From the NCBI RefSeq assembly GCF_031458255.1, contig NZ_JAVDYC010000001.1:3419001-3483000 (forward strand): a stretch of DNA of 64,000 bases, written 5' to 3'. Below are positions 1 to 64,000 of this stretch, piece after piece. Positions within the stretch are counted from its first letter, which is position 1. The number at the start of each line of letters is the position of its first letter. The notes beneath the pieces were generated by a model. It saw only the letters and a list, made by a program, of their open reading frames with translations. It was not told the DNA's origin and did no database searches. The position numbers were made by a program, and so were the translations under genes. Source of the DNA: Catenuloplanes niger. GTDB lineage: Bacteria; Actinomycetota; Actinomycetes; Mycobacteriales; Micromonosporaceae.

Positions 1-3000
1 CCCGGTCGGACACGGTCGGCAAGCGGCTGGCCGTGCTGCGCCGGCTCGCGCACCCGGGCGAGGCCGGTCCGGTCCGGGTCGTGGTCGCGCCGGTCCGGTC
101 GGTGCTGCAACCGCAGCTCAAGGGCCTCGGCGACCTGGAGCCGGTGGTGCTGCGGCCGGGCGGCGAGGCCGGCCTGGAGGAGACGGTCGAGCGGCTGGTC
201 GACCTGGCGTACGCGCGGGTCGACCTGGTCACCAAGCGCGGCGAGTTCGCGGTGCGCGGCGGCATCCTGGACGTGTTCCCGCCGACCGACGAGCACCCGT
301 CGCGCGTGGAGTTCTGGGGCGACGAGGTCGAGGAGATCCGCACGTTCGCGGTGGCCGACCAGCGCACCATCGAGCCGGCCACCGAGCTGTTCGCGCCGCC
401 GTGCCGGGAGCTGCTGCTCACGCCGCACGTGCGCGAGCGCGCCGCCGCGCTGGCCGCGGCGCACCCGGAGCTGGGCGAGATCCTGACGAAGCTGGCCGAG
501 GGCATCCCGGTCGAGGGCATGGAGTCGCTGGCCCCGGCGCTGCTGGACGGCACGGACAGCATGGAGCTGCTGCTGGACTGCATGCCGCGGGACACGCACG
601 TGCTGCTCTGCGACCCGGAGCGGATCCGCACCCGGGCGCACGACCTGGTCCGGACCAGCGAGGAGTTCCTGCAGGCCAGCTGGGCCGCGGCCGCGGTCGG
701 CGGCGAGGCACCGATCGACGTCGGCGCGGCCGCGTTCCGCAGCCTGTCGGACGTGCGCGCGGAGGCGGCCCGGCTCGGCCAGCCGTGGTGGTCGGTGTCG
801 CCGTTCGGGCTGGCCGCCGCCGAGGCCGCCACCGAGGCCGGGGCCGAGGCCGGGGCCGCGCCGTGGGAAGAGCCGGTGCGGGTCGAGGTCACGCCCGACG
901 CGGGGGACGACATCGCGCTGGCCGCGCAGGCCGCGCCGCTCTACCACGGCGAGACCGGGCGGCTGGTCGACGACCTGAAGCGCTGGGCCGGCGACGGCTG
1001 GTCGGTGGTGCTGGTCTTCGAGGCGAAGGGGCCGGCCAACCGCGCGGCCGAGGTGCTGCGCGACGCCGGCCTGGGCACGGTGACCACGGACGACCTGTCG
1101 GACGCGCCGGCGGCCGGGCAGATCACGATCGTCTGCGGCGGGCTGAACCACGGCTTCGTCGACGAGCGCGCCCGGATCGCGGTGGTGACCGGCAACGACG
1201 TGACCGGTGGCCGGGGCGCGACCACCAAGGCGATGGGCAAGATGCCGTCCCGCCGCCGCAACACGATCGATCCGCTGGAGCTGAAGGCCGGCGACCACGT
1301 GGTGCACGAACAGCACGGCATCGGGCGGTACGTGGAGCTGGTCCAGCGGAAGGTCAACGGCGCCGACCGCGAGTACCTGGTGATCGAGTACGCGCCGGCC
1401 AAGAAGGGGCAGCCCGGCGACCGGCTGTTCGTGCCGACCGACCAGCTGGACCAGCTGTCCCGCTACGTCGGCGGTGAGGCGCCCACGCTGCACAAGATGG
1501 GCGGCAGCGACTGGCAGAAGGCGAAGGCGCGGGCGAAGAAGGCGGTCAAGGAGATCGCCGCGTCGCTCATCCAGTTGTACGCGGCCCGCCAGGCGCAGAA
1601 GGGCCACGCGTTCGGCCCGGACACGCCGTGGCAGCGCGAGCTGGAGGACGCGTTCCCGTACCAGGAGACGCCGGACCAGCTGGCCGCGATCGAAGAGGTC
1701 AAGCACGACATGATGCAGCAGGTCCCGATGGACCGGCTGATCTGCGGCGACGTGGGTTACGGCAAGACCGAGATCGCGGTCCGGGCCGCGTTCAAGGCGG
1801 TGCAGGACGGCAAGCAGGTGGCGGTGCTGGTGCCGACCACGCTGCTGGCCCAGCAGCACTACAACACGTTCGCCGAGCGGATGTCGCAGTTCCCGGTGGA
1901 GATCCGGCAGCTGTCCCGGTTCCAGACGCCGAAGGAGGCGGAGCAGACGCTGAGCATGGCCGCGGAGGGCACCGCCGACATCGTGATCGGCACCCACCGG
2001 CTGCTCTCCGCCGCCGCCCGGTTCAAGCAGCTCGGCCTGGTCATCGTGGACGAGGAGCAGCGGTTCGGCGTCGAGCACAAGGAGCACCTGAAGACGCTGC
2101 GGGCCAGCGTGGACGTGCTGACCATGTCCGCCACGCCGATCCCCCGCACGCTGGAGATGGCGATCACCGGCATCCGGGAGATGTCCACCATCGCCACCCC
2201 GCCGGAGGAGCGGCACCCGGTGCTCACGTTCGTCGGCCCGTCCGACGAGAAGCAGATCGCCGCGACCATCCACCGCGAGCTGCTCCGCGACGGTCAGGTG
2301 TTCTACCTGCACAACCGGGTCGAGTCGATCGACCGGGCCGCGCGGAAGCTGCGCGAGCTGGTGCCGGAGGCGCGGGTCGCGGTGGCGCACGGGCAGATGT
2401 CCGAGGAGGCGCTGGAGCGGGTCATGGTCGGCTTCTGGGAGAAGGAGTTCGACGTCCTGGTCTGCACCACGATCGTGGAGTCCGGCATCGACATCCCGAA
2501 CGCGAACACGCTGATCGTGGAGCGCGCCGACCTGCTCGGCCTGGCCCAGCTGCACCAGATCCGCGGCCGGGTCGGGCGTGGGCGGGAGCGGGCGTACGCG
2601 TACTTCCTCTACCCGCGCGAGAAGCCGCTGACCGAGCACGCGCACGAGCGGCTGGCCACCATCGCGCAGCACACCGAGCTGGGCGCCGGCATGTACGTGG
2701 CGATGAAGGACCTGGAGATCCGCGGCGCCGGCAACCTGCTCGGCGGCGAGCAGTCCGGGCACATCGAGGGCGTCGGCTTCGACCTCTACGTGCGGATGGT
2801 CGGCGAGGCGGTGTCACAGTTCAAGGGCGAGCGGCCGGAGGAGGTCCAGGAGGTCAAGATCGACCTACCGGTGGACGCGCACCTGCCGCACGACTACATC
2901 GGCGTGGAGCGGCTGCGCCTGGAGATGTACCGGAAGCTGGCCGAGGCGCGCGACGAGGTGGCGCTGAAGGAGATCGTCGCGGAGATGACCGACCGGTACG

Positions 3001-3320
3001 GCGAGCCGCCGGCCCCGGTGGCGAACCTGCTGGCGGTCGCGCGGTTCCGGCTGGTCGCGAAGGCCTACGGGCTGACCGAGGTGACGCTGCAGGGCAAGCA
3101 CGTGCGGCTCGCGCCGTTGTCGCTGCCGGACTCGAAGCAGATGCGGCTCAAGCGGTACCACCCGGACTCGGTCTACAAGCACGCGACCGACCAGGTGAGC
3201 GTGCCCCGGCCGATGACCCGCCGGATCGGCGGCGAGCCGGTCCGCGACCAGGCGCTGCTGGACTGGTGCGCGCAGCTGCTCAAGGACGTGCTCGGCGAGC
3301 CGGTCGCCGCCGCGCGCTGA
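1..3320 (+). CDS. mfd: Transcription-repair coupling factor Mfd, 5' truncated by window edge
   Basis: Mfd is an ATP-dependent translocase that removes RNA polymerase stalled at DNA damage and recruits the UvrA excision machinery. The frame is already open at base 3 (SDTVGKRLAVLRRLAHP), so the true start and roughly the first 100 residues lie outside the window; about 1105 residues are visible. In order they show the UvrB-like N-terminal region, the RNA-polymerase-interaction region (GDHVVHEQHGIGRYVELV), Walker A GDVGYGKTE near visible residue 570, the DEEQRFG box near 673, helicase motif VI QIRGRVGRGRERAYAY, and the TRCF C-terminal domain. The protein looks intact. The SurA-like lipoprotein and mazG follow on the same strand, after a gap that carries a hairpin. 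Confidence 0.97.
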   Translation, partial: RSDTVGKRLAVLRRLAHPGEAGPVRVVVAPVRSVLQPQLKGLGDLEPVVLRPGGEAGLEETVERLVDLAYARVDLVTKRGEFAVRGGILDVFPPTDEHPSRVEFWGDEVEEIRTFAVADQRTIEPATELFAPPCRELLLTPHVRERAAALAAAHPELGEILTKLAEGIPVEGMESLAPALLDGTDSMELLLDCMPRDTHVLLCDPERIRTRAHDLVRTSEEFLQASWAAAAVGGEAPIDVGAAAFRSLSDVRAEAARLGQPWWSVSPFGLAAAEAATEAGAEAGAAPWEEPVRVEVTPDAGDDIALAAQAAPLYHGETGRLVDDLKRWAGDGWSVVLVFEAKGPANRAAEVLRDAGLGTVTTDDLSDAPAAGQITIVCGGLNHGFVDERARIAVVTGNDVTGGRGATTKAMGKMPSRRRNTIDPLELKAGDHVVHEQHGIGRYVELVQRKVNGADREYLVIEYAPAKKGQPGDRLFVPTDQLDQLSRYVGGEAPTLHKMGGSDWQKAKARAKKAVKEIAASLIQLYAARQAQKGHAFGPDTPWQRELEDAFPYQETPDQLAAIEEVKHDMMQQVPMDRLICGDVGYGKTEIAVRAAFKAVQDGKQVAVLVPTTLLAQQHYNTFAERMSQFPVEIRQLSRFQTPKEAEQTLSMAAEGTADIVIGTHRLLSAAARFKQLGLVIVDEEQRFGVEHKEHLKTLRASVDVLTMSATPIPRTLEMAITGIREMSTIATPPEERHPVLTFVGPSDEKQIAATIHRELLRDGQVFYLHNRVESIDRAARKLRELVPEARVAVAHGQMSEEALERVMVGFWEKEFDVLVCTTIVESGIDIPNANTLIVERADLLGLAQLHQIRGRVGRGRERAYAYFLYPREKPLTEHAHERLATIAQHTELGAGMYVAMKDLEIRGAGNLLGGEQSGHIEGVGFDLYVRMVGEAVSQFKGERPEEVQEVKIDLPVDAHLPHDYIGVERLRLEMYRKLAEARDEVALKEIVAEMTDRYGEPPAPVANLLAVARFRLVAKAYGLTEVTLQGKHVRLAPLSLPDSKQMRLKRYHPDSVYKHATDQVSVPRPMTRRIGGEPVRDQALLDWCAQLLKDVLGEPVAAAR

Positions 3321-3333
3321 GCCGTCCGCCCCA

Positions 3334-3379
3334 CCTCGTCGAGGCGTCGTCCGCACCCGTGGACAACGCCTCGACGAGG
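3334..3379 (+). terminator. Hairpin after mfd (19-nt arms, one mismatch)
   Basis: Arms at 3334-3352 and 3361-3379 pair at 18 of 19 positions around an 8-nt loop, 14 nt after the mfd stop. There is no T-run, as is common for actinobacterial terminators. The right arm lies within a 19-bp sequence repeated 25 bp downstream (3358-3376 and 3383-3401). Confidence 0.6.
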
Positions 3380-3401
3380 CACCGTGGACAACGCCTCGAC
3401 G
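3358..3401 (+). repeat. Direct repeat, two 19-bp copies at 25-bp period
   Basis: The sequence CGTGGACAACGCCTCGACG occurs at 3358-3376 and exactly again at 3383-3401. The upstream arm at 3334-3352 is complementary to most of both copies, so two alternative hairpins can form. Confidence 0.75.
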
Positions 3402-3447
3402 GGCACCCGCGGTCGGCGCGTCGCAGAGTGATCATCTCGTCACGTGA

Positions 3448-3453
3448 TAGAGT
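3448..3453 (+). promoter_or_regulatory. Putative -10 box (TAGAGT) of a leaderless transcript
   Basis: TAGAGT ends 7 nt before the ATG at 3461, which would place the transcription start at or next to the start codon. No Shine-Dalgarno sequence is visible. A perfect TCACGTGA palindrome lies immediately upstream and partly overlaps the box. Confidence 0.35.
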
Positions 3454-3460
3454 GATCTCT

Positions 3461-4201
3461 ATGCGACCTGCCCGTTATGTGGCTTTTCTCTGCGCCGCCG
3501 CGCTCGCCCTCACCGGCTGCGCCCAGCAGAGCCCGGCCGTGGCCGCCTACGTCGGCGACGAGACGTACAGCCAGCGCACCGTCGACGCGATCTTCGAGGA
3601 GGCGCGCGCGGCGTTCGACGCCGACCAGGCCGCGCTGGCCGCGGCCGCGGCCGACGCACCCGGTGAACCCGGCGAGCAGCTGGAGCGGCCGAGCCTGCCG
3701 ATCACCCGGCGGCACGTGGTCGACCTGCTGCTCACGCTCGACCTGGGCCGCCGGGCCGCAGAGGCGCGCAACCTGACCGCCACCGGCCCCGAGGTGCCGG
3801 CCGAGCTGGTCGAGTCCGTGCTCGGCGTGCCGGCCGAGACGCGCTACGTCGCGCTCTACCGGGAGTGGTACCGGCTGTACGGCACGCTGCAGGACGACGT
3901 CGCGCCGGCCGAGGTCACCGACGAGCGGATGATGACCGTCTACGACGCGCTGGTCGACGCGCGCGCGATCGACCCGGGACTGTCCGTGCCGGTGGTCCGC
4001 GAGCAGTTCGGCGGCGGCGAGTTCGCAAGCGTGCCGCTGTCCGTCGCCGACCTGCTGCGCGACGAGGCGGAGCGGGCCGGCGCGGTGGTCAACCCGAAGT
4101 ACCTGCCGGTCGCGGTGCCCATGATCGCGTCGGCGAACAGCCAGTCGTTCCCGTACCGGATGCCGTACCTGGTGGACCGGACCGTCGTCACGGCCGGCTG
4201 A
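3461..4201 (+). CDS. SurA-N-terminal-like lipoprotein
   Basis: A 246-residue exported lipoprotein. The N-terminus has a short positive segment (MRPARY), a hydrophobic stretch and lipobox LTGC with Cys20. The mature part begins VAAYVGDETYSQRTVDAIF, which resembles the start of the SurA/PrsA chaperone N-domain; no PPIase parvulin domain is present. The ATG at 3461 is the only start that gives a signal peptide. The position between mfd and mazG is one I recall for actinobacterial SurA-N-like lipoproteins. A role as a cell-envelope folding factor is inferred from family resemblance only. Confidence 0.8.
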   Translation: MRPARYVAFLCAAALALTGCAQQSPAVAAYVGDETYSQRTVDAIFEEARAAFDADQAALAAAAADAPGEPGEQLERPSLPITRRHVVDLLLTLDLGRRAAEARNLTATGPEVPAELVESVLGVPAETRYVALYREWYRLYGTLQDDVAPAEVTDERMMTVYDALVDARAIDPGLSVPVVREQFGGGEFASVPLSVADLLRDEAERAGAVVNPKYLPVAVPMIASANSQSFPYRMPYLVDRTVVTAG

Positions 4202-4224
4202 CCGCCTGCGGCATGCTGGTCGGC

Positions 4225-5175
4225 ATGCCGCAGATCGTCCTGCTCGTCACCTCTCCGCGCCTGCCCGCGGGCCTGCTGACCGCCGACGCCTGGGACCTGG
4301 TCCGCCGCCACCCGGTGCTCGCCTCCGAGGAGAACGCGCAGGTCCACGCGCTGCGAGCGGCCGGCGCGGAGGTCACCGTGGTCGACGCCGACCCGGCGCC
4401 GGTGCTGGCCGCCGCGGCCGCGCACGGCACCGTGGTCTGGCTGGCCGGGCCCACCGGTGACCAGGACATGGCCCGCACGCTCGGCCTGCGCCTGGCCCGC
4501 GAGCCCGGCCTGGCCGAACTGGAGCTGCGCTACGGCTCGTGGGACCCGCCGGGCGCGCGCCTGCTGGACGCGGTCACGGTGATCGACCGGCTGGCCTCCC
4601 CCGGCGGCGACCCGTGGAAGCGGCAGCAGACGCACGCCACGCTCGCGCAGTACCTGCTGGAGGAGGCCTACGAGGCGTACGACGCGATCGAGACCGGCGA
4701 CCTGGACACGCTGCGCGAGGAGCTCGGCGACGTGCTGCTCCAGGTGGTGCTGCACGCGCGCCTGGCCGAGGAACTGCCGGACGGCGAGCGCTGGACCGTC
4801 GACGACGTGGCCGGCACGCTGGTCGAGAAGATGATCCGCCGCAACCCGCACGTCTTCGCGGACACCGAGGTCAGCGGCGTCGAGGAGATCATCGAGAACT
4901 GGGAGCAGATCAAGCGCGCGGAGAAGTCCCGCGCGTCCGCGATGGACGGCATCGCGCTCTCCCAGCCCGCGCTCGCGCTCGCCGCCAAGATCCTCCAGCG
5001 GGCGGAGCGCGCGGGCGTCGCCGTACCGCTGCCGGAAGCCCTTGATCTCGGCTCCGAGCTGCTGCGCCGGGTGGCCGCGGCGCGCGCCGCGGGTCTCGAC
5101 GCCGAGGCCCTGCTGCGCCGCGCCGCCCTGGCCCACGCGGAGGCGATCAGAACCGCGGAACAGGAAACGGCATAG
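4225..5175 (+). CDS. mazG: MazG-family nucleoside triphosphate pyrophosphohydrolase
   Basis: MazG hydrolyses (d)NTPs to NMP plus pyrophosphate and acts in nucleotide house-cleaning. The protein is 316 residues from ATG 4225; an alternative ATG at 4213 adds four residues, and neither has a clear Shine-Dalgarno. The MazG domain begins near residue 113 (DAVTVIDRLASPGGDPWKRQ). It carries the paired metal-binding acidic motifs LLEEAYEAYDAI (near 146) and LREELGDVLLQVV (near 162), followed by NPHVFAD and a helical C-terminus. The N-terminal 110 residues (VLLVTSPRLPAGLL) form an actinobacterial-type extension of unknown role. It starts 23 nt after the lipoprotein gene, so the two may be co-transcribed. 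Confidence 0.93.
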   Translation: MPQIVLLVTSPRLPAGLLTADAWDLVRRHPVLASEENAQVHALRAAGAEVTVVDADPAPVLAAAAAHGTVVWLAGPTGDQDMARTLGLRLAREPGLAELELRYGSWDPPGARLLDAVTVIDRLASPGGDPWKRQQTHATLAQYLLEEAYEAYDAIETGDLDTLREELGDVLLQVVLHARLAEELPDGERWTVDDVAGTLVEKMIRRNPHVFADTEVSGVEEIIENWEQIKRAEKSRASAMDGIALSQPALALAAKILQRAERAGVAVPLPEALDLGSELLRRVAAARAAGLDAEALLRRAALAHAEAIRTAEQETA

Positions 5176-5489
5176 GACCGGGTTCCCGCTTCCGGCGTGG
5201 GCGCGCTCCGAGTGCTCCCGCGGGCACCGGTCGGCCGCGGGCGGCCTCCCTGCCGGTCCCGCCGTGGTCCGGCACACCCGCGACCCGCCCGGCCCGCACG
5301 ACGCTCGCCCCGGCCCGCGGTCCGGCGCGCGGCGGCGACCGGGGATCGGCCGGCGCACGTCACGGGCCCCTGACCGGCCCGACCGGCACCAGCGCCGCCT
5401 CCGGCGAAGGCAACGACTCCAGGCGCACGTCACGGAACCCCGGCCGGCGCGCGTCACGAAGATCAGGCGCCGGGGCGCGGGGCTCGCGA
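5176..5489. other. Gene-free GC-rich spacer between mazG and the SDR gene
   Basis: No supported gene. The first part (5182-5257) is a copy of a dispersed repeat also found at 35272-35346. The second part carries three copies of GGCGCRCGTCACG at 5352-5364, 5422-5434 and 5446-5458. The region lies at the 3' ends of two convergent genes. Confidence 0.6.
5182..5257 (-). repeat. Dispersed ~76-bp intergenic repeat, copy A
   Basis: On the minus strand this matches copy B at 35272-35346. The first 44 nt are nearly identical (one difference by eye) and the last 18 nt (CACGCCGGAAGCGGGAAC) are identical, with a variable segment between. It begins 7 nt after the mazG stop. Confidence 0.8.
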
Positions 5490-6242
5490 TCAGCGTCTTC
5501 CGCCGCTGACGTGGACGACCGCGCCGGTGATGAAGCGGGCCGCGTCCGAGGCGAGGAAGACCGCCGGTGGTCCGTAGTCGCCGGGGGTGCCGAGGCGGCC
5601 CAGCGGGACGCCGGAGACGGCCTGGTCGGCGGCGGGTGAGCCGACGAAGCCCATCGCGCGCGTGCCCTCGGTGTCCGAGTAGCCGGGCAGCAGCGCGTTG
5701 ACCCGGATCCCACGCGGGCCGAGTTCCGCGGCCGCGACCAGCGTCGCCGCGTTCACGGCCGCCTTCGTGGCGACGTAGAGCGCGCCGTACGGCGGGTGGA
5801 ACGTCGTGCCCGCGGTCGACACGTTGATGATCGACGCGTGGCCGAGGCCGGGCTGACCGGCCAGCGTGCGCATGGTCAGCAGCGTGCCCCACAGGTTGAT
5901 GTCCACGTGCCGGCGGTAGTCCTCCTCGGTGATCGCCTCGATCGGCCCGAAGACGCTGATCGCCGCGTTGTTGACCAGGATCCCGACCGTGCCGAACGCG
6001 TCCCGCGCGGCCTCGAACAGCGCGGTCACGTCCGCGCTCCGGCTGACGTCCGCGCGGACCGCGAGCGCGCGGCCGCCCGCCTCGGTGATCGCCTCGACCA
6101 CGCGGTCCGCGCCGGCCGCGTCGGTGCGGTAGTTGACGACGACCGCGGCGCCGGCCGCCGCGAGGTCCACGGCGATCCGCGCGCCGATGCCCTTCGACGC
6201 CCCGGTGACGACGGCCGTCCGGTCCTGCAGACAGATGTCCAT
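5490..6242 (-). CDS. Short-chain dehydrogenase/reductase (SDR)
   Basis: A 250-residue classical SDR, probably an NAD(P)-dependent oxidoreductase of unknown substrate. The Rossmann motif TGASKGIG is at 13-20, NNAA at 91-94, and the catalytic Ser142/Tyr156/Lys160 are present (YVATK), followed by RVNALLPGYSDTEG. The C-terminus ends FITGAVVHVSGGRR, typical of FabG-like SDRs. It is divergent from an HxlR regulator with a 64-bp intergenic region holding a palindrome, so it is the likely target of that regulator. Confidence 0.93.
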   Translation of the reverse strand: MDICLQDRTAVVTGASKGIGARIAVDLAAAGAAVVVNYRTDAAGADRVVEAITEAGGRALAVRADVSRSADVTALFEAARDAFGTVGILVNNAAISVFGPIEAITEEDYRRHVDINLWGTLLTMRTLAGQPGLGHASIINVSTAGTTFHPPYGALYVATKAAVNAATLVAAAELGPRGIRVNALLPGYSDTEGTRAMGFVGSPAADQAVSGVPLGRLGTPGDYGPPAVFLASDAARFITGAVVHVSGGRR

Positions 6243-6284
6243 GGCCGGTGACGCTAGGAGAGCTGGTCACCGTGGGGAAGTACG

Positions 6285-6301
6285 TACCTTTTTGTAAGGT
6301 A
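6285..6301 (+). promoter_or_regulatory. Palindromic operator for HxlR/SDR pair
   Basis: TACCTT-TTTGT-AAGGTA is a perfect 6-bp dyad in the divergent gap. Its right half also supplies the purine-rich Shine-Dalgarno of the HxlR gene (AAGGTAGGTG before ATG 6307). Bound regulator would therefore sit over its own translation start region. HxlR proteins are known to bind such dyads next to their own genes. Confidence 0.65.
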
Positions 6302-6306
6302 GGTGC

Positions 6307-6711
6307 ATGGCAGTGAGTGAGCAGCTCAGGTCCGCATACCGCCTGCTGGCCGGTGACACCTTCGACAACCGGTGCCCGTCGCGGCCGATCATGGATCAGG
6401 TCACCACGCGATGGGGCACGCTGATCATCGCGGCGCTGATCACCGGCCCGCACCGCTTCTCCGCGCTGCACCGCACGGTCGGCGGCATCAGCCAGAAGAT
6501 GCTGTCCCAGAACCTCCGGGCGCTGGTCCGCCACGGCCTGGTCGCCCGGGACGTCGAGCCGACCGTGCCGCCGCAGGTCACCTACCGCCTGACCGGGCTC
6601 GGCGAGGGCCTGGCCGAGCCGCTGTGCGCGATGATGATCTGGTTCGGCAGCAACACCGACGCGATGATCGAGGCGCGGGAACGCCACGACGCCGTCGCGG
6701 AGCCGTCATAG
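6307..6711 (+). CDS. HxlR-family winged-helix transcriptional regulator
   Basis: 134 residues, the normal HxlR length. It has the diagnostic N-terminal Cys (NRCPSRPIMD) followed by RWGTLIIAALITGPHRFSAL, the recognition region ISQKMLSQNLRALVRHGLV, and the wing with YRLTGLGEGL. Such proteins sense electrophiles, oxidants or ligands, often through the N-terminal Cys, and control a divergent oxidoreductase gene. Here the neighbour is the SDR at 5490-6242, and the shared palindrome at 6285-6301 supports autoregulation and control of the SDR. Confidence 0.93.
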   Translation: MAVSEQLRSAYRLLAGDTFDNRCPSRPIMDQVTTRWGTLIIAALITGPHRFSALHRTVGGISQKMLSQNLRALVRHGLVARDVEPTVPPQVTYRLTGLGEGLAEPLCAMMIWFGSNTDAMIEARERHDAVAEPS

Positions 6712-6837
6712 GGTGGTAACCGGGCCCACAGCTTGAGACGTGGCTCACCACGGTGACCACAGCGCTACGCGTCGCCGATACGATCGCGCACAAGTCGGAC
6801 AGCGCTGTCCTTCGTTCGCATGGGAGGAGCGCTTTCT

Positions 6838-9639
6838 GTGACCGAACAGCTTTCCGGTGCAGGGCACAGCGACCACGACGGTCCGGACGCCGCACTCCGC
6901 GCCGACATCCGCCGGCTCGGCACGCTGCTGGGGCAGACCCTGGCGCGGCAGGAGGGCAAGCCGCTGCTCGACCTGGTCGAGGAGATCCGCGCGCAGGTGC
7001 GCACGGACGCGGACGCCGCGGCCTCCCGGCTGGCGGCCATGGAGGTCACCACCGGCACCCAGCTGGCCCGGGCGTTCTCCACCTACTTCCACCTGGCGAA
7101 CATCACCGAGCAGGTGCACCGCTCGCGTGACCTGCGCCGGCAGCGCGCCACCTCGGGCGGCTGGCTGGACCAGGCGGCGAAGCTGATCGCGGAGGCCGGC
7201 GTCCCGGCCGACGAGATCGCCACCGCGGCCCGCCGGCTCGCGATCCGCCCGGTCTTCACCGCGCACCCGACCGAGGCCTCCCGCCGGTCCGTGCTGACCA
7301 AGCTGCGCGCGCTCGCCGACCAGCTGGACGCGGAGCAGGCCGCGGCCGTGCTCTACGGCGCGAAGGACAACGGGCCCGCGTCCCGCCGGCTGGCCGAGCT
7401 CATCGACCTGATCTGGCAGACCGACGAGCTGCGCCTGGACCGGCCGGACCCGACGGACGAGGCACGCAACGCGGTCTTCTACCTGAAGGACCTCTACGCG
7501 GACGCGGCGCCGCAGGTGCTCGACGACCTGTCCGAGACGCTGCGCTCGCTGGGCGTGGAGACGTCGCCGACCGCGCGGCCGATCACGTTCGGCACCTGGA
7601 TCGGCGGCGACCGGGACGGGAACCCGTTCGTCACGCCGGCGGTCACCCGGGACGTGCTGATCATCCAGCACGAGCACGGCATCCAGGCCACCGAGGCCGC
7701 GATGGACAAGCTGATCACGGAGATCTCCGTGTCCCGGCGGCTGCGCGGCGTCTCGCTCGACCTCTCCGCCAGCCTGGCCAAGGACCTGGACGCGCTGCCC
7801 GAGGTGGCGCCGCGGTTCCGCCGGGTGAACGCGGAGGAGCCGTACCGGCTGAAGATCCGCTGCATCAAGGCGAAGCTGGCGAACACGCGCAAGCGGCTGT
7901 CGCAGAGCACGCCGCACGTGCCGGGCCGGGACTACCTCGGCACCGAGGAGCTGATCGGTGACCTGGAGCTGATCCGCGCGTCGCTGGCCCGCAACTCCGG
8001 TCAGCTCACCGCGGTCGGCCGGCTCTCCTCCACGATCCGCAGCGTGTCCGCCTTCGGCATGCACCTGGCCACGATGGACGTGCGCGAGCACGCGGAGGCG
8101 CACCACGCGGTGCTGGCCCAGATGTACGGGCAGGTCGGCGAGGTCGGCGACTACACGACGCTGACCCGCGCGGAGCGCACCGAGCTGCTGGCCAGGGAGC
8201 TGACCGGACGGCGGCCGTTGTCCAGCGCGGACACGCCGCTGACGGACGCGGCGCGCAAGACGTTCGACGTGTTCGGCACGATCCGGGCCGCGCAGGAGCG
8301 GTTCGGCGACGACGTGGTCGAGACGTACATCATCTCGATGACGCTCGGCCCGGACGACGTGCTCGCGGCCGCGGTGCTGGCCCGCGAGGCCGGCCTGATC
8401 GACGTGCACTCCAGGCGCGCGCGGATCAACATCGTGCCGCTGCTGGAGACGCCCGCGGAGCTCAACTCGGGCGGCCGCATGCTGGACGAGCTGCTGTCGC
8501 TGCCGGCGTACCGGTCGATCGTCAAGGCACGCGGCGACGTGCAGGAGGTCATGCTCGGCTACTCGGACTCCAACAAGGAGGCCGGCATCACCACGTCGCA
8601 GTGGGAGATCCACAAGGCGCAGCGCTCGCTGCGTGACGTGGCCGCGCGGCACGGCGTCCGGCTGCGGCTGTTCCACGGCCGCGGCGGCACGGTCGGCCGC
8701 GGTGGCGGCCCCACACACGAGGCGATCCTGGCCCAGCCGTACGGCACGCTGGACGGCGCGATCAAGGTGACCGAGCAGGGCGAGGTCATCTCCGACAAGT
8801 ACACGCTGCCCGCGCTGGCCCGGGAGAACCTGGAGCTGACCGTGGCCGCGGTGCTGCAGGCCACGCTGCTGCACACCAAGCCGCGCGTGCCGGACGAGAG
8901 CCTGGAGCGCTGGGACGGCGCGATGGACACCGCCTCGGCGGCCGCGTTCGCCGCGTACCGGCGGCTGGTGGAGAACCCGGACCTGCCCGCGTACTTCTGG
9001 GCGTCCACGCCGACCGAGCTGCTCGGCGCGCTGAACATCGGCTCCCGCCCGGCCAAGCGGCCGAACGCGGACGCCGGCCTCGGCGGGCTGCGCGCGATCC
9101 CGTGGGTCTTCGGCTGGACGCAGAGCCGGCAGATCGTCCCCGGCTGGTTCGGCGTCGGCACCGGCCTGGCCGCGGCGCGCGAGGCCGGGCTCGGCGACGT
9201 GCTCGACGAGATGTGGTCGGACTGGCAGTTCTTCCGGACGTTCCTGTCCAACGTCGAGATGATGCTGACCAAGACCGATCTGAACATCGCCCGGCGGTAC
9301 GTGGCGACGCTGGTCCCGGAGGAGCTGCAGCCGATCTTCGCCACGATCGAGGAGGAGTACGCGCGGACCGTGCGCGAGGTCCTGGCGATCACCGGCGAGA
9401 CCGGGCTGCTGGAGGGCAACCCGGTGCTGTCCCGCACGCTCGGGGTGCGCGACACCTACCTGGAGCCGCTGCACCACCTGCAGGTCGCGTTGCTGCGTCA
9501 GTACCGCGACACCGGCGCGAGCCAGACCGTCGGCACCACGCCCGGCGCGCGGCGCGGTTACAGCGACGCCACCACGCTGGAGCGGGCGCTGCTGACCACG
9601 GTCAACGGCATCGCGGCCGGCATGCGCAACACGGGCTGA
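6838..9639 (+). CDS. ppc: Phosphoenolpyruvate carboxylase
   Basis: PEP carboxylase forms oxaloacetate from PEP and bicarbonate, the main anaplerotic step feeding the TCA cycle. The protein is 933 residues from GTG 6838, chosen because GGGAGGAG (6822-6829) is a Shine-Dalgarno 8 nt upstream; the ATG at 6820 would overlap it. Hallmarks are [12 protein letters not shown] with the catalytic His near 142, [26 protein letters not shown] near 575, [18 protein letters not shown] near 616, and the C-terminal MRNTG ending. It is monocistronic and followed by a hairpin. Confidence 0.98.
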
Positions 9640-9659
9640 TCAGGCGGTCCCACGGCGTA

Positions 9660-9709
9660 CCCGGACGGGTCCTCAGGGTTTTGATCGTGCTTCTGAGGGT
9701 CCGTCCGGG
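9660..9709 (+). terminator. Hairpin terminator after ppc
   Basis: Arms at 9660-9676 and 9693-9709 form a 17-bp stem with two mismatches around a 16-nt loop, 20 nt after the ppc stop. There is no T-run. Confidence 0.6.
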
Positions 9710-9743
9710 GGTCATTCCTGATTCGCCGCATGCGCGCTGGGCC

Positions 9744-9749
9744 TAGGCT
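9744..9749 (+). promoter_or_regulatory. Putative -10 box (TAGGCT), leaderless start
   Basis: TAGGCT ends 7 nt before GTG 9757. With no Shine-Dalgarno visible, the transcript probably begins at the start codon, a common arrangement in actinomycetes. Confidence 0.45.
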
Positions 9750-9756
9750 CGACGTC

Positions 9757-10671
9757 GTGACATTGATCGCGACCCAATCCCTGACGAAGGTCTACGGCGG
9801 ACGCGTCACCGCGCTGTCGGACCTGACGCTGAGCGTGGGGCCGGGCGTCGTCGGCCTGGTCGGTGCGAACGGGGCCGGCAAGTCCACCCTGATCAAGCTG
9901 CTGCTGGGACTGCTGGCACCGACCAGCGGATCCCTGCGCGTGCTCGGGCTGGACCCGACGACCCAGGCCGCCGACGTGCGCCAGCGCGTCGGCTACATGC
10001 CGGAGAACGACTGCCTGCCGCCGGAGCTGTCCGCGGCCGAGTTCGTGACCCACCTCGGCCGGATAAGCGGGCTGCCGCGCACGGCCGCGCGCGAGCGGGC
10101 CTCCGAGGCGCTGCGCCACGTCGGGCTGTACGAGGAGCGCTACCGGCAGATCGGTGGCTACTCGACCGGCATGAAGCAGCGGGTGAAGCTGGCCCAGGCG
10201 CTGGTGCACGACCCCGACCTGCTGCTGCTGGACGAGCCGACGAACGGCCTGGACCCGGCCGGCCGCGACGCGATGCTGAACCTGATCGCGCGGATCGGCT
10301 CCGAGTTCGGCATCTCCGTGGTGGTCTGCTCGCACCTGCTCGGCGAGGTCGAGCGGATCTGTGACTCGCTGATCGCCATCGACGGCGGCAAGCTGCTGCG
10401 TTCGGCGGAGATCTCCACCATGACCACCAGCACCGACGTGCTCGCGGTCGAGGTCAGCGAGGGCACCGACGAGCTGGGCCACCGGCTGGCCGCGGCCGGT
10501 CTGCCGCCGACCCGCGAGGGCCGGCTGCTGCTGGTGCCGCTGGGCACGGAGCCGGACTCCGCCTACGACACGATCCTGGCCGCGGTCGCCGACCTGGACC
10601 TGCCGCTGCACCGTCTGGAGCAGCGCCGCCACCGGGTGGCCGAGCTCTTCGCCGCGAGGGAGGACGCCTGA
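9757..10671 (+). CDS. ABC exporter ATP-binding protein (module 1)
   Basis: ATPase subunit of an ABC-2-type export system, 304 residues from GTG 9757. Walker A GANGAGKS is at about 36-43, the signature YSTGMKQR near 134, Walker B LLLLDEPTNGLDPAGRD near 155, and the H-loop VVCSHLLGEVERI. The C-terminal 80 residues are the regulatory extension typical of drug or polymer exporters. It overlaps the permease gene by one base (TGATG), so translation is coupled. The operon ATPase-permease-ATPase-permease spans 9757-13158. The substrate is unknown. Confidence 0.92.
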   Translation: MTLIATQSLTKVYGGRVTALSDLTLSVGPGVVGLVGANGAGKSTLIKLLLGLLAPTSGSLRVLGLDPTTQAADVRQRVGYMPENDCLPPELSAAEFVTHLGRISGLPRTAARERASEALRHVGLYEERYRQIGGYSTGMKQRVKLAQALVHDPDLLLLDEPTNGLDPAGRDAMLNLIARIGSEFGISVVVCSHLLGEVERICDSLIAIDGGKLLRSAEISTMTTSTDVLAVEVSEGTDELGHRLAAAGLPPTREGRLLLVPLGTEPDSAYDTILAAVADLDLPLHRLEQRRHRVAELFAAREDA

Positions 10672-11528
10672 TGTCCGTCATTCACGACATCGGCTATCGC
10701 CGTTACCAGGGCCCCCGGCTGGGCCGGGGTTCCGTGTTCGCCGCGCTCTACGTGCACGGCATGCGCGCCGCGTTCGGGCTGGGCCGCACGTTCAAGGCGA
10801 AGATCTTCCCCTGGTCGGTGGCCGGCATCATGCTGGTCGTCGGCGTGGTCGCGGCCGCGGTCAAGTCGCAGACCGGCATGGAGCTGCTCACCTACGAGAC
10901 GTTCCCGGACCAGATGAGCATGCTGCTCATCCTGTTCTGCGCCGTGGTCGCGCCCGAGCTGGTCTCCCGTGACCTGCGCAGCGGCGTGCTGCCGCTCTAC
11001 TTCTCCCGGCCGCTGAGCCGCGCCGACTACCCGCTGGCCAAGCTGGCCGCGATGGTCACGGCCAGCTTCGCGGTGCTCGGCGTACCGATGCTGATCATGT
11101 TCCTGACCGCGGCGTTCAGCGGCGACGGGATGGGCGCGGTCTGGGACGAGACCCGGGCGTTCGCGCCCGGCCTGGCGTACGCGCTGCTCTTCGCGCTGGT
11201 CTACAGCTCGATCGCGCTGCTGGTGTCGTCGTTCGTCAGCCGCCGCGCGGTCGCGGCCGGCGCCACGGTCGCGGTGTTCCTGGTGACCGCACCGGTCGTC
11301 GGCGTGCTCACGTTCGCCACCACGCAGACCGGCCAGCAGCTCGCCCAGCTGGCCAGCCCGGCCACGCTGGTCGGCGGCGTCGGTCAGTGGGTCTTCGGCA
11401 GGCCGGAGGGCATGCCCGAGGAATTCGGCATCGGGTCGTTCGGCCCGCTCTACGGCGCGGTCACGCTGGCCCTGCTCGCGCTCTGCGTCTCGCTGCTGCT
11501 CGTTCGATACCGGAAGGTGGCCTCGTGA
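10671..11528 (+). CDS. ABC-2-type permease (module 1)
   Basis: A 285-residue integral membrane protein with about six hydrophobic segments. The first is near residue 45 (WSVAGIMLVVGVVAAAV); the middle part has the ABC-2 pattern DLRSGVLPLYFSRPLSRADYPLAKL, in which the protein crosses the membrane next to a conserved cytoplasmic loop. It pairs with the preceding ATPase. The GTG of the next ATPase overlaps its stop by four bases. Confidence 0.88.
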   Translation: MSVIHDIGYRRYQGPRLGRGSVFAALYVHGMRAAFGLGRTFKAKIFPWSVAGIMLVVGVVAAAVKSQTGMELLTYETFPDQMSMLLILFCAVVAPELVSRDLRSGVLPLYFSRPLSRADYPLAKLAAMVTASFAVLGVPMLIMFLTAAFSGDGMGAVWDETRAFAPGLAYALLFALVYSSIALLVSSFVSRRAVAAGATVAVFLVTAPVVGVLTFATTQTGQQLAQLASPATLVGGVGQWVFGRPEGMPEEFGIGSFGPLYGAVTLALLALCVSLLLVRYRKVAS

Positions 11529-12436
11529 CCACGGTGACCATGGACGGCGTGTCCCGCTGGTTCGGGAACGTGGTGGCCGTCAACGACATCACCATGACGC
11601 TCGAACCGGGCGTGACCGGCCTGCTCGGCCCGAACGGCGCCGGCAAGACCACGCTGCTGCACATGATGGCCGGGTTCCTCGCGCCGTCCCGCGGCACGGT
11701 CACGGTCGGCGACCAGCCCGCCTGGCGCAACCCGGCCGTCTACCGGCAGCTGGGCCTGGTCAGCGAGCGCGAGGCGGTGCACGGCTTCCTCACCGCGCAC
11801 GAGTTCGTGCTGGCCAGCGCGCGCCTGCACAAGCTGCCCGACCCGGTGGCCGCGACCGCGGCCGCGCTCGACCTGGTGGAGATGGCCCAGTTCAAGGACC
11901 GGCGGATCGACACCTACTCCAAGGGCATGCGGCAGCGCACCCGGGTGGCCGCGTCGCTGGTGCACGAGCCGCAGGTGCTGCTGCTGGACGAGCCGTTCAA
12001 CGGTATGGACCCGCGGCAGCGCATGCACATGATGGAGCTGTTGCACCGGCTCGGCGCCGAGGGCCGGACGATCCTGTTCAGCTCGCACATCCTGGAGGAG
12101 GTCGAGCAGCTCTCCGGCACCGTCCAGGTGATGGTGGCCGGCCGGCTGGCCGCGTCCGGCGACTACCGGGAGATCCGGCGGCTGATGGCGAACCGGCCGC
12201 ACGTCTTCGCGGTCGCCTCCACCGACGACCGGCGGCTCGCGGTCGCGCTGATGGCGCAGCCGTCCGTGGCCGGCGTGGAGCTGGCCGCCACCGGGCTGAC
12301 CGTGCGCGCGTCCGACTACGGCGGCTTCACCCGGGCACTGCCCAAGATCGCACTCAAGGAGGGGATCCGGGTCAGCCGGCTCACCCCGTCCGACGAGTCC
12401 CTGGAGAGCGTCTTCTCCTACCTGGTGGAGGCCTGA
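11525..12436 (+). CDS. ABC exporter ATP-binding protein (module 2)
   Basis: 303 residues from GTG 11525, which overlaps the upstream stop (GTGA). Walker A GPNGAGKT is near 36, signature YSKGMRQR near 130, Walker B VLLLDEPFNGMDPRQR near 150, then the H-loop SSHILEEVEQ. It is clearly paralogous to the ATPase at 9757. The two modules may form one heterotetrameric exporter or two exporters; the alternating order and tight spacing favour one functional unit. Confidence 0.92.
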   Translation: MTTVTMDGVSRWFGNVVAVNDITMTLEPGVTGLLGPNGAGKTTLLHMMAGFLAPSRGTVTVGDQPAWRNPAVYRQLGLVSEREAVHGFLTAHEFVLASARLHKLPDPVAATAAALDLVEMAQFKDRRIDTYSKGMRQRTRVAASLVHEPQVLLLDEPFNGMDPRQRMHMMELLHRLGAEGRTILFSSHILEEVEQLSGTVQVMVAGRLAASGDYREIRRLMANRPHVFAVASTDDRRLAVALMAQPSVAGVELAATGLTVRASDYGGFTRALPKIALKEGIRVSRLTPSDESLESVFSYLVEA

Positions 12437-12438
12437 CC

Positions 12439-13158
12439 ATGCTGTTCAACCCGACCATCGCCTGGATGACCGCGCGCGGGCTGTTCGGCCGCCGCCGGTT
12501 CCTGCTGCTCTTCCCGCTGCCGCTGCTCCTGGTCGCGCTGGCCGTCTTCGCGCGCGCCACCGGCATCAACAACGGCGACTGGGGACCGCTGGTGATCAAC
12601 GCGCTGGGCATCGCGGTGCTGCTGCCGGTCACCGCGCTCATCGTCGGCACCGGCGTGCTCGGCTCCGAGATCGACGACGGCACGATCGTGCACATCCTCA
12701 CCAAGCCGCTGTCCCGCGCCGAGATCGTCTGGGCCAAGTTCCTGGTCGCGTCCGGCGTCACCGCGCTCACCGCCGCCATCCCGCTCTACGTGGCCGGCGT
12801 GCTCGTCCAGGACTTCCGCTTCGGCCTCGCGCTGGCCGGTGCCGCCGCGATCGGCGCGGTCATCTACTCCGCCGTGTTCGTGCTGCTCAGCCTGCTCAGC
12901 CGGCGTCCGGTCCTGGTCGGCCTGCTCTACGTGCTGATCTGGGAGGGCCTGCTCGGCAACCTGGTCAGCGGCACCCGGGTGCTGTCCATCGGCCAGTACA
13001 CCGTGACCTACGCCGACCGGTTCCTGCCGACGGAGTACCTGACCGCGAACGTCTCGCTGCCGGTCACCGTCGTGATGAGCGTGATCGTCACGGCCCTCTG
13101 CCTGGCGTACGCGGTGTTCCGGCTCCGCTCGTTCACCGCGAGCTCGGAGACCAGCTGA
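12439..13158 (+). CDS. ABC-2-type permease (module 2)
   Basis: A 239-residue membrane protein with about six transmembrane segments. The ABC-2 motif region DDGTIVHILTKPLSRAEIVWAKF parallels that of the first permease. It starts 2 nt after the ATPase stop. It is the last gene of the operon, which ends in a strong hairpin shared with the convergent GH26-like gene. Confidence 0.88.
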   Translation: MLFNPTIAWMTARGLFGRRRFLLLFPLPLLLVALAVFARATGINNGDWGPLVINALGIAVLLPVTALIVGTGVLGSEIDDGTIVHILTKPLSRAEIVWAKFLVASGVTALTAAIPLYVAGVLVQDFRFGLALAGAAAIGAVIYSAVFVLLSLLSRRPVLVGLLYVLIWEGLLGNLVSGTRVLSIGQYTVTYADRFLPTEYLTANVSLPVTVVMSVIVTALCLAYAVFRLRSFTASSETS

Positions 13159-13160
13159 CC

Positions 13161-13198
13161 GCTGAGCGGCCCCGCCGGTCCCGGCGGGGCCGCTCAGC
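13161..13198. terminator. Bidirectional hairpin terminator
   Basis: Arms at 13161-13177 and 13182-13198 form a perfect 17-bp stem with a 4-nt loop. It sits between the convergent ABC permease and GH26-like genes and overlaps the last codons of the latter, so it can stop transcription from both sides. Confidence 0.85.
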
Positions 13199-14384
13199 GC
13201 ACGTCGACCTGGAAGATCGGTAGCCGGCCGAGGTCGCGGTAGGCGGCCAGACCGTCCGACGTGCGTTCCGGGCGGGAGTCGCGGCCGCGCTGGTCATGCG
13301 GGGTGTCGAAGTGCAGCAGCGCCTTGATCCGGGGGAAGTCGGCGATCTGGCGGCCCACGCTGCGGTAGAACTCCGCCTGATGCCCCGGGTTGGAGTGGCT
13401 GGCCCAGACGCCCCACTCGGCGACCATCAGCGGCTTGGCCGGGTGCCGGGCCACCGCCCAGTTGTAGAAGCCCGGCCAGTCCGGTGCCTCGCCGGAGACC
13501 CGGTTCATCAGCTCCGCGAAGTCGCCGTGCCCGTACTCGCCGCGCTCGCTGTAGGCGTAGGTGTCCCAGGCCACCCAGTCGACCACGTCGTCACCCGGGT
13601 AGAGGTCGGCGAACCACGGTGCCGCCGTGTAGGGCACATAGGCCATGTGGACCATGACGGTGACCAGGTTGTCCACGCCGCGGGCCCGCAGCCGCCCCAC
13701 CACGTGCCGGAACATGTCCCGGTAGTCGTGCGCGGTGTACCCCGACCCGCGGCGCGGCCGCACCTCCTCCTCCGGCTCGTGGTGCACGGTGAAGAAGAAC
13801 GGCTCGGTGTACGTGTCGCGGATGTGCGCGGCCAGCCGGTCCAGGTAGTCGTCGGCGGCGCCGTCGGCGATCTCCGCCCAGCTGGCGTCCCACGGCTTCC
13901 AGTTCAGGAACAGGATTCGCGGCCGGGCCGGGTCACCGGCGATCCGCACCTCCTCCTCCGTCGGGAACAGACCGTTCGTCCCCCGGTGGTACGCGTGGTA
14001 GACCGCCTGCGTGCGACCGGTGCGCTCCTCGTACTCGGCGAGCGCCCGCGCACCCCGCGCCTCCGTGAACGCGCCCGGCGCCGCTCCCCACAGGACGTTG
14101 CAGGTCGGCACCAGCTTCGGCCCGACCCGGCAGTCGGTCCGTCCCGGTGCCGACGTGGCCGGCGCGGGGCCGAGGCCGCTCGACCCGGGTGGCGCGCCGG
14201 TGGCCGGCGCGTCGGGCACCGGCGGCGCGGGACGGCCCGGCTCCGCGCGTGGCGGCGGCGTCGTGCCCGGTGCGGACGGTGGCGCGTCGTTGTCCTCGCG
14301 CGCGCCGAACCAGATCAGGCCCGCGCCGGCCACCAGTGCGACGACCGCCGTCAGGGCCAGCAACAGGTGGATCCGGCGACGCAT
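13194..14384 (-). CDS. GH26-like (beta-mannanase-type) membrane-anchored glycoside hydrolase
   Basis: 396 residues from ATG 14384, preceded by GGGAGG. An upstream in-frame start adds 14 residues but spoils the signal anchor. There is an N-terminal membrane anchor (residues 5-26), a Pro/Ala-rich linker (about 35-80), then a TIM-barrel-like domain. The candidate acid/base is Glu203 in FFFTVHHEPEEE and the nucleophile Glu323 in LMVAEWGVW, with YPGDDVVDWVAWDTY between. That arrangement fits clan GH-A/GH26, but the substrate cannot be read from sequence. It is divergent from the APS-kinase fusion and lies at the edge of the polysaccharide locus, suggesting trimming of that polymer. A second, more divergent homologue lies at 23910-24941. 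Confidence 0.75.
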   Translation of the reverse strand: MRRRIHLLLALTAVVALVAGAGLIWFGAREDNDAPPSAPGTTPPPRAEPGRPAPPVPDAPATGAPPGSSGLGPAPATSAPGRTDCRVGPKLVPTCNVLWGAAPGAFTEARGARALAEYEERTGRTQAVYHAYHRGTNGLFPTEEEVRIAGDPARPRILFLNWKPWDASWAEIADGAADDYLDRLAAHIRDTYTEPFFFTVHHEPEEEVRPRRGSGYTAHDYRDMFRHVVGRLRARGVDNLVTVMVHMAYVPYTAAPWFADLYPGDDVVDWVAWDTYAYSERGEYGHGDFAELMNRVSGEAPDWPGFYNWAVARHPAKPLMVAEWGVWASHSNPGHQAEFYRSVGRQIADFPRIKALLHFDTPHDQRGRDSRPERTSDGLAAYRDLGRLPIFQVDVR

Positions 14385-14524
14385 GCGCAAGCGACCTCCC
14401 TGGCGGTGACGACCTCCTCGGCACAACGAGCCGGGGTACTGATTTGTCGCTCGGCCCCCCTCCGACTTTCACGATCGGGCGTTCTGCTGAGAGACTGTCT
14501 GCCTTACTTGGTCTTGGGGGTGGG

Positions 14525-16048
14525 ATGAACAGCGGTGGGTGGTTGCTGCCCGAGGACGTGTTGCGGGACGCGCCGGCATACACGCCCCGGGCGTATGAGC
14601 TGGCCGACCTGGAGCTGCTGCTCTCCGGCGCCTATGCCCCGCTGACCGGCTTCCTCGGCCGTGCCGATCTGACCAGCCTGCAGCGCCGGGGCCGGCTGGC
14701 GGACGACCGTTCCTGGCCGGCGCCGGTCACGCTGGAGGTGCCGGCCTCGATCGCGGAGGGCCTGGACCTGACGAACCCGGTCGGGCGCGCGATCGTGCTG
14801 ACCGACCTGGAGGGTGCGCCGGTCGCGGCGATGGAGGTCGCGGACGTCTGGCCGACCAAGAACGGGATGTACGGCGTCGGGGGCGACGTGCGGCGGCTCG
14901 GCGACGGCACGCACGGCCCGTTCCAGCGTCTGCGCCGGACGCCGGAGGAGATCAAGGCGCTGCTGCCCCCGGGCCGCGTGCTCGGCGTGATCGCGGACAA
15001 GCCGCTGCACCGCCCGCAGCTCGCCCAGATCGCGCACGCGGCGAAGCAGCTCAGCGCGCACCTGCTGGTGATGATCCCGATCGCCGAGGCCAGCCCGGAC
15101 GGCATGCCGCCGGAGGCGCTGGTCCGCGCGATCTTCGCGGCGCGCGACCGCATGCCCCCGGCGACGCTGGTCGCGGTGTCGCTGACCCGGCGCGGCCAGG
15201 AGATCGCGGACGCGCTGCTGCGGGCCCGGGTGGCCGCGGCGTACGGCGTGACCCACCTGCTCTCCACCGGTGACTCGCTCTCCGGCGGCGGCCCGCGCGT
15301 GCTGGTGCCGCGCGAGTTGGCCTACGACAGCCGGGACGGTCAGTGGCGGTGGCGGGACGACATCCCGCCGCGCAACCGCAAGCTGGCGCTGTCCCAACTG
15401 GAGATCAACGACCTGCTCGACCGGGGCTTCCCGCTGCCGGAGTGGCACACGCCGCCGGCCGTGGCGAAGGAGCTGGTCCGGGCACGCCCGCCGCGCCGGC
15501 ACCGCGGCCTGGTGGTGTTCCTGACCGGGCTGTCCGGCTCGGGCAAGTCCACGGTGGCCCGGCACGTGGCCGACACCGTGCGCGAGTCGGGCGAGCGGTC
15601 GGTGACGCTGCTCGACGGCGACGTGGTGCGCCGCGAGCTGTCGGCCGGCCTGACGTTCAGCAAGGCGGACCGGGACCGCAACGTGCGCCGGATCGGCTGG
15701 GTCGCGGCCGAGGTGGCCCGGCACCGCGGGCTGGCGATCTGCTGTCCGATCGCGCCGTACGCGGACGCCCGTGCCGAGGCCCGGAAGATGGCGACCCAGG
15801 CCGGCGCCGGGTTCGTGCTGGTGCACGTGTCGACGCCGCTGGAGGTCTGCGAGCAGCGCGACCGCAAGGGGCTCTACGCGAAGGCGCGGGCCGGCGAGCT
15901 GACCGGGATGACCGGCATCGACGACCCGTACGAGGAGCCGGCGGACGCGGAGCTGACCATCGACACCAGCGAGCTGTCGCTGCCCGACTCGGTCAAGCTG
16001 ATCATGGATTACCTCACCGAGCACGGCTGGTTCGAGCCGCACCGCTGA
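14525..16048 (+). CDS. cysC: ATP-sulfurylase-like / APS kinase fusion
   Basis: 507 residues from ATG 14525 (GGGGGTGGG upstream). Residues 7-110 resemble the PUA-like domain of ATP sulfurylase (DLELLLSGAYAPLTGFL). Residues 140-260 resemble its catalytic domain but are short and degenerate: the sulfurylase QTRNPxHRGH motif reads IADKPLHRPQ at about 156-165. Residues 325-507 are an APS kinase with P-loop GLSGSGKST (335-343), LDGDVVRRELSAGLTFSKADR and KGLYAKARAGEL. APS kinase makes PAPS, the sulfate donor for sulfotransferases. The Ser of the usual ISP motif is Ala here (CPIAPYADA). Two sulfotransferases downstream are plausible users of its product. Confidence 0.88.
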   Translation: MNSGGWLLPEDVLRDAPAYTPRAYELADLELLLSGAYAPLTGFLGRADLTSLQRRGRLADDRSWPAPVTLEVPASIAEGLDLTNPVGRAIVLTDLEGAPVAAMEVADVWPTKNGMYGVGGDVRRLGDGTHGPFQRLRRTPEEIKALLPPGRVLGVIADKPLHRPQLAQIAHAAKQLSAHLLVMIPIAEASPDGMPPEALVRAIFAARDRMPPATLVAVSLTRRGQEIADALLRARVAAAYGVTHLLSTGDSLSGGGPRVLVPRELAYDSRDGQWRWRDDIPPRNRKLALSQLEINDLLDRGFPLPEWHTPPAVAKELVRARPPRRHRGLVVFLTGLSGSGKSTVARHVADTVRESGERSVTLLDGDVVRRELSAGLTFSKADRDRNVRRIGWVAAEVARHRGLAICCPIAPYADARAEARKMATQAGAGFVLVHVSTPLEVCEQRDRKGLYAKARAGELTGMTGIDDPYEEPADAELTIDTSELSLPDSVKLIMDYLTEHGWFEPHR

Positions 16049-16064
16049 GCGGGACCTGGTGATC

Positions 16065-16108
16065 GAGGCGCCGGTCGAGTCGTCGGGGGACGACGCGGCC
16101 GGCGCCTC
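16065..16108 (+). terminator. Hairpin after the APS-kinase fusion
   Basis: Arms at 16065-16084 and 16089-16108 pair at 18 of 20 positions plus one G-T, with a GGGG loop, 16 nt after the stop. It separates this gene from the polysaccharide operon that follows. Confidence 0.65.
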
Positions 16109-16238
16109 CGTCGTCGCGGGCCCCGATCGGGTCGGTGGGCCGCCGATAGTTACGTAGCCGAGGGCCGGGCGTTGAACCCGTGGGGGCGATTCGCCGCTCT
16201 CGGCCGCTTCATGGTGTTCGTCCCGGCGGCCCCGCCTT

Positions 16239-16252
16239 CGACCGTACGGTCG
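16239..16252 (+). promoter_or_regulatory. 14-bp perfect palindrome upstream of wzz-like gene
   Basis: CGACCGTACGGTCG is fully self-complementary and lies about 30 bp before the ATG at 16281, at the head of the operon 16281-24941. It is a candidate operator for a dimeric regulator; none is encoded nearby. Confidence 0.4.
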
Positions 16253-16280
16253 GCACCCCGTGGAAAGGGCCGCCACACCC

Positions 16281-18044
16281 ATGGACGCGTCTCCTCCGCC
16301 GTCCCACGACATGTCCCACTATTTCGGGATACTACGGCGGCACTGGTGGGTACTGGCGGGCCTGGCGCTGCTAGGGCTCGGCATCGCGGCCGGCGTGACC
16401 GCGCGGATGCCGAAGACCTACGAGTCGGCGACCAGCGTGCTGGTCACCCCGGCCGGCCAGGACACCAACGTCTCCGGCGGCCGGACCAAGGGTGAGGTCA
16501 ACCTCGACACTGAGGCGCAGCTGGTGCGCTCCACCGCGGTCGCGGCCGGCGCGGCCGAGCTGTTGCGCAGCCCGCTGGCCCCGGACGACCTGGCGAAGAG
16601 CCTTCGCGTCGAGGTGCCCGCGAACACGTCCGTGCTGGTCATCACGTACGCCGCGACCGAGCCCGCGGCCGCGCAGGCCGGCTCGCACGCGTTCGCCGAG
16701 GCGTACCTGCGCAACCGGGAGCGGACCGCCACCGCCAGCACCGAGGCCGCGATCAAGGCGCTCTCCGACAAGACCAAGCAGCTCAGCACCACGCTCACCG
16801 AGGTCAACAACCAGCTGGCCCGGGTGGACCGGGAGAGCCCGCAGCGGCCCAACCTGGAGAGCCAGCGGCAGACCACGCAGAACCAGCTGAACTCGCTGAA
16901 CGGCAAGCTGAACGAGCTCACCACGACCACGGTCAGCGTCGGCTCGATCATCAGCGACGCGCGGCTGCCGTCCATGCCGAGCAGCCCGAACACCATGCTC
17001 AACCTGGCCACCGGCGGCATGATCGGGCTGCTGCTCGGCCTGCTGGCCGCGACGCTGTGGGAGCGCCTGGACCGGCGGGTGCGGTCCGCGGCCGACGTCT
17101 CCGGCGCCGGCGTGCCCGTGCTGGCCACGCTCAACGGCCGCAGCGCGCCCCGGTTCGACGACGTGCTCCAGCCGTACGGCCCGGGCGGCCGCACGTTCAA
17201 CCGGCTGCGCAACGAGGTGCTGGCCAGCCTCGGCCGGGACGACCAGATCGTGGTGGTCACCGGCGCCAGCCGCGGGTCGGCCACCACGCTGGTCGCGGCG
17301 AACCTGGCGACCGCGCTGGCCCGGACCGGCAGCGAGGTGGTGCTGATCGGCGCGCACCTGCCGGAGAGCATGGTGGAGATCGCGCCGATCGCCCGGATCT
17401 TCGGCATCGCGGCCAAGCCCGGCCTCTCCGAGGTGCTGGCCGGGCGGGCGCCGCTGGCCGACGCGGTCCAGCAGGCGCCGCGGGTGCCGTCGCTGCGCGT
17501 GGTCACCACCGGTGGCACCGCGGCCGCGGGCGGCCTGATGCAGTCGCAGGCACTCTCCGACATGCTCGGCACGCTGCGCCGGCAGGCCGCGTACGTGGTG
17601 ATCGAGGCGCCGTCCACGTCCAGCAGCGCGGACGCGCAGAGCCTGGCCAGTCTGGCGGACGCGGCGATCCTCTCGGTGGAGACGCGGCGGGCGCGCCGGC
17701 CGGAGGTGGCGGACGCGGCCGAACAGCTGCGCCGGGTGGGCACGCCGCTGCTCGGCGCCGTGGTGCTGCCGCGCATCGAGCCGAAGGCGGCCGAGGAACT
17801 GCCGCCGCCGAGGCCGACGCTCGCGCCGCCGCAGCCGAAGAAGCCGACCAGCCGCACGTACGGGTCGGAGGCCGCGAAGAAGCCGAGCCCGACCGCGGCC
17901 GGCGCGGCCAAGGACAAGCCGGAGCCGAAGATGCCCGGCTGGCTGGGCGAGTCCGAGGCGGAGACCCGGGTCATCGACATCTCCGCGGTGGCGGCGGCGA
18001 CCCGGGAGGACAAGCGCCCGGACCGCGACGGACCGGGCCGGTGA
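16281..18044 (+). CDS. Wzz-type polysaccharide co-polymerase with degenerate BY-kinase domain
   Basis: 587 residues from ATG 16281 (GGAAAGGG 11 nt upstream; a GTG at 16260 is possible). A Wzz-type region has transmembrane segments at about 23-40 and 239-260 flanking a periplasmic coiled part rich in Gln/Asn/Leu (STEAAIKALSDKTKQLSTTL). A cytoplasmic ATPase-like domain begins near 323, but Walker A reads TGASRGSATT with no GK[ST], and the Walker A' aspartates are replaced (VVLIGAHLPES). The Pro/Lys-rich tail lacks a Tyr cluster. It should control chain length of the polymer made by this locus without kinase activity. The next gene overlaps it by 4 nt. Confidence 0.85.
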   Translation: MDASPPPSHDMSHYFGILRRHWWVLAGLALLGLGIAAGVTARMPKTYESATSVLVTPAGQDTNVSGGRTKGEVNLDTEAQLVRSTAVAAGAAELLRSPLAPDDLAKSLRVEVPANTSVLVITYAATEPAAAQAGSHAFAEAYLRNRERTATASTEAAIKALSDKTKQLSTTLTEVNNQLARVDRESPQRPNLESQRQTTQNQLNSLNGKLNELTTTTVSVGSIISDARLPSMPSSPNTMLNLATGGMIGLLLGLLAATLWERLDRRVRSAADVSGAGVPVLATLNGRSAPRFDDVLQPYGPGGRTFNRLRNEVLASLGRDDQIVVVTGASRGSATTLVAANLATALARTGSEVVLIGAHLPESMVEIAPIARIFGIAAKPGLSEVLAGRAPLADAVQQAPRVPSLRVVTTGGTAAAGGLMQSQALSDMLGTLRRQAAYVVIEAPSTSSSADAQSLASLADAAILSVETRRARRPEVADAAEQLRRVGTPLLGAVVLPRIEPKAAEELPPPRPTLAPPQPKKPTSRTYGSEAAKKPSPTAAGAAKDKPEPKMPGWLGESEAETRVIDISAVAAATREDKRPDRDGPGR

Positions 18045-19414
18045 CCTCCGCCCACCTCACGGAGCGCACGTCGGCGGCGCGCCCCGGCCACGCGATCCCG
18101 AGTCGCCGGAGGACCGAGCAGGCCGGGTTCGATCTTCCCGCGTGGCCGGTCGCGGGTCTGTTGCTGCTCTATCCGCTGTGGTGGGCGCTCGGGCTGGGCG
18201 TGCTGATCTTCCCGATCCTGGCCGTGCCGATGGTGGTGCTGCTGATCCGCGGTGCCGCCCGCGGCCGCCCGGTCCGGATGCCACCGGGTTTCGCCTGGTG
18301 GCTGCTGTTTCTCACGGTCGTGGTGGTCAGCATCGGCGCGCTCGGCGCGGACCCGGCCGGCACGGTGCCGGAGCGGGCGGGCGCGCGGATCGTCGGCGTC
18401 GCGTTCCGGCTCGCGCAGTACGCGTCGCTGACCGTGCTGCTGGTCTACGCCGGCAATCTCACCGAGCGCGAGCTCCCCCGCCGCCGGCTGGTCGGGCTGC
18501 TCGGCTGGCTGTTCGTGGTGACCGTGGCCGGCGGGCTGCTGGGCGTGTTCGCCGGCCACTTCGCGTTCACGTCGCCGGTCGAGATGGTGCTGCCGGCCGG
18601 CGTCCGCAACAAGGGTTTCGTGCAGTCGATGGTGCACCCGTACGCCGCGCAGATCATGGACGTGGTCGGCGAGAGCCGCCCGCGCCCGGCCGCGCCGTGG
18701 GGCTACACGAACACCTGGGGCAACAACTTTTGCCTGCTAGTCGGATTTTTCGTAGTTTCTAGTGCCAAACACCGATTGCTCGCCGTGCTCTGCCTGCTGG
18801 TCGCGCTGGTCCCGGTGGTGGAGTCGCTCAACCGTGGACTGTGGATCGGGCTGGGCGTCTCCGTGCTCTACGTGGCGCTGCGGTCCGGCCGGATCGCGCT
18901 GCTGCTCGGCGTGCTCGCGGCCGGCGCGCTGCTGGTGCTGGTCGTCCTGGTCAGCCCGCTCGGCGGCACGGTCACCGCGCGGCTGGACAACGGCAAGTCG
19001 GACGGCGTCCGCTCGTTCCTGGTCGGGCGCGCGCTGGACGGCGTGGTCCACTCCCCGGTGATCGGCTACGGCTCCACCCGCACCACGATCGGCGGCCGCA
19101 ACTCGATCGCGGTCGGCGAGAGCTCCGGGTGCGAGCGGTGCGGCAACTTCACGGTCGGCGGCAACGGCCAGCTCTGGCAGCTGCTCTACGCGCACGGCCT
19201 GACCGGGACGATCGCCTACTTCGGCTTCTTCGTGCACGGGCTGTGGCGGTTCCGCCGCGACCGCAGCCCCACCGGCCTGGCCGCGAGCTGCGCGATCGTC
19301 GCGTCGTTCGTGGCCACGCTCTGGTACAACGCGCTGGTCACCCCTCTGGCGTTCCTGTTCCTCGCCTACGCGCTGCTGTGGCGGAACCAATCATCCGAGG
19401 GAGACCCCACGTGA
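18041..19414 (+). CDS. O-antigen ligase/polymerase-like membrane protein (Wzy/WaaL type)
   Basis: 457 residues from GTG 18041, overlapping the wzz-like stop (GTGA). About ten to twelve transmembrane helices are visible, with a large extracytoplasmic loop before residue 400 (SVIGYGST-like segment VIGYGSTRTTIGGRNSIAVG) and an SLNRGLWIGLG segment, as in the O-antigen ligase family. Such proteins polymerise lipid-linked repeat units or ligate glycans outside the membrane. Its place directly after the co-polymerase supports a polymerase role. A short AT-richer patch at 18720-18780 is visible within the gene. Confidence 0.82.
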   Translation: MTSAHLTERTSAARPGHAIPSRRRTEQAGFDLPAWPVAGLLLLYPLWWALGLGVLIFPILAVPMVVLLIRGAARGRPVRMPPGFAWWLLFLTVVVVSIGALGADPAGTVPERAGARIVGVAFRLAQYASLTVLLVYAGNLTERELPRRRLVGLLGWLFVVTVAGGLLGVFAGHFAFTSPVEMVLPAGVRNKGFVQSMVHPYAAQIMDVVGESRPRPAAPWGYTNTWGNNFCLLVGFFVVSSAKHRLLAVLCLLVALVPVVESLNRGLWIGLGVSVLYVALRSGRIALLLGVLAAGALLVLVVLVSPLGGTVTARLDNGKSDGVRSFLVGRALDGVVHSPVIGYGSTRTTIGGRNSIAVGESSGCERCGNFTVGGNGQLWQLLYAHGLTGTIAYFGFFVHGLWRFRRDRSPTGLAASCAIVASFVATLWYNALVTPLAFLFLAYALLWRNQSSEGDPT

Positions 19415-20637
19415 CGGTCAAAACCGCGCCGGTACGCCTGACGGCGGACGACGCCGCGCTGCGGGCACAGTACCTGGACGAGGTGCTGAGCGTGCTCTAC
19501 CCGCCGCCCATGTTCACCACGAACGGGCCGGGCTCGATCGAGTTCGTGGTGGTCCCCGACCGCGCCCGCGCCCGCCTGCTGGTCCCGGCCAGCCCCCGCC
19601 GGATCGCCGCCGCCGCGGTCCGCCGCTACGCCGAGCCGCAGTCCCGCGGCGCCAAGCTCAAGCGCGAGGCGGTGGTCGCGGCGCTGCAGACCGGCGCGGC
19701 CGGCCTGCTGATGCGCGACCGGGTCCGGATCGACGGGCCGCGCGACGCCTCGATCGACGCGTACCTGGAGCGCGTGCTCGGCAAGCGCACCGCGCTGAGC
19801 GTCCACATCGGGCCGGCGCGGGCCAACCGCAAGCCGGTCCTCCAGCTCATCGACGACGCGGGCACCACCTGCGGTTTCGTCAAGCTCGGCACCGGGCCGC
19901 TGACCCGCGAGCTGGTCGAGGCGGAGACGGCCGCGCTGCGGACGCTGGACGGCGCGCCGCTGCCGCACCTGACCGTGCCGCAGGTGCTGCACGCCGGGCG
20001 GTGGGGCGCGCACCAGGTGCTGATCCAGTCCGCGCTGCCGGTGTGGCGGCCGCGTGCGTCGCTGTCGCCGCGCCGGCTCGCCGCCGCGATGCGGGACGTG
20101 GCCGGCTGCCTCGGCTACACCTACGGCCCGCTCACCTCCAGCCCGTACTGGAAGAGCCTGACCGACCGGCTGGCCGAGGTGGCGGACCGGGAGGAGGGCG
20201 CGCAGCTCGGGCGCGCGGCCCGGCTGCTGGCGGACCGGGCCGGGCAGATCAGCCTGCGGTACGGCGCCTGGCACGGCGACTGGGCACCGTGGAACATGGC
20301 CGCGCTGGACGACACGGTCCTGCTCTGGGACTGGGAGCGGTTCACGCCCGGCGTGCCGGCCGGGTTCGACGCGATCCACCACGAGTTGCAGCGCCGCGTG
20401 CAGTCCGACCCGGACGCGACCGGCGCGCTGGAAGCGACCATGCAGCGCGCCGGTGAGCTGCTGCACCCGTTCGAGGTGGCGCCCGGCGCGCGCGAGCTGA
20501 CCGCGCTGCTCTACCTGGTCGACCTGGCCGTCCGCTACCTGATCGACCGGCAGGCCGAGGCCGGTGCGCGGCTCGGCGTCCTGGGCAGCTGGCTGCTGCC
20601 GGTTCTCATCCGTCGTGTGGAGGGCAATCGGAAATGA
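19411..20637 (+). CDS. Aminoglycoside-phosphotransferase-fold kinase, polysaccharide locus
   Basis: 408 residues from GTG 19411 (GAGGGAG upstream, 4-nt overlap with the previous gene). The C-terminal half has the APH/choline-kinase catalytic loop HGDWAPWN (His288, Asp290, Asn295) and the metal-binding Asp307 in LLWDWERF. The first 170 residues form an atypical N-lobe with no close family I recognise. APH-fold enzymes phosphorylate small hydroxylated molecules, sugars or lipids. In this operon a sugar or glycan phosphorylation is plausible but unproven. An antibiotic-resistance role is unlikely given the context. Confidence 0.75.
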   Translation: MTVKTAPVRLTADDAALRAQYLDEVLSVLYPPPMFTTNGPGSIEFVVVPDRARARLLVPASPRRIAAAAVRRYAEPQSRGAKLKREAVVAALQTGAAGLLMRDRVRIDGPRDASIDAYLERVLGKRTALSVHIGPARANRKPVLQLIDDAGTTCGFVKLGTGPLTRELVEAETAALRTLDGAPLPHLTVPQVLHAGRWGAHQVLIQSALPVWRPRASLSPRRLAAAMRDVAGCLGYTYGPLTSSPYWKSLTDRLAEVADREEGAQLGRAARLLADRAGQISLRYGAWHGDWAPWNMAALDDTVLLWDWERFTPGVPAGFDAIHHELQRRVQSDPDATGALEATMQRAGELLHPFEVAPGARELTALLYLVDLAVRYLIDRQAEAGARLGVLGSWLLPVLIRRVEGNRK

Positions 20638-21509
20638 TCACTTCGTCGCGGGTGCCGGGTGCGGTCAAGCACATCGTGCACCTCGGGTCCCGGTCGTACG
20701 GGCGGCTCACCGCGGGCTCGCGCATGCTGCCGTCATTCCTGATCGCGGGTGGGCAGCGGTGCGGGACCACGTCGCTCTACCGTGCGCTGGCCGCACATCC
20801 CGTGGTGCTCAAGGCGGTGCTGCACAAGGGCGTGCACTACTTCGACACGTCGTACGGCCGGGGGCTCGACTGGTACCGCGGGCACTTCCCCCGGCAGAGC
20901 ACCGGGCACCGGATCGGCGAGCGGCACGGCGCGCCGGCGCAGACGTTCGAGTCCAGCCCGTACTACCTCTACCACCCGCAGGCCGCGGCCCGGATCGCCC
21001 GGGACCTGCCGGACGTCCGGCTGATCGCGCTGGTCCGTGATCCGGTCGAGCGCGCGTACTCGCAGCACGCGCACGAGGTGGCGCGCGGCTTCGAGAAGGA
21101 GCCGTCGTTCGCGCGGGCGCTGGCGCTGGAACCGGCCCGGCTGCACCGGCAGGAGGAGCGGCTGGCCGCGGACCCGAACTACTACTCGTTCTCGCACCAG
21201 CACCACGCCTACCGGGCGCGTGGCGAGTACGCCCGCTACCTGGACATGGTCGCCGAGCACATCCCGCGCGAGCGGATCCTGGTGATCGAGAGCGAGCGGT
21301 TCTTCGCCGAGCCGGAGACGGTCTACGACCGGGTGCTCAACTTCCTGGAGCTGCCGCACCTGGCCCGGCCCGCGTTCGAGAAGCACAACGCGCGCCCGCG
21401 CGGCACCGCGATGGACGACGCCGTGCGCGCGGACCTGACCGCGCACTTCGCCCCGCACGACCGCGCGCTGACCGCCTGGCTCGGGCACACCCCGGTCTGG
21501 CGCGCCTGA
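20634..21509 (+). CDS. Sulfotransferase (PAPS-dependent type), first of two
   Basis: 291 residues; the ATG at 20634 overlaps the previous stop (ATGA). The 5'-phosphosulfate-binding loop is AGGQRCGTTSLYRAL (residues 38-52). The 3'-phosphate-binding motif is LVRDPVERAYSQHAHEV near 132-148. The region between holds FESSPYYLYHP, and a C-terminal LEIL-type segment reads RVLNFLELPHL. This is the Sulfotransfer_1 pattern of carbohydrate sulfotransferases. The donor is PAPS, and the acceptor is presumably a sugar of the polymer assembled by this locus. The APS-kinase fusion is four genes upstream. Confidence 0.9.
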   Translation: MITSSRVPGAVKHIVHLGSRSYGRLTAGSRMLPSFLIAGGQRCGTTSLYRALAAHPVVLKAVLHKGVHYFDTSYGRGLDWYRGHFPRQSTGHRIGERHGAPAQTFESSPYYLYHPQAAARIARDLPDVRLIALVRDPVERAYSQHAHEVARGFEKEPSFARALALEPARLHRQEERLAADPNYYSFSHQHHAYRARGEYARYLDMVAEHIPRERILVIESERFFAEPETVYDRVLNFLELPHLARPAFEKHNARPRGTAMDDAVRADLTAHFAPHDRALTAWLGHTPVWRA

Positions 21510-23137
21510 TGGGGGCGCCGACGCGCGCCCTGCCCCGCACCGTCGACCACTCCATCTGCGGCAGCGTTCCGGGCATGCTGTGCGCGCACGCGCCGGCACC
21601 GCCGAAGCCCACGCCGAACGTCGGCGGCGCCGCCCGGGGCGGCCTGGCGAACCTGATCGGCGTCGGCTTCACCGGGCTCACCGGCCTGGCCGTGACCTGG
21701 CTGGTCGCGCGCGGGCTGGGCACCGACCACGCGGGCGCGTTCTTCGCCGCGACCGCGCTGTTCGCGCTGGCCACCGGCCTGGCCCGGCTCGGCACGCAGA
21801 CCTCGCTGGTCTACTGGCCGGCCCGGCTGCGCGCCCGGGGCAACGCGAACCTGCTCGGCGAGTGCCTGCGCACCGGGCTGACGCCGGTCGGCGCGGTCGC
21901 GCTGGTGATGGCCGCGCTGCTGTGGGCGGGCGCGCCCACGCTGGCCGGGCTGACCGCGCCGGACGCCGCCCCCGGTGTGGTGGCCGACCACGCCGGGCAG
22001 CTGCGCATGCTGGCGGTGTTCCTGCCGCTGGCCGCGATCGCGGACGCGGTGCTCACCGCGACCCGCGGATACCGCATGCTCCGGCCCACGATCATGCTGG
22101 AGCGCATCGTCCGGCCCGGCCTGCAGCTGGCCGGCATCGGCGGGCTCGCGCTGGCCGCGGCCTGGGTCGCGCTGTCACCGCACTGGTACGCGCTGGCCTG
22201 GGCCGGCCCGTACCTGCCGGTCGCGCTGCTCGGCGCGTACGCGCTGCGCCGCGTCTACCTGTCCGGCCCGGCGCCGGCGGAGGCGCCGACCTCGCGCGCC
22301 CGCCGGCTGCTGCGCCGGCGCTTCTGGCGTTTCACCGGCCCGCGCGCGGTCGCCAGCGTCGCCCAGCTCGCGCTGCAGCGCCTGGACGTGCTGCTGGTCG
22401 CCGCGTTCGGCGGGCTGGCCGCGGCCGCGCTCTACGCGGTGGCCGGGCGGTTCGTGGTGCTCGGCCAGTTCGCCAACCAGGGCATCGGGCAGGCGGTGCA
22501 GCCCCGGCTGGCGGAGGCGCTGGCCACCGGCGACCGGGACCGGGCGAACGCGCTCTACCAGGCCGCGACCGGCTGGCTGGTGCTCGCGGCCTGGCCGCTC
22601 TACCTGCTGGTGATCACGTTCGCGCCGGTCTACCTGGGCGCGTTCGGCGCGGACTACCGCGACGGCGGCGCGATCGTGGTGGTGCTGGGCAGCGCGATGC
22701 TCTTCTCCACCGGCTGCGGCATGGTGGACTCGGTGCTGACCATGGCCGGGCGCACCACCTGGAACCTGTGGAACGTGCTGCTCGCGCTGGTCGTGACGGT
22801 CGCGCTGGACCTGTTGCTGATCCCGTCGATGGGCGCGCTGGGCGCGGCGATCGGGCTCGCGGTGGCCGTGCTGATCAACAACCTGGTGCCGTTGCTGCAG
22901 GTCGGTCTGGTGCTGGGGCTGCACCCGTTCGGCCGGGGCACGATGGCGGCGGGCGCGCTCGCGCTCGGATGTTTCGGTGGCGTGGCCGCGCTGGCGGTGC
23001 GGACGCTCGGCCCCACGCTGCCGGGCCTGCTGGCCGCGCTCGCCGGCGGCGGCGCGCTCTACGCGCTCGGCATCCTCCGGCTGCGGGCGCTGCTCGCCCT
23101 CGACGACTTCATCCGGCTCCGCGGGTCCCGTCCCTGA
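21509..23137 (+). CDS. Wzx-like polysaccharide flippase (MOP superfamily)
   Basis: 542 residues; the ATG shares one base with the previous stop. After a 45-residue hydrophilic N-terminus there are about fourteen hydrophobic segments, starting near GGLANLIGVGFTGLTGLAV, with the repeated GLGTDHAGAFFAATALFALA pattern of oligosaccharide flippases. It should move lipid-linked repeat units across the membrane for the polymerase at 18041. The start could also be one of several later Met/Val codons, since the first 45 residues look non-membrane. Confidence 0.85.
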   Translation: MGAPTRALPRTVDHSICGSVPGMLCAHAPAPPKPTPNVGGAARGGLANLIGVGFTGLTGLAVTWLVARGLGTDHAGAFFAATALFALATGLARLGTQTSLVYWPARLRARGNANLLGECLRTGLTPVGAVALVMAALLWAGAPTLAGLTAPDAAPGVVADHAGQLRMLAVFLPLAAIADAVLTATRGYRMLRPTIMLERIVRPGLQLAGIGGLALAAAWVALSPHWYALAWAGPYLPVALLGAYALRRVYLSGPAPAEAPTSRARRLLRRRFWRFTGPRAVASVAQLALQRLDVLLVAAFGGLAAAALYAVAGRFVVLGQFANQGIGQAVQPRLAEALATGDRDRANALYQAATGWLVLAAWPLYLLVITFAPVYLGAFGADYRDGGAIVVVLGSAMLFSTGCGMVDSVLTMAGRTTWNLWNVLLALVVTVALDLLLIPSMGALGAAIGLAVAVLINNLVPLLQVGLVLGLHPFGRGTMAAGALALGCFGGVAALAVRTLGPTLPGLLAALAGGGALYALGILRLRALLALDDFIRLRGSRP

Positions 23138-23172
23138 TCCCGACGCGGCACACATCAACAGGAGGATTTCTC

Positions 23173-23913
23173 GTGACACATTATGCCTCGGTGTTCCAGA
23201 ACCCGGACGCGGTCGAGAAGTACGAGACCGTCACGTACGCGCCGGACAGCTACGGCTCAGCGATCAACGAGCGGCAGCGCGCGTACCTCCGGGATCTGAT
23301 CAAGCGATCGTTCCCGGTGCGGCGCCCGGTGCAGCACGACTTCGCCTGCGGGACCGGCCGGGCGATCCGGCTGCTGCACGGCGCGGTGCGCGGCGCACAC
23401 GGCTACGACACGTCCGCGGAGATGCTGGCGAAGGCGGCCGAGGTGGGCACGGCCGCGCGACTGCACCGGATCGCGGAGGACGGCCCGGTCCCGGCGCCCG
23501 CGCACGAGGAGGGCCCGGTGCTGGTCACGTCGTTCCGGCTGCTGCTCAACGTGGACGAGTCGGTCCGGGACCGGCTGGTCGGCTTCGCCGCGCAGGCGCT
23601 GCCGGACCGGGAGTCCGGACTGCTGGTGGTGGAGAACCACGGCAACCGGCACTCGCTGCGGCACCTGGCCGCGCGCCGCCGGTCCGGCCGGCGCTGGTTC
23701 GCGGAGCTGTCCCACGCCGAGGTCGGCGCGCTGCTCGCCGGCCACGGCTTCGAGATCGTGGAGCGACGCGGTTTCAGCATGTTCCCGCAGTCGGTCTACG
23801 CGAAGCGCTGGGCCCGCCCGGCCGCGCGGCTGGTGGACCGGATCGCCGCACGCATCCCGCTGCTGTCCGCGGTGGCGGTGAACGTGCTCTACGTGGCCCG
23901 GCGGCACACGTGA
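23173..23913 (+). CDS. SAM-dependent methyltransferase (class I)
   Basis: 246 residues from GTG 23173, with an excellent Shine-Dalgarno AGGAGG at 23160-23165. Motif I is DFACGTGRA (56-64), followed by an acidic residue in GYDTSAEMLAKA. It resembles small-molecule or sugar O-methyltransferases; a methyl cap on the glycan or precursor is plausible. A hydrophobic C-terminus (LLSAVAVNVLYVARR) may contact the membrane. The next gene overlaps its stop by four bases. Confidence 0.85.
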   Translation: MTHYASVFQNPDAVEKYETVTYAPDSYGSAINERQRAYLRDLIKRSFPVRRPVQHDFACGTGRAIRLLHGAVRGAHGYDTSAEMLAKAAEVGTAARLHRIAEDGPVPAPAHEEGPVLVTSFRLLLNVDESVRDRLVGFAAQALPDRESGLLVVENHGNRHSLRHLAARRRSGRRWFAELSHAEVGALLAGHGFEIVERRGFSMFPQSVYAKRWARPAARLVDRIAARIPLLSAVAVNVLYVARRHT

Positions 23914-24941
23914 CCCGCGGGTGGCTCCCGGCGCTGGCGCTGGTGACGTCGCTGGCCGTCGCCGGGTGCACCGGCGGTGACCCGTCGCCCGCGCCACCGC
24001 CGCCACCGGACCTTGACGCGCCGCCACCGGCCATCGCGGTGCACCCCGGCCCGTACGACGCCGGCCCGATCTCCGTGCCCGCCTCCGGCGCCTACCTGGG
24101 CGCGTGGGTGAAGCCGGCCGTGATCAGCCAGCCGGGGCGCCTGGCGGCGATCGACGGCCTGGAGACGCGGCTCGGGCGGGACCTGGACATCGTGCACACC
24201 TACCGCAAGTGGGACGAGAAGTTCGGCACCGAGTCCGACCTGGAGTTCCTGGACGACGGCGCCACGCTGTTGTTCAGCTGGGCGTCCGGTGATACCCGGT
24301 CGATCACGTCCGGCGAGCACGACGAGCTCATCCGCGCGCAGGCCCGGCGGGTCGCCGAGGTGGGGCGGCCGGTGCTGATGCGGTTCCGCTGGGAGATGGA
24401 CCGGCCGAACCTGCGCCCCTCCATGTGGTCCGGCGCGGACTACGTGGCGGCCTGGCGGCACGTGCGGCGGATCTTCGACGCGGAGCGGGCCCGGAACGCG
24501 TCCTGGGTGTGGTGCCCGACCTCGGAGGGCTTCGAGAACGGCGAGGCGCCCGCGTTCTACCCCGGCGACGACGTGGTGGACTGGACCTGCGTGGACGTCT
24601 ACGCGGGTGAGGACTTCCGCTCGCTCGGCGACCTGCTCACGCCGTTCCTGCGCTGGGCCGCCGAGCGGCCGAAACCCATCCTGATCGGTGAGTACGGCGT
24701 GGCCGCGGCCTGGGGCTCGGAGCGCCGCGCCGCCTGGCTGCGCGACGCGACCCGCCTGTTCAAGGCGAACCCGCAGATCAAGGGCGTCTGCTACTTCGAC
24801 TCCAACCCGGACGGCAACCCGCCGGACAAGCAGTTCCAGATCTCCGGGGACGCGCCGGCGTTCGCCGCGTTCACCGAGCTGACCCGCGATCCCTGGTTCA
24901 ACCAGCCGGCCGGCCCCCGGAAGGCAGGATCAAGGGCGTAG
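23910..24941 (+). CDS. GH26-like lipoprotein glycoside hydrolase
   Basis: 343 residues from GTG 23910 (4-nt overlap). Lipobox VAGC has Cys20, followed by a Pro-rich linker (about 28-43). The catalytic-type domain has the candidate acid/base Glu162 in LMRFRWEMDRPNL and the nucleophile Glu261 in ILIGEYGVA, with YPGDDVVDWTCVDVY between. The latter is strongly reminiscent of the GH26-like protein at 13194-14384. It probably trims or remodels the exported polysaccharide at the cell surface. It is the last gene of the operon beginning at 16281. Confidence 0.8.
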   Translation: MTRGWLPALALVTSLAVAGCTGGDPSPAPPPPPDLDAPPPAIAVHPGPYDAGPISVPASGAYLGAWVKPAVISQPGRLAAIDGLETRLGRDLDIVHTYRKWDEKFGTESDLEFLDDGATLLFSWASGDTRSITSGEHDELIRAQARRVAEVGRPVLMRFRWEMDRPNLRPSMWSGADYVAAWRHVRRIFDAERARNASWVWCPTSEGFENGEAPAFYPGDDVVDWTCVDVYAGEDFRSLGDLLTPFLRWAAERPKPILIGEYGVAAAWGSERRAAWLRDATRLFKANPQIKGVCYFDSNPDGNPPDKQFQISGDAPAFAAFTELTRDPWFNQPAGPRKAGSRA

Positions 24942-24959
24942 AGACGGATTTCCCTCGTA

Positions 24960-24988
24960 CGGCCCGCATGCTCCCGCGGCCACCGGTC
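24960..24988 (-). repeat. Dispersed intergenic repeat, partial copy C
   Basis: A 29-bp core matches copy B (35272-35346, reverse complement) at all but about two positions by eye. It lies 18 nt after the GH26-like lipoprotein stop. The flanks are diverged. Confidence 0.55.
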
Positions 24989-25159
24989 CGAGCCAGTCAC
25001 CCATGTGGAACCCGACGAAGCCAGCGCTCGGCCGGTGCGAACCCCACCGCCGGCGAGTCGGCGGCCACGCGCAGAAGCGGCTGCCCGTTCCCGCCCGCAC
25101 GGGCAGCCCTCACGCGAGACCGGCTGCGGTAGATCCCCCGCGGTGCGGAAGCGCCAATG

Positions 25160-25228
25160 GATCATTGACGGATGCGAAAGAGAGGTCATCATCGGTATTC
25201 GATCTACCTTTTGCATCGGTCAATGATC
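25160..25228 (+). repeat. Covarying hairpin element, copy 1
   Basis: Arms at 25160-25175 and 25213-25228 pair at 15 of 16 positions around a 37-nt loop (25176-25212). The loop matches the 37-nt loop of the hairpin at 43635-43717 at 30 of 37 positions, in the same orientation. The stems differ, but pairing is retained. Confidence 0.8.
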
Positions 25229-25389
25229 GTCCAGGCGGCACGGGGTGCGGAGAGCGCCGCAGGCACGCACGCGTCACGTCGGCAACATGGCGCACTGGCG
25301 TTCATGTAGCGAAATTTCGGGCGTGGAACGCCCGTCAGACGCCTGTTCGGTCTCGGCGGCCGCTGCCGCCGTCGACAGTGGTGCGCCGG

Positions 25390-26154
25390 TCAACGGACCC
25401 GGCCGACCATGGCGCCGAGCAGCAGGCGCATGGCGTAGGGCGCGTCGTGGCCGAGGTAGCGGCGGGCCATCCGGCGTGGCTCGCCGGCCAGCCGGTGCAC
25501 CCATTCCAGGCCCGTCCGCTGCATCCAGGCCGGGGCGCGGCGCGCGTCACCGGCCACGAAGTTGATCGCGGCGCCGCAGCCGAGGAACCAGGTGAACGGC
25601 AGGTAGTCCGCGAGTGCGGAGATCACCCACTCCTGCTTGGGGAAGCCGAGGCCGACGTAGACCAGGTCCGGCTTCGCCTCGACCACCTCGCGGCAGACCG
25701 CCTCCAGTTCCGCGGGGCGGCGCTCGAAGCCGTACGCCGGGCTCAGGCACCCGGCGATGCGCAGCCCGGGGCAGGCCACGGCGAGCCTGGACGCGGCGCG
25801 CTCGGCACCGTTCGCGCCCTCGTCCGGTTCGCCGCCGATCAGGAACACGGACCGGCCGTCGTCCGCGACGCCGGCGGAGAGCGACCAGATCAGGCTGGAC
25901 CCGGCGACCCGCTCCGGCACCGGCGTGCGGGCCAGCCGGCTCGCCCAGACCAGCGGCATGCCGTCGGCCACCACCAGGTCCGCGCCGCAGAGCAGGTCGC
26001 GGACGGCCGCGGAGTCGCGGGCCTGGCGCAGGATGTCGACGTTCGGCGTGACGATCCGGCCGCCCTCGCCGCGTTCGAGCGCGCGCCGGACGTGCCCGAC
26101 CACCTGCGACTCGGTCACCGGGTCGAACCCTGTCCCGTCAAGGACGACGCGCAC
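25390..26154 (-). CDS. WecG/TagA/CpsF-family glycosyltransferase
   Basis: 254 residues from GTG 26154, chosen because GGGGGAG lies just upstream; a GTG at 26181 would add nine residues. Family hallmarks are IVTPNVDILRQA (34-45), VVADGMPLVWASRL (61-74), FLIGG and VYVGLGFPKQEWVI. These enzymes add the second sugar (ManNAc-type in known members) to an undecaprenyl-linked acceptor in surface-glycan pathways. It is transcribed away from the second sulfotransferase, with about 55 bp between them. No initiating sugar-phosphate transferase is present in the window. Confidence 0.92.
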   Translation of the reverse strand: MRVVLDGTGFDPVTESQVVGHVRRALERGEGGRIVTPNVDILRQARDSAAVRDLLCGADLVVADGMPLVWASRLARTPVPERVAGSSLIWSLSAGVADDGRSVFLIGGEPDEGANGAERAASRLAVACPGLRIAGCLSPAYGFERRPAELEAVCREVVEAKPDLVYVGLGFPKQEWVISALADYLPFTWFLGCGAAINFVAGDARRAPAWMQRTGLEWVHRLAGEPRRMARRYLGHDAPYAMRLLLGAMVGRVR

Positions 26155-26209
26155 CGCAAGCACTCCCCCACGCTCGATCACTCGTTACTTAACGAAACGA
26201 CCGAAAGTG

Positions 26210-27163
26210 GTGAAAGTGGCACGGGTAGTCTTTCTCGGTGGTTTAGGGCGAAGTGGGACAACTCTCGTAGAACGTCTCCTTGGCGAGCTGCCGGGGGTCT
26301 GCGCGCTCGGTGAGGTGGTGCACCTCTGGCAGCGCGACCTGCGCGACGACGAACGCTGCGGCTGCGGTGCCCGGTTCTCCGAGTGCGCGTTCTGGCGCGC
26401 GATCGGCGAGGCCGCGTTCAACGGCTGGCAGAACGTGGACGTGGACCGGATTCTCGCGCTGCGCGCCACGGTGGAACGCACCCGGTTCATCCCGCGCCTG
26501 GCCGCACGCACGCTGCCGCGGGCGCTGCAGGACGCCGTGCTGGAGTACGCCGCGTTCTACACCTCGGTCTACGAGGCGGCGGCGCTGACCGCGGGCGCGG
26601 AGGTGGTCGTCGACTCGTCCAAGCACAGCGCGCTCGCGCACTGCCTGCGCTGGTCGCCCGCGCTGGACCTGCGCGTGGTGCACGTGGTCCGGGACCCGCG
26701 CGGCGTCGCGTACTCCTGGACGAAGTCGGTCACCCGGCCGGAGACCGACGGCACCGAGGAGATGACGCGCTACTCGGCCGGGCGCTCGGCACTGCTGTGG
26801 ACCGGGCACAACGCGGCGTTCGGGCTGCTCGCCCGCCGGGGCGTGCCCACGCTCCGGCTGCGGTACGAGCAGCTGCTCGCCGACCCGCGCGCGGAGCTGG
26901 TCAGGATCGCCCGGCACGCCGGGCTGCCGCTGCGCGACGAGGACCTGGCCTTCCTCAGCTCCGACGGCCGCGCGGCCGAGCTGCGCACCGGGCACAGCGC
27001 GGCCGGCAACCCGATGCGGTTCACGGTCGGCCGGGTGCCGCTGCGCCGGGACGACGCATGGCGCCAGGCCCTTCCCCCGCGGCAGCGCGCGCTGGTCGGC
27101 GCCGTGTGCGCGCCGATGCTGCGCGCCTACGGCTACGCAACCCCAGAGAAGGAGATCTCGTGA
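26210..27163 (+). CDS. Sulfotransferase, second of two
   Basis: About 317 residues; GTG codons at 26207, 26210 and 26216 are all possible and none has a clear Shine-Dalgarno. The 5'-PSB motif FLGGLGRSGTTLVERLL starts at about residue 8, VVVDSSKHSA lies near 135, and the 3'-phosphate motif VVHVVRDPRGVAYSWTKSV near 155. A Cys pair lies in RCGCGARFSECAFW. It belongs to a different sulfotransferase subgroup from the one at 20634, so the two probably sulfate different positions or acceptors. The following GT2 gene overlaps its stop by 4 nt. Confidence 0.9.
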   Translation: MKVARVVFLGGLGRSGTTLVERLLGELPGVCALGEVVHLWQRDLRDDERCGCGARFSECAFWRAIGEAAFNGWQNVDVDRILALRATVERTRFIPRLAARTLPRALQDAVLEYAAFYTSVYEAAALTAGAEVVVDSSKHSALAHCLRWSPALDLRVVHVVRDPRGVAYSWTKSVTRPETDGTEEMTRYSAGRSALLWTGHNAAFGLLARRGVPTLRLRYEQLLADPRAELVRIARHAGLPLRDEDLAFLSSDGRAAELRTGHSAAGNPMRFTVGRVPLRRDDAWRQALPPRQRALVGAVCAPMLRAYGYATPEKEIS

Positions 27164-28080
27164 CCAGCTGGCCCACGGTCGGCGTGGTGATCCCGACCCG
27201 CAGTCGCCCCGAGCTGGTGCGCAAGGCCGTCGACTCGGTCCGCGCCCAGGACTACCCCGGCAAGATCCGGATCATCGTGGTGTTCGACGGCACCGAGCCG
27301 GACTTCTCCCTGGCCGCGCCGGGTGGCCCGCCGGTGCTGATGCTGGCGAACTGGCGTACCCCCGGCCTGGCCGGCACCCGGAACACCGGCATCACCGCGC
27401 TGGACACCGAGCTGGTCGCGTTCCTGGACGACGACGATCAGTGGTTGCCGGCGAAGCTGCGCAAGCAGGTCGCGGCGCTGCTCACCGAGCCGCAGGCGGA
27501 GTTCGTCACGTGCGGCATGCAGGTGGAGTTCGACGGCCGGCGCAACGCACGGCTGGCCGGTCGCGACCGGGTGACCGTGCAGGAGCTGGCCCGGTCCCGG
27601 ATGGCGATGCTGCACTCGTCGAGCTTCCTGATCCGGCGCGAGGCGCTGATCGGCAAGCACGGCTTCGGCCTGGTCGCCGAGGACGCGCCGGGCAGCCAGA
27701 ACGAGGACTGGGACCTGCTGCTGCGCGCGGCCCGGCGGTCGCCGATCGTGCACGTGGACGAGCCGCTGGTCCAGGTGCTCTGGGGGCGCAGCTCGCACTA
27801 CGCCTACGAGTACGGCACCAAGATCTCGTCGTTGCGCTGGATGATGGCGCGGCACCCGGAGATCGCCGGTTGCGCGCCCGGCGCGGCCCGCGTCTACGGC
27901 CAGCTCGCCTGCTGGTCCGCCGCGACCGGCAACCGGCCGGACGCGTGGCGCTGGACGAAGGAGGCGGTCCGGGCGAACTGGCGTGAACCGCGCGCCGCGA
28001 TCGCGCTGGCCGCGATGACCGGCGCGGTCAAGGTGGAGAACGTGCTGGCCACCCTGCACCGCCACGGCCGGGGTATTTAA
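27160..28080 (+). CDS. GT2-family glycosyltransferase
   Basis: 306 residues from GTG 27160 (AAGGAG upstream, 4-nt overlap with the sulfotransferase). The GT-A fold is clear: GVVIPTRSRPELVRKAVDSV at the N-terminus, then GLAGTRNTGI and the metal-binding acidic run FLDDDDQW near 88-94. A later NEDWDLLLRAAR segment is the usual GT2 catalytic-base region (ED). It transfers a sugar to the lipid-linked repeat unit or a related glycan. It is translationally coupled to a sulfotransferase, implying sequential modification of one acceptor. Confidence 0.92.
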   Translation: MTSWPTVGVVIPTRSRPELVRKAVDSVRAQDYPGKIRIIVVFDGTEPDFSLAAPGGPPVLMLANWRTPGLAGTRNTGITALDTELVAFLDDDDQWLPAKLRKQVAALLTEPQAEFVTCGMQVEFDGRRNARLAGRDRVTVQELARSRMAMLHSSSFLIRREALIGKHGFGLVAEDAPGSQNEDWDLLLRAARRSPIVHVDEPLVQVLWGRSSHYAYEYGTKISSLRWMMARHPEIAGCAPGAARVYGQLACWSAATGNRPDAWRWTKEAVRANWREPRAAIALAAMTGAVKVENVLATLHRHGRGI

Positions 28081-28118
28081 AGGAGAAGACCCTTCTCGTT
28101 CGCCACCGTACCGGGGTA

Positions 28119-28137
28119 TGTTCGTTTCTGTTGGTTT
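28119..28137 (+). promoter_or_regulatory. Direct-repeat operator candidate for the DeoR regulator
   Basis: TGTTCGTTT and TGTTGGTTT repeat with a 10-bp period (28119-28127, 28129-28137), about 36 bp before the beta-galactosidase start. Direct repeats spaced by one helical turn are typical DeoR-family sites, and a DeoR gene is the second gene of this operon. Confidence 0.5.
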
Positions 28138-28172
28138 TAGTGCGGAAGCGTTGACCTATCCCGGGAGGTCGT

Positions 28173-30137
28173 GTGACGAGGCGGCTGGCGCCGAAGGTCC
28201 GAGGGCTGAGCTACGGCGGGGACTACAACCCCGAGCAGTGGCCGGAGAGCGTCTGGGCGGAGGACGTCGCGCTGATGCGCGAGGCCGGCGTCACCGTGGT
28301 CAGCCTGGGCATCTTCGCCTGGGCGTGGCTGGAGCCGGCCGACGGGCGGTACGAGTTCGACCGCCTCGACCGTCTGATGGACATGCTGCACGACGGGGGC
28401 ATCGCCGTCGACCTGGCCACCGCCACCGCGTCGCCGCCGGCCTGGTTCTCGGCCGCGCACCCGGAGGCGATGGTGGTCGACGCGGACGGCCGGACGCTGA
28501 CCTACGGCAGCCGCCAGGCCTTCTGCCCGAGCTCCCCGGCGTACCGGCAGAAGGCTCTTGACCTGGTGACCGAGCTGGCCCAGCGCTACGGCGACCACCC
28601 GGCGCTGGCCATGTGGCACGTGCACAACGAGTACGCCTGTCACAACCCGTACTGCTACTGCGAGATCTCCGCGGACGCGTTCCGCGACTGGCTGCGCGCC
28701 CGCTACGGCGACCTGGACGCGCTGAACGCGGCCTGGGGCACCGCGTTCTGGTCACAGACCTACACCGAGTGGGAGCAGGTGCAGCCGCCGCGCGCCACCG
28801 TCACCTCGTCGAACCCGACGCAGCTGCTCGACTTCAAGCGCTTCTCCTCGGACGCGCACCTGGCGAACTTCACCGCCGAGCGCGACGCGCTGGCCGCGAT
28901 CACGCCGGACGTGCCGATCACCACGAACCTGATGACGTCCAGCTGCTACGCGCTGGACTACTGGGAGTGGGCGCGGGAGATGCCGGTGATCTCCAACGAC
29001 CACTACGTGCTGGCGGAGAGCCCGGTCCCGCCGGCCGCGCAGACCGCGTACGCGGCGGACGCCACCCGCGGGCTGGCCGGCGGCGGCTCATGGCTGCTCA
29101 TGGAGCACTCCACCAGCGCGGTCAACTGGCAGCCGCGCAACCTGGCCAAGGCGCCCGGCGCGCTGCTGCGGGAGAGCCTGGGCAACGTGGCGCGCGGCTC
29201 CGAGGGCGCGATGTTCTTCCAGTGGCGGGCCAGCCGGGCCGGCTCGGAGAAGTGGCACTCCGCGATGCTGCCGCACGCCGGCACCGCCTCGAAGGTGTGG
29301 CGCGAGGTGGTCTCGCTCGGCGACGCGCTGCGGAGACTGGCCGAGGTCGAGGGCTCCCGGGTCGAGGCGCCGGTCGCGATCGTGCTCGACTACCCGTCCG
29401 GCTGGGCCCAGGAGGCACCGAACCAGCCGAGCGTCGACATGCGCGCGTTCGACGAGGTCAAGCGCTGGCACGCGGCGCTCTGGCGGGCCGGCGTCACGGC
29501 CGATCTCGTGCACCCGACCGCGGACCTCACCGGTTACCGCGCGGTGCTGGTCCCGTCGCTCTACCTGGTCGACGACGACGCGATCGCGAACCTCGCGGCG
29601 TACCCCGGCACGCTGGTCGTCGGGCCCTACAGCGGGCTCGCGGACCGCAACGACCACGTCCGCCCGGCACCGCTGCCAGGAGCGTTTCACGACCTTCTGG
29701 GGGTACGGGTGGAGGAGCACTTCCCGTTGCCGGCCGGGGCGACCGTGGCGCTGGACGACGGCTCCTCGGCCGAGGTGTGGACCGAACAGCTGTCCCTGGA
29801 GCGCGCGGTCGCGGTCGCGTCCTACCTGGACGGGCCGGTGGCGGGCGCGGCGGCGATCACCCGGCACGGCGACGTCTGGTACCTCGGCACCCGGCTCTCC
29901 GACTCCGGGCTGGAAGCGCTGCTCGCGACCGTCGCCCCGGCCGTCCACCGGGTCCCGGCGCAGGTCGAGGCCGTGCGCCGGCGGCACGAGGACGGGCGTT
30001 CGTACCTGTTCCTGCTCAACCACGGCGACGGCCCGGCCCCGGTCGACGCGCGCGGCACCGACCTGCTGACCGGCACCGCGTGGACCGGCCCGTCCGAGGT
30101 GCCCGGCCGCGGCGTCGTCGTGCTCCGGGAGGCGTGA
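28173..30137 (+). CDS. GH42 beta-galactosidase
   Basis: 654 residues from GTG 28173 (GGGAGG upstream), the usual GH42 length. It hydrolyses terminal beta-galactosides. The N-terminal TIM barrel has YGGDYNPEQWP, acid/base Asn152-Glu153 in HVHNEYACH, nucleophile Glu311 in WLLMEHSTSAVNW, and the GH42 zinc-cluster cysteines 118, 156, 161 and 163. The trimerisation and C-terminal beta domains follow. No signal peptide is present, so it acts inside the cell on imported galactosides. It heads an operon with a DeoR regulator and galT. Confidence 0.95.
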   Translation: MTRRLAPKVRGLSYGGDYNPEQWPESVWAEDVALMREAGVTVVSLGIFAWAWLEPADGRYEFDRLDRLMDMLHDGGIAVDLATATASPPAWFSAAHPEAMVVDADGRTLTYGSRQAFCPSSPAYRQKALDLVTELAQRYGDHPALAMWHVHNEYACHNPYCYCEISADAFRDWLRARYGDLDALNAAWGTAFWSQTYTEWEQVQPPRATVTSSNPTQLLDFKRFSSDAHLANFTAERDALAAITPDVPITTNLMTSSCYALDYWEWAREMPVISNDHYVLAESPVPPAAQTAYAADATRGLAGGGSWLLMEHSTSAVNWQPRNLAKAPGALLRESLGNVARGSEGAMFFQWRASRAGSEKWHSAMLPHAGTASKVWREVVSLGDALRRLAEVEGSRVEAPVAIVLDYPSGWAQEAPNQPSVDMRAFDEVKRWHAALWRAGVTADLVHPTADLTGYRAVLVPSLYLVDDDAIANLAAYPGTLVVGPYSGLADRNDHVRPAPLPGAFHDLLGVRVEEHFPLPAGATVALDDGSSAEVWTEQLSLERAVAVASYLDGPVAGAAAITRHGDVWYLGTRLSDSGLEALLATVAPAVHRVPAQVEAVRRRHEDGRSYLFLLNHGDGPAPVDARGTDLLTGTAWTGPSEVPGRGVVVLREA

Positions 30138-30913
30138 TGCTGGCCCAACAGCGACAGGCCGCGATCCTGGAACGGGTGCGCACCGCGGGTGGCGCCCGGG
30201 TCAGCGAGCTGGCCGCCGAGTTCGGTGTCTCCGACATGACCATCCGGCGCGACCTGGACCTGCTCTCCGACCGCGGGCTGCTGGCCAAGGTGCACGGCGG
30301 CGCCACGCCCGGCCTGCCCGGCTCCGCGCACGAGCCCGGCTTCGCCGCCAAGTCCGCGCAGCAGCGCCGGGAGAAGGCGCTGATCGCGGCGGAGGCGGCG
30401 ACGCTGGTCGGGCCGGGCACCGCGATAGCGCTGTCCGCCGGCACCACCACGGTCGAGCTGGCCAGCCGGCTGGTCGACGTGCCCGGCCTGACCGTGGTGA
30501 CGAACTCGATCCCCGTCGCGGACGTGTTCTACCGCGGTGGCCGGCCGGACTCGACCGTGGTGCTGACCGGCGGCGTGCGCACCCCGTCGGACGCGCTGGT
30601 CGGCCCGGTCGCGGTGGCCGCGATCCGCTCGCTGCACCTGGACCTGGTCTTCCTCGGCGTGCACGGGATGAGCGAACGCGCCGGGTTCACCACGCCGAAC
30701 CTGACCGAGTCGGAGACCAACCGTGCGCTGGTCGAGGCGGCCGAGCGACTGGTGGTGCTGGCCGACAGCACGAAGTGGGACACGGTCGGCATCTCGTCCT
30801 TCGCCACGCTCGGCGAGGCACACACCCTGATCACCGACGCCGGTCTGCCCGACCCGGCGCGGGCGGTACTCGCAGATTATGTAACGGACCTACGACTGGT
30901 GGAAGCATCATGA
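30137..30913 (+). CDS. DeoR-family sugar-responsive regulator
   Basis: 258 residues; ATG 30137 shares one base with the preceding stop. The N-terminal HTH is RQAAILERVRTAGGARVSEL with the recognition helix VSDMTIRRDLDLL. The C-terminal DeoRC sensor holds ALSAGTTTVELASRL and VVLTGGVRTPSDALVG. DeoR proteins repress sugar genes and respond to sugar phosphates. Position between beta-galactosidase and galT implies it senses a galactose-derived metabolite, with the direct repeat at 28119-28137 as its likely site. Confidence 0.94.
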   Translation: MLAQQRQAAILERVRTAGGARVSELAAEFGVSDMTIRRDLDLLSDRGLLAKVHGGATPGLPGSAHEPGFAAKSAQQRREKALIAAEAATLVGPGTAIALSAGTTTVELASRLVDVPGLTVVTNSIPVADVFYRGGRPDSTVVLTGGVRTPSDALVGPVAVAAIRSLHLDLVFLGVHGMSERAGFTTPNLTESETNRALVEAAERLVVLADSTKWDTVGISSFATLGEAHTLITDAGLPDPARAVLADYVTDLRLVEAS

Positions 30914-31989
30914 AGCGCACCCCGATCACGCTGGCGGACGGCCGCGAGCTGATCTACTTCGACGAGAACGACGACGCGGTCCGCCAGACCGTGGACCGGC
31001 GCGAGCTGCCCCCGCCGCCGGCCGCCTCGCAGCTGCGGTACGACCCGCTGACCGACGAGTGGGTGGCGGTCGCGGCGCACCGGCAGACCCGCACGTTCCT
31101 CCCGCCGGCGAACGAGTGCCCGCTGGACCCGTCCACGGACGCGTTCCAGACCGAGATCCCCGGCGACTACGACGTGGTCGTGTTCGAGAACCGGTTCCCG
31201 TCGTTCAGCGCGCGCACCGTGGACTCGCCCGGTGACTCGGTCACCGACCTGGTGCCGATCAAGCCGGGCTTCGGCCGGTGCGAGGTCGTCTGCTTCACCT
31301 CGGACCACAACACCGCGTTCACCGCGCTGCCGCCGTCCCGGGTGCGCCTAATCGTGGACGCCTGGGCGGACCGGACCGCGGAGCTGTCCGCCGTACCCGG
31401 GATCGAGCAGGTCTTCTGCTTCGAGAACCGGGGCGTGGAGATCGGCGTGACGCTGCACCACCCGCACGGGCAGATCTACGCGTACCCGTTCCTGCCGCCG
31501 AAGACCGTGGCCATGCAGGCGGCGGCGCGGAAGCACTTCGACGCGACCGGGCGGAACCTCTACGCGGACGTGCTGGCCGCGGAGATAACGGCCGGCGACC
31601 GGGTGGTGGCGTCGAACGAGTTCTGGACCGCGTACGTGCCGGCCGCGGCGCGCTGGCCGTTCGAGGTGCACCTGGCGCCGCACCGGCAGATCGCGGACAT
31701 CCCGGCGCTGACCTCGGACGAGCGGGACGCGTTCGCCACCATCTACCTGGAGATCCTGAAGCGCTTCGACGGGCTGTTCGACGGGCCGATGCCGTACATC
31801 TCGGCGTGGCACCAGGCGCCGGTCAACGACGGGCGCGAGCTGGGCTACCTGCACCTGCAGCTGTTCAGCATCCGGCGCGCGCCGGGCAAGCTGAAGTACC
31901 TGGCCGGTTCCGAGTCCGCGATGGGCGTCTTCATCAACGACGTGACGCCGGAGCAGGCCGCGACCATGCTGCGCGACGTGCGGCTGTAA
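30910..31989 (+). CDS. galT: Galactose-1-phosphate uridylyltransferase
   Basis: 359 residues from ATG 30910 (4-nt overlap with the DeoR gene). GalT exchanges UMP between UDP-glucose and galactose-1-phosphate in the Leloir pathway. The active site VTLHHPHGQIYAYPF has the nucleophilic HPH triad near 184, and FENRFPSFS, EVVCFTSDHN and EVHLAPHRQ are conserved. The operon ends here with a hairpin. No galK or galE follows, which is unusual because galactokinase commonly adjoins galT. Confidence 0.96.
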   Translation: MKRTPITLADGRELIYFDENDDAVRQTVDRRELPPPPAASQLRYDPLTDEWVAVAAHRQTRTFLPPANECPLDPSTDAFQTEIPGDYDVVVFENRFPSFSARTVDSPGDSVTDLVPIKPGFGRCEVVCFTSDHNTAFTALPPSRVRLIVDAWADRTAELSAVPGIEQVFCFENRGVEIGVTLHHPHGQIYAYPFLPPKTVAMQAAARKHFDATGRNLYADVLAAEITAGDRVVASNEFWTAYVPAAARWPFEVHLAPHRQIADIPALTSDERDAFATIYLEILKRFDGLFDGPMPYISAWHQAPVNDGRELGYLHLQLFSIRRAPGKLKYLAGSESAMGVFINDVTPEQAATMLRDVRL

Positions 31990-32020
31990 GAGGGCGTTCG
32001 CGGCGGCTGCCGGGGGGGGT

Positions 32021-32052
32021 GTGCGGGAGGCCCGGGACAGAGCCTCCCGCAC
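32021..32052 (+). terminator. Hairpin terminator after galT
   Basis: Arms at 32021-32031 and 32042-32052 form a perfect 11-bp stem with a 10-nt loop, 31 nt after the galT stop and after a G-run. Confidence 0.7.
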
Positions 32053-32138
32053 GAGGGAAGGGACGACTTGAGGTCGTTCTGTCCAAATTAACGGCACATG
32101 TTCCCGGGGGTTACGGCCCCAAACGTCCGAAAAACGAA

Positions 32139-32172
32139 CGAAGGCCCGCACCCGTCGGGGTGCGGGCCTTCG
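32139..32172 (-). terminator. Hairpin terminator after icd
   Basis: Arms at 32139-32153 and 32158-32172 form a perfect 15-bp stem with a GTCG loop, 9 nt downstream of the icd stop on the minus strand. AT-rich DNA follows on the minus strand (TTCGTTCG, TTTTTCGG), giving a modest T-rich tail. Confidence 0.8.
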
Positions 32173-32181
32173 CTTTGTGGA

Positions 32182-33399
32182 TCAGGCGCCGAGGCGCTTC
32201 GCCAGGTTCTGGTCCAGCGTGGTCATGAACTCGTCCGTGGTCTGCCACGGCGCGTCCCGGCCGATCAGCGCGGCCAGGTCCTTCGTCATCTGGCCGCCCT
32301 GGACGGTGTCGATGATGACCTGCTCCAGCGTGTCCGCGAACTCGGAGACGGCCGGGGTGCCGTCCAGCTTGCCGCGGTGCGACAGGCCCCGGGTCCAGGC
32401 GAAGATCGAGGCGATCGGGTTGGTGCTGGTCTTCTCGCCCTTCTGCCACTGCCGGTAGTGCCGGGTGACCGTGCCGTGCGCGGCCTCGGCCTCGACGGTC
32501 TGGCCGTCCGGCGTCATCAGCACGGAGGTCATCAGGCCCAGCGAGCCGAAGCCCTGCGCCACGGTGTCGGACTGCACGTCACCGTCGTAGTTCTTGGCGG
32601 CCCAGACGAAGCCGCCCTCCCACTTCAGCGCGGCCGCGACCATGTCGTCGATCAGGCGGTGCTCGTAGGTGATGCCGGCCTTCGCGAACTCGTCCTTGAA
32701 CTCGGCGTCGAAGACCTCGGCGAACAGGTCCTTGAAGCGGCCGTCGTACGCCTTCAGGATCGTGTTCTTGGTCGACAGGTAGACCGGGTAGTTGCGGGAC
32801 AGGCCGTAGCGGAACGAGGCCCGCGCGAAGTCCCGGATCGAGTCGTCGTAGTTGTACATCGCCATGCCGACGCCGCCGCCGGGGAACTTGGCGACCTCGA
32901 ACTCCATCGGCGCGGAGCCGTCGTCCGGCGTGAACGTGACGGTCATCGTGCCCGGGCCGGGCGCCACGAAGTCGGTCGCCTTGTACTGGTCGCCGTGAGC
33001 GTGGCGGCCGATGATGATCGGCTTGGTCCAGCCCGGCACCAGGCGCGGCACGTTGGACATGATGATCGGCTCGCGGAACACGACGCCGCCGAGGATGTTG
33101 CGGATCGTGCCGTTCGGCGAGCGCCACATCTTCTTCAGGCCGAACTCCTCGACCCGCGCCTCGTCCGGCGTGATGGTGGCGCACTTGACGCCGACGCCGT
33201 GCGTCTTGATGGCGTTCGCCGCGTCGATCGTGATCTGGTCGTTCGTCTCGTCGCGCTTCTCGACGGACAGGTCGTAGTACTCCAGCTCGACGTCGAGGTA
33301 CGGCAGGATCAGCTGCTCACGGATCTGCTTCCAGATGATCCGCGTCATCTCGTCGCCGTCGAGCTCCACGACCGGCTTGTTTACCTTGATCTTCGCCAT
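32182..33399 (-). CDS. icd: NADP-dependent isocitrate dehydrogenase (eukaryote-type homodimer)
   Basis: 405 residues from ATG 33399 (GAGAGGAG upstream; the longer open frame upstream is not coding). It oxidatively decarboxylates isocitrate to 2-oxoglutarate. [20 protein letters not shown], the substrate-binding [31 protein letters not shown], the metal-binding region [15 protein letters not shown] and the coenzyme site [12 protein letters not shown] with [13 protein letters not shown] match the type II ICDH family. A palindrome in the upstream region fits the AcnR operator. Confidence 0.97.
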
Positions 33400-33453
33400 C
33401 CGCCGGCGCTCCTCTCGGGGGCAGGTGCCCTTTCGCGAACTTTGGACTCTCAA

Positions 33454-33471
33454 GCAGTACGAGCGTACTGC
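33454..33471 (-). promoter_or_regulatory. AcnR-type palindrome upstream of icd
   Basis: GCAGTACG-AG-CGTACTGC is a perfect 8-bp dyad about 55 bp upstream of the icd start. Its core CAGTAC-GAG-CGTACTG fits the Corynebacterium AcnR consensus as I recall it (CAGnAC, 3 nt, CGTACTG). AcnR is a TetR-type repressor of aconitase. Confidence 0.6.
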
Positions 33472-33607
33472 AACGGCCTCTCGCCTGCCCGGCGGACCCC
33501 CATCAGTCAAGCACCAGGCGTGACGCGCCCGGCGGACAAACAGACTTTCCCGAAATGTCGCCTAGGTTGGAGGGCATCGCCGTCTACCCGCGTCCGGGGG
33601 GCACGCC

Positions 33608-35233
33608 ATGTCGCTACCGCTCACCCGTCCGGTGCACCGGCGCGGCCTGCTCGCCGGACTGGCCACCGGACCGCTGCTGCTCCGGCCCGGGCGCGCCCGC
33701 GGCGCCGACGGTCCGCTACCGGGCGAGCTCTTCACGCTCGGGGTGGCCTCCGGCGACCCGCTGCCGGACGGCGTGGTGATCTGGACCCGGCTCGCACCCG
33801 CCGGCGGCATGCCGGACCGGGCCGTCGAGGTCGACTGGGAGATCGCCGAGGACGACCGGTTCCAGCGGGTGTCCCGGCGCGGCACCGCCTACGCCGAGCC
33901 GGAACTGGGCCACTCCGTGCACGTGGACGTGCGCGGCCTGCGCGCGAGCGCGGACTACCACTACCGGTTCCGGGCCGGCGCGGAGATCTCGCCGGCCGGG
34001 CGCACCCGGACCGCGCCGGACCCGCACGCCTCGCCGGACCGGCTGCGGTTCGCGTTCGCCAGTTGCCAGGACTACCAGGCCGGCCGGTACACCGCGTACC
34101 GGCACCTGGTCGCGGAGGACCTGGACTTCGTGGCGTTCCTCGGCGATTACATCTACGAGACGGCGCCGGACCCGGCGGCGTACCGGACGCACGACGGCAC
34201 CGGCGAGCCGTACACGCTGGCCGAGTACCGCGACCGGTACGCCCGGTACCGCGGCGACCCGGAGCTGCGGGCGGCGCACGCCGCGTTCCCGTGGATCGTC
34301 ACGCTCGACGATCACGAGGTGGACGGCAACTGGGCGGACGAGGTGCCGAAGGACCCGCAGGTGCAGACGCCGGAGGTGTTCCGCGCGCGGCGGATCGCGG
34401 CGTTCCGGGCGTTCTACGAGCACATGCCGCTGCGCCGGGCGTCGCTGCCGCGCGGGCTGGACATGCGGTTGTACCGGCGGCTGCGGTTCGGCGACCTGGC
34501 CGGCGTGCACGTGCTCGACACCCGGCAGTACCGCGGTGACCAGCCGGCCTCGCTCGCGGCCGCGGAGGACCCGGCGCTGAGCATGACCGGGCCCACCCAG
34601 GAGCGCTGGCTGGTCGACGGGCTGGCCACGTCCGGCACCCGGTGGAACCTGCTGGCGAACCAGGTGATGTGGGCGTCCAACGACCGCCGGGCCGGCCCGG
34701 AACGGCGGTACTCCTTCGACAACTGGGACGGCTACCGGGTGCAGCGGCGCCGGCTGCTCGAGTTCCTCGGCTCGGGGCGGGTGGCCAACCCGGTCGTGCT
34801 GACCGGCGACCGGCACTGCACCTGGGTCTGCGACCTGCGGCCGGACTTCGACGACCCGGCGTCACCGGTGGTCGCGGCCGAGCTCACCGGCACCTCGATC
34901 AGCTCCGGCGGCGATCCGGACACGGCCGCGTTCCATGCCGCCTACGACCCGGTCATGGCGGAGAGCCCGCACTGGAAATACATCGACAACCGGCGCGGGT
35001 ACGTGGTGAGCGAGCTGACCCGCGAGCGGATGCACTCCCGGCTGCGCGTGGTGGACAGCGTCTGGACCGGCGACAGCCCGATCCGCACGGCGGCCGAGTT
35101 CGTCACGGAGGCCGGCCGGCCCGGCGTCTCGGCCGCCTGGCAGGAGCCGGTGCCGCACGCGCGGGCCCGCGCCCACGACGGACCGGTCTTCAGCGTCCAC
35201 GACGACCGGGACGCGTTCCCGCTCCGCGCCTGA
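33608..35233 (+). CDS. phoD: PhoD-like alkaline phosphatase/phosphodiesterase, Tat-exported
   Basis: 541 residues from ATG 33608 (GGGGGG upstream). The N-terminus has a twin-arginine signal (HRRGLLAGLA, Arg11-Arg12). An N-terminal Fn3-like PhoD domain precedes the metallophosphatase: FASCQDYQAGRY, FVAFLGDYIYETA, LDDHEVDGNWAD, TGDRHCTWV. The family binds Fe/Ca and hydrolyses phosphomonoesters or teichoic-type phosphodiesters outside the cell. It is divergent from icd. A TAGGTT box at 33563-33568 may be its -10. Confidence 0.93.
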   Translation: MSLPLTRPVHRRGLLAGLATGPLLLRPGRARGADGPLPGELFTLGVASGDPLPDGVVIWTRLAPAGGMPDRAVEVDWEIAEDDRFQRVSRRGTAYAEPELGHSVHVDVRGLRASADYHYRFRAGAEISPAGRTRTAPDPHASPDRLRFAFASCQDYQAGRYTAYRHLVAEDLDFVAFLGDYIYETAPDPAAYRTHDGTGEPYTLAEYRDRYARYRGDPELRAAHAAFPWIVTLDDHEVDGNWADEVPKDPQVQTPEVFRARRIAAFRAFYEHMPLRRASLPRGLDMRLYRRLRFGDLAGVHVLDTRQYRGDQPASLAAAEDPALSMTGPTQERWLVDGLATSGTRWNLLANQVMWASNDRRAGPERRYSFDNWDGYRVQRRRLLEFLGSGRVANPVVLTGDRHCTWVCDLRPDFDDPASPVVAAELTGTSISSGGDPDTAAFHAAYDPVMAESPHWKYIDNRRGYVVSELTRERMHSRLRVVDSVWTGDSPIRTAAEFVTEAGRPGVSAAWQEPVPHARARAHDGPVFSVHDDRDAFPLRA

Positions 35234-35271
35234 CCGCGCACGGCCCCGGCGTTTCGGTGACCAGCGGCGGA

Positions 35272-35346
35272 ACCGGAAGGGAGGCCGCCCGCGGCCGACC
35301 GGTGCCCGCGGGAGCGTGCGGGCCGCACCACGCCGGAAGCGGGAAC
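35272..35346 (+). repeat. Dispersed ~76-bp intergenic repeat, copy B
   Basis: Lies 38 nt after the phoD stop. It is nearly identical to copy A (5182-5257, opposite strand) over its first 44 and last 18 nt, and shares a 29-bp core with partial copy C (24960-24988). Confidence 0.8.
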
Positions 35347-35379
35347 ATCCGGCCCTTGATCTTGATCTCGAAACAGCGA

Positions 35380-35411
35380 AGCCGGGCCCTTCCGGTAGTG
35401 CGGGCCCGGCT
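35380..35411 (-). terminator. Hairpin terminator after mdh
   Basis: Arms AGCCGGGCCC (35380-35389) and GGGCCCGGCT (35402-35411) form a perfect 10-bp stem with a 12-nt loop, 13 nt beyond the mdh stop on the minus strand. Confidence 0.75.
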
Positions 35412-35424
35412 GTCGCGTGGTGGA

Positions 35425-36375
35425 TCAGAGGCTGGCGACGTCGGCCTGCTTGGAGCGGACGGCCTCGGCGGCGGTCTTGAGGTCGGCCAGCTCGGCGTCG
35501 GTCAGCGCGGTCTCGACGACCTTCTTGACGCCCTCGGCGCCGATCTCGGCCTCGACGCCGAGGTAGACGCCGGAGATGCCGAACTCGCCGTCGACCCAGG
35601 CGCAGACCGGCATGACCGCGCCGGAGTCCTCGGCGACCGCCTTGGCCATCCGGGCGGCGGCGGCGGACGGCGCGTAGTAGGCCGACCCGGTCTTGAGCAG
35701 CGCGACCACCTCGGCGCCGCCGTTGCGGGTGCGGACGACGAGCTCCTCGATCTTGTCGGCCGGGAGCAGGTCGGCCAGCGGCTTGCCGTCGACCGTGCAG
35801 CGGGACGGCACCGGCACCATCGTGTCGCCGTGCGAGCCGAGCGTGAGCGTCTTGACGCTGCTCACCGGCACGGCGAGCGCCTCGGCCACGTTGTTCGTGA
35901 AGCGCGCGGTGTCCAGCATGCCGGCCTGGCCGAGCACCCGGTTCTTCGGGAAGTTGGTGGCGATCTGGGCGAGCGCGGTCATCTCGTCGAGCGGGTTGGA
36001 GACCACGATGATCACGGCGTTCGGCGCGTGCTTGGCCACGTTCTCCGCGACGCCGCGGACGATGCCGGCGTTCACCTCGAGCAGGTCCATCCGGCTCATG
36101 CCGGGCTTGCGCGGCAGGCCGGCGGTGATCACGACGACGTCGGACCCCGCGATGGCCTCGTAGCCCTCGCCGCCCTTGCCGGTGGTCTGGCCGACGACCT
36201 TGGTCTCGAAGCCCTCGATCGCGCGGGACTGGTTCATGTCCAGCGCGAGGCCCTCCGGCTTGCCCTCGACGATGTCCGTGAGGACGACGGTCTCGAAGAT
36301 GTCGTACTCGGCGAGGCGTTGCGCGGTCGTCGAACCGTAGAACCCGGCGCCGACGACGGTGACCTTCTTGCCCAT
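35425..36375 (-). CDS. mdh: Malate dehydrogenase (LDH-like type)
   Basis: 316 residues from ATG 36375, with AGAAGAG upstream. It interconverts malate and oxaloacetate in the TCA cycle. The NAD-binding motif is VVGAGFYGSTTAQRLA with the NAD-type acidic residue in VLTDIVEGKPEG. Also present are ITAGLPRKPGMSRMDLL (the mobile loop with substrate Arg), VVSNPLDEMTALA, and the catalytic His in GSHGDTMVPVPS. The loop PRKPGMSR is the malate-specific form. A dyad upstream (36416-36438) may bind a regulator. Confidence 0.96.
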   Translation of the reverse strand: MGKKVTVVGAGFYGSTTAQRLAEYDIFETVVLTDIVEGKPEGLALDMNQSRAIEGFETKVVGQTTGKGGEGYEAIAGSDVVVITAGLPRKPGMSRMDLLEVNAGIVRGVAENVAKHAPNAVIIVVSNPLDEMTALAQIATNFPKNRVLGQAGMLDTARFTNNVAEALAVPVSSVKTLTLGSHGDTMVPVPSRCTVDGKPLADLLPADKIEELVVRTRNGGAEVVALLKTGSAYYAPSAAAARMAKAVAEDSGAVMPVCAWVDGEFGISGVYLGVEAEIGAEGVKKVVETALTDAELADLKTAAEAVRSKQADVASL

Positions 36376-36415
36376 GTCGCGTCACTCTTCTCTGGACGAG
36401 GCGGTTTACCCGACC

Positions 36416-36438
36416 GTATCAATCGGGTTACGTGATAC
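36416..36438 (-). promoter_or_regulatory. Dyad upstream of mdh
   Basis: GTATCA and TGATAC are exact reverse complements separated by 11 nt, about 40 bp upstream of the mdh start. The geometry suits a dimeric regulator; its identity is unknown. Confidence 0.4.
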
Positions 36439-36637
36439 CTCCGGCGGTCCAATGATCGTTAAGTAAGCCACCGGCCACCGCCCGTATGTGACGCTCCGTC
36501 CACTTCCCGCGCCTAACGCTCCGTAACCCAGACTGTGTCGCTTCCCACACTGTGAGCTTTGCGTCGGTTACAAAACAGTCAGTCAGGCATCAACCTCGCG
36601 TTGATTCAACCCTCCCAGACCGGGCCGATTAGTCCAA

Positions 36638-36652
36638 ATTATGGTGCATAAT
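36638..36652 (+). promoter_or_regulatory. Palindrome/-10-like site upstream of opp1
   Basis: ATTATG-GTG-CATAAT is a perfect 6-bp dyad. The right half (CATAAT) is one base from TATAAT. It lies about 200 bp upstream of the binding-protein gene, implying a long leader if this is the promoter. Confidence 0.35.
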
Positions 36653-36855
36653 GCCTATTAACCACTTGGGTGATTGTCGCGGCCCGCTACCAGGGTGAGC
36701 AGGGATAACGCAAGTCGATGGCGGCGTGCTAGGGCATGTCGCCGTAAAGCACCGATTTGTGGGAGGGACGGACCCGCCCTACCTTTGCCCGGGCGTTGCT
36801 CAGCGTTACTCACACAGGGGCGAAGCTGCGCAGCGTAAGGAAACAAGGAGGCACC

Positions 36856-38490
36856 ATGCAGGTCCGCAGATTCGCGGCCTTGGCCGCTCTCCCCGTCGTC
36901 ACGTCCCTCGGCCTGGTCGCGTGCGGCCAAGGCGGCGACGAAGCGAGCGAGAGCAACCCGTCCGCGATCGTCTCGATCGAGATCGCCGAACCTCAGCACC
37001 TGGTTCCGACCAACACCAACGAGACCTCCGGGTCGCAGGTGCTGGCGGCCCTGTTCGCGCCGCTCGTGAGCTACGACGAGGCGAACAAGCCGGTCGAGGA
37101 CGCGGCCGAGTCGATCAGCTCGACCGACAACACGGTCTGGACGATCAAGCTGAAGGACGGCTACACCTTCCACAACAACGAGAAGGTCACGGCCGACAGC
37201 TACATCAACGCCTGGAACTACGGTGCGTACGCGCCGAACGCCCAGGGCAACTCGTACTTCTTCGAGAAGATCGCGGGTTACGCGGACCTCCAGTCGACGG
37301 ACCCGGACGACGACGGCCCGCAGAAGGCGCCGGCGCCGAAGGCGAACAAGCTGTCCGGTCTCGCCAAGGTCGACGACCTGACCTTCACCGTGACGCTCTC
37401 CGCGCCGTACGTCGACTTCAAGACGATGCTCGGCTACACCGCGTTCTACCCGCTGCCGGCCGCCGCGTTCTCGTCCGAGGGCGTGCTCGCGGAGGGCTAC
37501 GAGGAAGCCCCGATCGGCAACGGCGCGTTCAAGATGAACGGCACCTGGCAGCACGACGCCAAGATCGAGGTTGCGGTCTACGACGGGTTCCCGGGCGAGA
37601 AGCCGAAGATCGCGGGCGTCGAGTTCCGGATCTACCAGCAGCTCACCGCGGCCTACGCGGACGTGCAGTCGGACAACCTGGACGTGCTGCGGACGATCCC
37701 GACCGAGAACATCACCACCGCGCCGACCGACCTGGGTGACCGCTACGCGACGAGCCCGGCGTCGACGTTCCAGTTCCTGGCCTTCCCGACGTTCCAGCCG
37801 GACTTCGCCAAGCCGGAGGTCCGCAAGGCGATCTCGATGGCGATCGACCGCGACGAGATCATCAAGTCGGTCTTCAAGAACTCGCAGCAGTCCGCCCGCT
37901 CCTTCGTGTCGCCGGTCGTCGGCGGCTACCGCGAGGACACCTGCGGCGCGTCCTGCCAGTTCAACGCCGCGAACGCGAAGACGGCGTACACCGCGGCCGG
38001 CGGCCCGGCGACGATCAAGATCTCGTACAACGGCGACGGCGGCCACAAGGACTGGGTCGACGCCACCTGCAACCAGCTCAAGACCAACCTGGGCATCCAG
38101 TGCACCGGCGTGGCCGAGCCGAAGTTCGCCGACCTGCTCAGCAAGGTCGAGAAGAAGCAGGACGTCGGCATGTTCCGGATGGGCTGGGTCATGGACTACC
38201 CGTCCATGGAGAACTACCTCGGCCCGATCTTCACCACCAAGGGTTCCTCGAACTACTACGGGTACAGCAACCCGGAGTTCGACGCGCTGGTCGCGGAGGG
38301 CACCAAGGCGGCGGACGAAGAGGCCGCCATCGCGAAGTACCAGGCGGCGGAGGACATCCTCGCCGTCGACATGCCGGTGATCCCGCTGCGCTTCGGGCAG
38401 AACAACTTCGGTTACTCGACGAAGGTGCGCAACGTGGACCTCGACCTGTTCCAGCGGATCGACCTGCACAAGATCGAAGCGGTCAGCTGA
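36856..38490 (+). CDS. Oligopeptide-type ABC transporter substrate-binding lipoprotein (opp1)
   Basis: 544 residues from ATG 36856, with an AAGGAGG Shine-Dalgarno at 36845-36851. Lipobox LVAC has Cys23. The body is a family 5 solute-binding protein (SBP_bac_5): AEPQHLVPTNTNETSGSQVL, YTFHNNEKVTADSYINAWNY, IPLRFGQNNFGYS. It captures a peptide or similar ligand outside the membrane and hands it to the permeases downstream. The ligand cannot be predicted. It is 128 nt upstream of oppB1 and is the only binding protein of either opp operon in the window. Confidence 0.93.
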   Translation: MQVRRFAALAALPVVTSLGLVACGQGGDEASESNPSAIVSIEIAEPQHLVPTNTNETSGSQVLAALFAPLVSYDEANKPVEDAAESISSTDNTVWTIKLKDGYTFHNNEKVTADSYINAWNYGAYAPNAQGNSYFFEKIAGYADLQSTDPDDDGPQKAPAPKANKLSGLAKVDDLTFTVTLSAPYVDFKTMLGYTAFYPLPAAAFSSEGVLAEGYEEAPIGNGAFKMNGTWQHDAKIEVAVYDGFPGEKPKIAGVEFRIYQQLTAAYADVQSDNLDVLRTIPTENITTAPTDLGDRYATSPASTFQFLAFPTFQPDFAKPEVRKAISMAIDRDEIIKSVFKNSQQSARSFVSPVVGGYREDTCGASCQFNAANAKTAYTAAGGPATIKISYNGDGGHKDWVDATCNQLKTNLGIQCTGVAEPKFADLLSKVEKKQDVGMFRMGWVMDYPSMENYLGPIFTTKGSSNYYGYSNPEFDALVAEGTKAADEEAAIAKYQAAEDILAVDMPVIPLRFGQNNFGYSTKVRNVDLDLFQRIDLHKIEAVS

Positions 38491-38618
38491 CCAGCTGGGC
38501 GTGACGGTGGCGGCGTCACCGGCCCATCAGGCCGGGACGCCGCCACACCTTTATCTTCCCGGCGCGTGTCCTCCCCCTGACCCAGGGGACGCGTCGCCCT
38601 CTCTTGGGGGTTCCCTAC

Positions 38619-39545
38619 GTGATTCGCTACCTCGTGCGGCGCCTGCTTCAGGGCGTACTCACGTTTTTCGGGGCCACGTTCGTGGTCTACGCGCTCATGT
38701 TCGCCAATCAGGACAATCCGCTGCAGGCGCTCGCCGGTGAGCGCCCGATCTCGGAGAACGTCCGGCAGGCGCTGACCGAGCGCTACCACCTGGACGAGCC
38801 GTTCATCATTCAGTACGGCTACTACATGCAGGGCCTGTTCCAGGGCGACTTCGGCACGTCGCTGACCGGGCGGGAGATCTCCGAGCTGCTGGAGAACGCC
38901 TGGCCGAACACGGCCCGGCTCGCTGTCATGGCGGTGATCTTCGCGGCGCTGATCGGCATCGTGGCCGGTGTCGTGGCGGGTATCCGGCGTGCGAGCATCT
39001 TCGATCACACCACGTTGATCATTACGTTGGTGTTGATCTCGATTCCGATCGTGGTGTTGGCGCCGTTGATGCAGTTGTTCTTCGGTGTGGAGTTGCGGTG
39101 GTTCCCCGCGACGGCGGGTGCGAATCCGACGTTCTACGCGTTGATGCTGCCCGCGATGGTGTTGGGTGCGGGTTCGTTGGCTACGTATTCGCGGTTGACG
39201 CGTACGTCGGTGGTGGAGAATCTGCGTGCCGACTATGTGCGTACGGCGAAGGCGAAGGGTTTGACCCGGAACCGGGTGATCGGTGTGCACGTGTTGCGGA
39301 ACTCGCTGATCCCGGTGATCACCTACATCGGTGTCGATCTGGGTGGTCTGATGGCCGGCGCGATCGTGACCGAGGGTGTGTTCAACATTCCGGGTGTCGG
39401 CTCGCAGTTGTTCCGTGGCATCACGACCGAGGACGGGCCGCTGGTGGTGGGCTTCGTCAGCATTCTGGTGATCATCTTCATTCTGGCCAACCTGATCGTC
39501 GACCTGCTCTACGCGGTCCTGGACCCGAGGATCCGGTATGAGTGA
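38619..39545 (+). CDS. ABC transporter permease, OppB type (opp1)
   Basis: 308 residues from GTG 38619 (TTGGGGG upstream; a TTG at 38604 is possible). Six transmembrane segments, with the inner-membrane EAA-type loop DYVRTAKAKGLTRNRVIGVHVLRNSLIPV. From about base 38972 to the stop it is practically identical at DNA level to the second OppB gene (63418-64000). Within this tract Leu is repeatedly encoded by TTG, unlike the CTG preference elsewhere. The stop overlaps the oppC1 start by 8 nt. Confidence 0.93.
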   Translation: MIRYLVRRLLQGVLTFFGATFVVYALMFANQDNPLQALAGERPISENVRQALTERYHLDEPFIIQYGYYMQGLFQGDFGTSLTGREISELLENAWPNTARLAVMAVIFAALIGIVAGVVAGIRRASIFDHTTLIITLVLISIPIVVLAPLMQLFFGVELRWFPATAGANPTFYALMLPAMVLGAGSLATYSRLTRTSVVENLRADYVRTAKAKGLTRNRVIGVHVLRNSLIPVITYIGVDLGGLMAGAIVTEGVFNIPGVGSQLFRGITTEDGPLVVGFVSILVIIFILANLIVDLLYAVLDPRIRYE

Positions 39546-40449
39546 CATGCAATCGGTGGTCGCCACCGAGGTTCCGTCCGCGGAGCGGGCGCGCAGCCTG
39601 GGCCAGGACGCGTGGCGGGATCTCCGGCACAACTGGATCTTCTGGTTCGCGTCCGCGATCGCGCTGATCGTGATCCTGATGGCGATCGTGCCGTCGCTGT
39701 TCACGCCGAACGACCCCGCGGACTGCTCGCTGTCGCGGCAGTACGCGCCCGGCAACGGGTGGGCGCTGTTCGGCTACGACTTCCAGGGCTGTGACATCTA
39801 CGCCCGGACGGTCTACGGCGCCCGCGCGTCCATCTGGGTGGGCGTGCTGTCCACGGCGCTGGCCTCGTCCATCGGCCTGATCTTCGGCCTGTCCTCCGGC
39901 TTCTTCGGCGGCTGGCTGGACGCGATCCTGTCCCGGGTGACCGACATCGTGCTGGGCATCCCGCTGCTGCTGGCCGCGATCGTGCTCGGCAAGCGCCTGG
40001 CGGCCGGCGACACCGGCGGCTCCTCCGGCCTGCTGGCCGTGGTCGTGGTGCTGGGCATCCTCGGCTGGACCACCGCGGCGCGCGTGATGCGCTCGTCGGT
40101 GATCTCGGCGAAGAACCAGGACTACGTGGCCGCGGCGCGCATGCTCGGTGCGGGGAACTTCCGGATCATGTTCCGGCACATCCTGCCGAACGCGATCGCA
40201 CCGTTCATCGTGGTGCTCACCATCGCGCTGGGACAGTTCATCGCCACCGAGGCCACGCTGTCGTTCCTCGGCATCGGCCTGAAGGGCAACGCGATCTCGT
40301 GGGGCATCGACATCTCGACGGCGTCGAAGCACGTTCGTGAGTCCGCTCCGCCGCTGGTCGCGCCGTCGATGTTCCTGGCGATGACCGTGCTGGCGTTCAT
40401 CATGCTCGGCGACGCCATCCGCGACGCCTTCGACCCGAAGCTGCGGTGA
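39538..40449 (+). CDS. ABC transporter permease, OppC type (opp1)
   Basis: 303 residues; the ATG at 39538 overlaps oppB1. The cytoplasmic N-terminus contains RSLGQDAWRDLRHNWIFWF. Six transmembrane helices follow, with the permease loop DYVAAARMLGAGNFRIMFRHILPNAI. The last 129 nt (40321-40449) are identical by eye to the end of the oppC2 gene. It forms the translocation channel with OppB1. Confidence 0.93.
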   Translation: MSDMQSVVATEVPSAERARSLGQDAWRDLRHNWIFWFASAIALIVILMAIVPSLFTPNDPADCSLSRQYAPGNGWALFGYDFQGCDIYARTVYGARASIWVGVLSTALASSIGLIFGLSSGFFGGWLDAILSRVTDIVLGIPLLLAAIVLGKRLAAGDTGGSSGLLAVVVVLGILGWTTAARVMRSSVISAKNQDYVAAARMLGAGNFRIMFRHILPNAIAPFIVVLTIALGQFIATEATLSFLGIGLKGNAISWGIDISTASKHVRESAPPLVAPSMFLAMTVLAFIMLGDAIRDAFDPKLR

Positions 40450-41450
40450 CCCCCATGCCTCCTGCTGCAAAACACCTGCTCGAGGTCAAGGACCTCTTCG
40501 TCGAGTTCAAGAGCCGGGACGCCGTCGCCAAGGTGATCAACGGCGTCTCCTACCACCTGGACGCCGGCGAGACGCTCGCGGTGCTCGGCGAGTCCGGATC
40601 CGGCAAGTCGGTCACCGCTCAGGCGATCATGGGCATCCTGGAGATGCCGCCGGCCCGCATCCCCTCCGGCCAGATCCTCTACAACGGCGTCGACCTGCTC
40701 AAGCTGCCCGAGGAGAAGCGGCGGGAGGTGCGCGGCAAGGAGATCTCGATGATCTTCCAGGACGCGCTCTCCGCGCTGAACCCGGTCTTCCCGGTCGGCT
40801 GGCAGATCGGCGAGGTGCTGCGTAAGCGCGAGGGCAAGTCCCGAGCCGACGCACGCAAGCGGGCGATCGAGCTGATGGACCTGGTGAAGATCCCGGCCGC
40901 GCGGCAGCGCGTCGGCGACTACCCGCACCAGTTCTCCGGCGGCATGCGGCAGCGCGTGATGATCGCGATGTCGCTGGCGCAGGACCCGAAGGTGCTGATC
41001 GCCGACGAGCCGACCACCGCGCTCGACGTCACCGTGCAGGCCCAGATCATGGACCTGCTCGGCGACCTGCGCCGGGACCTCAACATGGCGCTGATCCTGA
41101 TCACGCACGACCTCGGCGTGGTCGCGGACGTGGCGGACCGGATCGCGGTCATGTACGCGGGCCGGATCATCGAGGAGGCGCCGGTCTACGACATCTACGA
41201 GGCGCCGGCGCACCCGTACACCAAGGGCCTGCTCGCCTCGATCCCCCGGCTCGACCAGCGCGGGCAGAAGCTGGCGACGATCAAGGGCCTGCCGCCGAAC
41301 CTGGCGAACATCCCGTCCGGCTGCCCGTTCCACCCCCGCTGCCCGTACGCCCAGCCGGTCTGCCGGGAACTGGTGCCGGCCAAGCACGTGCTCGGCCCGC
41401 GGTACAGCGCCTGCCACTTCGCCCAGGAGGTAGTCAGTGACCAGCGCTAA
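40446..41450 (+). CDS. Oligopeptide ABC transporter ATPase, OppD type (opp1)
   Basis: 334 residues from GTG 40446 (4-nt overlap with oppC1). Walker A GESGSGKS, signature FSGGMRQRV, Walker [15 protein letters not shown] and H-loop ITHDLG are present. The C-terminal oligopeptide-transporter extension has cysteines ([16 protein letters not shown] ... YSACHF) typical of OppD/DppD, which can hold an iron-sulfur cluster in related proteins. Confidence 0.94.
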
Positions 41451-42501
41451 GGGCTCCGCCGCTCGGGGATCGGCGACCCCGCCGCAGCACCACCCCCGGC
41501 ACGGTGAGGTGCTGCTCGACGTGCAGGGGCTGGTCAAGCACTTCCCGATCAGCCAGGGCGTGGTTTTCAAGCGCAAGGTCGGTGCGGTCCAGGCGGTCGA
41601 CGGCGTCAGCTTCCAGCTGCGCCGCGGCGAGACGCTCGGCGTGGTCGGCGAGTCCGGCTGCGGCAAGTCCACGCTGGCCAAGCTGCTCATGCGGCTGGAG
41701 ACGCCGACCGCCGGCAAGGCGCTGCTGGAGGGGCGGGACATCTACTCGCTCGGCGGCAACGAGCTGCGCAAGCTCCGCCGCAACGTGCAGATGGTCATGC
41801 AGGACCCGTACACGTCGTTGAACCCGCGCATGACGGTCGGCGACATCATCGGTGAGCCGTTCGAGATCCACCCGGACGCGGCACCGCGCGGTGACCGCCG
41901 CCGGCGCGTCCAGGAGCTGCTCGAGGTCGTCGGCCTCAACCCGGAGCACGTCAACCGCTACCCGCACCAGTTCTCCGGCGGACAGCGTCAGCGCATCGGC
42001 ATCGCCCGCGCGCTCGCGCTCCGCCCGCAGATCATCGTCTGCGACGAGCCGGTGTCCGCGCTGGACGTGTCCATCCAGGCGCAGGTGATCAACCTGCTGG
42101 AGCAGCTGCAGGACGAGTTCGGGCTGTCGTACATCTTCATCGCGCACGACCTGTCCGTGGTCCGGCACATCGCGGACCGGGTCGCGGTCATGTACCTCGG
42201 CAAGATCGTCGAGTTGGGCACGGAGTCGGAGATCTACGAGCGGCCGACCCACCCGTACACCCAGGCGCTGCTCTCCGCGGTCCCGGTGCCCGACCCCCGG
42301 GCCCGCAACCACCGCGAGATCATCCGTCTGGACGGCGACGTGCCCTCCCCGGCCAACCCGCCGTCCGGCTGCCACTTCCGGACCCGCTGCTGGAAGGCGC
42401 AGGAGATCTGCGCCGCCCAGGAGCCGCCGCTCACCATCCGGCCGGCCGACCCGCACCCGTCGGCCTGCCACTTCCCGGAGCTCCGGCACCCGGTGGCGTA
42501 A
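41437..42501 (+). CDS. Oligopeptide ABC transporter ATPase, OppF type (opp1)
   Basis: 354 residues from GTG 41437, with AGGAGG 6 nt upstream; it overlaps the end of oppD1 by 14 nt. The OppF-specific start [25 protein letters not shown] is followed by Walker [30 protein letters not shown] and the Cys-rich tail [16 protein letters not shown] ... PSACHF. It partners OppD1 to energise import and is the last gene of opp1. Confidence 0.94.
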
Positions 42502-42542
42502 TTCGGTTGCCTGTTCCGCGCCGGGCGGGTGGTCTGTCCACC

Positions 42543-43451
42543 ATGACCATCCGCCCGGCCCACCCGGACGACGCACCCGCGCTGGTCGCGCTGCGCCGCA
42601 CCGTCTTCCCCTACCTGGTCCGCGGCGAGGCCGCCACCCGGCGCACGCTGATCTCGCCGCCGCCCGGCTCGTCCATGGCCTCGTTCGTCGCGGTCTCCCC
42701 CGCCGGTGAGGTCGTCGGCTTCGCCGCCGCGTTCCGCAACACCGGCACCACCTCGCGGTACGCGGGCCAGATCTCGCTGCTGCACGTCCACCCCGCCGTT
42801 CGAGGCCGGGGGTACGGGTCCGCGCTGCTGGCCGCGTCGATCTCCCACCTGCGCTCGCTGGGACTGCGCCACCTGCGGGGGTACGTGCTGCCGTCGTCGC
42901 TGCCGTTCGCGACCGCGCGCGGCTTCACGGCCAGCCGCGAGGTGCGCTACTCCGGACTCGACCTGGCGGCGGCGCTGCCACCGGCACCGGCACCGCCACC
43001 CGGATACACGCTCGCGCCGGTGTCGTCGATCACCGACCGCGCGCTCTTCGCGGTCGAGGCGGCCGCGGTGGCGGACGAACCCTCCGACGTGGCGCCGGAC
43101 GCGCTCACGTTCGAGAACTGGCGCTACGACGTGTGGGAGGACCCGGGACTGGACAAGGACGCGAGCTTCGTGGTGCTGTCCCCGGACGGTGACGTGGCAT
43201 CGCTGTCGCTGCTCCAGCGCGACGGCGACCGCTGCTGGTCCGACATGACCGCCACGCTCGCGGCGCACCGCGGCCGGGGCCTGGCCCGCCTGGCGAAGAC
43301 GGCCGCCCTCACCCACGCCGCCGCCACCGGCGTCACCAATGCCTACACCTCGAACGACGCCGCCAACGCCCCGATGCTCGCGATCAACACCCACCTCGGC
43401 TACCAGCCCACCGCCTCCACCTGGTCCACCCTCACCACCCTCCCCACCTGA
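42543..43451 (+). CDS. Two-domain GNAT acetyltransferase
   Basis: 302 residues from ATG 42543. Two tandem GNAT domains are visible. The N-terminal one has the acetyl-CoA loop VHPAVRGRGYGSALLAASISHL near 83-100. The C-terminal one has the shorter loop AHRGRGLARLAKTAALTHAA near 240, with the TSNDAANAPMLAINTHLGYQP ending typical of actinobacterial pairs. The substrate (an amine, peptide or antibiotic) is unknown. It is 41 nt after oppF1 and may read through from it. Confidence 0.85.
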   Translation: MTIRPAHPDDAPALVALRRTVFPYLVRGEAATRRTLISPPPGSSMASFVAVSPAGEVVGFAAAFRNTGTTSRYAGQISLLHVHPAVRGRGYGSALLAASISHLRSLGLRHLRGYVLPSSLPFATARGFTASREVRYSGLDLAAALPPAPAPPPGYTLAPVSSITDRALFAVEAAAVADEPSDVAPDALTFENWRYDVWEDPGLDKDASFVVLSPDGDVASLSLLQRDGDRCWSDMTATLAAHRGRGLARLAKTAALTHAAATGVTNAYTSNDAANAPMLAINTHLGYQPTASTWSTLTTLPT

Positions 43452-43880
43452 CCCCACCCCGCCGGGCCCCACCCGGCCCCGCCCGGTCCCCCACCCCGCC
43501 CCCGCCCCGCCGCGCCGCGCGCCACCAGGCCGGGCGCCGGCGGCCCCGCCCCGCCAAGGCCTCGCGGACACGCCTGCGCCGTGGCCGCGAGGGACGCAGT
43601 GCCCGAAATTTCACGCTATAGCCAACGCACTCAAGCTGAGCGATCAATCAGGTGAGCAAAAAATAGGTCATCTTCGTTAGTCGATCTACCTTTCGCTCAC
43701 CTGATTGATCGCTCAGCAGAGGAGGCCGGGAGCGGAGGACCGGCAACGAACGCTGGACCCGCACCGCGGCGGGAAAGGCCGGACGGAAGCGAGGCGGGCG
43801 AAAGCGGGGCGGCAGGGCGGCAGGGCAGCGGGGCGGAAGCGGGGCAGCGGGAATCGCCTCGGAGGGTCAAGCTGAACGGC
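43452..43880. other. Gene-free spacer with structured element
   Basis: No supported gene. The left part is extremely C-rich and the right part (about 43720-43860) is extremely purine-rich with runs of GGGGCGG type. Between them lies the long covarying hairpin 43635-43717, preceded by GCCCGAAATTTC at 43602-43613, which also occurs (reverse strand) near the related hairpin at 25.2 kb. Confidence 0.6.
43635..43717 (+). repeat. Covarying hairpin element, copy 2
   Basis: Arms at 43635-43657 and 43695-43717 form a perfect 23-bp stem around a 37-nt loop (43658-43694). The loop matches that of copy 1 (25176-25212) at 30 of 37 positions. Stem sequences differ by paired, compensatory changes. Confidence 0.85.
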
Positions 43881-44861
43881 ATGGCTCGGTCCGCGGTGCC
43901 CCGGGAGCTTCGCGCGTCGCCGTTCCGTCGCCGGGACGCCGTGGCCACCGGGCTGGTCACCCCCGCCCGGCTGCTCGGCCCGCACTGGCAGCGTCTGTAC
44001 CACGGCGTCTACATCGAAGCCGGCGCCTTCGCGCAGGACGATCACCGCATGTGGTGCGAGGCCGCGCTCCTGGCCGCGCCGCCGGGCTCGGCCGTCGGTG
44101 GTCTCAGCGCCGCGCGCCTGTGGAGTGTCGATCTGCTCGCGTCCGGCGACCCGGTGACGGTGATCGTTCCGCGGTCCCATCACCTGCGCGCGCAGTCACG
44201 GCTCCGGCTGATCCACGCGGATCTGCCGGCGTCGGACGTCGAGCGGCTCGCCGGGCTGCTGGTCACCACGCCCGTGCGGACCGCGTTCGACCTGGGGCGC
44301 GGTGCCGACCGGACAGCGGCGGTGATCGCGGTCGACGCCATGCTGCAGCGGCGGCTGGTGACGCCCGGGGAGATCGCGGCGCTGGCGGACCGGCGTCCGG
44401 GCTGGCCGGGGCTGGCGCGTCTGCGTGCGGTGCTGCGGGTCGCGGACGGTGGGGCGGCGTCGCCGATGGAGACGCGGCTGCGGCTGCTCGTCGTTGACGG
44501 CGGGCTGCCCCGGCCGGTGACGCAGTACGTGGTCCGGGACCGGGACGGCCGGCTGATCGGACGGGTGGATCTCGCATATCCGCAGCTCGGGATCGTGCTG
44601 GAGTACGAGGGAGATCATCACCGGGACCCGGCGACGTTCCGGAAGGACATCGCGAGGTTCAACCGGCTGCGGGCCGCCGGATGGGTCGCGTTGCGGTTCA
44701 CGGCGGATGACGTGTTCAGGCGGCCGCAGCGGATCGTCGAGGAGGTGCGAAGGGCCGTGGCCGAAGCCACGGCCCTTCGCGAAACACGACCTAGTCGGTC
44801 CCCACGAAGCACGACCCCCGCGAAGCACGACCTGGTGGAACCCCCGCGCAGCACGGCCTAG
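43881..44861 (+). CDS. DUF559/AbiEi-like domain protein (endonuclease-fold)
   Basis: 326 residues. The N-terminal 90 residues resemble an AbiEi-type antitoxin helix-turn-helix ([22 protein letters not shown]). The C-terminal part has a Vsr/DUF559 restriction-endonuclease-like core: [25 protein letters not shown], then [25 protein letters not shown]. No toxin partner is adjacent, so it is not called a toxin-antitoxin pair. The last 35 codons run over a hairpin and tandem GCGAARCACGACC-type repeats, and the end overlaps the convergent purH by 4 nt, so the natural C-terminus may be a product of repeat expansion. Confidence 0.75.
44747..44780 (-). terminator. Hairpin terminator of the pur operon, inside the convergent gene
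   Basis: Arms at 44747-44761 and 44766-44780 form a perfect 15-bp stem with a CGAA loop. It lies 78 nt past the purH stop on the minus strand and within the 3' coding part of the DUF559-type gene. Confidence 0.7.
44779..44856 (+). repeat. Degenerate tandem repeats at the purH 3' end
   Basis: Four imperfect copies of GCGAARCACGACC occur near 44779, 44803, 44818 and 44846, separated by short CCCC-rich or TGG-containing spacers. They lie between the hairpin and the purH stop. Confidence 0.55.
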
Positions 44862-46540
44862 TGGAAGAAGTGCCGGGCCCCGGTGAAGTACATCGTGATG
44901 CCGGCCTTCTGCGCGGCCGCGATGACCTCGTCGTCGCGGACCGAGCCGCCGGGCTGGACCACCGCGCGGACGCCCGCCTCGGTGAGAACCTCCAGGCCGT
45001 CCGCGAACGGGAAGAACGCGTCCGAGGCCGCGACCGCGCCGCGGGCCCGGTCGGCACCGGCGCGGGAGACCGCGAGCCGGGCCGAGTCGACCCGGTTGAC
45101 CTGGCCCATGCCGACGCCGACGGTGGCGCCGTCCGCGGCGAGCAGGATCGCGTTGCTCTTCACGGCGCGGACCGCGCGCCAGGCGAAGGCCAGCTCGTCG
45201 AGCAGCTCCGCGGACGCGGACTCGCCCGCGACCAGGCGCCACGCGGACGGTGCGTCACCGGGCGCGTCGATGCCGTCCCGGGTCTGCGCCAGGAGACCGC
45301 CGCTGACCTGCCGGAACTCGACGGAGGCCGGGGCCCACGCGGGTGCGACCAGGATGCGCAGGTTCTTCTTGGCCTGCAGCACCTCGACCGCGCCGTCCTC
45401 GTACCCGGGCGCGACCAGGACCTCGGTGAAGATCTCGGTGACCTGCCGGGCCATCTCGACCGTGACCGGGCGGTTGACCGCGATGACGCCGCCGAACGCG
45501 GAGACCGGGTCGCATGCGTGCGCCTTGCGGTGCGCCTCCGCGACGTCACCGGCGAACGAGACCGCGATGCCGCACGGGTTCGCGTGCTTGATGATCGCGA
45601 CGGCCGCGTCGGCCATGTCGTTCGCGGCGCGCCAGGCCGCGTCCGCGTCGACGTAGTTGTTGTAGGACATCTCCTTGCCGTGCAGCTGTTCGGCCTGCGC
45701 GAGGCCGGCCGGCGCGGCCGGGTCGGCGTAGAGCGCCGCCTTCTGGTGCGGGTTCTCGCCGTAGCGGAGCACGGCGGACCGGCGCAGCGCGAGACCGGCG
45801 AACTCCGGCCACCATGCCTCGGACGGGTTCAGCTCCTGCGCGACCCACTCGGCGACGGCCGTGTCGTACTCCGCGATGTCCGCGAACGCGCGGGCCGCGA
45901 GTGCCCGGCGCTGCTGCAGCGTGAAGCCGCCTTCGGCAAGGGCCGATTCCACCAGCGGGTACGCCCGGGGGTCGGTCACCACGGCCAGCGACGCGTGGTT
46001 CTTCGCGGCCGCGCGGACCATGGCCGGTCCGCCGATGTCGATCTGCTCGATGGTCTCCTCGACCCCGGCCCCGGAGGCGACCGTCTCCTGGAACGGGTAG
46101 AGGTTGGAGACGAGCAGGTCGAACCCGGCGATGCCCAGGTCGGCGAGCTGCGTGCGGTGCGACTCCAGCCGGGTGTCCGCGAGCAGGCCCGCGTGCACCT
46201 TCGGGTGCAGCGTCTTGACCCGTCCGTCCAGGCACTCGGGGAAACCGGTGAGCTCCTCCACCCGGGTCACCGGCACACCGGTCGCGGCGATGGTCGAGGC
46301 GGTCGACCCGGTGGAGACGATCTCGACACCGGCCGCGTGCAGCGCCGCGGCGAGCTCGACCAGGCCGGTCTTGTCGTAGACGCTGACCAGCGCGCGGCGC
46401 AGCGGCCGGCGGAAGTGCTCGTCCGCGGCGGCCAGCGTGTCGCCCGCGGCGACCGCCTCGCCCGAGGTGGCGGCGCCGACCGCGCCGGTGGCGGACACCG
46501 CGGCCGTCACGACCGAGGCCTCACCTGGGGTGAGTGTCAT
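44858..46540 (-). CDS. purH: Bifunctional AICAR transformylase / IMP cyclohydrolase
   Basis: 560 residues from ATG 46540, overlapping the purN stop (ATGA). It performs the last two steps of IMP synthesis. After a variable 45-residue Ala-rich extension, the MGS-fold cyclohydrolase domain ([36 protein letters not shown]) runs to about 185. The transformylase domain follows with [34 protein letters not shown] (catalytic Lys-His) and [12 protein letters not shown], ending ARHFFH. The purN-purH pair is an operon driven from upstream of purN. Confidence 0.97.
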
Positions 46541-47148
46541 GGAATGGTGACCTTTCTTCCCGTGATGGTCCAGCCTTCGCGGACCAGGCGCCCGACCTGC
46601 TCGACGAGCTGGCGGCGTTCGGCTTCCTTGATGCGCTCGGTGAGGTCGGCCTCGGTGTCGCCGTCGAGCACCGGCACGACGGTCTGCGCCACGATCGGCC
46701 CGGTGTCGACGCCCGCGTCCACGAAGAACAGCGTGGCGCCGGTGACCTTCACGCCGTACTCCAGCGCGTCGCGCGGGCCGTGGATGCCGGGGAACGACGG
46801 CAGCAGCGCGTTGTGCGTGTTGAGGTAGCGGTCGCCGAACGCGGTGAGGAACTCCGCGCCGACCAGCTTGAGGAACCCGGCAGAGATGATCAGGTCGGGC
46901 TTGTGCTCGGCGACGTGCGCGGTGAGCGCCGCGTCCCACTCGCCGCGGGTGGCGAAGTCCTTCACCCGGTCGACGAACGTGGGCACACCGGCCTGGGCCG
47001 CGATGTCGAGCCCGGCGATGCCGTCCCGGTCGGCGCCGACGGCCACCACGGTCGCGCCGTAGCCGGGGTCGGCGGACGCGTCGAGCAGCGCCTTGAGGTT
47101 GCTGCCCGAGCCGGAGATCAACACCACCAGTCGTGCGGGGGTATTCAC
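46537..47148 (-). CDS. purN: Phosphoribosylglycinamide formyltransferase
   Basis: 203 residues from GTG 47148. It transfers a formyl group from 10-formyl-THF to GAR in purine synthesis. The phosphate loop is [14 protein letters not shown]; the catalytic residues are Asn110, His112 and Asp148 in [12 protein letters not shown] and [17 protein letters not shown] box lies 6 nt upstream of the start, suggesting a leaderless mRNA. It is translationally coupled to purH. Confidence 0.97.
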
Positions 47149-47154
47149 CCGAGC

Positions 47155-47183
47155 ACCCTACCGAGGCGGCCGGAGCGGCCCAA
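47155..47183 (-). promoter_or_regulatory. purN-purH promoter (TTGGGC-17-TAGGGT), leaderless
   Basis: On the minus strand TTGGGC (47183-47178) and TAGGGT (47160-47155) are separated by 17 bp, and the GTG start of purN lies 6 nt beyond. The geometry fits a vegetative sigma-70-type promoter giving a leaderless transcript. Confidence 0.55.
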
Positions 47184-47228
47184 ACGTCGGGTGTCCCGGG
47201 TGTGACACACGATGGACCGGCTCCGCGT

Positions 47229-48623
47229 TCAGCTCGCCGGCGGCGTACCCGTGCGGGGTCTTCCGGTCCTTGCTCCCGCGGCGAACATGCGCGAGGCGAT
47301 CGCGCCGGCCAGCGCGCCCACGGTCACCACGCCGGTGCCGATCAGGCCGACCTGCCACGCGGACGTGCCGAGCTCGGAGAGGCGCCCGCCGCCGAGCGGA
47401 CCGCCGGAGACGAACGCGGCCACGAACAGCACCACGCCCGCGACCGGCCCGGACGTGGCCGCGGCCGCGGTGAGCCGGCGCCAGGGCACCACGCGTGGCG
47501 GCCGGGACGGGTCACGACCGGCCCGCCGCAGCCGCCGGTGCAGCAGCCAGCCGGCCAGCATCGCGGCGATCAGCGGCACCGCGGGCAGCGCGGCGCCGAG
47601 GCCACCGAGCGGCCCGGACGGAAGACCCGCCACCAACGGTACGGTCGGCAGCGCCCCCACGCTGACCTGCGTTATCTGCACCGTGGTGTGGGTACCGAGG
47701 GAGAAGCCGGGCCCGAGCAGGTAGCCGACCGCCCAGATCGCGGCGTTCGGCGCGTAGGCGAGGCTGACCAGCGTGATGCCCGCCTGCCCGGCCACCCCGG
47801 TCCGGTAGGCGCCGATCATGTCGCTGGCGTCGCCGCCGTTGAGCGCGATCGCGAGCCCGGTGCTCCCCGCGCCGGTGGCCAGGATCAACAGGCCACCCAC
47901 CACGCCGGTACGGACGGCGTCGCGCAGGTATCTCGGCAGGCGCGACGCCAGCTCGCCGAGCGCGCCCGTGGTCCGCAGCGCACCGGTCAGCGAGGCCAGC
48001 CCGCCGACCGCGAAGAGCGTGCCGAACGCGCGCAACGCGTTGACCTCCGGCCCACCGCCGGCACCGACCAGCAGCGCCGCGAGCAGCCCCAGCCCACCCC
48101 AGGCGAGACCGATCGCGCCGGCGACGGAGAACGCCTGCCGCATCGTGCCGTCGTCCCGCGCGCCGATGGCCCGGGTGACGTGCACGCCGGCCCGGGCCAG
48201 CCGCCAGGCGATCAGCACGGCCAGGCCGAGCGGCGCCAGGCCGACCGGGCCGAGCGACGTGCCCAGCGGTACGCCGTGTCCGAGCAGCCAGGCACCGAGC
48301 CCGACGATCACGGAGCCGCCGATCGAACCGGCGCCCTCGACGAGCTGCGCCAGCCACATGACGATCGCGACCGGCAGGTAGGAGACCAGGAACGCCCAGC
48401 CGGCGGCGACCACGGCGGCCACGGCGAGCGGCGCACGGCCGGCTCTCGCCCGGGCGCGGGCCCGTTGCAGCGGCAACCGCACGGTGTCCCGGGTGCGCAG
48501 ATCGCGGCCGTCGGACGCGTCGATGGGGACCGTGTCGCGGGCAGCGAGATAGGCGGCCTCGGCGTCGGTCAGCGTCTCGTCCGGCTGGGCGCCTGCGGCC
48601 GGACGGTCCGGGGTGCTCGGCAT
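47229..48623 (-). CDS. DUF6350 (PerM-like) multi-spanning membrane protein
   Basis: 464 residues from ATG 48623. A hydrophilic N-terminus of about 65 residues with an Arg-rich segment ([15 protein letters not shown]) is followed by about ten to twelve hydrophobic segments. Family and position between sucD and purN match the actinobacterial DUF6350 family, which includes mycobacterial PerM, implicated in cell division and persistence. No enzymatic motif is seen. Its role here is inferred from synteny. Confidence 0.82.
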
Positions 48624-48663
48624 CGGTGCCTACTTTTCCACGTCAGCCCTGTTCTGGCTAAGG

Positions 48664-48697
48664 AAAACCCCCGCCGAGTGTCCTCACTCGACGGGGG
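48664..48697 (-). terminator. Intrinsic terminator of sucCD, with T-run
   Basis: A 13-bp stem with one mismatch (arms 48668-48680 and 48685-48697) and loop TCCT (plus strand) is followed on the minus strand by TTTT. It is one of the few in this window with a classical T-run, 54 nt after the sucD stop. Confidence 0.88.
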
Positions 48698-48750
48698 CTG
48701 TGACGCACCACTCAGTGCTCGGGGCGAAACCGCGATCACGAAAGCGGCAT

Positions 48751-49632
48751 TCAGCTCATGATCTCCCGCATCAGGCGAGCGGTCTCGGACGGCGTCTTGC
48801 CGACCTTGACGCCGGCCGCCTCGAGCGCGACCTTCTTCGCGTCCGCGGTGCCGGCCGAACCGGAGATGATCGCACCGGCGTGGCCCATGGTCTTCCCGGG
48901 CGGGGCGGTGAAGCCCGCGATGTAGCCGACGACCGGCTTCGTCACGTGCGCCTTGATGAAGTCGGCGGCCCGCTCCTCCGCGTCGCCACCGATCTCACCG
49001 ATCATGACGATCGCGTCGGTGTCCGGGTCCTCCTGGAACGCCTTGAGCGCGTCGATGTGCGTGGTGCCGATGACCGGGTCACCGCCGATGCCGACCGCGG
49101 TGGAGAAGCCGATGTCCCGCAGCTCGTACATCAGCTGGTAGGTCAGCGTGCCGCTCTTGGAGACCAGGCCGATCCGGCCGGCGCCGGTGATGTCGCCGGG
49201 GATGATGCCGGCGTTCGACTGGCCGGGCGACGCGATGCCGGGGCAGTTCGGGCCGATGATCCGGGTCTTCTGACCCTTCGCCACGTTGTGCGCCCAGAAC
49301 GCGGCGCTGTCGTGCACCGGGATGCCCTCGGTGATCACGATGGCCAGGCCGATCTCGGCGTCGATCGCCTCGATCACCGCGGCCTTGGAGAACGCCGGCG
49401 GCACGAAGATGACGGTGACGTCCGCACCGGTCTTCTCCATGGCCTCCTTGACGGTGCCGAAGACCGGAAGCTGGGTGCCGTCGAAGTCGAGCGTCTGCCC
49501 GGCCTTCTTCGGGTTGGTGCCACCGACCACGTTCGTGCCCGCGGCGAGCATGCGCTTGGTGTGCTTGGTGCCCTCGGACCCGGTGATGCCCTGGACGATG
49601 ACCTTGGAGTCCTTGGTGAGCCAGATAGCCAT
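48751..49632 (-). CDS. sucD: Succinyl-CoA synthetase, alpha subunit
   Basis: 293 residues from ATG 49632. With SucC it converts succinyl-CoA to succinate with nucleotide triphosphate formation. The CoA-binding domain has [19 protein letters not shown] and [10 protein letters not shown]. The phospho-histidine lies at about residue 251 in [16 protein letters not shown]. Five bases separate it from sucC, so the two form an operon. Confidence 0.98.
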
Positions 49633-49637
49633 TGTCG

Positions 49638-50816
49638 TCAGACCCCCGCAGCCGCGAGCTCGGCGGCACGCGCGGCCGCACCGTCCATGGTGTCGACCCG
49701 CTCGACGAGCGGGTTCGCGGCCGAGTCCAGGATCGCGCGGCCGGCCTCCGCGTTGTTGCCGTCCAGTCGGACGACGAGCGGCTTGGTGACCTGCTCGCCC
49801 CGGTCGGCCAGCAGCTGCAGCGCCTGCAGGATGCCGTTCGCGACCGCGTCGCAGGCGGTGATGCCGCCGAAGACGTTGACGAAGACGGACTTCACGGCCG
49901 GGTCGGAGAGGACGATCTCCAGGCCGTTCGCCATCACGGTGGCGCTCGCGCCGCCGCCGATGTCGAGGAAGTTCGCCGGCTTCACGCCACCGTGGTTCTC
50001 ACCGGCGTAGGCGACCACGTCGAGCGTGGACATGACCAGGCCCGCGCCGTTGCCGATGATGCCGACGGAACCGTCGAGCTTCACGTAGTTGAGGTTCTTC
50101 TCCTTGGCCGCCTGCTCCAGCGGGTCGACCGAGGCCGCGTCGACGAAGCCCTCCTGGTCCGCGTGCCGGAAGTGCGAGTTCTCGTCCAGCGTGACCTTGG
50201 CGTCCAGGCAGAGGACCTTGCCCTCCGGCGTCTTGGCCAGCGGGTTCACCTCGACCAGCGTGGCGTCCTCCTTGATGAAGGCCACCCACAGCTTCTGCGC
50301 GATGTCGACGATCTGCTCGGACACGTCGGCCGGGAACTTGGCGGCCGCGACGATCTCGCGCGCCTTCGCCTCGTCCACGCCCTGGATCGCGTCGATCTGG
50401 ATCTTCGCGACCTTGTCCGGGTCGGTCTCGGCGACCGTCTCGATCTCCATGCCGCCCGCGACGCTGGCGATGCACAGGAACGTGCGGTTCGCCCGGTCGA
50501 GCAGGTAGGAGAGGTAGTACTCCTCGGCGATGTCAGCGGTGACGGTCAACATGACCTTGTGCACCGTGTGACCCTTGATGTCCATCCCGAGGATGTCCGT
50601 CGCGCGGGCGGTCGCCTCTTCGACGCCCTCGGCCAGCTTGACGCCGCCGGCCTTACCGCGGCCACCGACCTTCACCTGCGCCTTGACAACGACCCGGCCG
50701 CCGAGACGCTCGGCGATCGCGCGGGCCTCCTCGGGGGTCGTGGCGACGCCACCGCTCAGCACGGGCAGGCCGTGCCGCTCGAATAGCTCGCGCCCCTGGT
50801 ACTCATACAGGTCCAC
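49638..50816 (-). CDS. sucC: Succinyl-CoA synthetase, beta subunit
   Basis: 392 residues from GTG 50816 ([16 protein letters not shown]), the conserved family start; a GTG at 50834 would add six residues. ATP-grasp domain motifs are [20 protein letters not shown] and [20 protein letters not shown]; the CoA-ligase domain has [22 protein letters not shown] and [13 protein letters not shown]. It forms the heterodimeric enzyme with SucD. Confidence 0.97.
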
Positions 50817-51267
50817 TTGCGCGTCCCGATTCACTCCGCGGCACCCCGGCGCCGCTGCCAGCGTGGATGTGCACCGCTCATCCGGTGATGAGAAGGTGCC
50901 TTTCCCGTCACCCTAGCGACCTGGGCACTCCGCACTGCCAGGCGGGTACATGGTGTGCGGTACTGCACATTCCGCCCGTCGCACAGTTGTCGGTGCAGGC
51001 GGTGGCGTTGGGACACGAGTTACGCCAAAAATCGCGTAGCCGGTTCCGTAACCCCTGTTCAGAGGGCGTCGTTGAGTCAGATGTCAGCGCACCGCACAGC
51101 GGCGGCGGGACGAGAAAGCGGCCGATGCCCTGTCGGTCGAGGGGTGGCGGCGGGGCATCGCGCATAGAGGGGCCGGACGTGTGAGGGGTGCGTCCGGCCC
51201 TTCCCTATTTCCGCATTTCCCGTCGAAATCGGGCGGCGGCCGCCACCGAATGGGGCAGCCACCGGGC
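50817..51267. other. Intergenic region upstream of sucC
   Basis: No gene seen. Probable sucCD control region: TAGGGT occurs on the minus strand at 50915-50910 without a convincing -35. A GTACTGCA sequence (50960-50967) is shared with the icd palindrome. The right end holds the hairpin 51170-51200. Confidence 0.4.
51170..51200 (-). terminator. Hairpin after the B12-binding protein gene
   Basis: Arms GGGCCGGACG (51170-51179) and CGTCCGGCCC (51191-51200) form a perfect 10-bp stem with an 11-nt loop, 67 nt past the stop of the minus-strand gene at 51268. Confidence 0.65.
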
Positions 51268-51681
51268 CTATTTACTGTCCGCCGGGATTCCCGCCACATT
51301 CGCGCGCACCCAGTCGACGATCGACTGCATGGTGGCACCGGGGCCGAAGATTTTCGCCACCCCGATCCGCTCCAGTTCCGGGATGTCCGCGCCCGGAATG
51401 ATGCCGCCGCCGAACACCACGATGTCGTCGACGCCGCGCTCGGCCAGCAGCTCGACCACCCGCCGGAACAGCGTCATGTGCGCACCGGAGAGCACGGACA
51501 GCCCGACCGCGTCCGCGTCCTCCTGGATCGCGGTCTCCACGATCTGCTCCGGCGTCTGGTGCAGACCGGTGTAGACGACCTCCATACCGGCGTCCCGGAG
51601 CGCCCGTGCGACCACCTTCGCGCCGCGATCGTGCCCGTCCAGGCCCGGCTTCGCGACCACAACCCGAATTCGCGGTTCCAT
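51268..51681 (-). CDS. Stand-alone cobalamin-binding subunit (IcmB-like)
   Basis: 137 residues from ATG 51681. It is a complete B12-binding domain of the methylmalonyl/isobutyryl-CoA mutase class. The base-off/His-on motif is Asp15-x-His17-x-x-Gly20 in [19 protein letters not shown] and [16 protein letters not shown] complete the fold. The length equals that of the separate small subunit of isobutyryl-CoA mutase in streptomycetes, which sits near sucC there. The large catalytic subunit is not in the window, so it must be supplied from another locus. Confidence 0.88.
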
Positions 51682-52081
51682 AGCTGCCGCACCTCTATTC
51701 AGTGATGAGAGATGTCCACAGAGCTACCTTAACGATCGTGCAGCCCCTAGGGGATGGACCGATGCGCAATCGGGTCGTCACTCGATGAAGTAGCCGCCGT
51801 CACATCACGTTAGGTATGGGCGAAAATTACGCAGCGCCACTAACGACGGGGGGTACAAATGGTTACGAATTCCGGCATTCTGCGCCATGACGTCGCACAC
51901 CCAGTCAGCAAATCGGCTGCAGAACTTGTGACCGGCCCACCGCTTGGCTACCGTGTCCAACGGCTGTCAACCGGGATACCCCGGACCGGCGGTCTAAACC
52001 AGCCAGTGTTCACCCACGGTCAGCGCCCGGCAGTCCGGAGCGCGAAAGCACCGGCGAGTGGACAGATATCGGAGGGTGTAC
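51682..52081. other. Long leader/intergenic region upstream of an M23 peptidase gene
   Basis: No supported gene. AT-richer than its neighbours. A TAGGTAT box at 51811-51817 could start a roughly 260-nt leader. A small CCGGG-ATAC-CCCGG hairpin is at about 51972-51985. The leader is long enough for a regulatory RNA, but no known consensus was recognised. Confidence 0.4.
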
Positions 52082-52822
52082 GTGCGTCAGCGGCTTTCAT
52101 CCGAGCCAGACCGCTATCGCGGTCGACGTCGCGTACCTACTGTTCCCGGAAGCCGCTACGCGGCGGTGGTGACCACCGCACTGGTGGGCGCGGGAGTGGT
52201 GGCCCTGGGCGCGGGCGCCGCGCTGGACGACGCCAAGGGCGTCGACACCACCGCGCTGAAGAACTCGCTGGACAGCGCGACCACCGCGGAGGAACTCGCC
52301 GAGCGCGAAGCGAGCGCCGAGCGCTCCACGCGTGACAGCGACCGCGAGGAGTCCGCGGACGCGGGCCTCGCCACCTCGCTGGCCGACTCCCCCGATGCCT
52401 GGCTCCTTCCGCTGCACGGATACGACTTCACCGCGCCGTACGGCATCCGGTGGAACGAGGTCCACCAGGGCATCGACCTGGCCGCCCAGGAGGGCACGCC
52501 GTACAAGGCCGTTCACGGTGGCACCGTGAAGCTGGCCGGGTGGTACGGCGGGTACGGCTACGCAGTCATTGTCGACCACGGCGACGGCGTCGAGACCATA
52601 TATGGACACTCTTCGCAGCTCATGGTCGAGGCGGGTCAGCAGGTCAAGGCCGGCGACACGCTCGGCCTGGTCGGCGACACGGGCCACTCCTACGGCGCGC
52701 ACCTCCACCTGGAGATCCACGTCGACGGCGAGCCCCGCGACCCCGTGCCGCTGCTGCGCGAGAAGGGCGTCGACATCCAGCTCGAGGTCGAGCAGGTCTA
52801 CGGCGCCGTGACGGCGCCCTGA
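52082..52822 (+). CDS. M23-family peptidase, membrane-anchored
   Basis: 246 residues from GTG 52082, with GGAGG at 52071-52075 (a GTG at 52058 is less likely). A basic N-terminus precedes a transmembrane/signal segment (residues 26-48) and a charged helical linker (about 55-95). The LytM/M23 domain has His128-x3-Asp132 (VHQGIDLA), GYGYAVIVDHGDG, YGHSS, and His207-x-His209 (GAHLHLEI). It cleaves peptidoglycan cross-bridges or acts as a cell-wall regulator. All zinc ligands are present, so it should be active. Confidence 0.92.
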   Translation: MRQRLSSEPDRYRGRRRVPTVPGSRYAAVVTTALVGAGVVALGAGAALDDAKGVDTTALKNSLDSATTAEELAEREASAERSTRDSDREESADAGLATSLADSPDAWLLPLHGYDFTAPYGIRWNEVHQGIDLAAQEGTPYKAVHGGTVKLAGWYGGYGYAVIVDHGDGVETIYGHSSQLMVEAGQQVKAGDTLGLVGDTGHSYGAHLHLEIHVDGEPRDPVPLLREKGVDIQLEVEQVYGAVTAP

Positions 52823-53093
52823 CGCTCCGCTCTTCGTTACCGCCCTTCCCGTACGGGGAGGGCGGTTTTTCGTCTACCCCAGGTTTTCGCTGTTCATCAT
52901 GTCACTGGCCGAAGTGTGTGCTGGCACACGACGGGCGCCGGCCAATTTCGGGACGCCCGGGCCGCCGACCGGACAAATCCACCTCGATCGGGACTGATAC
53001 GGATCGATCCTGTCGGGTATCACCTAGCGGGTCATAGCGTGATCGTTCAGCATTCTTCGTCATTGCTGCTGTTCAGCCGACGGAGGTGCGCCC

Positions 53094-54668
53094 GTGTACG
53101 ACGACCCGGACACCGGCACGATCACGGCCCCGGACGACCGGGCGACCCCCGGCGCCGTGGCCGGCCCCGAGGCCCCGGCCCTGCCGGTGCTCCCTGCCGC
53201 GCCAGAGTTCCCGGCGGTGCGGGCGTTCCCGGCGGTGCCGGCGTTCCCGGCCCGGCCGGAGACCGCGGCCGAGCCGGAGTTGCGGGCCCGCCCGCAGACC
53301 GCCGCCCGACCGGCGATCCTGGCCCCGACGGATGCCGCCGTCCAGCCGGAGTTCCCGGCCCTCCCGCAGACCGCCGACCAGCCGGAGATCCTGGCCCTGC
53401 CGCCCGCCGGGCCTGGGGCCGCCGCCGGGACGGAGCTCCCGGCCATGTCGCGGACGGCCACCCGTCCGGAGTTCCCGGCCCTTCCGCAGACCACCGCCCG
53501 GCCGCAGGCCGCCCAGCCGGAGGCCCGGCCGCAGGCCGCCCAGCCAGAGACCCAGCCGCAGGCTGACCAGACGCAGGCCGGCCTGCGCGAGGCACCGGTC
53601 ATCCCCGGGCCGCGACTGCCGGCCGCCCCTCGGCTCATCCCCGCGCCGCGGCGCAGCCCCGAAGTCCGGACGGTTCCCGGGGGCCGGCGGGCCGCCGACG
53701 AGCCGCGACTGCCGGCCGCCCCTCGGCTCATCCCCGCGCCGCGGCGCAGCCCCGAGGCCCGGACGGTTCCCGAGGGCCGGCGGGCCGCCGACGATCAGCT
53801 CGTTCCCGGCGATGCCGGGCGGCCGAAGGACCGTGCCGGGCGGCATCGGCGGCTGCCCGGCCGGCACCGTCACCGCCCGCGGCTCGCCGAACTGAAGGGC
53901 GGCGCGCACCGGCGACCGGATCAGAAGGCCGCTCAGCTTCGCCAGGCGGCCGCGGCGACGCTCGCGGTCACCGGGATGGCCGTCACCGGTGCCGCGACGC
54001 TCCACGGCGCCGTCACCGGCCCCGACGACGTCACGCGGGCCGCACCGGCCGCGGTCGTGGACGCGCTGGAGGAGCGTGCCGCCGCCGCGTCCGCCGCCAA
54101 CCGCTCCGCCGAGCGGGTCCCGGCGAGCGCGTCGGCCGCGCCGGCCGCCACGTCCCCGGTCACCCCGGCCGCCACGTCTCCAGCGCCGGCCGCAAGTCCC
54201 ACGCCGGACAAGCCGAGCCCCGGCCGGTCACCGTCGCCGTCGCCGAGCCGGACGAGCAAGCCTGCGGCCAAGGCCTGGGTGGATCCGATGCCGGAGGGCC
54301 GCACCACGTCCTGCTTCGGCCGCCGCTGGGGCAAGCTGCACGCCGGCATCGACCTGGCCGCGGCCAGCGGCACCCGGGTCCGCACGGCCGGCGCCGGCAC
54401 CGTGGTCACGGCCGGCGCGAACTACGGCGGCTACGGCCTGTCCGTGCTCGTCGACCACGGCAACGGTTTCTACACGCACTATGCGCACCTGTCCCGGGTC
54501 GCGGTCTCGCCCGGTGACCGGGTCACGCCCGGCCAGACCATCGGCGCGGAGGGCTCCACCGGCAACTCCACCGGGCCGCACCTGCACTTCGAGGTGCACG
54601 ACGGCATGTGGAACCAGGTCGACCCGGCCGCCTGGATGGCGGACCGCGGCGTCGACCTGGGCTGCTGA
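53094..54668 (+). CDS. M23-family peptidase with long Pro/Ala-rich N-terminus
   Basis: 524 residues from GTG 53094 (GGAGG 7 nt upstream). Residues 1-180 are Pro/Ala/Glu-rich low complexity with PEFPALPQT-type repeats. Residues about 173-234 are a 31-residue segment in two tandem copies, encoded by a 93-bp DNA duplication. A single transmembrane segment lies at about 285-306, then a Ser/Pro linker and the M23 domain with His416-x3-Asp420 (HAGIDLAA), HYAHLS and His496-x-His498 (HLHFEV). The topology implies a cytoplasmic disordered arm and an external peptidase. All catalytic residues are intact. Confidence 0.88.
   Translation: MYDDPDTGTITAPDDRATPGAVAGPEAPALPVLPAAPEFPAVRAFPAVPAFPARPETAAEPELRARPQTAARPAILAPTDAAVQPEFPALPQTADQPEILALPPAGPGAAAGTELPAMSRTATRPEFPALPQTTARPQAAQPEARPQAAQPETQPQADQTQAGLREAPVIPGPRLPAAPRLIPAPRRSPEVRTVPGGRRAADEPRLPAAPRLIPAPRRSPEARTVPEGRRAADDQLVPGDAGRPKDRAGRHRRLPGRHRHRPRLAELKGGAHRRPDQKAAQLRQAAAATLAVTGMAVTGAATLHGAVTGPDDVTRAAPAAVVDALEERAAAASAANRSAERVPASASAAPAATSPVTPAATSPAPAASPTPDKPSPGRSPSPSPSRTSKPAAKAWVDPMPEGRTTSCFGRRWGKLHAGIDLAAASGTRVRTAGAGTVVTAGANYGGYGLSVLVDHGNGFYTHYAHLSRVAVSPGDRVTPGQTIGAEGSTGNSTGPHLHFEVHDGMWNQVDPAAWMADRGVDLGC
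53610..53795 (+). repeat. 93-bp tandem duplication within the M23 peptidase gene
   Basis: Two in-frame copies (53610-53702 and 53703-53795) are nearly identical at DNA level, encoding PRLPAAPRLIPAPRRSPE and its continuation twice. The few differences give V/A, G/E and terminal changes, indicating a recent duplication. Confidence 0.9.
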
Positions 54669-54669
54669 C

Positions 54670-57051
54670 CTACATCTTCTCGATCGGCGCGTGGCGCAGC
54701 ACCAGCCACACCTTCTGGTCACCGAAGTCGATCTGCGCGCGTGCCCCGGCACCCTGGCCCTCGACCACCAGGACCCGGCCCAGCCCGTACCGCTGGTGGT
54801 TGACCCGGTCGCCGGGCGACACGGACGGCGCCTGGGTGCGCAGGTCACTGGCGGTGGCGAGCTTGCTGGCGTCGATGCCGAGCCCCTGCGCGATCTTCTG
54901 CGCCTTGCTCGTACCCCCGACGAAACTGGAATTGCGCGAAGCGCCGCGGCCGCCGACCCCACCGGCCGAGCCGGACCACGTCGTGTACGACCCCTCGGTG
55001 CGCTCCCACCGGACCAGCTCGGACGGCAGCTCGTCGGTGAACCGCGACGCCGGGTTGTACTGCGGGGCGCCCCAGGCGGACCGGGTGACCGCGCGCGACA
55101 GGTAGAGCCGCTGCCGTGCCCGGGTGATCCCGACGTACGCCAGGCGCCGCTCCTCCTCCAGCTCCTTGGTGTCGGACATGGCCCGCATGTGCGGGAACAC
55201 GCCCTCCTCCATGCCGGTGAGGAACACGACCGGGAACTCCAGGCCCTTCGCCGTGTGCAGCGTCATCAGCGTGACCACGCCCTGGTGGTCGGCGTCCGGC
55301 TCGTCCGGGATCTGGTCCGCGTCCGCGACCAGCGCCACCTGCTCCAGGAACCCGGCGACGGACGACTCCGGCCCGTCCGCGGCCTCGGTGCGCTCCGTGT
55401 ACTCCCGGGCGACGCTGACCAGCTCCTGCAGGTTCTCCACCCGGCCCGCGTCCTGCGGGTCGATGCTCTCCTCCAGACCGGTCAGGTAGCCGGAGCGGGT
55501 GATCAGCGCCTCCAGCACCTCCTCCGGCGGGGCGGTCCGGGCCAGCTCGCGCACGTCGTCGAGCATCGCCACGAACTCGTTGATGCCGTTGACCGCGCGG
55601 GTCGAGATGCCCGGCGCCTCCGCGGCCCGGCGCAACGCGGCGCCGAACGAGATGCGCTCCCGGTTCGCCAGCGCCTCGACGCACGCCTCGGCGCGCTCAC
55701 CGATGCCGCGCTTCGGCGTGTTCAGGATGCGGCGGATGCTGACGGTGTCGTCGTCGTTGACCACGGCACGCAGGTAGGCCAGCGCGTCCCGGACCTCCTT
55801 GCGCTCGTAGAAGCGCACCCCGCCGACCACCTTGTACGGCAGGCCGACGCGGATGAACACCTCCTCGAACACCCGGGACTGCGCGTTCGTCCGGTAGAAG
55901 ACGGCCACGTCACCCGGCTTGGCCAGCCCGTTGTCGCCGAGCCGGTCGATCTCCCGGGCCACCCAGTCCGCCTCGGCGTGCTCGGTGTCCGCCACGTACC
56001 CGACGATCCGCTCGCCCTCGCCCTGGTCGCTCCAGAGCCGCTTCGGCTTGCGGGACGTGTTGCGGTCGATCACCGCGTTCGCCGCGTTCAGGATGGTCTG
56101 GGTGGAGCGGTAGTTCTGCTCCAGCAGGATCGTGCGCGCGTCCGGGTAGTCGCGCTCGAACTCCAGGATGTTCCGGATCGTCGCGCCGCGGAACGCGTAG
56201 ATCGACTGGTCCGCGTCGCCGACCACGCACAGCTCGGCCGGCGGCAGGCCGGCCTCGGGCACACCGTTGCCGACCAGCTCACGGATCAACGTGTACTGCG
56301 CGTGGTTGGTGTCCTGGTACTCGTCGACCAGCACGTGCCGGAACCGGCGCCGGTACGACTCCGCGACCAGCGGATGCGACTGGAACAGGTGCACGGTCGC
56401 CATGATCAGGTCATCGAAGTCCAGCGCGTGCGCCTCCCGCAGACGGCGCTGGTAGAGCTGGTACGCCTCGGCGACGGCCCGCTCGTTCGGCCCGGACGCC
56501 TTCGCCGCGAACTCCTCCGGGTCGGTCAGCTCGTTCTTCAGGTTCGACACCTGGGTGGCCAGACCGCGCGGCGGGTAGCGCTTCGGGTCGAGGTCCAGCT
56601 CGCGCGCGACCAGCGTCATCAGCCGGCGCGAATCGTCCGCGTCGTAGATCGAGAACGTCGACTTCAGCCCGGCATGCTCGTGCTCCGCGCGCAGGATGCG
56701 CACGCACGCAGAGTGGAACGTGGAGACCCACATCATCCGGGCGCGGTTGCCGACCAGCGCGGCGACCCGCTCCTTCATCTCACCGGCGGCCTTGTTCGTG
56801 AACGTGATCGCCATGATCTCGCCGGGATGCACGTCGCGCGCGGCCAGCAGATAGGCGATGCGGTTCGTCAGCACCCGGGTCTTGCCCGACCCGGCACCGG
56901 CCACGATCAGCAGCGGCCCACCGGCGTGCGTCACCGCGTCACGCTGGGGACCGTTGAGCCCGGCGAGCAGCGCCTCCGTGTCGCGGCGAGGCGACGCGGG
57001 GCGGGTCGGCGGCGTGGGCTGGACCGGGGGGACATCAAACAGCGATTGCAT
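54670..57051 (-). CDS. pcrA: UvrD/PcrA-type superfamily 1 DNA helicase
   Basis: 793 residues from ATG 57051 (MQSLFDVPP). PcrA is a 3'-5' helicase in excision repair and replication-fork processing. The motifs in order are LNGPQRDAV (Q motif), Walker A GAGSGKT (52-58), AITFTNKAAGEMKER, VLVDEYQDTNHAQY (motif II), CVVGDADQSIYAFRGA, EQNYRSTQTIL, VTLMTLHTAKGLEFPVVFL and RRLAYVGITRARQRLYL. The C-terminus has the PcrA Tudor-like domain (VNHQRYGLGRVLVVEGQG). It ends 2 nt from the convergent M23 gene. Confidence 0.97.
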   Translation of the reverse strand: MQSLFDVPPVQPTPPTRPASPRRDTEALLAGLNGPQRDAVTHAGGPLLIVAGAGSGKTRVLTNRIAYLLAARDVHPGEIMAITFTNKAAGEMKERVAALVGNRARMMWVSTFHSACVRILRAEHEHAGLKSTFSIYDADDSRRLMTLVARELDLDPKRYPPRGLATQVSNLKNELTDPEEFAAKASGPNERAVAEAYQLYQRRLREAHALDFDDLIMATVHLFQSHPLVAESYRRRFRHVLVDEYQDTNHAQYTLIRELVGNGVPEAGLPPAELCVVGDADQSIYAFRGATIRNILEFERDYPDARTILLEQNYRSTQTILNAANAVIDRNTSRKPKRLWSDQGEGERIVGYVADTEHAEADWVAREIDRLGDNGLAKPGDVAVFYRTNAQSRVFEEVFIRVGLPYKVVGGVRFYERKEVRDALAYLRAVVNDDDTVSIRRILNTPKRGIGERAEACVEALANRERISFGAALRRAAEAPGISTRAVNGINEFVAMLDDVRELARTAPPEEVLEALITRSGYLTGLEESIDPQDAGRVENLQELVSVAREYTERTEAADGPESSVAGFLEQVALVADADQIPDEPDADHQGVVTLMTLHTAKGLEFPVVFLTGMEEGVFPHMRAMSDTKELEEERRLAYVGITRARQRLYLSRAVTRSAWGAPQYNPASRFTDELPSELVRWERTEGSYTTWSGSAGGVGGRGASRNSSFVGGTSKAQKIAQGLGIDASKLATASDLRTQAPSVSPGDRVNHQRYGLGRVLVVEGQGAGARAQIDFGDQKVWLVLRHAPIEKM

Positions 57052-57136
57052 CGCGGGCAAGTCTAGGCCCCCCGTACGACAGGCAACCTCGCCGATGCCA
57101 AGACGACACCCGAGCACTCTGGCGGGGGACCCACGG

Positions 57137-58993
57137 ATGGATAAGCATGCGTGCATGGATCGATCTCGCAAGCGCCTCTGGCCGGTGCTGCGGGCGCTGG
57201 CAACGCCGGCCGCCGCGCTGGCCATAGCCATAGCTCTCGTGCCCGGCAGCGTCTCCGCCCCGCCGTCAGCCGACACCCTCACCCCGGTCAACGTGTCGTT
57301 CCAGCACGGCGACCGGACCGTCAAGGGCAACTTCCTCAGCTACAACGACTTCCACGGCGCCATCGACCCGCCGACCGGCAGCGGCGGCCTGGTCACCGGC
57401 GTGCCGGCCGGCGGCGTCGAATACCTCGCCACCTGGCTTAAGAAGCTGCGCGCCGAGGCCCGGGCGGAGGGTCGCGGCCGCAGCATCACGGTCGGCGCGG
57501 GCGACCTGATCGGCGCGTCACCGCTGGTCAGTGCCGCGTTCCACGACGAGCCGACGATCGAGCTGATGGACCAGGTCGGGCTGGAGATCAGCTCGGTCGG
57601 CAACCACGAGTTCGACGAGGGCGTCAGCGAGCTGATCCGCCTCAACCGCGGCGGCTGCCACCCGGTCGACGGCTGCCAGGACGGCGACGGGTTCGCCGGC
57701 GCACGCTTCACCTACCTCGCCGCGAACACCGTCTACAAGCGGTCCGGCCTGCCGATCCTGCCGCCGGTCGAGGTGCGGCTGGTCGACGGCGTCCCGGTCG
57801 GCTTCGTCGGCATGACGCTGGAGGCCACGCCCAGCATCGTCAACCCGGCCGGCATCGCGGACGTGACGTTCCTCGACGAGATCGAGACCGCGAACAAGTG
57901 GGGTGGCCTGCTCCGCGCGTTCGGCGTCAAGTCCCTGGTCCTGCTGCTGCACGAGGGCGGCCAGCAGAACTCGCCGCCGGCCACGCCCGGCCTGTCCGAC
58001 TGCGCGAACTTCTCCGGCCCGGTCGTCGGCATCGTCAACGGCCTGCGCCCCGAGTTCGGCCTGGTCGTCTCCGGCCACACGCACCGCTACTACACCTGCG
58101 CGCTGCCGAACCCGCACGGCACGCAGACCGTCGTGACCAGCGCCGGCAGCAACGGCACGCTGATCACCGACATCGACTACGCGCTGGACAAGCGCACCGG
58201 GGCGTTCGCCGAGATCACCGCACGCAACGTCATCGTGGAGAACGGCGTACGCAACCCGGACGGCACCTGGCAGACCGACCCGGCCGGCGCGCCGGTCCGC
58301 AACCCGGCGCTCCGTGACCCGGCCGCGAAGCAGATCGCGGACAAGTACCGCACCGCGGTCGCGCCGATCGCGAACCGGATCGTCGGCTCGATCACCGCGA
58401 CCATCAGCCGGGACCCGGGCGCCAACCAGGAGAGCCCGCTCGGCGACGTGATCGCGGACGCGCAGCTGGCGTACACGCGGGACGACGGCGCGCAGATCGC
58501 GCTGATGAACCCGGGCGGCATCCGCGCGTCCCTGCCGTACGACGCGCAGTCCGGCGGTGAGGCACCCGGGCAGATCACCTACGGCGAGACGTTCACGGTG
58601 CAGCCGTTCAACAACCTGGTGGTCACCCAGACGTTCACCGGCGCGCAGCTCAAGGACGTGCTCGAGCAGCAGTTCGCCGGCTTCGCCGGGCAGACCACCC
58701 AGCGCGTGCTGCAGGTCTCGGCCGGCTTCACGTACAGCTTCGACAGCACCGCCGCGGCCGGCAGCCGGGTCAGCAACCTCGCGCTCAACGGCACCCCGAT
58801 CGACCCGGCCGCGACGTACCGGGTGACGACCAACGACTTCCTGGCCAACGGCGGCGACGGCTTCACCAACCTGACACTCGGCGCCGACCGCACCACCGCA
58901 CCCGGCTTCGACATCGACGCACTGGTCGCCTACCTGGAGGCGAACAGCCCGGTCGCACCGGGCCCGGCCGACCGCATCACCCGCATCGCCTGA
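57137..58993 (+). CDS. Secreted 5'-nucleotidase/metallophosphatase
   Basis: 618 residues from ATG 57137 (GGGGGA upstream; an ATG at 57155 is possible). A signal peptide spans about 14-42. The N-terminal metallophosphatase domain has LSYNDFHGAI, VGAGDLIGASPLVSA, SVGNHEFDEG, LLLHEGG and VSGHTHRYY. The C-terminal 5'-nucleotidase domain has ALMNPGGIRASL and GETFTVQPFNNLVV. It hydrolyses extracellular nucleotides to nucleosides plus phosphate. No sortase or lipid anchor is seen, so it is probably released. It is divergent from pcrA. Confidence 0.94.
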   Translation: MDKHACMDRSRKRLWPVLRALATPAAALAIAIALVPGSVSAPPSADTLTPVNVSFQHGDRTVKGNFLSYNDFHGAIDPPTGSGGLVTGVPAGGVEYLATWLKKLRAEARAEGRGRSITVGAGDLIGASPLVSAAFHDEPTIELMDQVGLEISSVGNHEFDEGVSELIRLNRGGCHPVDGCQDGDGFAGARFTYLAANTVYKRSGLPILPPVEVRLVDGVPVGFVGMTLEATPSIVNPAGIADVTFLDEIETANKWGGLLRAFGVKSLVLLLHEGGQQNSPPATPGLSDCANFSGPVVGIVNGLRPEFGLVVSGHTHRYYTCALPNPHGTQTVVTSAGSNGTLITDIDYALDKRTGAFAEITARNVIVENGVRNPDGTWQTDPAGAPVRNPALRDPAAKQIADKYRTAVAPIANRIVGSITATISRDPGANQESPLGDVIADAQLAYTRDDGAQIALMNPGGIRASLPYDAQSGGEAPGQITYGETFTVQPFNNLVVTQTFTGAQLKDVLEQQFAGFAGQTTQRVLQVSAGFTYSFDSTAAAGSRVSNLALNGTPIDPAATYRVTTNDFLANGGDGFTNLTLGADRTTAPGFDIDALVAYLEANSPVAPGPADRITRIA

Positions 58994-59013
58994 CGGAAAT
59001 CGTCCGCCGACCG

Positions 59014-59060
59014 CCGGATGTGTCCGATAAGTGGGCAAACGCTTGCGCGGACACATCCGG
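59014..59060 (+). terminator. Nested hairpin after the 5'-nucleotidase gene
   Basis: Arms at 59014-59026 and 59048-59060 form a perfect 13-bp stem. The 21-nt loop itself contains a GCAA/TTGC mini-stem. It lies 20 nt past the stop. Confidence 0.7.
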
Positions 59061-59161
59061 CCTGGGCATACTCGACGACGTGTTCCCGCAGGCGCGATTT
59101 TATGGCTACGGCTCCGGAGTCCCGGCAGCCGTGGGTCGCGCCTGAACGACAGACCTACGAC

Positions 59162-59193
59162 AAAGCCCCGGGCTCGGCAGCCCGGGGCTTTTT
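59162..59193 (+). terminator. Intrinsic terminator with T-run ahead of chorismate mutase
   Basis: Arms at 59162-59174 and 59179-59191 form a perfect 13-bp stem with a CGGC loop, then T residues. It lies about 40 nt before the chorismate mutase start and about 100 nt after the previous terminator, so a short transcript could end here. Confidence 0.85.
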
Positions 59194-59232
59194 CGCGTCC
59201 CGGAACCGACCCAGCGTGATCAGGAGATGAGA

Positions 59233-59547
59233 ATGGCCACGGTAGTGGAACAGCCGCAGGACGCCGGCCGGCCCAGCCAGGACACCGGCACGGCCGAGGC
59301 GACCGCGTCGGCGGCGATCCTTGAGATCCGCTCCCGGATCAACGAGATCGACGATGCGATCATCGCGCTCTGGAAGGAGCGATCGTCGCTCTCTCAGCAG
59401 GTCGGCAAGACGCGTGTCGCGTCGGGTGGGACGCGTCTCGTGTTGAGTCGGGAGCGGGAGATTATGGAGAAGTTCCGCGAGGCGTTGGGGGCGGATGGGG
59501 CGCAGGTTGCTCTTCTTCTGCTGCGTGCGGGGCGGGGGCCTCTTTAG
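59233..59547 (+). CDS. Chorismate mutase (AroQ type)
   Basis: 104 residues from ATG 59233 (AGGAG at 59222-59226; an ATG at 59227 would overlap it). It converts chorismate to prephenate for Phe/Tyr synthesis. The AroQ helix contains ILEIRSRINEIDDAIIALWKER followed by SLSQQVGKTRVASGGTRLVLSREREIMEKF, ending RAGRGPL as in other actinobacterial stand-alone mutases. Codon use changes from about 59405 onward to many T- or G-ending codons (GTTGCTCTTCTTCTG), unlike the first half. Confidence 0.92.
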   Translation: MATVVEQPQDAGRPSQDTGTAEATASAAILEIRSRINEIDDAIIALWKERSSLSQQVGKTRVASGGTRLVLSREREIMEKFREALGADGAQVALLLLRAGRGPL

Positions 59548-59553
59548 TTTTTC

Positions 59554-59822
59554 TTGCGGTTTCGTCGGAGGGGGGTGTGGGGGCGATCGCGCGCACGACG
59601 GGCGGTCAGGCTTGATCCCGTCGTGCGCGCGATCGCCCCCACACCCCAGTGGTCGCTTTTGGGTTATACGGCGGCGGCCTTTTAAGCGGGGTCTTGGAGT
59701 AACCACCACCTGACACCGACCCGGGCACCACCCTCACACATCGTGGGTGCTCGTAAGCACCGTTATTGACCCCGAGGTCTCCGGTGCCGGCCGCGAGGCG
59801 GTCAATTTTCAGGGTGCCTGGC
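59554..59822 (+). repeat. Inverted non-coding element, left copy
   Basis: Begins TTGCGGTTTCGTCGG and ends near AGGGTGCCTGGC. It contains a perfect 31-bp palindrome (59572-59602 with 59617-59647, 14-nt loop) and a second hairpin GGTGCT-CGTA-AGCACC (59746-59761). The reverse complement of 60046-60315 aligns along its whole length with few gaps. Confidence 0.85.
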
Positions 59823-60045
59823 TGAGCATCAGCCCCCATGGGCACCTTCCGCTTCTTTCACCCTCCCGCCCCACACCGCCGCTCCGCGCCTCCCAAGCAC
59901 CCGTAGTCGTCACACCCACCCGACAGCCCATAGGGAAGGGCCGGCGGGTGAGCACGCTGAGGGCCGGGGGCGGGGCGGAGGCGCGAAGCGCCGGGGAACG
60001 GGGGACGTGACGGGCCGGGACAGCGGCACGGGGGGTAAAGGCCGA

Positions 60046-60315
60046 CCAGGCACCCTGAAAAACGACCACGGCGCGACCGGCACCGGAGACCTCGGGGCCA
60101 ATAACGGCGCTTACAAGCACCCACGAAGTGTGACGGTGGGGGCCCGGGTCGGTGTGGGGTGGGCGGCAACACCAAGACCCCGCCTAAAATGCCGCAGCCG
60201 AACAACCCAAAGCGACCACATGGGGTGTGGGGGCGATCGGCCGCACGACGGGATCAAGCCTGACCGCCCGTCGTGCGGCCGATCGCCCCCACACCCCCAC
60301 CCGACGAAACCGCAA
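60046..60315 (-). repeat. Inverted non-coding element, right copy
   Basis: On the minus strand it begins TTGCGGTTTCGTCGG. It contains a perfect 31-bp palindrome (60222-60252 with 60267-60297), whose 14-nt loop is identical to that of the left copy. The stem differs by two compensated pairs (CGC versus GCC at the centre). A second hairpin with one G-T pair is conserved. Confidence 0.85.
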
Positions 60316-60387
60316 CCAACAGAAATCACACAAAACGAAAGCAGGGCCCAGCAAAAACCACCGGACCCCACCTTCGGTGACAAACGA

Positions 60388-61401
60388 TCAGTCCACCGCG
60401 TGCACCACGTCACGAACCTCAGCGAAGTGGCAAGCGCTCGGATGAGCCGACTTAGCACGCAACGTCAGCATCGGATCCTCGTCGGCGCACTTCTGCTGTG
60501 CCTTCCAGCAGCGCGTCCGGAACCGGCAGCCCGAGGGCGGGTTGGCCGGGGAGGGGACGTCGCCCTCGAGGACGATCTGGTCGCGGTGGCCGCGCAGGGT
60601 GGGGTCGGGGACCGGCACCGCCGAGAGCAGGGCCTGGGTGTACGGGTGCGTGGGCTGCTCGTAGATCTCCAGGTCGCGACCGGTCTCGACGATCCGGCCG
60701 AGGTACATGACCGAGACGCGGTCCGCGATGTGCCGGACCACGGACAGGTCGTGCGCGATGAAGATGTAGGACAGGCCCAGTTCGTCCTGGAGCTGTTCCA
60801 GCAGGTTGATGACCTGGGCCTGGATGGAGACGTCCAGGGCTGAGACCGGCTCGTCGCAGACGATGATCTCGGGGCGGAGTGCCAGGGCGCGGGCGATGCC
60901 GATGCGCTGGCGTTGTCCGCCGGAGAACTGGTGCGGGTAGCGGTTGATGTGGTCCGGGTTCAGGCCGACGATGTCGAGCAGGTCCCGGACGCGGCGCTTC
61001 CGGTCGCTCTTCGGCGCCACGTCGGTGTGGATCTCGAAGGGCTCGCCGATGATGTCGCCGACCGTCATGCGCGGGTTCAGCGACGTGTACGGGTCCTGCA
61101 GCACCATCTGGATGTTGCGGCGGGCCCGGCGCAGTTCACCGCCCCGGAGCTTGGTCATGTCCTGACCGCGCACGTTGATCGCACCGGACGTCGGCGTCTC
61201 CAGTCCGACGAGCAGGCGGGCCAGCGTGGACTTGCCGCAGCCGGACTCGCCCACGATGCCGAGCGTCTCGCCGCGCTTGAGTTCCAGGTCGACCCCGTCG
61301 ACCGCCTGTACGGCGCCGACCTTCGACTGGAAGACGATGCCCTGGGTGATGGGGAAGTGCTTCTTCAGATCTTTCGTCTGCAGCACGATGTCGTCACTCA
61401 A
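60388..61401 (-). CDS. Oligopeptide ABC transporter ATPase, OppF type (opp2)
   Basis: 337 residues from TTG 61401, supported by a perfect AAGGAGGTGA Shine-Dalgarno at 61409-61418 and an 8-nt overlap with oppD2. The start [26 protein letters not shown], Walker [30 protein letters not shown] and the Cys-rich tail match OppF1 closely. It is the promoter-distal gene of opp2. Confidence 0.94.
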   Translation of the reverse strand: MSDDIVLQTKDLKKHFPITQGIVFQSKVGAVQAVDGVDLELKRGETLGIVGESGCGKSTLARLLVGLETPTSGAINVRGQDMTKLRGGELRRARRNIQMVLQDPYTSLNPRMTVGDIIGEPFEIHTDVAPKSDRKRRVRDLLDIVGLNPDHINRYPHQFSGGQRQRIGIARALALRPEIIVCDEPVSALDVSIQAQVINLLEQLQDELGLSYIFIAHDLSVVRHIADRVSVMYLGRIVETGRDLEIYEQPTHPYTQALLSAVPVPDPTLRGHRDQIVLEGDVPSPANPPSGCRFRTRCWKAQQKCADEDPMLTLRAKSAHPSACHFAEVRDVVHAVD

Positions 61402-62437
61402 CGCCGGTCACCTCCTTCCAGAAGTGGCACCGGGCGGTGCGGTTGTGGGTGACCTGGTACGCGGGCGGCGCCGGGTCCTGACGGCAGACGTCGCGGGCGA
61501 ACCGGCACCGGGCGGCGAACGGGCAACCCGGCGGGATGTTCGTCAGCGTCGGCGGAAGGCCCTTGATCACGCTGAGCTGTTGGCCCTTGAGGTCGACCCG
61601 GGGGATCGACTCGAGCAGCGCCTTCGTGTACGGGTGGGCCGGCCGGGCGTAGATGTCGTAGACCGGCGCCTCCTCCACCACGCGGCCGGCGTACATGACC
61701 GAGATCCGGTCCGCCACGTCCGCGACCACGCCCATGTCGTGCGTGATCAGGATGAGGCCCATGTTCCGCTCGCGCTGCACCTCGGCGAGCAGGTTCATGA
61801 TCTGCGCCTGCACGGTCACGTCGAGCGCCGTGGTGGGCTCGTCCGCGATCAGCACCTCCGGGTCGAGCGCCAGCGCCATGGCGATCATGACGCGCTGCCG
61901 CATGCCGCCGGAGAACTGGTGCGGGTACTCGCCGACGCGCTGCCGGGCGGCCGGGATCTTCACCTGGTCGAGCAGCTCGATCGCGCGCTTCTTCGCGTCC
62001 GCGCGGGACATGCCGCGGTGCTTGCGGAAGAGTTCGCCGAGCTGGAAGCCGACCGTGAAGACCGGGTTCAGTGCGGAGAGCGCGTCCTGGAAGATCATCG
62101 CGATCCGGTTGGCCCGGACCTGGCGGCGCTGCTCCTCCTTGAGCTTGAGCAGGTCGACGCCGCGGTAGCGCACCTCGCCGCCGGTGATGAAACCGGGCGG
62201 CGTGTCCAGGATGCCCATGATCGCCTGCGCGGTCACGGACTTGCCGCAGCCGGACTCGCCGAGGATCGCGAGCGTCTCGCCCTCGGCGAGCCGGAAGTTC
62301 GCGCCGTTGACGGCCTTGGCCACACCGGTCGCGGTGCGGAACTCGACCTTGAGGTCCTCCACGGCGAGCAGCGGTGCCGCCGCGTCGATCGGGAGGGTTT
62401 CCGTGTTCACCTTGATGTCGGTCATTGTCGTGCTCAC
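61394..62437 (-). CDS. Oligopeptide ABC transporter ATPase, OppD type (opp2)
   Basis: 347 residues from GTG 62437 (4-nt overlap with oppC2). Walker [38 protein letters not shown] and the C-terminal cysteines (PGCPFAARCRFARDVC ... ARCHF) are present. It resembles OppD1 but is clearly more diverged than the permeases are. Confidence 0.94.
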   Translation of the reverse strand: MSTTMTDIKVNTETLPIDAAAPLLAVEDLKVEFRTATGVAKAVNGANFRLAEGETLAILGESGCGKSVTAQAIMGILDTPPGFITGGEVRYRGVDLLKLKEEQRRQVRANRIAMIFQDALSALNPVFTVGFQLGELFRKHRGMSRADAKKRAIELLDQVKIPAARQRVGEYPHQFSGGMRQRVMIAMALALDPEVLIADEPTTALDVTVQAQIMNLLAEVQRERNMGLILITHDMGVVADVADRISVMYAGRVVEEAPVYDIYARPAHPYTKALLESIPRVDLKGQQLSVIKGLPPTLTNIPPGCPFAARCRFARDVCRQDPAPPAYQVTHNRTARCHFWKEVTGVE

Positions 62438-63369
62438 CGCAGCTTCGGGTCGAAGGCGTCGCGGATGGCGTCGCCGAGCATGATGAACGCCAGCACGGTC
62501 ATCGCCAGGAACATCGACGGCGCGACCAGCGGCGGAGCGGACTCACGAACGTGCTTCGACGCCGTGGAGATGTCGATACCCCAGCTGATCGCGTTGCCCT
62601 TCAACCCGATACCCAGGAACGACAGCGTGGCCTCGGTCGCGATGAACTGTCCCAGCGCGATCGTCAACACCACGATGAACGGCGCAATCGCGTTCGGCAG
62701 GATGTGCCGGAACATGATCCGGAAATTCCCCGCACCGAGCATGCGCGCCGCGGCCACGTAGTCCTGGTTCTTCGCCGAGATCACCGATGAGCGCATCACG
62801 CGCGCGGCCGTGGTCCAGCCCAGGATGCCGAGCACGATCACGACCGCCATCAGGCCGGACGAGCCGCCGGTGTCGGTCGACGCCAGGCGCTTGCCGAGCA
62901 CGATCGCGGCGAGCAGCAGCGGGATGCCGAGCACGATGTCGGTGATCCGGGACAGGATCGCGTCCAGCCAGCCGCCGAAGAAGCCGGAGGACAGGCCGAA
63001 GATCAGGCCGACCGTCGAGGCCAGCGCGGTGGAGAGCACGCCGACCCAGATCGAGGCGCGGGCGCCGTAGACCGTCCGGGCGTAGATGTCACAGCCCTGG
63101 AAGTCGTAGCCGAACAGCGCCCAGCCACTACCCGGCGCGTGCTGCCGGGACAGCGCGCAGTCGGCCGGGTCGTTCGGCGTGAACAGCGACGGCACGATGG
63201 CCATCAGGATCACGATCAGCGCGATCGCGGACGCGAACCAGAAGATCCAGTTGTGCCGGAGGTCCCGCCAGGCGTCCTGGCCCAGGCTGCGGGCCTTCTC
63301 CTCACCGGTGCCCTTGACGGGGGTACCGCTCGGCGTCTCCGCCGCGGCGATCGATTGCAGGTCACTCAT
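62434..63369 (-). CDS. ABC transporter permease, OppC type (opp2)
   Basis: 311 residues from ATG 63369. It matches OppC1 almost residue for residue after the first 30 positions (RSLGQDAWRDLRHNWIFWF onward). The N-terminus is eight residues longer. Six transmembrane helices and the DYVAAARMLGAGNFR permease loop are present. Its last 129 nt equal those of oppC1. Confidence 0.93.
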   Translation of the reverse strand: MSDLQSIAAAETPSGTPVKGTGEEKARSLGQDAWRDLRHNWIFWFASAIALIVILMAIVPSLFTPNDPADCALSRQHAPGSGWALFGYDFQGCDIYARTVYGARASIWVGVLSTALASTVGLIFGLSSGFFGGWLDAILSRITDIVLGIPLLLAAIVLGKRLASTDTGGSSGLMAVVIVLGILGWTTAARVMRSSVISAKNQDYVAAARMLGAGNFRIMFRHILPNAIAPFIVVLTIALGQFIATEATLSFLGIGLKGNAISWGIDISTASKHVRESAPPLVAPSMFLAMTVLAFIMLGDAIRDAFDPKLR

Positions 63370-63417
63370 GACACTTCGCCTCGCTCCGGTCCGCCCCGTC
63401 CGTTTCCTGCCGTGTGC

Positions 63418-64000
63418 TCACTCATACCGGATCCTCGGGTCCAGGACCGCGTAGAGCAGGTCGACGATCAGGTTGGCCAGAATGAAGATGATCACCAGAA
63501 TGCTGACGAAGCCCACCACCAGCGGCCCATCCTCGGTCGTGATGCCACGGAACAACTGCGAGCCGACACCCGGGATGTTGAACACACCCTCGGTCACGAT
63601 CGCGCCGGCCATCAGACCACCCAGATCGACACCGATGTAGGTGATCACCGGGATCAGCGAGTTCCGCAACACGTGCACACCGATCACCCGGTTCCGGGTC
63701 AAACCCTTCGCCTTCGCCGTACGCACATAGTCGGCACGCAGATTCTCCACCACCGACGTACGCGTCAACCGCGAATACGTGGCCAACGAACCCGCACCCA
63801 ACACCATCGCGGGCAGCATCAACGCGTAGAACGTCGGATTCGCACCCGCCGTCGCGGGGAACCACCGCAACTCCACACCGAAGAACAACTGCATCAACGG
63901 CGCCAACACCACGATCGGAATCGAGATCAACACCAACGTAATGATCAACGTGGTGTGATCGAAGATGCTCGCACGCCGGATACCCGCCACGACGCCGGCC
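63418..64000 (-). CDS. ABC transporter permease, OppB type (opp2), cut by window edge
   Basis: Only the C-terminal 194 residues are visible; the gene continues past base 64000. The 190 residues from AGIRRASIFDHTT to the stop are identical to OppB1, and the DNA is practically identical, including the unusual TTG leucine codons. One visible difference is GGCCACG here against GGCTACG in oppB1. A 48-bp gap separates it from oppC2. Confidence 0.93.
   Translation of the reverse strand, partial: AGVVAGIRRASIFDHTTLIITLVLISIPIVVLAPLMQLFFGVELRWFPATAGANPTFYALMLPAMVLGAGSLATYSRLTRTSVVENLRADYVRTAKAKGLTRNRVIGVHVLRNSLIPVITYIGVDLGGLMAGAIVTEGVFNIPGVGSQLFRGITTEDGPLVVGFVSILVIIFILANLIVDLLYAVLDPRIRYE

What the first reader, a model, noticed from the sequence alone, without database searches (positions are those of the whole stretch)
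59554..60315. Head-to-head pair of ~270-bp non-coding elements with 31-bp perfect palindromes
The 840-bp gap between chorismate mutase and opp2 is an inverted repeat of a long element. Each copy has a perfect 31-bp stem with the same 14-nt loop and a second hairpin. Between copies the stem differs at two positions on each arm in a compensated way. Neither copy codes for protein. It could be a structured RNA pair, a non-autonomous mobile element, or a protein-binding cruciform.
Basis: seen in the sequence. Interest (0 to 1): 0.78.

Follow-up and report, generated by a model that had tools for sequence, protein, structure and literature searches.

The report
Mobile hairpins landing after stop codons
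The spot holds two copies of a DNA hairpin from a family not found in the databases and papers searched here: it is scattered through soil actinomycete genomes, usually just after the end of a gene, and keeps its loop almost letter for letter while its stem changes but stays paired, so it looks like a small mobile element recognised through its folded loop.

Summary
In detail: 59554-60315 is an inverted repeat whose ends each carry a perfect 31-bp stem with the same 14-nt loop. A second copy lies 2.8 Mb away (99% identical, one hairpin lost); one sister genome lacks the element at both places. The hairpin, not the 270-bp unit, is what is conserved: 43 of 121 family genomes have it. Stems covary in 20 of 26 pairs; the loop is exact in 153 of 161. 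Most copies start about 20 nt after a stop codon, in sense (93 of 106; 52 of 57). In several Micromonospora, copies are translated in frame inside one methyltransferase gene. Stem imperfections are strand-asymmetric (G.T 8, A.C 53 distinct events on the loop-sense strand), which suggests that the opposite strand is selected to fold, as RNA or single-stranded DNA. Best reading: a loop-recognised, stem-tolerant mobile palindromic element. It behaves like REP and Rickettsia palindromic elements but fails the REP features tested. The enzyme is unknown, and a role in the mRNA of the upstream gene is not excluded.

The parts
59554..60315 (.). whole inverted-repeat element between two convergent genes; a second copy (one hairpin lost) lies at G000:C1:6290785-6291482
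59572..59647 (+). left hairpin: 31-bp stem, 14-nt loop; the loop-sense (GGTCAGGCTTGAT) strand is +
   Evidence: model R1, 92.1 bits
59603..59616 (+). conserved loop CGGTCAGGCTTGAT
   Evidence: exact 14-mer in 153 of 161 collected hairpins
60222..60297 (-). right hairpin, same family, opposite orientation; stem changed at two pairs with compensation
   Evidence: 93.1 bits
60253..60266 (-). conserved loop of the right hairpin
59554..59571 (+). outer end of the element (TTGCGGTTTCGTCGG...), also seen at both ends of the second copy
   Evidence: by eye for the second copy
60298..60315 (-). other outer end, reverse complement of the first with a few differences
59649..60220 (.). interior: inverted arms 59658-59707/60162-60211 and 59720-59840/60027-60147 (82% complementary) around 186 nt; similar to a hairpin-less inverted repeat in the same gap of sister genome G001
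   Evidence: (0 of 300 shuffles)
59227..59547 (+). chorismate mutase gene; the left hairpin starts 24 nt after its stop codon
60388..61401 (-). oligopeptide ABC transporter ATPase gene, convergent; the right hairpin lies 90 nt beyond its stop codon

Best explanation
A family of small non-coding mobile palindromic elements. The unit is one hairpin of about 76 nt with a near-invariant apex (mostly GGG-CGGTCAGGCTTGAT-CCC) on a 20-31-bp stem of variable sequence; it also occurs as convergent pairs 0.2-0.7 kb apart, of which the window element is one. Shown: dispersal, amplification of a paired unit in one genome, loop conservation, stem covariation, placement just after stop codons mostly in one orientation, and in-frame occurrence inside one gene family. 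Inferred: an unknown factor recognises the folded single strand with the complementary loop (AUCAAGCCUGACCG, 'strand B'), as RNA or single-stranded DNA, through the apex and not the stem sequence; that folded strand is the form copied or inserted; and copies persist mainly where they harm least, after stop codons.
For: Second copy 99% identical between a thiolase and an IclR gene; G003 has about 61 bp in place of the 840-bp window gap and 102 bp in place of 770 bp at the second locus. 43 of 121 family genomes carry the hairpin, 78 show none. In G034 the 0.3-kb paired unit aligns over nearly its full length at nine places (query included) and in part at six more, at no place over its full length in the five other genomes of its genus (hand count). 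By eye, copies of G034 and G158 share one stem type each, G012 mostly. Stem: 96.4% of cells paired, 20 of 26 pairs changed on both sides, 0 of 500 shuffles. Loop exact in 153 of 161. Placement: 93 of 106 with an upstream gene seen are in sense to it, median 21 nt; 52 of 57 in nine G-handle genomes other than G034, median 19.5 nt; 84 upstream genes fall in 36 clusters. Strand asymmetry on the loop-sense strand: G.T 8 against A.C 53 distinct events (p=3e-9), C.T 22 against A.G 7 (p=0.008), so G.U and G.A are tolerated on the other strand. Pairs within 1 kb among the rows listed: 9 of 9 convergent (hand count, better strand of each hairpin; five are one unit family of G034).
Against: No enzyme was found; Y1_Tnp is not associated. 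No target-site duplication could be defined: the intergenic flanks of the empty sites do not align, and at the one G034 locus compared the congeners have no shorter gap, so that is absence of the unit and not a clean empty site. Many Micromonospora copies sit after orthologous genes in several species (clusters of up to 12), so part of the spread is vertical descent. The sense orientation (42 to 7 in tandem gaps) is not explained by harm-avoidance alone and would also fit a role in mRNA. Not all genomes have one stem type: G109, G050 and G005 hold several. The asymmetry could have a mutational part; no single genome has enough events to test it; a less stringent tally is weaker (24 against 83 in 161, 17 against 44 in 70 representatives).
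Confidence: 0.55

Rival explanations
1. A cis-acting 3'-UTR RNA element: the hairpin in the mRNA of the upstream gene (loop GGUCAGGCUUGAU) is bound by a protein that sets mRNA stability or processing, like a bacterial counterpart of the histone stem-loop (comparison recalled).
For: Sense orientation and a start about 20 nt after the stop codon in most copies; covariation and near-invariant loop; 42 sense to 7 antisense in tandem gaps.
Against: Imperfect pairs on that strand are mostly A.C and C.T, not G.U and A.G, the opposite of what RNA selection on the mRNA strand predicts. Found in only 43 of 121 genomes. Upstream genes are unrelated. In the methyltransferase gene the second copy is antisense.
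Confidence: 0.2
2. Transcription terminators (one per convergent gene) spread as terminator cassettes.
For: Position after stop codons; convergent pairs between convergent genes.
Against: A run of four T within 12 nt 3' of the hairpin occurs in 0 of 212 on the sense strand and 1 of 212 on the other. One copy lies 6 nt after rpoB and 41 nt before rpoC, where a strong terminator would be costly. A terminator needs no fixed 14-nt loop (general knowledge).
Confidence: 0.12
3. REP/BIME elements mobilised by a RAYT transposase.
For: Small palindromes, opposite-orientation pairs, downstream of genes, occasionally inside genes, as described for REPs (PMC3733652, passages).
Against: Y1_Tnp (PF01797) is found in 2 of the 21 hairpin-positive genomes among the 61 (positives) and in 11 of the 40 others; stems are longer than the 6-13 bp given for GTAG families; GTAG, CGTC or their complements lie within 10 nt of an end in at most 33 of 212 for any one motif and side.
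Confidence: 0.05
4. The strand asymmetry reflects DNA repair, not function: the loop-sense strand folds during replication and mismatch repair removes G.T from it.
For: G.T is the depleted class. That actinobacterial NucS acts on G.T, G.G and T.T is recalled, from no call. T.T is seen once and A.A not at all among distinct events, which is uninformative.
Against: Among distinct events G.G 6 is not below C.C 5, and A.G 7 is depleted against C.T 22 although A.G is not a recalled NucS target. The numbers are small.
Confidence: 0.08

Closest known systems
Rickettsia palindromic elements (RPE)
   Same: Palindromic dispersed elements found also in frame inside protein-coding genes (PMC10969869, passages)
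   Different: About 76 nt against about 150; clear mid-gene insertions were seen in one gene family only; the conserved part is a loop; different phylum; the CGTC end reported for R. conorii RPEs is not a constant feature
REP / BIME (GTAG and CGTC superfamilies)
   Same: Downstream of genes, between convergent and tandem genes, in opposite-orientation dimers, occasionally inside genes (PMC3733652, passages)
   Different: Stem 20-31 bp of variable sequence with a conserved 12-14-nt loop, against 6-13-bp stems with many loops of 2-3 nt in GTAG families; no constant tag; no RAYT association
MITEs, e.g. the terminator-like SPRITE of pneumococcus (PMC10969869, passages)
   Same: Short non-coding inverted-repeat elements that amplify; the G034 unit behaves like one
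   Different: Each end is itself a full hairpin; single hairpins also disperse; no target-site duplication or parent IS found; GC-rich, where MITEs are said to be typically AT-rich
Integron attC sites (recalled, no call)
   Same: Hairpin soon after a stop codon, with the bottom strand as the functional folded strand
   Different: attC conserves boxes at its base and varies the tip (recalled); here the tip is conserved. No integrase was searched for

Membership tests
REP (GTAG/CGTC) | unpaired GTAG or CGTC tetranucleotide at one end, in nearly all members | tested here: not met
   within 10 nt outside the ends of 212 distinct hairpins: GTAG 4 (5') and 0 (3'), CTAC 1 and 3, CGTC 10 and 12, GACG 4 and 33
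REP (GTAG/CGTC) | associated RAYT (Y1_Tnp) gene in the genome | tested here: not met
   2 of 21 hairpin-positive genomes among 61
REP (GTAG/CGTC) | short stem, 6-13 bp in GTAG families | tested here: not met
   about 20-31 bp in nearly all copies; yardstick from PMC3733652
REP (GTAG/CGTC) | located downstream of coding regions, opposite-orientation dimers | tested here: met
RPE-like coding palindrome | in-frame insertion into protein-coding genes | tested here: met
   PF02636 methyltransferase: two inserts in each of three Micromonospora proteins; no matching insert in the 12 relatives aligned, one of which (L219) is not readable at the first site. Three further loci with a hairpin in a PF02636 frame
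RPE-like coding palindrome | insertion into many unrelated genes | tested here: inconclusive
   16 of 126 hairpins overlap a called gene. Of the seven loci checked, six are the methyltransferase and one (L071) lies near the end of a thiamine-phosphate synthase frame, past its domain; six loci were not checked
MITE | multiple dispersed copies, absent at orthologous places in relatives | tested here: met
MITE | target-site duplication | tested here: inconclusive
   none seen by eye in the G034 and G000 flanks, but empty-site flanks do not align
MITE | terminal repeats matching a transposase-coding parent | not tested
Rfam RNA family | match above a curated gathering score | tested here: not met
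   0 matches in the window; the sub-threshold matches, best of them microRNA families, fit any long hairpin
intrinsic terminator | T-run directly after the hairpin | tested here: not met
   0 of 212 sense, 1 of 212 antisense

The most novel reading that the evidence does not exclude
A new class of bacterial mobile element that moves through its folded strand B: an RNA (a SINE-like retroelement using a host or borrowed reverse transcriptase) or single-stranded DNA is recognised only by a 12-14-nt apical loop, so the stem is free to drift as long as it pairs, and copies are set down about 20 nt after stop codons in the sense direction by a targeting step linked to transcription or replication.
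Probability: 0.25. Interest if true: 0.85.

Novelty: new variant of a known kind. Interest (0 to 1): 0.62.

Why it matters
It is a large natural experiment in which a hairpin's loop is fixed and its stem is free, mostly in genomes without the REP transposase. The direction of the imperfect pairs tells which strand is probably read, an approach that could be applied to other bacterial repeats whose mode of movement is unknown. If the enzyme is found, it would be one that recognises a folded single strand with little regard to stem sequence.

Tried and rejected
Rfam: nothing curated. Plasmid and phage records by blastn and viral contigs by exact apex: no match, so no vehicle found. Y1_Tnp (PF01797): not associated. 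Phylum-wide: 2 of 296 genomes by covariance model (strict filters, 16 candidates scored per genome) and 2 of 396 by pattern with one mismatch; the two positives are the same, G000 and G007, both of the family. These draws hold few or no genomes of the groups where the exact pattern was found outside the family (Trueperella and an Actinomycetaceae MAG), so they only say that the hairpin is rare there. Replication strand: loop-sense strand codirectional with replication in 48 of 67 hairpins of 13 genomes (positions typed from the listed rows, terminus assumed opposite dnaA); dropped, since genes are biased the same way (recalled). Homology of the G034 interior through a shared GGAGTNACC core: against the window interior 26, 176, 110, 279 and 49 of 300 shuffles score as high; against the G001 repeat 172, 15, 1, 181 and 15 of 300; one of ten stands out, so not claimed. 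Terminator reading: no T-run, and a copy inside rpoB-rpoC. Wobble tallies: a first tally with all collected hairpins gave G.T 24, A.C 83; a flexible tally that included the internal loop gave 55 against 95 over all and no asymmetry in the G-handle set (27 against 29); after leaving out the seven apical pairs, which hold that loop, it is 9 against 75 and 3 against 19. Half-copies of the left arm just upstream of the hairpin: 12 of 210; not pursued. A search of fetched loci for clean empty sites of single hairpins gave 31 candidate rows, most with 14-40 nt left in place of the hairpin; not interpreted.

Full report
Observation. The 840-bp gap between a chorismate mutase gene and a convergent Opp-type ABC ATPase gene is an inverted repeat, 59554-60315. 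Each end has a 31-bp perfect stem around the 14-nt loop CGGTCAGGCTTGAT, the two hairpins facing each other; their stems differ at two adjacent pairs, compensated. Further in, the arms are 82% complementary. No Rfam family reaches its threshold (weak matches). Six open frames across the gap have no Pfam match.

Own genome and sisters. The window lies in a single-contig 9.74-Mb genome. Its genus is by inference Catenuloplanes: genome G002 of the same genus has a contig of the same length, with the hairpin at the same positions, as a named Catenuloplanes japonicus record. A second copy, 99% identical and in the other orientation, lies at 6.29 Mb between a thiolase gene and a convergent IclR-type gene, 6 to 7 nt after the thiolase stop, and has lost one of its two hairpins (by eye). 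A degenerate single hairpin lies at 1.39 Mb. In sister genome G003 the chorismate mutase/ABC gap is 61 bp, and the second locus has 102 bp between aligned flanks where G000 has 770. At the second locus the other sisters have other, unrelated gap lengths. Sister G001 has in the window gap an inverted repeat similar to the window interior (0 of 300 shuffles) but without the hairpins (no model hit in G001). So the hairpin is a module separable from the longer repeat.

The hairpin family. An alignment of 19 hairpins gave 96.4% paired cells and 20 of 26 pairs with changes on both sides, against shuffled means of 70.5% and 12.8, 0 of 500 shuffles reaching either. The covariance model finds it in 43 of 121 family genomes, 19 of 44 genera, with 1 to 29 matches each (some matches are one hairpin hit on both strands, so hairpin numbers are lower). 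No match in plasmid, phage or viral sets. The loop is exact in 153 of 161 collected hairpins (which collected by similarity to that loop); genome G034 has a variant apex. By eye, copies of one genome tend to share stem types (G034 and G158 one each, G012 mostly one; G109, G050 and G005 several) and genera differ, as expected from separate amplifications.

Pairs. Among the rows listed, a capped list, all nine pairs closer than 1 kb are convergent (hand count); five of them are the G034 unit. That unit has two hairpins with about 130-150 bp between them. With one such locus as query, blastn finds the unit over nearly its full length at nine places in G034 (query included) and in part at six more; in the five other genomes of its genus only hairpin-sized pieces match (hand count). 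At that locus the congeners have no match to the unit, but their gap between aligned flanks is not shorter, so no clean empty site was seen. The interior of these units is not convincingly related to the window interior.

Placement. With a codon-usage gene caller written for this purpose, 126 hairpins in 120 named loci gave 16 overlapping a called gene; of the other 110, 106 had an upstream gene in view, 93 in sense and 13 antisense, median 21 nt from stop codon to hairpin for the sense ones. Of 91 with both neighbours seen, 42 were tandem sense, 37 convergent, 7 tandem antisense, 5 divergent, although divergent gaps are the commonest gaps of 100 bp or more in these loci (107 of 351). A second set, 80 hairpins from ten G-handle genomes, one of them identical in sequence to a hairpin of the first set, repeats this: outside G034, 52 of 57 are sense, median 19.5 nt, none divergent; in G034, 14 of 17 are sense and 2 divergent. 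The first set is mostly Micromonospora and includes orthologous places: the 84 upstream genes within 130 nt fall in 36 clusters, the largest 12. They are unrelated chromosomal genes. One copy lies 6 nt after rpoB and 41 nt before rpoC.

Inside a gene. In three Micromonospora records two hairpins in opposite orientation lie inside a PF02636 methyltransferase gene and are translated in frame. Twelve relatives aligned show no matching insert, though one of them (L219) is read in another frame at the first site. Three further loci carry a hairpin in a PF02636 frame. In L071 the hairpin lies near the end of a thiamine-phosphate synthase frame.

Which strand. If a stem is needed on one strand, G.U pairs are tolerated there and A.C are not; on the complementary strand the same G.U reads as A.C. 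On the loop-sense strand, near-perfect stems show G.T 7 and A.C 59 (153 of 161 hairpins; 78 representatives: 4 and 34); before that filter it was 24 and 83. With the apical seven pairs left out, distinct events are G.T 8 against A.C 53 (p=3e-9) and C.T 22 against A.G 7 (p=0.008) over 232 rows, which are 212 distinct sequences, 20 of them present under two labels; the G-handle subset alone gives 3 against 18 (p=0.0015), C.T 13 against A.G 4 (p=0.049). So the strand with loop AUCAAGCCUGACCG appears to be the one selected to fold. It is antisense to the upstream gene, which speaks against a simple mRNA role. Mutational strand bias is not excluded, but transcription-linked deamination of the coding strand (general knowledge) would push the other way. 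A mismatch-repair reading (NucS, recalled) is not favoured by the G.G/C.C and A.G/C.T counts, which are small.

How it most likely works. Shown: dispersal, separability, loop conservation, stem covariation, strand asymmetry, stop-codon placement. Inferred: an unknown enzyme or host factor recognises the folded strand B by its apex and copies or inserts it; insertion or survival is best just after stop codons. Not shown: the enzyme, the intermediate, a target duplication, and whether there is any benefit to the host.

Compared with known kinds. Genomic behaviour matches REP/BIME (PMC3733652, passages seen) and, for the in-frame copies, RPEs (PMC10969869, passages; an original RPE paper was not held). 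Tested REP features fail: no constant GTAG or CGTC tag, stems of about 20-31 bp, and Y1_Tnp in 2 of 21 hairpin-positive genomes against 11 of 40 others. It works like a dispersed mobile palindrome but is not filed as REP or RPE. Paper searches that could have shown a prior description (listings only; one search listed 15 of 107) showed none; they cover only the open library, so a description elsewhere is possible.

Noticed in passing
L014:1589-2123 (G001) against window 59548-60387: Sister genome holds in the same gap a diverged inverted repeat with CTTGGAGTAACC in both arms but no outer hairpins
   Followed up: partly
L120 about 370-440, L097 about 5160-5220, L313, L104, L016: Partial direct copies of the hairpin's left arm, some ending near the loop, just upstream of the full hairpin (12 of 210 hairpins); could be slippage or abortive copying
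   Followed up: partly
L083:5621-5743; L021 near 1495-1570: Hairpin between rpoB and rpoC in one Micromonospora record; genome G040 (L021) shows a similar left flank by eye, not checked by family search
   Followed up: partly
L295:788-856 (G001): At the locus of the second copy, G001 has a different near-perfect 32-nt palindrome with 5-nt spacer: possibly another palindrome family in convergent gaps
   Followed up: no
L249-L259 (G034): The G034 unit carries a further long palindrome (GGAGTTACCGCC...GGCGGTAACTCC in several copies) at its centre, and many flanks carry CTAG/CTAA-like letters next to the outer hairpins (by eye)
   Followed up: partly
L071:6279-6995: Hairpin overlaps the end of a thiamine-phosphate synthase frame beyond its Pfam domain, in a gene convergent to the hairpin's upstream gene; five other loci (L070, L099, L104, L129, L170) show a similar overlap, not checked by Pfam
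   Followed up: partly
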